NCBI GenBank assembly: GCA_946530565.1
Contig: CAMNAE010000008.1
Span: 1 to 15,873 of the forward strand
Source of the DNA: an uncultured Oscillibacter sp.
GTDB lineage: Bacteria > Bacillota > Clostridia > Oscillospirales > Oscillospiraceae
Direction of reading: 5' to 3'
Length of the DNA stretch: 15,873 nucleotides
Shown here: positions 1 through 15,873 of the stretch, piece by piece
How positions within the stretch are numbered: the stretch's first letter is position 1
Layout of the letters: each line of letters starts with the position of its first letter
The notes under the pieces: generated by a model
Told to the model about the DNA's origin: nothing
What the model saw: only the letters and a program-made list of their open reading frames with translations
The model's database searches: none
Made by a program: the position numbers and the translations under genes

Positions 1-639
1 ATCTTCGATGCTGGTGACGCCGTCGGGGATCGTATAATGGTCGGCTTTTTCCCGCGGACAGCAGATCAAAGCCGTCTGTTCCTTGTTGAACAGTACGCCT
101 GCCCGGGAAGAATAAGCGGGATTCTCCGGATCGACCTCGAGGCCGGTCAGGCTGGGGCAGCCGTTAAATGCGTTTTCTCCGATTTGGGTGACGCTTTTGC
201 CCACAAAGACATCGGTCAGGCCGTTGCACCCGGAGAACGCCTGCGACCCGATGCTCCTGACGCTGTCGGGGATCCTGAAGTCACTCAGATGCACACAGTC
301 ATGGAACGCACCGTTCCCGATGCGCTCTACGCTGTCGGGGATGGAAACGGCGGACAGAGCTTTGCACTCCCAGAACGCAGCACCCCCGATCGAGGTAACA
401 CCGGACTCCAGCTTCACGGCTCTCACGAATAAACGCCTGGAATACCACGGGCTTTTGTAGTCGTAGTCCGCCATCGCTCCCGCGCCGCTGATGGTCAGGG
501 TCCCTTCGTCATCCAGGGTCCAGGTCAGGTTGTCGCCCTCGGCTCCGCATGTGCCGCTGTCGGCAGCAAATGCGGCAGTCGGCAGCAGCACGCAGAGCAC
601 CGCCAGGATGAAGGCCAGGCAAAGCAGTCGTTTGTTCAT
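1..639 (-). CDS. BspA-type leucine-rich-repeat secreted protein, N-terminal part
   Basis: Reading frame open from an ATG at 639 to the window edge (213 codons, 3' end missing). The start has an AGGGGAG ribosome site a few bases upstream. Residues 1-25 are a signal peptide (basic MNKR, hydrophobic core, cleavage expected after AFA at 23-25). Next comes the Thr/Gly-rich opening block common in Clostridia BspA-like proteins (TCGAEGDNLTWTLDDEG, about 30-46), then LRR_5 repeats of about 23 residues with the pattern IPDSVxxIGxxAFxxC at about 78-92, 99-115, 122-138 and 145-161. The repeat region then loosens (about 165-200) and resumes at IPDGVTSIED. The family is exported and often cell-surface; ligand binding or adhesion is inferred from the family. 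Anchor domains would lie outside the window. The gene is divergent from the methyltransferases and has its own promoter. Confidence 0.9.
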   Translation of the reverse strand, partial: MNKRLLCLAFILAVLCVLLPTAAFAADSGTCGAEGDNLTWTLDDEGTLTISGAGAMADYDYKSPWYSRRLFVRAVKLESGVTSIGGAAFWECKALSAVSIPDSVERIGNGAFHDCVHLSDFRIPDSVRSIGSQAFSGCNGLTDVFVGKSVTQIGENAFNGCPSLTGLEVDPENPAYSSRAGVLFNKEQTALICCPREKADHYTIPDGVTSIED

Positions 640-682
640 ATGGCTCCCCTCGATTCAAATCAGAATTTCCGGTCCCTCTGTT

Positions 683-700
683 ACATATCATACATATCAT
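683..700. repeat. Tandem 9-bp direct repeat at the LRR promoter
   Basis: ACATATCAT occurs twice head to tail (683-691 and 692-700, plus strand). The block overlaps the end of the -10 box and the expected transcription start of the minus-strand LRR gene. It is AT-rich in a GC-rich region. Position suggests an operator or an untranslated-leader motif; no regulator is identified. Confidence 0.45.
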
Positions 701-727
701 TGTAGCACCTGCAGCAAAAGTCGGCAA
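699..727 (-). promoter_or_regulatory. Promoter of the LRR gene
   Basis: On the minus strand TTGCCG (plus 722-727), a 17-base spacer, then TACAAT (plus 699-704). This is close to the sigma-A consensus and about 60 bases upstream of the ATG at 639. Confidence 0.7.
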
Positions 728-747
728 GAGCGTTTTTGCGCTCTTGC
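724..747. promoter_or_regulatory. Inverted repeat spanning both divergent -35 boxes
   Basis: GCAAGAGCG (724-732) and CGCTCTTGC (739-747) form a perfect 9-bp inverted repeat with a 6-base centre. It overlaps the -35 of the LRR promoter (722-727) and the -35 of the methyltransferase promoter (744-749). A factor bound here could control both directions; part of the symmetry follows simply from two outward-facing TTGC -35 boxes. Confidence 0.5.
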
Positions 748-772
748 AATGGAAGCAGGCAGGGTGTATACT
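744..772 (+). promoter_or_regulatory. Promoter of the methyltransferase pair
   Basis: TTGCAA (744-749), 17-base spacer, TATACT (767-772). Expected start near 779, giving a leader of about 130 bases before the first coding ATG at 908. The -35 box, the spacing and a 13-base stretch around the -10 are identical to the aminotransferase promoter at 8657-8685. Confidence 0.7.
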
Positions 773-785
773 GTGCGCAAATGCA

Positions 786-828
786 AAAGCCCGTCCGACA
801 ATCAGACGACCGGATACGGACGGGCTTT
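786..828 (+). promoter_or_regulatory. Terminator-like hairpin in the methyltransferase leader
   Basis: AAAGCCCGTCCG (786-797) pairs perfectly with CGGACGGGCTTT (817-828) around a 19-base loop. It starts only about 7 bases after the expected transcription start. A smaller hairpin follows (GGTTAG 841-846 with CTAACC 853-858). The T-tract is short (three T), so strong termination is not certain. It could be an attenuator, a leader-stability hairpin, or a barrier to antisense transcription; on the minus strand it is followed by four T. Confidence 0.5.
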
Positions 829-907
829 CAGGCAAGTTGTGGTTAGAAACAACTAACCTCAAAAAACCGAACATGCCGGCATGCTTCAAGAAGAAAGGCG
901 GGATCCG

Positions 908-1519
908 ATGTTCTGGGACCGGGTGGCTTTTATCTATGATATCTTCGTCAACGTGATCAACCGCAGGACGCATACGGCGCTGCGCGGCATCGTGGCGCGG
1001 GAGATCGAGCCGGGGGACGAGGTGCTCGAATGCGCCTGCGGGACGGGGCTTTTGAGCGCGGTGATCGCGGAAAAGTGCGCTTATCTCAGCGCAACAGATC
1101 TTTCAGAAAAGATGCTCGCAAGGGCAAAAAAGAATCTGAAAGGATACCGCAACGTCACGTTTTCACGGGCGGACATCATGAAGCTTGCATTCCCTGACGC
1201 GGCCTTTGACACGGTGGTCGCGGGGAACGTGCTCCATCTGCTCGATGATCCGCTCGCGGCGCTGCGCGAGCTGGAGCGCGTTTTAAGACCCGGCGGGAAG
1301 CTGATCATCCCGACCTATATGAACCGGGACCGCGAGGGAAAGACGAGCGGCTTTGCCGCGGGCGTCGGAAAGGCCGGGGCGGATTTCAGGCGGCAGTTCA
1401 CGGTGGAGAGCTACCGGCAGTTCTTTCTGGACGCGGGATACCCGGATGTGCGCGTGACGCTTGCCGAGGGGCGGATCCCCTGCGCGGTCGCGGTGCTGCG
1501 GCGCCGGCCGGAGGCATGA
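908..1519 (+). CDS. Class I SAM-dependent methyltransferase (first of two)
   Basis: 203-residue Rossmann-fold methyltransferase of the Methyltransf_11/UbiE-like type. Motif I is VLECACGTG (39-47), the acidic ribose-contact residue is D64 in SATDLS, the motif II/III region is about 87-112 with FDTVVAGNVLHLL, and the post-motif is LRPGGKLIIP (126-135). The start at 908 (MFWDRV) is chosen because an AAAGGCGGG ribosome site lies about 9 bases upstream; an in-frame ATG at 881 lacks one. The substrate cannot be read from the sequence; relatives act on quinones, small metabolites, lipids or arsenicals, but no arsenite-methyltransferase cysteine pattern is seen. The stop codon lies 26 bases before the preferred start of the second methyltransferase, so the two are surely co-transcribed. 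Confidence 0.88.
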   Translation: MFWDRVAFIYDIFVNVINRRTHTALRGIVAREIEPGDEVLECACGTGLLSAVIAEKCAYLSATDLSEKMLARAKKNLKGYRNVTFSRADIMKLAFPDAAFDTVVAGNVLHLLDDPLAALRELERVLRPGGKLIIPTYMNRDREGKTSGFAAGVGKAGADFRRQFTVESYRQFFLDAGYPDVRVTLAEGRIPCAVAVLRRRPEA

Positions 1520-1545
1520 AAACGGACGAAGGGAGCAAAGCAGGC

Positions 1546-2226
1546 ATGAGCAGAAAAGAACAGATCAAAAGCGCCTACCGCCTCACCGGCGGGCACGCCG
1601 GTTTTTATGACGGCATGATCACCTGCTCCACGCCCGTGGGCAAGGCGATCTGCCGCCTCGTGTGGAACATGGACAGCGGGAAGAATCTTGAGTACCTGAC
1701 GCGGGCGCTCTCCGGTGTGCCGGAGGACTTTGGAGGAAGGCTCCTGGAGGTCCCGGTGGGGACCGGTGTATTGACGATGCCGGTCTACCGGACGCTCCCG
1801 CAGGCGGAGATCACCTGCCTTGACTACTCGGCCGATATGATGGCGCGGGCCGAGCAGCGGGCAAGGGCGGCGGGGCTTGCAAACGTCACGTTCCGGCAGG
1901 GCGACGTCGGGGCGCTCCCCTTTGCGGACGAGAGCTTCGATATCGTGCTCTCGCTCAACGGCTTTCACGCCTTCCCCGATAAAGAGGCGGCCTTTCGCGA
2001 GACCTGCCGCGTCCTGAAGCCGGGCGGAACGTTCTGCGGCTGCTGCTATATCGAGGGTGAAGTAAGACGCACCGACTGGTTCATACGAAGGCTCTATGTC
2101 CCGAAGGGCTACTTCACGCCGCCCTTTGAAACGCTCAGGAGCCTGCGCACGCGCCTTGAAGGGCAGTACTCCGCGGCGCAGGTCTCAGCGGTCGAAGGAA
2201 TGGGCTGCTTTGTGTGCAGGAAATGA
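1546..2226 (+). CDS. Class I SAM-dependent methyltransferase (second of two)
   Basis: 226 residues from the ATG at 1546, which has AAGGGAG about 10 bases upstream. An in-frame ATG at 1516 overlaps the previous stop, but its GGAGG sits one base away, too close to work well. The SAM-binding fold is clear: motif I LLEVPVGTG (66-74), acidic D93 in CLDYSADMM, motif III about 118-143 (GDVGALPFADESFDIVLS), and LKPGGTF (157-163). Motif I has PVGTG where the neighbour has ACGTG. The N-terminus (YRLTGGHAGFYDGMI) and C-terminus (LEGQYSAAQVSAVEGMGCF) differ from the first protein, so this is not a recent duplication. The substrate is unknown; a shared small-molecule or lipid target is inferred only from adjacency. 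Confidence 0.87.
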   Translation: MSRKEQIKSAYRLTGGHAGFYDGMITCSTPVGKAICRLVWNMDSGKNLEYLTRALSGVPEDFGGRLLEVPVGTGVLTMPVYRTLPQAEITCLDYSADMMARAEQRARAAGLANVTFRQGDVGALPFADESFDIVLSLNGFHAFPDKEAAFRETCRVLKPGGTFCGCCYIEGEVRRTDWFIRRLYVPKGYFTPPFETLRSLRTRLEGQYSAAQVSAVEGMGCFVCRK

Positions 2227-2274
2227 TCCGCCGGAGATCCGGAAATAAAGAGACGCGCAAAAACGTTTTCTCTC

Positions 2275-2303
2275 TTGCCTTTTGCGCATGCGGGGTATAT
2301 ACT
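2275..2303 (+). promoter_or_regulatory. Promoter of the IT-superfamily permease
   Basis: TTGCCT (2275-2280), 17-base spacer, TATACT (2298-2303) preceded by GGGGTA. Expected start near 2310, giving a leader of about 67 bases. This makes the permease separately transcribed from the methyltransferases, though no strong terminator is seen between them. Confidence 0.65.
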
Positions 2304-2309
2304 CTCCGG

Positions 2310-2364
2310 GCCGGAAAGCCGGCGGAAAAGCTGACGGAAAGGCCAACGAAAAAGCCGGCGAAAG
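2310..2364 (+). repeat. Degenerate tandem repeats in the permease leader
   Basis: Five imperfect units of 8-13 bases, all of the form GCCGGCGRAAA: 2310-2317, 2318-2329, 2330-2340, 2341-2353 and 2354-2364. They fill nearly all of the predicted untranslated leader, ending just before the weak ribosome site AAAGGA (2361-2366). Unit lengths vary, so this is not coding. Function unknown. Confidence 0.5.
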
Positions 2365-2376
2365 GATGCGCAAGCC

Positions 2377-3519
2377 ATGACCAAAGCCATGCTGTACTTA
2401 AAAAGTGAACCCATGCTGACGCTCTCCGTGCTTGCGGCGCTCGTCTCGCTTGTGATCACGCCGCCGTCGGCGCGGCTCATTTCGTCGATCGACTGGCGCA
2501 CGCTCGGGACGCTTCTGATGATGCTCACGGTGCTCGAGGGCTTCAAGCGCGAAAACGTGCTCGCGCCCGTTGTGCGCCTCGCCGCGCATTTCAGGCACAT
2601 GACGACCCTCTCGCTCTTCCTCATCTTCGGCGTCTTTTTTTCGTCGATGTTCGTCACGAACGACGTCTCGCTCATCATCTTCGTGCCGCTCACGATCCTG
2701 CTCTTTCGAAGCGGCGGAAAGGAGCGCTGCATCCTGCCGGTCATCTCGATGGAGAACATCGCGGCGATCCGCGGCTCGATGCTCATGCCCTTCGGGAGCC
2801 CGCAGAATCTCTTCCTGTACGGCCGGGCCGACGTGAGCGTCTGGCACTTCATGCTGCACATGCTGCCGCTCTCTGCCTTTTCGGCGCTGCTGCTCGTCAT
2901 ATTCGTTTTCTTCCTGTACAGAAAGGACCCGCAGGAAGAAATTACCGTCGCAAAAGCGCAGACGCCACCCGGGGACGAGGGGAGGCTGCGCCGCGCCGGC
3001 TATCTCCTGCTCTTTGCGCTCATCATCGGGGTCATCGTCACGCGCACGGCGCTCTGGCCGCTCGCCCTTGCGGTCGTGCTCTTCGTGACCGCGCTGCTCG
3101 ACCGCTCGCTGTTCAGACAGGTCGACTATGTGCTCATCGTCACGTTTTTCTGCTTTTTCGTGTTCTCCTCGTCGATCGCGGCGAATCCCGGCATCGCGGA
3201 CGTTTTAACGCGCGCGGTCGCGGGGCATGAGTACTGGTGGGCGATCGGGCTGAGCCAGATCATCTCCAACGTCCCGGCGACGATCGTTCTCTACCCCTTT
3301 ACCGACAATTTCGCGGGGCTCATCTACGGCGCCGACACCGCGGGACTCTGCTCGCTGATCGGCTCGCTCGCGTCGGTCATCAACTACCGGATCTATGTGC
3401 GCGCGTATCCGGGGCGCGGCGGGGCCTTCATCAAAACCTTCACGCTCACGAGCTGGGCCTTCTTTCTGATCGTCGCCCTGCCGGGGTATCTGCTCTCCGG
3501 CTGGAGCTTCTTTTCGTAA
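2377..3519 (+). CDS. ArsB/NhaD-type ion transporter (IT superfamily permease)
   Basis: 380-residue polytopic membrane protein with about 9-10 hydrophobic segments (for example 14-29, 42-55, 77-92, 97-110, 163-181, 207-222, 226-242, 250-268, 287-305, 355-378). Signature blocks of the ArsB/NhaD/YbiR/SLC13-like superfamily are present: TNDVSLIIFVPLT (94-106), MPFGSPQNLFLY (137-148) and SNVPATIVL (297-305) near the second re-entrant region, then GSLASVINY (329-337). It should move an anion or Na+/H+ across the cytoplasmic membrane; the substrate cannot be assigned. YbiR-like putative anion permeases look closest, and arsenite export is not supported because no arsenic genes are nearby. The central loop (182-206) is hydrophilic. 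The gene has its own promoter and converges on the next operon through a shared terminator. Confidence 0.85.
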   Translation: MTKAMLYLKSEPMLTLSVLAALVSLVITPPSARLISSIDWRTLGTLLMMLTVLEGFKRENVLAPVVRLAAHFRHMTTLSLFLIFGVFFSSMFVTNDVSLIIFVPLTILLFRSGGKERCILPVISMENIAAIRGSMLMPFGSPQNLFLYGRADVSVWHFMLHMLPLSAFSALLLVIFVFFLYRKDPQEEITVAKAQTPPGDEGRLRRAGYLLLFALIIGVIVTRTALWPLALAVVLFVTALLDRSLFRQVDYVLIVTFFCFFVFSSSIAANPGIADVLTRAVAGHEYWWAIGLSQIISNVPATIVLYPFTDNFAGLIYGADTAGLCSLIGSLASVINYRIYVRAYPGRGGAFIKTFTLTSWAFFLIVALPGYLLSGWSFFS

Positions 3520-3541
3520 GCAGACAGTTCTTATAACATCG

Positions 3542-3581
3542 AGCCGCGCCCGTGAGAGACCCAGCTCTCACGGGCGCGGCT
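3542..3581. terminator. Bidirectional terminator between convergent units
   Basis: A perfect 17-bp stem (3542-3558 with 3565-3581) and 6-base loop ACCCAG, followed on the plus strand by TTT and then a TTTTT run at 3591-3595. It lies between the permease stop (3519) and the kinase stop (3612) and probably ends both transcripts. On the minus strand the downstream T-tract is poor. Confidence 0.85.
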
Positions 3582-3611
3582 TTTGGCTTATTTTTGACGT
3601 GAACGGAGGTC

Positions 3612-5045
3612 TTACGCCTCTTTCGCGCTCAGGATCTCCACGGCCTCGCGCAGCGTCGTCTCGCCGCCGGTGTTGCCGGGGAAGATCACATAGGGGGTCT
3701 GCGGGAAGCGGCTCTCCGGGCCTGTCTGCCACACGGGGATGCCGGGGCGGATCTGGCCCATGACGTTGGCCCGTTTGACCCTCAGCGCCTTGGTGCCGAC
3801 GTCGCTCGAGGTGATGCCGCCCTTGGCGATCACGAAGGCCGGGGTGACCTTCAGCCGCCCGACAAGGCTCTGCACGCCGTCACTGATCTTCACGCTGCGC
3901 ACGAGCGCCTGCTCCTTCGTGTCGTTTTCCAGCGTCAGGAGCTTGCGGCAGGTGAAGGCGACCGCGGTCCTGCCGGAGCGGATGATCTCCTCCTCCAGGC
4001 GCACGCAGCGGTCGACCTCGGCGTAGAACGCCTCGTCGCCGTCGAGCACTTTATTGGAGTCGAACTCCACGGGGACGACGTTTTCAAGCTTCAGGAGCTC
4101 ATTGAGCTGCGCGGTCGTCTTCTGCGTGTGGCTGCCGACGACGACGATGCCGCCGCAGTCGGTCTCGCGCACGACCATGTCGCGCCGCGTCAGAAGCGCA
4201 CGGTCGGAGATCCCGCCCATGACCTTGACGAGCCCGGCCGCGGTACGGAACATGAAGCGCTTGCCCCGGGCCATCGCGCGGTAGAGCGCGACGGCGAAGA
4301 CCTTCAGGTCGCAGTAGTCGACCGCGTTGAGGCAGATCTTGTTGAAGTCGTGCACGGCCATGAGCTGCGCCTCAATGCCGTCAAAGTCGCACGCGCGCAG
4401 CGACTCAAGCGAGATGCACGTCACATCCGCGGCGCGGAAGGCACCGTTCGTCTTCTCTTCGATGTATTCCGGGATCAGAGACTTCGTATAGCCGAAGGTC
4501 TTGTCTTTGGCGAACTCCGTCTGCGCGGCGGGGACGAGCTCCGCGCCCTGCTGCACATAGTGGACGTTCCCGATCGTGAAGCGGCCGCCCTCTTTGAAAA
4601 ACGGGGAGAGGATCTCACCGTCGAGCTTCATGCCGCCCGCCTCCATGCCCTCGCGCAGGAGCTCCGTCTCGAGCGGGTAGTGGCCGCGGAGCGTGGAGTC
4701 GCTGCGGGACAGGAAGAGATAGGGCGTGCCGGTCTCCTTCGAGACGCGCGCGACGGTCGCGGCGATCTCGCGGTGGAGCGCGGTCGTCTCGGGCACGGTG
4801 AGGCCGCGGGAGTTCGTGAGGATGTAGAAGACCTTGTTCTCCTCGGCAAAGCCCGCGCGGATCGCCTCTTCGCTCCAGGTGGTGTAGACCGAGATGTCGT
4901 GCACGGTCTGCACGCCGGTCGGATCATCGTCGAGCACGACGAGCTTGTGCGGATCCTTTGCAATCTCGGAGGTCAAAAGCGCGTCGATCGCCGCCTCGTC
5001 GATCCTGGGGAAGGTGCCGAGAACGGATACGTTCAGGTTCTCCAT
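3612..5045 (-). CDS. Four-carbon acid sugar kinase (DUF1537, OtnK/DtnK-like)
   Basis: 477 residues, normal for the family. The N-terminal substrate domain has LDDDPTGVQT (38-47) and RSDSTLRGHYP (114-124). The C-terminal nucleotide-binding domain has VGSHTQKTTAQL (303-314), AKGGITSSDVG (407-417), GQIRPGIPVWQTG (430-442) and PGNTGG (456-461). Members phosphorylate D-threonate, D-erythronate or the 3-oxo-tetronates made from them, in the cytoplasm. The start at 5045 has AAGGAG upstream. It is the last gene of a three-gene operon, 21 bases after the dehydrogenase. The neighbouring oxidoreductase favours a 3-oxo-tetronate 4-kinase role (OtnK-like), but the exact stereoisomer is inference. The usual aldolase/decarboxylase (OtnC) and isomerase (OtnI) partners are not in the window. 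Confidence 0.88.
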   Translation of the reverse strand: MENLNVSVLGTFPRIDEAAIDALLTSEIAKDPHKLVVLDDDPTGVQTVHDISVYTTWSEEAIRAGFAEENKVFYILTNSRGLTVPETTALHREIAATVARVSKETGTPYLFLSRSDSTLRGHYPLETELLREGMEAGGMKLDGEILSPFFKEGGRFTIGNVHYVQQGAELVPAAQTEFAKDKTFGYTKSLIPEYIEEKTNGAFRAADVTCISLESLRACDFDGIEAQLMAVHDFNKICLNAVDYCDLKVFAVALYRAMARGKRFMFRTAAGLVKVMGGISDRALLTRRDMVVRETDCGGIVVVGSHTQKTTAQLNELLKLENVVPVEFDSNKVLDGDEAFYAEVDRCVRLEEEIIRSGRTAVAFTCRKLLTLENDTKEQALVRSVKISDGVQSLVGRLKVTPAFVIAKGGITSSDVGTKALRVKRANVMGQIRPGIPVWQTGPESRFPQTPYVIFPGNTGGETTLREAVEILSAKEA

Positions 5046-5066
5046 GGCGATGCTTCTCCTTTCCCC

Positions 5067-5963
5067 TCAGGCCGTCTGATCGCTCTTGACGGTCACGCCG
5101 GCGAGCGATTCGAAATACTGAACATAGCCGCTGTGGTCGTCTTCGAAGTGACCGGAAACCTTGAGCGTCTGCTGCAGCTCGAAGAGCTGGGCCGTAAAGG
5201 GCACGGGGACGTCGATCTCGTGCGCGGTCGCAAGCGCGTTTTTGATGTCCTTGTGGTTGACCTTGATCGTGCCGCCGGGCGTAAAGTTCCGCGCGCACAT
5301 CATCGGCGCCTTGGCGTCGAGTACGGCGCTGCCGGCAAGGCCGCCGCGGATCGCGTGGTAGACGCTCATCGGGTCGACGTTCGCCTTGGCCGCGAGCGTG
5401 AGCGCCTCGCCGACCGCCGCGATGTTCAGGTTCACGATGATCTGGTTGCACAGCTTCGTGACAGAGCCGCTGCCGCACTTGCCGACGAGCACGGCGCTCG
5501 TGCCCATGCAGTTGAAATAGGGGACCATGGCGTCGAAATCGGCCTGGTCGCCGCCGCACATGATCGCAAGCTCACCCGTGATCGCCTTGGGCTCGCCGCC
5601 GGAGACCGGCGCGTCGACAAAGCCGACGCCGATGGCCTTGAGCTTATCATAGCAGGTCTGGCTCTCGCCGGGCGTGACGCTCGAGAGGTCGCAGACGATC
5701 TTGCCGGGCGTTAAATACTGCGCGATGCCCTGCTCGCCGAAGAGGATGCTCTGCACGATCGCCCCGGTGGGGAGGATGCACATGATGACATCGCAGGTCT
5801 TTGCGATCTCCTCGGGCGTGCCGGAGGCCGCGCCGAGGTCGGTGAGCGCCTTCACCGCGGCGGGATCGAGGTCATAGACCGTGAGATCCACGCCGCCCTT
5901 TACAAGATTTTTGGCCATGGGCCCGCCCATGATGCCAAGCCCGATAAAGCCCGCTTTTTTCAT
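5067..5963 (-). CDS. Beta-hydroxyacid dehydrogenase (LtnD/GarR-like)
   Basis: 298 residues, typical length. The N-terminal Rossmann motif is GLGIMGGPMAKNL (8-20) with D31 after the second strand (VYDLDP); an aspartate there usually favours NAD over NADP. The substrate loop is DAPVSGGEPKAITG (117-130), the catalytic lysine K170 lies in GSGSVTKLCNQ with N174, and K238-D239 lie in KVNHKDIK. The family oxidises or reduces 3-hydroxyacids (tartronate semialdehyde, 3-hydroxyisobutyrate, L-threonate). The start at 5963 has GGAGGG 8 bases upstream. Adjacency to the DUF1537 kinase points to an L-threonate or erythronate 2-dehydrogenase feeding the kinase; tartronate semialdehyde reductase is the main alternative. 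The C-terminal residues after GHFEDDHSGY follow the family pattern. Confidence 0.88.
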   Translation of the reverse strand: MKKAGFIGLGIMGGPMAKNLVKGGVDLTVYDLDPAAVKALTDLGAASGTPEEIAKTCDVIMCILPTGAIVQSILFGEQGIAQYLTPGKIVCDLSSVTPGESQTCYDKLKAIGVGFVDAPVSGGEPKAITGELAIMCGGDQADFDAMVPYFNCMGTSAVLVGKCGSGSVTKLCNQIIVNLNIAAVGEALTLAAKANVDPMSVYHAIRGGLAGSAVLDAKAPMMCARNFTPGGTIKVNHKDIKNALATAHEIDVPVPFTAQLFELQQTLKVSGHFEDDHSGYVQYFESLAGVTVKSDQTA

Positions 5964-5979
5964 GTTTCAAATCCCTCCG

Positions 5980-6579
5980 TTACTTCGCGGCCCTGACCGC
6001 GCTGCAGATCAGTTCGACGCAGCCGTCATAGCCGAAGACACTGCGGTTCAGCACCAGATCATAGTTTCCGGCCTCGCCCCAGCGCTTGCCGGTGAACTTG
6101 GCGTAGTAGTTGTGGCGGGAGCTGTCGCGCTTGGCGATCATGCGCCGGAGCTCCGCCTCGTCTTCGACGCCGGTCTGATCGCGCAGATAATCGACGCGGT
6201 CATAGAGCGCCGCGTGCAGGAACACGTTGAACACGTTGAAGCCGGCCTCTTTGAGCGTGTGGTCGGCGCAGCGGCCGAGGATCACGCAGGGCCCCTCCTC
6301 GGCGAAGTTGCGGATGATCGCCTCCTGCACGTCGTGGATCGCGGCCTGGGTGTCGGTGTAGTAGGAGCTCGAGAAATTGCAGATGCTCCTTAAGATGGAG
6401 GCGGCGGGGGAAGCGTCCTCCTGCTCATCGAGGATCGTGTCGATATCGATGCCGCTGGCCTTCGCGGTCGCGCGGATGATATCCTTGTCGTAGATGGGGA
6501 TCCCGAGTTTCTCGGCAACCTTTTTGCCGATCGTGTGCCCGCCGGCGCCGTATTCCCGGCTGATCGTGATGATCTTCAT
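5980..6579 (-). CDS. Cytidylate-kinase-like protein (Cytidylate_kin2 family)
   Basis: 199 residues. Begins MKIITISREYGAGG, a hallmark of the cytidylate-kinase-like family common in Clostridia; the nucleotide loop is GAGGHTIGKK (11-20), followed by LGIPIYDKDII (25-35). Further landmarks are VILGRCADHTL (99-109) and an Arg/Lys-rich lid region with KRDSSRHNYYAKFTG (150-164). It is distinct from housekeeping Cmk and its true substrate is unknown; a small-molecule kinase role is family inference. The start at 6579 has AGGAGG about 11 bases upstream. It is the first gene of the operon, 16 bases before the dehydrogenase start, so it may be functionally tied to the sugar-acid genes. I see no clear promoter on the minus strand upstream. 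Confidence 0.82.
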   Translation of the reverse strand: MKIITISREYGAGGHTIGKKVAEKLGIPIYDKDIIRATAKASGIDIDTILDEQEDASPAASILRSICNFSSSYYTDTQAAIHDVQEAIIRNFAEEGPCVILGRCADHTLKEAGFNVFNVFLHAALYDRVDYLRDQTGVEDEAELRRMIAKRDSSRHNYYAKFTGKRWGEAGNYDLVLNRSVFGYDGCVELICSAVRAAK

Positions 6580-6618
6580 AAGATATGTCGCCTCCTGAAA
6601 GAATCTTTACAGTTTCGC

Positions 6619-6639
6619 TGCACTGATGATGCACTGATG
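6619..6639. repeat. Two direct repeats, 11-base period, upstream of the sugar-acid operon
   Basis: TGCACTGATG occurs at 6619-6628 and 6630-6639, one helical turn apart, about 40 bases upstream of the minus-strand operon start and 36 bases upstream of the plus-strand -35 box. The placement suits an activator or repressor site; no regulator gene is nearby. Confidence 0.4.
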
Positions 6640-6674
6640 CTGCGCATATGATGAGCGGATGGATGGAAGGAGCG

Positions 6675-6703
6675 TTGAAAAGACGCGCCGAACGTGGTAT
6701 GAT
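6675..6703 (+). promoter_or_regulatory. Promoter of the VanZ-like gene
   Basis: TTGAAA (6675-6680), 17-base spacer, TATGAT (6698-6703). This is among the best consensus matches in the window. Expected start near 6710, which excludes the upstream ATG codons at 6648 and 6699 as translation starts and supports the TTG at 6744. Confidence 0.75.
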
Positions 6704-6743
6704 GCGGTATCGAAGCAAAAAAAGCAGAGGGGAGGTGCGCGGC

Positions 6744-7415
6744 TTGTCCGATCTGAAGCTCTGGCGTCTGCTGGCGCCCGGCGCGTGGATGGGGGTCATC
6801 TGGCGCTTTTCCGCGCAGGACGCGCCGACGAGCGGGGATTTCTCCGACCGCCTCCTCGCCAAAACGCTCGAGCGCGTCTCGCCGAGCTATGCCGCGGCCC
6901 TGCCCGAAGTACAGGCGCAGGTGATCGAGCAATTGTCGTTCTATGAGCGCAAGGCCGCGCATATGAGTCTCTATTTCGTGCTCGCGCTGCTCTTTTCCTG
7001 GGCGCTGCACCCGCTCATCAAAGACGAGAAGCGGCGTTCATCGCTCGCGTTCGGGCTCTGCGCGCTGTATGCGGCGCTCGATGAGTTTCACCAGACCTTT
7101 GTCTCGGGGCGCAGCGGCGAAGTGCGCGACGTGTGCGTCGACGCCTCCGGCGCGCTCATCGCGCTCGTGCTGGCCTTCGCGGTGACGCGCCTTGTCTCGG
7201 GCCGCCTCCCGCCGGGGGGCGCGCTGCTGATCGCGTTGGTGCCGGCGGCGGTGCTGCTCGGGCTCTGTCTCGTCTCGCGCAGCGGGGCGCCCGATACGGT
7301 GATCGCGGTCGAGGCGCTCACAGCGCCGGTCCTCATTTGGTTCAGCCTGTGGGCCTTTTTTGCCTGGCGGCTTAGCATGCGCAGGCGCCGCGGTCAGCGC
7401 TTTTCTGCGAGATAG
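6744..7415 (+). CDS. VanZ-like family membrane protein
   Basis: 223 residues from a TTG start at 6744, chosen because GGGGAGG lies 8 bases upstream and the promoter at 6675-6703 places the transcript start near 6710. Longer in-frame ATG starts (6648, 6699, 6702) lack ribosome sites. VanZ hallmarks: the early WMGVIWRFSAQ (15-25); a membrane segment around 70-88 preceded by ERKAAH; and the conserved block DEFHQTFVSGR (113-123) then RDVCVDASGALIAL (128-141). Further hydrophobic segments lie at about 100-112, 133-150, 158-178 and 187-209. The basic tail RLSMRRRRGQR is probably cytoplasmic. VanZ proteins are linked to low-level glycopeptide resistance, but most family members have no known role. 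The 3' end overlaps the convergent aminotransferase by 22 bases. Confidence 0.85.
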   Translation: MSDLKLWRLLAPGAWMGVIWRFSAQDAPTSGDFSDRLLAKTLERVSPSYAAALPEVQAQVIEQLSFYERKAAHMSLYFVLALLFSWALHPLIKDEKRRSSLAFGLCALYAALDEFHQTFVSGRSGEVRDVCVDASGALIALVLAFAVTRLVSGRLPPGGALLIALVPAAVLLGLCLVSRSGAPDTVIAVEALTAPVLIWFSLWAFFAWRLSMRRRRGQRFSAR

Positions 7416-8590
7416 TCGTGCGTGAGCGCGCCCAGAATGTCGATGCCGCGGGTGATCTGCTCGTCGGAGGGCATCGAGTAGTTCAGGCGGAAGCCGGAGC
7501 TCACGCCGTTGGTGTCGGCCATGAAGGCAACGCCGGGCACGGTCAGAACACCCTTTTCGATGCCCTTGCGCACGAAGGGCTGCGCGTCCTTGCCGCCCGG
7601 CAGGTAGGCCATGATGAAAAGGCCGCCCTCGGGCCGCGTGAAGTGGATGTCGGGGTGGAACTTCGCGTCCATCTCGGCGAGCATGTGCGCGCATTTTTTC
7701 CGGTAGACCGCGCGGGCCTTTTCAAGGTGCCCCTCGAAGTCATAGCCGGTCATGTACTCATAGCACACATGCTGCAAAAGCGTGTTGGAGTGCACGTCGG
7801 TGCTCTGCTTGCCCACGGTGATCGGCTGCAGCAGCTCCTTCGGGAAAACGAGGTAGCCGAGCCGGAAGGCGGGGGCCATGACCTTGGAAAAGCTGCCGGC
7901 GTAGAAGACGATGCCCTCGCTGTCGCCCGCTTTGATCGGGGGGAGCGGCGTGCCGCTGAAGCGGATCTCGCCGTAGGGGTCGTCCTCGTAGATCGCAACG
8001 CCGTGCGCGGCGCAGAGCGCGTAGATCTTCGCACGCTTTTCGCTCGAGGTCGTGCCGCCGGTCGGGTTCTGGAAGTTCGGGATCATGTAGAGGAGCTTTG
8101 CGTTGGGATTCGCCTCGAGCGCCGCCTCGAGCGCGGCAAGATCCATGCCGTCATCCTCCATCGGTACGCCGACGAGCTTCGCGCCGTAGGTGCGGAAGGT
8201 GTTGAGGCAGCCGATAAAAGCGGGATCCTCAGTCAGGACCACGTCGCCCTCGTTCACGAGCGCCTTCGTCACAAGGTCGCAGCACTGCTGCGCGCCCGAG
8301 AGGATCAGAAGGTCGTTTTTCTCGAAGTCGATGCCCTTCTTCGCAAGATACTGCTTCATGTACTCGCGCAGCGGCGGATAGCCCTCGCTCAGGCCGTACT
8401 GGAGCACGGAGATCGGGTTGTCTTTCAATACGCGGTCGATGATCTCGGCGATCTCGGCGACGGGGAAGGTCTCGGCCGAGGGGTTGCCGCCGCCGAAGGA
8501 GATCATGTTGGGGTCGACGCCGAGCTTGAAGAGCTCGCGGATGATGGAGCCCTGAACGCCGCTGATGCGGCGGCTGAGAGTAAAGTCCAT
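7394..8590 (-). CDS. PLP-dependent aminotransferase, class I/II (MocR/LysN-like catalytic domain)
   Basis: 398 residues, a fold-type I aminotransferase without the GntR DNA-binding head of MocR proteins. PLP landmarks: ISFGGGNPSAETFP (30-43), LQYGLSEGYPPLRE (63-76), PNFQNPTG (171-178) with N175 expected at the ring, EDDPYGEIRF (202-211) with D204 and Y206, Schiff-base lysine K236 in GSFSKVMAPAFRLGY, and the carboxylate-binding arginine R368 in FRLNYS. Relatives transaminate 2-aminoadipate, aromatic or branched-chain amino acids; the substrate is not resolved. Start MDFTLSRRISG at 8590 with GAAGGGA upstream and a good promoter; the frame is open further upstream to 8983 but that part is antisense to mnmE. 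Divergent from mnmE; overlaps the VanZ-like gene tail to tail. Confidence 0.9.
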   Translation of the reverse strand: MDFTLSRRISGVQGSIIRELFKLGVDPNMISFGGGNPSAETFPVAEIAEIIDRVLKDNPISVLQYGLSEGYPPLREYMKQYLAKKGIDFEKNDLLILSGAQQCCDLVTKALVNEGDVVLTEDPAFIGCLNTFRTYGAKLVGVPMEDDGMDLAALEAALEANPNAKLLYMIPNFQNPTGGTTSSEKRAKIYALCAAHGVAIYEDDPYGEIRFSGTPLPPIKAGDSEGIVFYAGSFSKVMAPAFRLGYLVFPKELLQPITVGKQSTDVHSNTLLQHVCYEYMTGYDFEGHLEKARAVYRKKCAHMLAEMDAKFHPDIHFTRPEGGLFIMAYLPGGKDAQPFVRKGIEKGVLTVPGVAFMADTNGVSSGFRLNYSMPSDEQITRGIDILGALTHDYLAEKR

Positions 8591-8639
8591 GTTGAACAAT
8601 CCCTTCTGCTTGATAATAGCGAGAATATAGCAGGAATGC

Positions 8640-8653
8640 GCGGTATTTACCGC
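8640..8653. promoter_or_regulatory. Palindrome at the aminotransferase transcription start
   Basis: GCGGTA (8640-8645), two-base centre TT, TACCGC (8648-8653). It lies immediately downstream of the minus-strand -10 box (8657-8662), covering the expected start site. A typical position for a repressor operator; a short leader hairpin is the alternative. Confidence 0.4.
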
Positions 8654-8656
8654 AAC

Positions 8657-8685
8657 AGTATACACCCGCCGGGGGCGGCTTGCAA
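8657..8685 (-). promoter_or_regulatory. Promoter of the aminotransferase
   Basis: On the minus strand TTGCAA (plus 8680-8685), 17-base spacer, TATACT (plus 8657-8662), about 70 bases before the ATG at 8590. No equally good promoter is visible for the divergent mnmE in the same interval. Confidence 0.7.
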
Positions 8686-8716
8686 GGGCTCCCGCGCTTT
8701 TGGGACGGAGGTTTTT

Positions 8717-10096
8717 ATGAGTGATGTGATCGCGGCGCTCTCCACGGCGCCGGGAATTGCGGGCATCGGGATCGTGCGCGTTTCGGGCGAGGGCTGCTTT
8801 AAAGTGTGCTCTCGGGTCTTTCGCCCCGGCGGCGGGCGGAGCTTCGAAGATCTTTCGCCGCGGCGGCTGTATCTCGGGACGGCGCTGGACGCCGCCGGCC
8901 GCCCGATCGACAGATGCATGGCCGTCCGCTTCGTCTCCCCGCACAGCTATACCGGCGAGGACGCCGCCGAGTTCCACTGCCACGGCTCTCCGGTCGTCCT
9001 GCGCGAGCTCCTCTCCGCGCTCTTCGCCGCGGGCGCACGGCAGGCAAGAGCCGGCGAGTTCACCGAGCGCGCGTTTTTCTCAGGCCGCATGGACCTCACC
9101 GAGGCGGAGGCGGTCGGGGACCTCATCCACGCCGCATCACCCGCCGCCGCGAGAAACGCGCTTGCTCAGCTGGGCGGAGCGCTGCGGCGGAGGCTCGCTC
9201 CGATCGAGCAGAAGCTGCTCGATGTCTGCTCCCGCTTTTACGCGGTCGTCGATTACCCGGACGAGGACATTTCGGACGTGCAGCCGCAGGAGATCGCCGC
9301 GGCGCTCGATTTTGCCGAGGCGGAGCTGACGGCGCTCATCGGCACTGCCCGCAGCGGACGGCTCATCAAATCAGGTCTTCCGACCGTGCTTCTGGGAAGG
9401 CCCAACAGCGGCAAGAGCGCGCTTTTCAACCGCCTGGCCGGGTTCGACCGCGCGATCGTGACCGACATCCCCGGTACGACGCGCGATACGCTCGAGGAGA
9501 ACGTGCTCGCCGGCGAGACGCTGCTGCGTCTTGTCGATACGGCGGGACTGCGGGTCAGCGGCGACGCGGTGGAGCGGCTCGGCGTCGCGCGCAGCGAGCG
9601 CGCGGCGGAGGAGGCGGAGCTCGCGCTCGTGCTGATCGACGCGGCCGCAGAGCCGACCGACGAGGATCTGCGCGCGCTGCGCCTGGCCGCCGGGGCGCCG
9701 AAGTACATCCTGCTGCGCTCCCGCTGTGACCTGTGCGAAAAGCCGACGGCGCTCCGGATCCCGCCGGAATGCCCCGCGCCGCTCTCCGTCATCCGCGTGT
9801 CTTCCAAAACAGGCGAGGGACTGGAGGATCTGAAGGCCCTGCTCTCCTCATTCACCGAAGACGCGCTCGCGCACGCGGAAGGTCAAAATTTGACCGACGC
9901 GCGGCAGGAGGACGCCTCCCGCCGCGCGCTCGCGGCGGTCAGACGCGCGAAGGATGCCTTCGCGGCCGGCTTCACGCCCGACGCGATCCTGACGGACGCC
10001 GAGGAGGCGCTCAGCGCGCTCGGCGAGCTTGACGGCAGGACCGCGCGCGAGGAGATCACGGCCGAGATCTTCTCGAAGTTCTGCGTGGGGAAATAA
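8717..10096 (+). CDS. mnmE: tRNA uridine-5-carboxymethylaminomethyl modification GTPase MnmE
   Basis: 459 residues, standard length. With MnmG, MnmE modifies U34 of tRNAs reading two-codon boxes. The N-terminal folate-binding domain opens IAALSTAPGIAGIGIVRVSG (about 5-24); the helical domain carries FTERAFFSGRMDLTEAEAV (115-133). The inserted G domain has G1 GRPNSGKS (227-234), the conserved TDIPGTTRD (249-257) and G3 DTAG (274-277). The C-terminus ends FCVGK with the conserved cysteine C456. The G4 motif is unusual: SRCD at 335-338 in place of NKxD. The start ATG at 8717 has GGACGGAGG 5 bases upstream; an open frame extends much further upstream but is antisense to the aminotransferase. mnmG, often adjacent, is not in the window. 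The stop codon abuts the structured repeat. Confidence 0.96.
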   Translation: MSDVIAALSTAPGIAGIGIVRVSGEGCFKVCSRVFRPGGGRSFEDLSPRRLYLGTALDAAGRPIDRCMAVRFVSPHSYTGEDAAEFHCHGSPVVLRELLSALFAAGARQARAGEFTERAFFSGRMDLTEAEAVGDLIHAASPAAARNALAQLGGALRRRLAPIEQKLLDVCSRFYAVVDYPDEDISDVQPQEIAAALDFAEAELTALIGTARSGRLIKSGLPTVLLGRPNSGKSALFNRLAGFDRAIVTDIPGTTRDTLEENVLAGETLLRLVDTAGLRVSGDAVERLGVARSERAAEEAELALVLIDAAAEPTDEDLRALRLAAGAPKYILLRSRCDLCEKPTALRIPPECPAPLSVIRVSSKTGEGLEDLKALLSSFTEDALAHAEGQNLTDARQEDASRRALAAVRRAKDAFAAGFTPDAILTDAEEALSALGELDGRTAREEITAEIFSKFCVGK

Positions 10097-10290
10097 TACT
10101 GATTTCCAATAAAACGCTTGAATTTCAAGCGTTTTAAGCGCAGCGCTGCTGCGCTGTGCGAGGCTGACGCCTCGCGCGAAATCAGTATTGCACGGCTTCT
10201 TCAAGGCGCCTCGGCGCCTTTGCCTGTGAGCTATTTTAGCTCACAGGCAATCAAACGATTATAAATCGTTTGATTGAAGATTAGTATAAG
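10096..10290 (+). repeat. Structured dispersed repeat, copy A (two three-armed domains, MITE-like ends)
   Basis: 195 bases starting at the last base of the mnmE stop codon. Domain 1: the stem AATACTGATTT (10095-10105) pairs with 10179-10189 and encloses three hairpins: 10111-10121/10125-10135 (11 bp), 10137-10144/10148-10155 (8 bp) and 10158-10164/10169-10175 (7 bp). Domain 2: TCTTCAA (10198-10204) pairs with 10274-10280 and encloses 10205-10210/10213-10218, 10221-10233/10237-10249 (13 bp) and 10249-10260/10264-10275 (12 bp; shares one base). The first 21 bases and the reverse complement of the last block (10263-10283 to 10287 region) match at 17 of 21 positions. A second copy lies at 15154-15347. 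I do not recognise the family. Confidence 0.85.
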
Positions 10291-10292
10291 AT

Positions 10293-10312
10293 ATCGCCAG
10301 AATATCGGCGAT
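10293..10312 (+). other. Small hairpin between repeat A and the terminator
   Basis: ATCGCC (10293-10298) pairs with GGCGAT (10307-10312) around an 8-base loop. It is absent after repeat copy B, so it is not part of the repeat. Function unknown. Confidence 0.35.
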
Positions 10313-10315
10313 CCA

Positions 10316-10345
10316 AAAACCGCATCCGCTGTCGGATGCGGTTTT
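10316..10345 (+). terminator. Terminator downstream of mnmE and repeat A
   Basis: AAAACCGCATCCG (10316-10328), loop CTGT, CGGATGCGGTTTT (10333-10345): a 13-bp perfect stem running into T residues. On the opposite strand it ends in five T, so it can work both ways. It places repeat A inside the expected mnmE 3' untranslated region. Confidence 0.85.
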
Positions 10346-10385
10346 GCTCTATACAAAAAATTATTATAAAAGCCACAAAATATGG

Positions 10386-10414
10386 TTTACAAAACCGGAT
10401 TTGCGTGGTATGAT
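10386..10414 (+). promoter_or_regulatory. Promoter of the DUF1836-DegV-prmA operon
   Basis: TTTACA (10386-10391), 17-base spacer, TATGAT (10409-10414). An A/T-rich tract at about 10352-10380 just upstream resembles an UP element and contrasts with the GC-rich surroundings. Expected start near 10421, giving a leader of about 108 bases. Confidence 0.75.
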
Positions 10415-10445
10415 AGGGGCCGTCAGTTGAGGCGATCCCGCAAAT

Positions 10446-10483
10446 AGCACCGGCAGGCGCAAAAGACGGCGCCGCGCGGTGCT
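10446..10483 (+). other. Hairpin in the DUF1836 leader
   Basis: AGCACCG (10446-10452) pairs with CGGTGCT (10477-10483), with an inner stem GGCGC (10456-10460) / GCGCC (10469-10473). It sits mid-leader, well before the ribosome site at 10516-10520. No known riboswitch consensus is recognised. Confidence 0.35.
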
Positions 10484-10528
10484 GCCTTATGAAAGCTGCC
10501 GAAATCTCGACGAACAGGAGTGCCCGCA

Positions 10529-11161
10529 ATGAAGGATCAGAAGGCCGCGCTCAGGGAGTGCGCGGAGACGCTGCGCCATCAGCGCCCACACTCGTGGGAG
10601 GAGTTCCCGGACTTCCCGCTCTACATGGATCAGCTTTTGGCCTACATCAACAACCAGCAGATCATCACCGCCGACGATGACGACGGGCTCACCGCCGCCA
10701 TGGTCAACAACTACACGAAAAGCGGCCTGGTGCCGCGGGCCGAGGGCAAGAAGTACAGCCGCGACCACATCGCGTACTTAACGGCGGTATGCACATTGAA
10801 GCACGCGCTGGCCGCGCGGGACCTCGATCTGCTGCTGCGCGAGGAGCTGCGCGGCGAGAGCAATGTCGAGCAGGGCTACCGGAGGCTGTGCCGCACGCTC
10901 GACCGCGTTTTAAACGAGATCTCCGGCGAGATGGACGACGTCTCCGGCCGGCTGAGCCTTGCTGACGGTGCGATCCACTTTGCGGTATTGAGCTACGCCG
11001 CGGCGGTCGCGGGCAGCCGCTACCTGACCCTTTTGAAAGAGGAGAAGGCCGAGGAGCTGGCCGAGGAGCGGCAGCGTGAGCTCGAGGCGAAGGAACTGAA
11101 AAAACAATCGCGCAGGAGCGCGAAAAAGAAGAAATCGGAGGACGAAGAGACCCATGAATGA
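10529..11161 (+). CDS. DUF1836 domain-containing protein
   Basis: 210 residues. The DUF1836 core is recognisable: SWEEFPDFPLYMDQLLAYI (about 22-40), MVNNYTKSGLVP (58-69) and KKYSRDHIAYLTAVCTLKHAL (about 74-94), a pattern resembling a helix-turn-helix region of MerR-like type. The family is widespread in Firmicutes with no established role; DNA binding is inference. The C-terminus (about 172-210) is a charged helix with runs of Glu and Lys (EEKAEELAEERQRELE, then KKQSRRSAKKKK), probably a coiled coil or nucleic-acid-contacting tail. The start at 10529 is preferred over an in-frame GTG at 10520 because AGGAG (10516-10520) ends 8 bases before it. The stop overlaps the DegV start by 8 bases, so expression is coupled. 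Confidence 0.82.
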   Translation: MKDQKAALRECAETLRHQRPHSWEEFPDFPLYMDQLLAYINNQQIITADDDDGLTAAMVNNYTKSGLVPRAEGKKYSRDHIAYLTAVCTLKHALAARDLDLLLREELRGESNVEQGYRRLCRTLDRVLNEISGEMDDVSGRLSLADGAIHFAVLSYAAAVAGSRYLTLLKEEKAEELAEERQRELEAKELKKQSRRSAKKKKSEDEETHE

Positions 11162-12032
11162 CTATGTGATCATGAGCGACAGCAGCTGCGATCTGGAAGC
11201 GGGGATGGCGAAGGAGCTTGAGCTCATCACCCCGCCCCTGCATGTGCTGATCGGCGGCGAGACCTTTAAAAACTACCTCGATTGGCGCGAGATCAGCCCC
11301 GAGGACTTCTACGGGCGCCTGCGCGCCGGACAGATGGGCAAGACCTCTGCCGTGAACGTGAGCGAGTTTGAAGAGGAGATGCGTGCGGTCTGCGCAAAGG
11401 GCCTCGACATCCTCTGCCTCTCCTTCTCCTCCGGCCTCTCCACGACCTACCAGTCCGCCTGCATCGCGGCCGAGACGATCCGCAGGGAGTTCCCGGAGCG
11501 GACGATCGAGGTCGTCGACACGCTCTGCGCGGCGCTCGGCCAGGGGCTCATTTTAAAGCTCTGCGTCGACCAGAAGCGCGCGGGCAAGAGCCTCATCGAG
11601 GTACGCGATTACTGCGAGAACAACAAGCTGCGCATCAACTCCTGGATCACGGTCGACAGCCTTGACACGCTCAAGCGCGGCGGCCGCATCAGCCCGACCG
11701 CGGCCTTCTTTGGCACGATGCTCTCGATCAAGCCGGTCATCCACGTGGACGACGAGGGCAAGCTGATCCCGATGATGAAGATCCGCGGGCGCAAGCAGGC
11801 ACTTACGGCACTGGCCGAAAAATTCGCGGCCGTCTATGACCCGGCCTGTCCCGAGGCCTGGATCTCCCACGGCGACAGCATCGAGGATGTGAAGTACCTC
11901 GAAAGCGAGATCACGCGTCTGACCGGCGTCGACAAGTTCGTCGTGAACCTGCTCGGCCCCGTCATCGGCAGCCACACCGGTCCCGGACTGATCGCGCTGT
12001 TCTTCCTCGGCCGCGCCGGCATGGGGAGATAA
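11154..12032 (+). CDS. DegV family fatty-acid-binding protein
   Basis: 292 residues, typical size. DegV/FakB landmarks: SDSSCDL (8-14), TSAVNVSEF (64-72, the usual TSxPS loop), LSFSSGLSTTYQSA (89-102) with the lipid-carboxylate serine, VVDTLCAALGQG (120-131), DTLKRGGRIS (171-180), MLSIKPVIHVDDEGKL (189-204) and IGSHTGPG (271-278). FakB-type members hold a fatty acid for phosphorylation by FakA; no FakA-type kinase is in the window, so participation in that pathway is family inference. Translation starts at ATG 11154, inside the end of the DUF1836 gene; GGAGG (11137-11141) is about 12 bases upstream. It is the middle gene of the operon, with prmA 12 bases downstream. Confidence 0.93.
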   Translation: MNDYVIMSDSSCDLEAGMAKELELITPPLHVLIGGETFKNYLDWREISPEDFYGRLRAGQMGKTSAVNVSEFEEEMRAVCAKGLDILCLSFSSGLSTTYQSACIAAETIRREFPERTIEVVDTLCAALGQGLILKLCVDQKRAGKSLIEVRDYCENNKLRINSWITVDSLDTLKRGGRISPTAAFFGTMLSIKPVIHVDDEGKLIPMMKIRGRKQALTALAEKFAAVYDPACPEAWISHGDSIEDVKYLESEITRLTGVDKFVVNLLGPVIGSHTGPGLIALFFLGRAGMGR

Positions 12033-12044
12033 GGAGAAAAACCG

Positions 12045-13016
12045 ATGAACTGGCTTGCACTGCACATCGACACGAACCATCTCGGGCTCGATACGGTCGA
12101 AGCGCTCCTCTCGGGCCTCGGGATCGACGGCATCGCGGTCGAGGACGAGGAGGAGTTCCAGGACTTCCTCGCGGAGAACCGCGACGCCTGGGACTATGTG
12201 GACGAGGACCTGGAGAAGGCCATGCGCGGCCGCTCCCGCGTCACGTTCTATGTCGAGGAGAACGAGACCGGCTTTTCCCGGATGGCGCAGGTGCGCATCG
12301 CCCTGCAGAGCCTCAAGGAGAACCGGAAGGATCTCGGCTCGCTCCTGATGACCGTCGACAAGCTGAAAAACGAGGACTGGGAGACGAGCTGGAAGCAGTA
12401 CTATGAGCTCTCTCCGGTCGGCGGGAAGCTCCTGATCACGCCCGAGTGGCTCAAAGACACGATCCCCGAGGGCGAGACGCGCATTCCGCTGCTGCTCGAC
12501 CCGGGCCTCACCTTCGGCACCGGGAACCACGCGACGACGCGGCTGTGTCTCGAGCTCCTTGAGGGCATCGTAAAGGGCGGCGAAAAGGTGCTCGACCTCG
12601 GCTGCGGCAGCGGCATCCTCTCGATCGCGGCAAGACTTCTCGGCGCGCGCGAGGCGCTCGCGATCGACATCGACGACAAGTGCGAGCGCGTGGCTGTGGA
12701 GAACGCCGCGCTCAACTGCATCACCGGCGACGGCTACCGCGTGCGCATCGGCAACGTGCTCTCGGATGAGGCGCTGCAGCAGGAGATCGGCTCCGGCTGG
12801 GACATCGCCCTTGCGAACATCGTGGCCGACGTCGTGATCCCGCTTTCCGGGATGGTCGCGCGCTTTGTAAAGCCCGGCGGATACTTCCTCTGCTCAGGCA
12901 TCATCGACCACCGCGCCTCTGAGACCGAAAGCGCCCTGAAGGCCGCCGGACTCACGGTTTTGGAGCACCGCAGCGCTTCCGACTGGCACGCGTTTTTATG
13001 CCGCCTGCCGGAATGA
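12045..13016 (+). CDS. prmA: Ribosomal protein L11 methyltransferase PrmA
   Basis: 323 residues. N-terminal substrate-recognition domain (1 to about 105), linker, then the catalytic domain. PrmA signatures: NEDWETSWKQYY (109-120), VGGKLLITPEW (125-135), LLDPGLTFGTGNHATTRLCL (150-169), SAM motif I VLDLGCGSGILSIAA (182-196), acidic D208 in AIDID, and the catalytic-pocket block LANIVADVVIPL (256-267), ending with the SGII strand (284-287). It trimethylates lysines and the N-terminus of ribosomal protein L11 using S-adenosylmethionine. AAGGAG precedes the start by about 8 bases. Last gene of the operon; a strong terminator follows. rsmE, a frequent partner, is not adjacent. Confidence 0.95.
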   Translation: MNWLALHIDTNHLGLDTVEALLSGLGIDGIAVEDEEEFQDFLAENRDAWDYVDEDLEKAMRGRSRVTFYVEENETGFSRMAQVRIALQSLKENRKDLGSLLMTVDKLKNEDWETSWKQYYELSPVGGKLLITPEWLKDTIPEGETRIPLLLDPGLTFGTGNHATTRLCLELLEGIVKGGEKVLDLGCGSGILSIAARLLGAREALAIDIDDKCERVAVENAALNCITGDGYRVRIGNVLSDEALQQEIGSGWDIALANIVADVVIPLSGMVARFVKPGGYFLCSGIIDHRASETESALKAAGLTVLEHRSASDWHAFLCRLPE

Positions 13017-13049
13017 CGCGGCAAGGATCCCCAAACGGCTGAAAAAATC

Positions 13050-13080
13050 ATGCACCTGCCGCGGGCGGGTGCATTTTTTT
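13050..13080 (+). terminator. Terminator of the DUF1836-DegV-prmA operon
   Basis: TGCACCTGCC (13051-13060), loop GCG, GGCGGGTGCA (13064-13073), one G.U pair in the stem, then seven T (13074-13080). The A-run before the stem could extend pairing with the T-run and make it two-way. Confidence 0.92.
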
Positions 13081-13115
13081 ATCAAATTGTTGTGGCTTTT
13101 CCGTTAAGTCTGTGA

Positions 13116-13121
13116 TATACT
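13116..13121 (+). promoter_or_regulatory. Probable -10 box of the VanW gene
   Basis: TATACT preceded by TGTGA. The -35 is unclear: TTGTGG at 13090-13095 is 20 bases upstream, longer than usual, and the 17-base position (TGGCTT) is a poor match. The prmA terminator immediately upstream requires a new promoter here. Confidence 0.45.
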
Positions 13122-13145
13122 CAACCAGATATAGAGAAAACTGCG

Positions 13146-13168
13146 TTTTTGCGCTTTTGCGCGAAAAA
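13146..13168 (+). other. Leader hairpin upstream of the VanW gene
   Basis: TTTTTGCGC (13146-13154), loop TTTT, GCGC (13159-13162), a bulged G, AAAAA (13164-13168). It lies in the predicted leader, about 12 bases before the ribosome site AAGGTGA (13180-13186). Function unknown. Confidence 0.35.
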
Positions 13169-13193
13169 AAGATGGAGACAAGGTGATTTGCAG

Positions 13194-15116
13194 ATGAGTC
13201 AGAACGAGACGGCCCCCAGAGGGGGCAAGCGTGCCGCGGGCGGCGCGGGCGGCGGCGCGAAGGTCGCCGTCGGAGCGCTCGCGGCGCTGGTGCTGCTCGG
13301 TGCCGGCGGGTATCTCGGCCTTTGCGCCTATGCCAGCGGCAGCGACACGATCTATCCCGGCGTCAGGGCCAACGGCGTGGATCTCGGCGGCATGACCGAG
13401 GCGCAGGCCGAGGCGTATATCCGCCAGGAGGCGAAGGTCGACGAGGGCACCGTGGTCGATTTGACCGTGAGCCTGCCGGACGGCGAGACGATCACACGCG
13501 CGCTCAGCTACGACGACCTCGGCGGCGCCACGCTCGACGCCGGCAAGGCCGCGTCCGCGGCGTTCGCGGCCTGCCGTGAGGGCGGCTTCCTCAGCGCGGG
13601 AAAGCGCTATCTCGACGCCCGCGGCGGCAGGATCGACGTGGAGGACGCCGCGCTCACGCTCGACGATCTCGGAACGGCGGCAAAGGAGCTCGCGGACGAG
13701 CTCTCCAAGAGCGCGGCCGAGCCCGAGTACACGATCGACGATGAGGAGATCCGCGTCCATGTGGGCGACAAGGGCTACAGCGTCTCGGCCTCCGAGCTCG
13801 AGTCGGCCATCCGCACGGCGCTCGAGACCGAGGGCGAGGGCGCGGGTGTCGCCGCCGTCGAGGCAAAGACGGTCGACGTCGGCTCCGTCGACGCCCAGAA
13901 GCTCTACGACAGCATCGCCGCCGAGATGCACGACGCCGTCTATGACACCGCGACCGGGCAGATCGTCCCGGAGCAGACCGGCGCCCGCTTCGACGTCGCC
14001 GAGGCGCAGCGCATGCTCGACGCCGCCGCGCCGAACAGCGATGTGACGATCGACATCGAGATCGTCTACCCCGAGGTCACGGCCGAGAAGCTCAAAGCCA
14101 TGCTCTTCCGCGATGTGCTCGGCAGCGCGACGACGAATGTCGGCGGCACGGCCGCGCGCAAAAACAACGTCAAGCTCGCCTCCTCGTCGTTCAACGGCTA
14201 TGTTTTGAACCCCGGCGACGTCTTCGACTACAACGCGACCGTCGGCCAGCGCACCGCGGCGCGCGGCTACCAGGCGGCGCCCGCCTACGTCCAGGGTGAG
14301 ACGGTCGATGAGATCGGCGGCGGCGTCTGCCAGCCCTCCTCGACGCTCTATTTCGCCTGCCTGCTCGCGAATATGGAGATCACCGAGCGCTATCCGCACC
14401 GCTACGCGCCCTCTTACATCGAGTGGGGCATGGACGCGACGGTCTCCTGGGGCGGCCCGAACTACCGCTTCACCAACAACAGCAAGTATCCGGTCAAGAT
14501 CGAGACGAACTACTCCGGCGGCCAGCTCACGATCAAGCTGATCGGCACGAAGACCGACAACACGACCACCAAGATGACCCACAAGACGCTCTCGCAGACG
14601 AACTGGACGACCGTGTACCAGGAGGACGCCTCGATCGCGCCGGGCACCGAGAAGGTCAAGACGACGCCCTACACCGGCTACAAGGTCGAGAGCTACAAGA
14701 CGATCTACGCCGCCGACGGCTCCGTGATCTCCTCGAAGCTCGAGGCCGTGAGTGACTACAAGGTGCGCAACAAGGTGATCCTGCGTGCGCCGGGCCAGCT
14801 CCCGCACGACGGCATCGATCCGATGAAGGAGCCCGTGCCCGCACCCGAGACGCCGCCGGTCGATCCCGAGGCGCCCGACACCCCGGTCGAGGCAAACGTC
14901 CCGCCGGCTCCTCCCGCGCCTTCGACCCCGCCGGCTGAAGTCACGCCGCCGGCCGAGCCGACGCCGCCGGCTGAAACGACGCCGCCCGCCGAAACGACGC
15001 CTCCTGCCGAGACGCCGCCCGCTCCGGCTGAGAGCGCACCCGCCGAGCCGGCCCCGCCGGCGGAGGGCGGCTCCGGAGACTCGTTCGAGACGGAGTTCGT
15101 CATCGTCGACGGCTGA
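13194..15116 (+). CDS. VanW family / G5-like cell-envelope protein
   Basis: 640 residues from ATG 13194, which has AAGGTGA 7 bases upstream (an in-frame ATG at 13149 has no site). A Gly/Arg/Lys-rich cytoplasmic head is followed by one membrane anchor (about 24-45). Residues about 53-300 hold two YoaR-type peptidoglycan-binding-like segments, the first opening IYPGVRANGVDLGGMT (53-68). The VanW domain (about 308-452) contains ATTNVGG (312-318), LNPGDVFDYNATVG (338-351), GGGVCQPSSTLY (375-386) with conserved C379, and FTNNSKYPVKI (426-436). A G5-like segment follows (about 462-532). The tail (about 547-624) is Pro/Ala/Glu-rich with hexapeptide repeats. It should sit outside the membrane with the tail spanning the wall; a peptidoglycan-related role is inferred. 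VanW occurs in some vancomycin clusters, but this genomic setting is not one. Confidence 0.9.
   Translation: MSQNETAPRGGKRAAGGAGGGAKVAVGALAALVLLGAGGYLGLCAYASGSDTIYPGVRANGVDLGGMTEAQAEAYIRQEAKVDEGTVVDLTVSLPDGETITRALSYDDLGGATLDAGKAASAAFAACREGGFLSAGKRYLDARGGRIDVEDAALTLDDLGTAAKELADELSKSAAEPEYTIDDEEIRVHVGDKGYSVSASELESAIRTALETEGEGAGVAAVEAKTVDVGSVDAQKLYDSIAAEMHDAVYDTATGQIVPEQTGARFDVAEAQRMLDAAAPNSDVTIDIEIVYPEVTAEKLKAMLFRDVLGSATTNVGGTAARKNNVKLASSSFNGYVLNPGDVFDYNATVGQRTAARGYQAAPAYVQGETVDEIGGGVCQPSSTLYFACLLANMEITERYPHRYAPSYIEWGMDATVSWGGPNYRFTNNSKYPVKIETNYSGGQLTIKLIGTKTDNTTTKMTHKTLSQTNWTTVYQEDASIAPGTEKVKTTPYTGYKVESYKTIYAADGSVISSKLEAVSDYKVRNKVILRAPGQLPHDGIDPMKEPVPAPETPPVDPEAPDTPVEANVPPAPPAPSTPPAEVTPPAEPTPPAETTPPAETTPPAETPPAPAESAPAEPAPPAEGGSGDSFETEFVIVDG
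14928..15017 (+). repeat. In-frame 18-bp repeats coding PPAETT-type hexapeptides
   Basis: Five consecutive hexapeptides (residues 579-608 of the VanW protein): PPAEVT, PPAEPT, PPAETT, PPAETT, PPAETP, with looser PAPAES/APAEPA/PPAEGG units after. The DNA units differ at synonymous positions, so the array is not freshly expanded. It probably forms an extended wall-spanning stalk. Confidence 0.8.
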
Positions 15117-15153
15117 ATATCATGTACCATGCCCCCTGAGCGCGAAGGCGTTC

Positions 15154-15347
15154 ATACTGATCTCCAATAAAACGCTTGCATTTCAAGCGTTTTAAGCGCA
15201 GCGATGCTGCGCTGCGCTTATCTGTCGTCTCGCGCGAAATCAGTATTGCACGGCATCTTCAAGGCGCCTCGGCGCCTTTGCCTGTGAAAAAAGAAGCCCA
15301 CAGGCAATCAAACGGTTTTAAATCGTTTGATTGAAGATTCGTATAAG
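15154..15347 (+). repeat. Structured dispersed repeat, copy B
   Basis: 194 bases, same orientation as copy A and roughly 85-90% identical by eye. Outer stem 1: ATACTGAT (15154-15161) with 15239-15246. Its hairpins: 15169-15178/15184-15193 and 15195-15202/15206-15213, with the third arm (about 15214-15236) mostly lost by substitution. Outer stem 2: ATCTTCAA (15255-15262) with 15331-15338. Its hairpins: 15263-15268/15271-15276, TGCCTGTG/CACAGGCA (15279-15286/15299-15306) with an A-rich tip quite unlike copy A, and an AATCAAACG-type stem near 15306-15332 that carries one A-to-G change relative to copy A. It lies 37 bases after the VanW stop. Confidence 0.85.
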
Positions 15348-15353
15348 CTGAAC

Positions 15354-15387
15354 GGGGCGGGCCGCGCTATCTGCTGCCCGCCCCTTT
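15354..15387 (+). terminator. GC-rich hairpin after repeat B, abutting the next ribosome site
   Basis: GGGGCGGGC (15354-15362), 13-base loop, GCCCGCCCC (15376-15384), then TTT. The T-tract is short and the AAGGAG ribosome site of the next gene begins at 15388. It may terminate VanW transcription, or act as a leader hairpin controlling the symporter-like gene. No separate promoter fits between the hairpin and the next start. Confidence 0.6.
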
Positions 15388-15397
15388 AAGGAGTTTC

Positions 15398-15873
15398 ATG
15401 CCAATGCGCATTCGCATTCAATCATTTCTCCGACGCTTCAGCTATCAGCTCGACGGAGCGGGGATCGACCAGTGCTCCGAGCGGCTTGAGCAGGAACTGC
15501 TTGCGCTCGGTGTGGAGCGGCAGAACCGGATCCGCATCCGCTTTTCCTTCGAGGAATCGCTGCTGCGTCTGCGGGACCGCTTTGGCGAAGAGGTCCCTTT
15601 TGATCTGATCGTCCGTGATCGCTTCGGGCGCAGCTCGGTCCAGATCGAGGTCGAAGGGGATATATACAATCCCTTAAGCAAAATGGACGCCGAGCTTGAG
15701 GACTGGAGCGGCTCACTTCTCACCGTGGTCGGCCTGTCACCGCTCTACAGCTATTCCCGCGGCAGGAATATCCTGAGAGTCAATCTGCCGCGCCGGGGCA
15801 TGAACGCGGCGCTGAAGCTCCTGATCGCGGTCTTCACCGGCCTCATTGCGGGACTGCTGCTCCGGGAGGCACT
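15398..15873 (+). CDS. N-terminal part of a probable cation:dicarboxylate symporter with soluble head domain
   Basis: Open to the window edge (158 codons seen). AAGGAG (15388-15393) precedes ATG 15398 by 4 bases; ATG 15404, 10 bases away, is an alternative. Residues 1 to about 133 form a soluble, Arg/Glu-rich domain with RIRFSFEESLLRLRDRFGEE (46-65), reminiscent of the helix carrying the conserved Glu of HATPase-type folds, and VQIEVEGDIYNPLS (81-94). A hydrophobic segment then begins (LKLLIAVFTGLIAGLLL, 139-155), looking like the first membrane helix of a DctA/GltP-type sodium or proton:dicarboxylate symporter. From memory, Clostridia symporters with such a head exist; the symporter call itself rests on this resemblance because the transport domain is outside the window. 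Confidence 0.6.
   Translation, partial: MPMRIRIQSFLRRFSYQLDGAGIDQCSERLEQELLALGVERQNRIRIRFSFEESLLRLRDRFGEEVPFDLIVRDRFGRSSVQIEVEGDIYNPLSKMDAELEDWSGSLLTVVGLSPLYSYSRGRNILRVNLPRRGMNAALKLLIAVFTGLIAGLLLREA

Follow-up and report, generated by a model that had tools for sequence, protein, structure and literature searches.

What is the strongly folded unit at the end of mnmE, and why does it lie exactly there? The unit occurs in a stretch of 15,873 nucleotides from an uncultured Oscillibacter sp. (hereafter the window), which also holds a second copy (copies A and B, Table 1). A sequence-only reading had described it as a repeat of two three-armed domains in series; this description stands, but the inverted ends, the TNA duplication, the position on a stop codon and a mechanism had been missed. 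Terminal inverted repeats, a TNA target duplication and the stop-codon position together point to a transposable element. With good confidence we regard copy A as a MITE, belonging to a folded family found in part of one genus, with a bias towards stop codons, a transposase acting in trans and a fold that serves mobility. A known RNA family is ruled out: Rfam gave 0 families at gathering score in the window, and a permissive scan of six loci bearing the element yielded sub-threshold matches only. Cargo of a phage or plasmid is ruled out as well, by the absence of copy A from 50,697 phage and 72,556 plasmid records and of one end pattern from viral contigs.

Table 1. Features of the two element copies and the host gene in the window.
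Feature	Position	Strand	Basis
mnmE (host gene)	8717..10096	+	NCBIfam MnmE models match through the last residue, 499/499; start from the MSDVIAAL reading
Left target duplication TAA, the mnmE stop codon	10094..10096	+	same letters as 10287-10289
Copy A, element proper, 190 bp, TAC...GTA (TACTGATTTC...GATTAGTA), TAA on either side	10097..10286	+	53 aligned copies; rlmH and mnmE empty sites
Domain 1 closing stem (11 bp), 5' strand, with left inverted end TACTGAT; pairs with 10178-10188	10096..10106	+	fold; covaries between species
Arm 1	10110..10136	+	fold
Arm 2	10137..10155	+	fold
Arm 3	10156..10177	+	fold
Domain 1 closing stem, 3' strand (internal GAAATCAGTAT)	10178..10188	+	fold
Inter-domain linker	10189..10197	+	unpaired in the two-domain fold
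Domain 2 closing stem (6 bp), 5' strand; pairs with 10275-10280	10198..10203	+	fold; covaries
Arm 4	10204..10219	+	fold
Arm 5	10221..10249	+	fold
Arm 6	10250..10274	+	fold
Domain 2 closing stem, 3' strand	10275..10280	+	fold
Right inverted end TTAGTA	10281..10286	+	conserved end among copies
Right target duplication TAA	10287..10289	+	read from sequence
Copy B left flank TCA, no longer the same as the right flank	15152..15154	+	
Copy B, 189 bp, off any stop codon; upstream frame ends at 15116	15155..15343	+	
Copy B right flank TAA	15344..15346	+	

The near-complete pairing of the unit was borne out, as positions 10096-10287 fold into two stems with three arms each (z = -15). The minimum free energy of copy A is -112.4 kcal/mol, compared to a mean of -53.9 (sd 3.9) for shuffled sequences, none of which (0 of 200) reach it. 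The layout is close to the one first proposed: an 11-bp stem closes arms of 12, 8 and 9 bp (claimed as 11, 8 and 7), a linker of 9 rather than 8 nt follows, and a 6-bp stem closes arms of 6, 13 and 11 bp (the last claimed as 12). The unit had correctly been placed by mnmE, but it begins on the TAA stop codon itself and not past it. A second unit near 15154 does exist, although at 89% identity "near-identical" was slightly strong; copy B (15154-15344) has a damaged third arm and z = -7, again with 0 of 200 shuffles reaching its energy. Upstream of copy B, positions 14923-15012 hold tandem 18-bp repeats encoding the Pro/Ala/Glu-rich tail of a VanW/G5-domain protein.

Of 51 copies, the 42 belonging to family I were folded as two unconstrained halves, and the nine of other types were left out. 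Domain 1 came out three-armed in 35, domain 2 in 30 and both in 27. In many copies a single wheel closed by both ends equals or exceeds the two-domain fold in stability, and the two-domain form is thus not the sole possible fold. The junction between the domains (10186-10197 in the window, and its counterparts in relatives) is among the best-conserved parts of family I, with the variants GTATTGCACGGC, GTATTGAACAAC, GTATTGACAAC and GTATTGTACGGC, and is perhaps a protein-binding or single-stranded site.

Further copies, which the sequence-only reading had proposed to look for, are present both in the same genome and in relatives. With the 195-base query we found nine matches of at least 155 bases in the genome from which the window comes, an assembly of 306 contigs that totals 1.83 Mb and is 69% complete. 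Three of the nine are found at the edge of a contig or close to it (C213, C51 and C239), so further copies were probably lost in assembly. A covariance model built from seven of the own-genome copies matched at least 18 of the 86 genomes of the genus, own genome included, with up to 30 candidates scored in each genome and a few of the weaker matches being other element types (G034a, G119a and family II). Family II, identified through its linker, is present in 11 of the 86. Across the order, three of 147 genomes have a match including our own, i.e. two of the 146 others, and no match was listed in nine genomes from other genera of the same family. The named members of the genus in public records are Oscillibacter and Dysosmobacter; a pattern scan of GTDB genomes gave 72 matching stretches, e.g. 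in Oscillibacter valericigenes An890 and in Oscillibacter and Dysosmobacter MAGs, not every one of which carries the copy A element.

Two more distant copies deserve mention. The one in G185, from another family of the order, has the same layout of two three-armed domains with other arms. It is flanked by TAA on either side; the left TAA terminates 165 open codons and GGAGG stands after the right one, so this copy also lies on a stop. The full-length element of G146 has TAA on both sides, only 14 open codons upstream and a single wheel as its default fold. Compound arrangements were seen too. Copy G050a is abutted by another folded unit, which ends in ...CAACTGCGTTGACTATA (L033, reverse strand, upstream of 1672), copies G016e and G016f (L079 and L080) look like chimeras of family I and this ...CAACTGCGTTGACTATA unit, and in L122, L134 and L135 (G117) elements are nested or fused together, with internal TGATACT ends. 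Short elements with like ends and matching TNA flanks were also found in a record titled Alistipes sp. and named as a Bacteroidota MAG (G125; L196, L216, L225 and L259), which could be real cross-phylum spread or a mis-binned contig.

The exact ends were read from copies placed in one orientation and from the flanks of relatives. The element runs from TAC to GTA and has T-N-A on either side. Both ends could be read in 53 copies, namely 33 of family I and 20 of another family that shares these ends. Left out were twelve copies whose ends were unclear, truncated or of another type (G016e, G016f, G107a, G107b, G034a, G119a, G117a, G025b, G049d, G049e, G039a and G028d), two lacking the right end (L111 and L116), two own-genome copies of which one is cut by a contig end (L003) and one has lost its 3' end (L009), own-genome fragments (L010, L011, L012 and L020), a truncated G028 copy (L034), and end matches that were degenerate, compound or not part of an element (L112, L114, L115, L117-L119, L122-L125, L129, L130, L134 and L135). 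TNA was present at the left in 51 of the 53 and at the right likewise in 51, and all three flanking bases were identical in 41. The middle base of the TNA, for which shuffling predicts 21.4 matches, matched in 44 copies, a number reached in 0 of 5000 shuffles. Duplicated TNA flanks are the mark of a target duplication, and hence of an element that has moved as DNA; that it is mobile is very likely. The flanks are TAA and TAA in copy A but unequal, TCA and TAA, in copy B.

Copy A thus combines the traits of a MITE: it is 190 bp long, contains no transposase gene (its longest wholly internal ORF has 48 codons), and has inverted ends, a target duplication, dispersed copies and empty sites. Its terminal inverted repeats, TACTGAT... 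and ...ATTAGTA, are short and imperfect, with six of the seven terminal bases complementary. Across the family the inverted ends (TACTRAT...) recur with the TNA duplication, and the fold is kept as the arms change.

Empty sites were sought at two genes. RlmH was found in 79 of the 86 genomes, and of 30 loci fetched the gene end could be read in 27. Directly after the rlmH stop, G028 and G118 carry the element, and the other 25 loci have none there; G029 (CATAAA TAA GGAG) and G007 (CATAAG TAA GGAG) show the empty site with a single target. Compared with five other copies in G118, a genome whose copies are 91-98% identical and evidently recent, the G118 copy shows 93-96% identity, but only 82% to the G028 copy, which in turn is 90% identical to another copy in G028. 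Judged from these identities, two independent insertions probably took place at this one stop codon, a pattern that gene conversion within genomes could mimic. For mnmE, matches were likewise obtained in 79 of 86 genomes, and 30 loci were fetched, one of them the window's own. All 29 relatives have a protein ending in FCVGK and no element at the stop; as these relatives are distant (best 56% identity in this part of MnmE), they represent the usual state of the site and not its exact ancestor. Two of the mnmE loci (L384 and L391) hold a further, unrelated match.

Stop codons hold far more copies than would be expected if TNA sites outside genes were used at random, and these copies are mostly in sense orientation. 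In 43 of the 53 copies the left TNA reads TAA or TGA, and in 30 of these 43 it closes at least 60 in-frame codons, our test for a stop, which was applied to the other strand for antisense cases. Among TAA and TGA triplets in the flanks, 458 of 2312 (20%) pass the same test (Fisher P = 4e-12). Altogether, 35 of the 53 copies coincide with the final codon of a long open frame, 30 in sense and five in antisense orientation; in two of the five antisense cases (G000c1 and G049c) the frame is putative, and one of these two frames looks spurious. No copy (0 of 53) was found on TAG, which is not a TNA. Family I occurs mostly on TAA, family II mostly on TGA. Copy B and G146 run against the rule, as both fail the stop test.

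A crude ORF model assigned just 13 of the 53 copies to stops, where 11.5% would be expected (P = 0.006), which taken by itself counts against the pattern. This low figure arises because long spurious frames beat true ones in the model, and for that reason the frames were checked against protein families instead. Out of 31 frames submitted, 27 matched a family (24 sense, three antisense), while those of L084, L032, L071 and L128 had no family match. Five of the 35 stop frames were not submitted (G000c1, G049c, G028b, L106 and L121), and one submitted frame is outside the 35 (G029a, truncated at a contig end, with 45 codons). The match reaches the protein end in MnmE (499/499), ArgS (521/521), ArcA (409/409), RlmH (134/135) and RecR (163/165); other matched frames encode SecG, RsmA, CbiQ, prephenate dehydrogenase, an FtsX permease, acyl-CoA dehydrogenase, aspartokinase, argininosuccinate synthase and a GerA protein. 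The 27 of 53 family-backed stop copies exceed the expected 11.5% (P = 2e-12), an expectation that is rough since the ORF model both mis-calls genes in GC-rich DNA and supplies the site counts.

A later set was obtained from the family II search, which gave 38 matches and 30 loci, seven of the latter already counted and six with unclear ends (L310, L311, L322, L331, L334 and L335). Of the 17 copies used, 12 lie on stops, 11 sense and one antisense. The ends in this set were picked partly by matching flanks, so that the flank identity in 17 of 17 is not independent evidence; the stop count is unaffected. Pooling both sets gives 47 of 70 copies on stops, 41 sense and six antisense (P = 2e-7).

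Could selection alone account for this bias? The element would then hit any TNA, insertions within genes would be purged, and sense copies on stops would be the ones best tolerated, or even slightly useful in the 3' UTR. Such a filter must act to some extent in a gene-dense genome, and the insertion sites indeed show no motif beyond TNA, no other position exceeding 0.81 bits. On a crude count, however, intergenic TNA sites outnumber stop sites by about 7.7 to 1 (675 and 88), and the rlmH stop has seemingly been hit twice independently. Furthermore, a MITE with similar ends in the MAG RUG14223 (G126) passes the stop test in only two of 15 copies, with 60 and 63 codons, against 47 of 70 for our element (P = 2e-4); composition, gene spacing and other properties may differ between these genomes, yet the comparison indicates that TNA choice alone does not produce the bias. 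Only the RUG14223 rows of the control count were used; the rest (10 of 23 on a stop) overlap counted copies, some of them on both strands. We give selection acting by itself an appreciable chance, short of an even one, and consider the bias to be probably a preference for gene ends combined with selection against other insertions; that stop codons are actively chosen is plausible. Somewhat less probable, and offered tentatively, is the more specific proposal that insertion is steered and oriented by the termination of transcription or translation rather than by DNA beyond the TNA, with the double three-arm fold as a substrate conserved across families of the order.

What, then, maintains the fold? 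Arm sequences differ between relatives while the fold stays the same, and covariation across the closing stems, another expectation of the sequence-only reading, is seen among relatives' copies. With its own partner the domain 1 closing stem has -9.45 kcal/mol, compared to -5.84 (sd 0.68) with shuffled partners, and 0 of 10000 shuffles reach it. This test used fixed windows and one copy per genome from 13 genomes, the window of G103a being visibly misplaced. For the domain 2 closing stem 0 of 5000 shuffles reach the observed pairing, by fold-defined strands only; this is a biased test, as the stem strands are taken from the folds themselves. Alignments with mixed orientations or misplaced arms were kept out of the conclusions.

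Covariation between species, the very stable fold right after the stop codon and the sense orientation of 41 of the 47 stop-codon copies would all suit a functional structured RNA of 3' UTRs, spread by transposition and kept for the host through effects on mRNA stability or processing. If selection acted on the sense RNA, G-U would be expected to outnumber A-C in the stems. Within five groups (40 copies), stem substitutions to G-U and A-C were equally common (41 and 43, P = 0.91; groups range from 15:7 to 5:10), so that inserted copies show no sign of upkeep as RNA. Sense-strand RNA upkeep after insertion is thus ruled against, and the folded transcript suggested earlier finds no support in this one test. 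Moreover, damaged copies (copy B and G000c128) persist, and the element is absent at most of the relatives' loci that were read. A host role as RNA is accordingly very unlikely, and the fold is probably of use to the element itself, for its DNA and mobility, as inserted copies give no hint of upkeep as sense-strand RNA.

The same absence of strand bias in stem substitutions would fit arms whose pairing is restored during replication, as template switching corrects imperfect palindromes, the fold being a by-product, and single arms are indeed near-perfect palindromes. On the other hand, the domain 1 closing stem covaries between species although its halves are about 70 nt apart in copy A, with three arms in between, and most copies, like the element in another family of the order, retain the number of arms. 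Neither observation is readily given by local template switching, which we hold to be improbable, if a shade less so than the host RNA.

The preferred reading remains that of a MITE folded for its own mobility. A transposase acting in trans would cut at TAC and GTA and insert at TNA. As TAA and TGA are themselves TNA sites, insertion at such a stop codon would duplicate the stop and leave the upstream protein intact. Harmless targeting of gene ends is known mainly from large elements, e.g. Tn7. A 190-bp element that lies on stops, duplicates them and prefers one orientation would offer a natural route for inserting DNA at gene ends without gene breakage, and it gives core genes (mnmE, rlmH, argS and recR) a very stable structure in their 3' UTRs. 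It is also a clear case of a multi-arm fold outlasting its sequence, so that the part played by DNA structure in transposition can be put to the test. Should stop codons be actively chosen, this would be a safe-haven transposon, with the stop codon rebuilt at each such landing. For comparison, the large majority of insertion sequences are described as having low target specificity in a passage of PMC6382973. Titles and abstract openings in the open-access literature, a scope with most subscription journals outside it, gave nothing on this family or on stop-codon targeting by a MITE.

Candidate transposases were sought through the Pfam families PF13340, PF01609 and PF13359 in 18, 18 and 22 genomes, of which four, 14 and four had matches; G000 had none of the three, weak evidence of absence since this genome is incomplete. 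No fitting pair of ends was found in the 41 loci from the PF13340 and PF01609 searches (L136-L176), a scan in which some PF01609 matches had no locus and from which five PF13359 loci were left out. With no transposase found to carry these ends, mobility is read from the footprints. Long end pairs in Pseudanabaena, RUG14223 and relatives gave no clear IS.

IS5-group elements (IS1031 and ISL2 types) and PIF/Harbinger transposons make a 3-bp TNA or TWA target duplication. Our element shares the TNA duplication with the IS5 group, which presumably points to enzymes of that group, although no transposase carrying its ends was found through the three Pfams tried. Repeats with similar ends and TNA on both sides occur in Pseudanabaena sp. 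lw0831 (TACCAATTCTC ends) and in RUG14223 (TACTAATT ends), but their bodies differ from that of our element. The RUG14223 MITE is about 160 bp long (TACTAATTATCATTAAAAC...), with 36 end matches in one genome (L178-L181, L185, L192, L197, L201, L205, L207, L212, L222 and others), and its TNA flanks are identical in 13 of 15 copies. Matching flanks were rarely recovered in Pseudanabaena (G124; L249, L252, L253 and L260-L280), where many short, strongly folding repeats have TACCAATTCTC ends next to TNA, with 37 end matches in one genome against three for a control pattern and no parent IS recognised; some enclose two very long hairpins (L260).

REP/REPIN and BOX sequences are, like our element, intergenic, palindromic stem-loop repeats; the 3-bp target duplication sets the element apart, as REP elements are not known to make one. 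RUP and Correia, which are of IS630 type, duplicate a 2-bp TA, whereas here the middle base of the TNA is duplicated too (44 of 53). Together with MITEAba12 and Nezha they are nevertheless the closest in general build, as these bacterial MITEs are likewise short and dispersed, lack a transposase gene, have inverted ends and a target duplication, and give strongly folding transcripts. Unlike them, our element is without a parent IS found, and what distinguishes it from these MITEs is its TNA duplication combined with a position that often occupies stop codons exactly, mostly in sense orientation, and the conserved layout of two three-armed domains.
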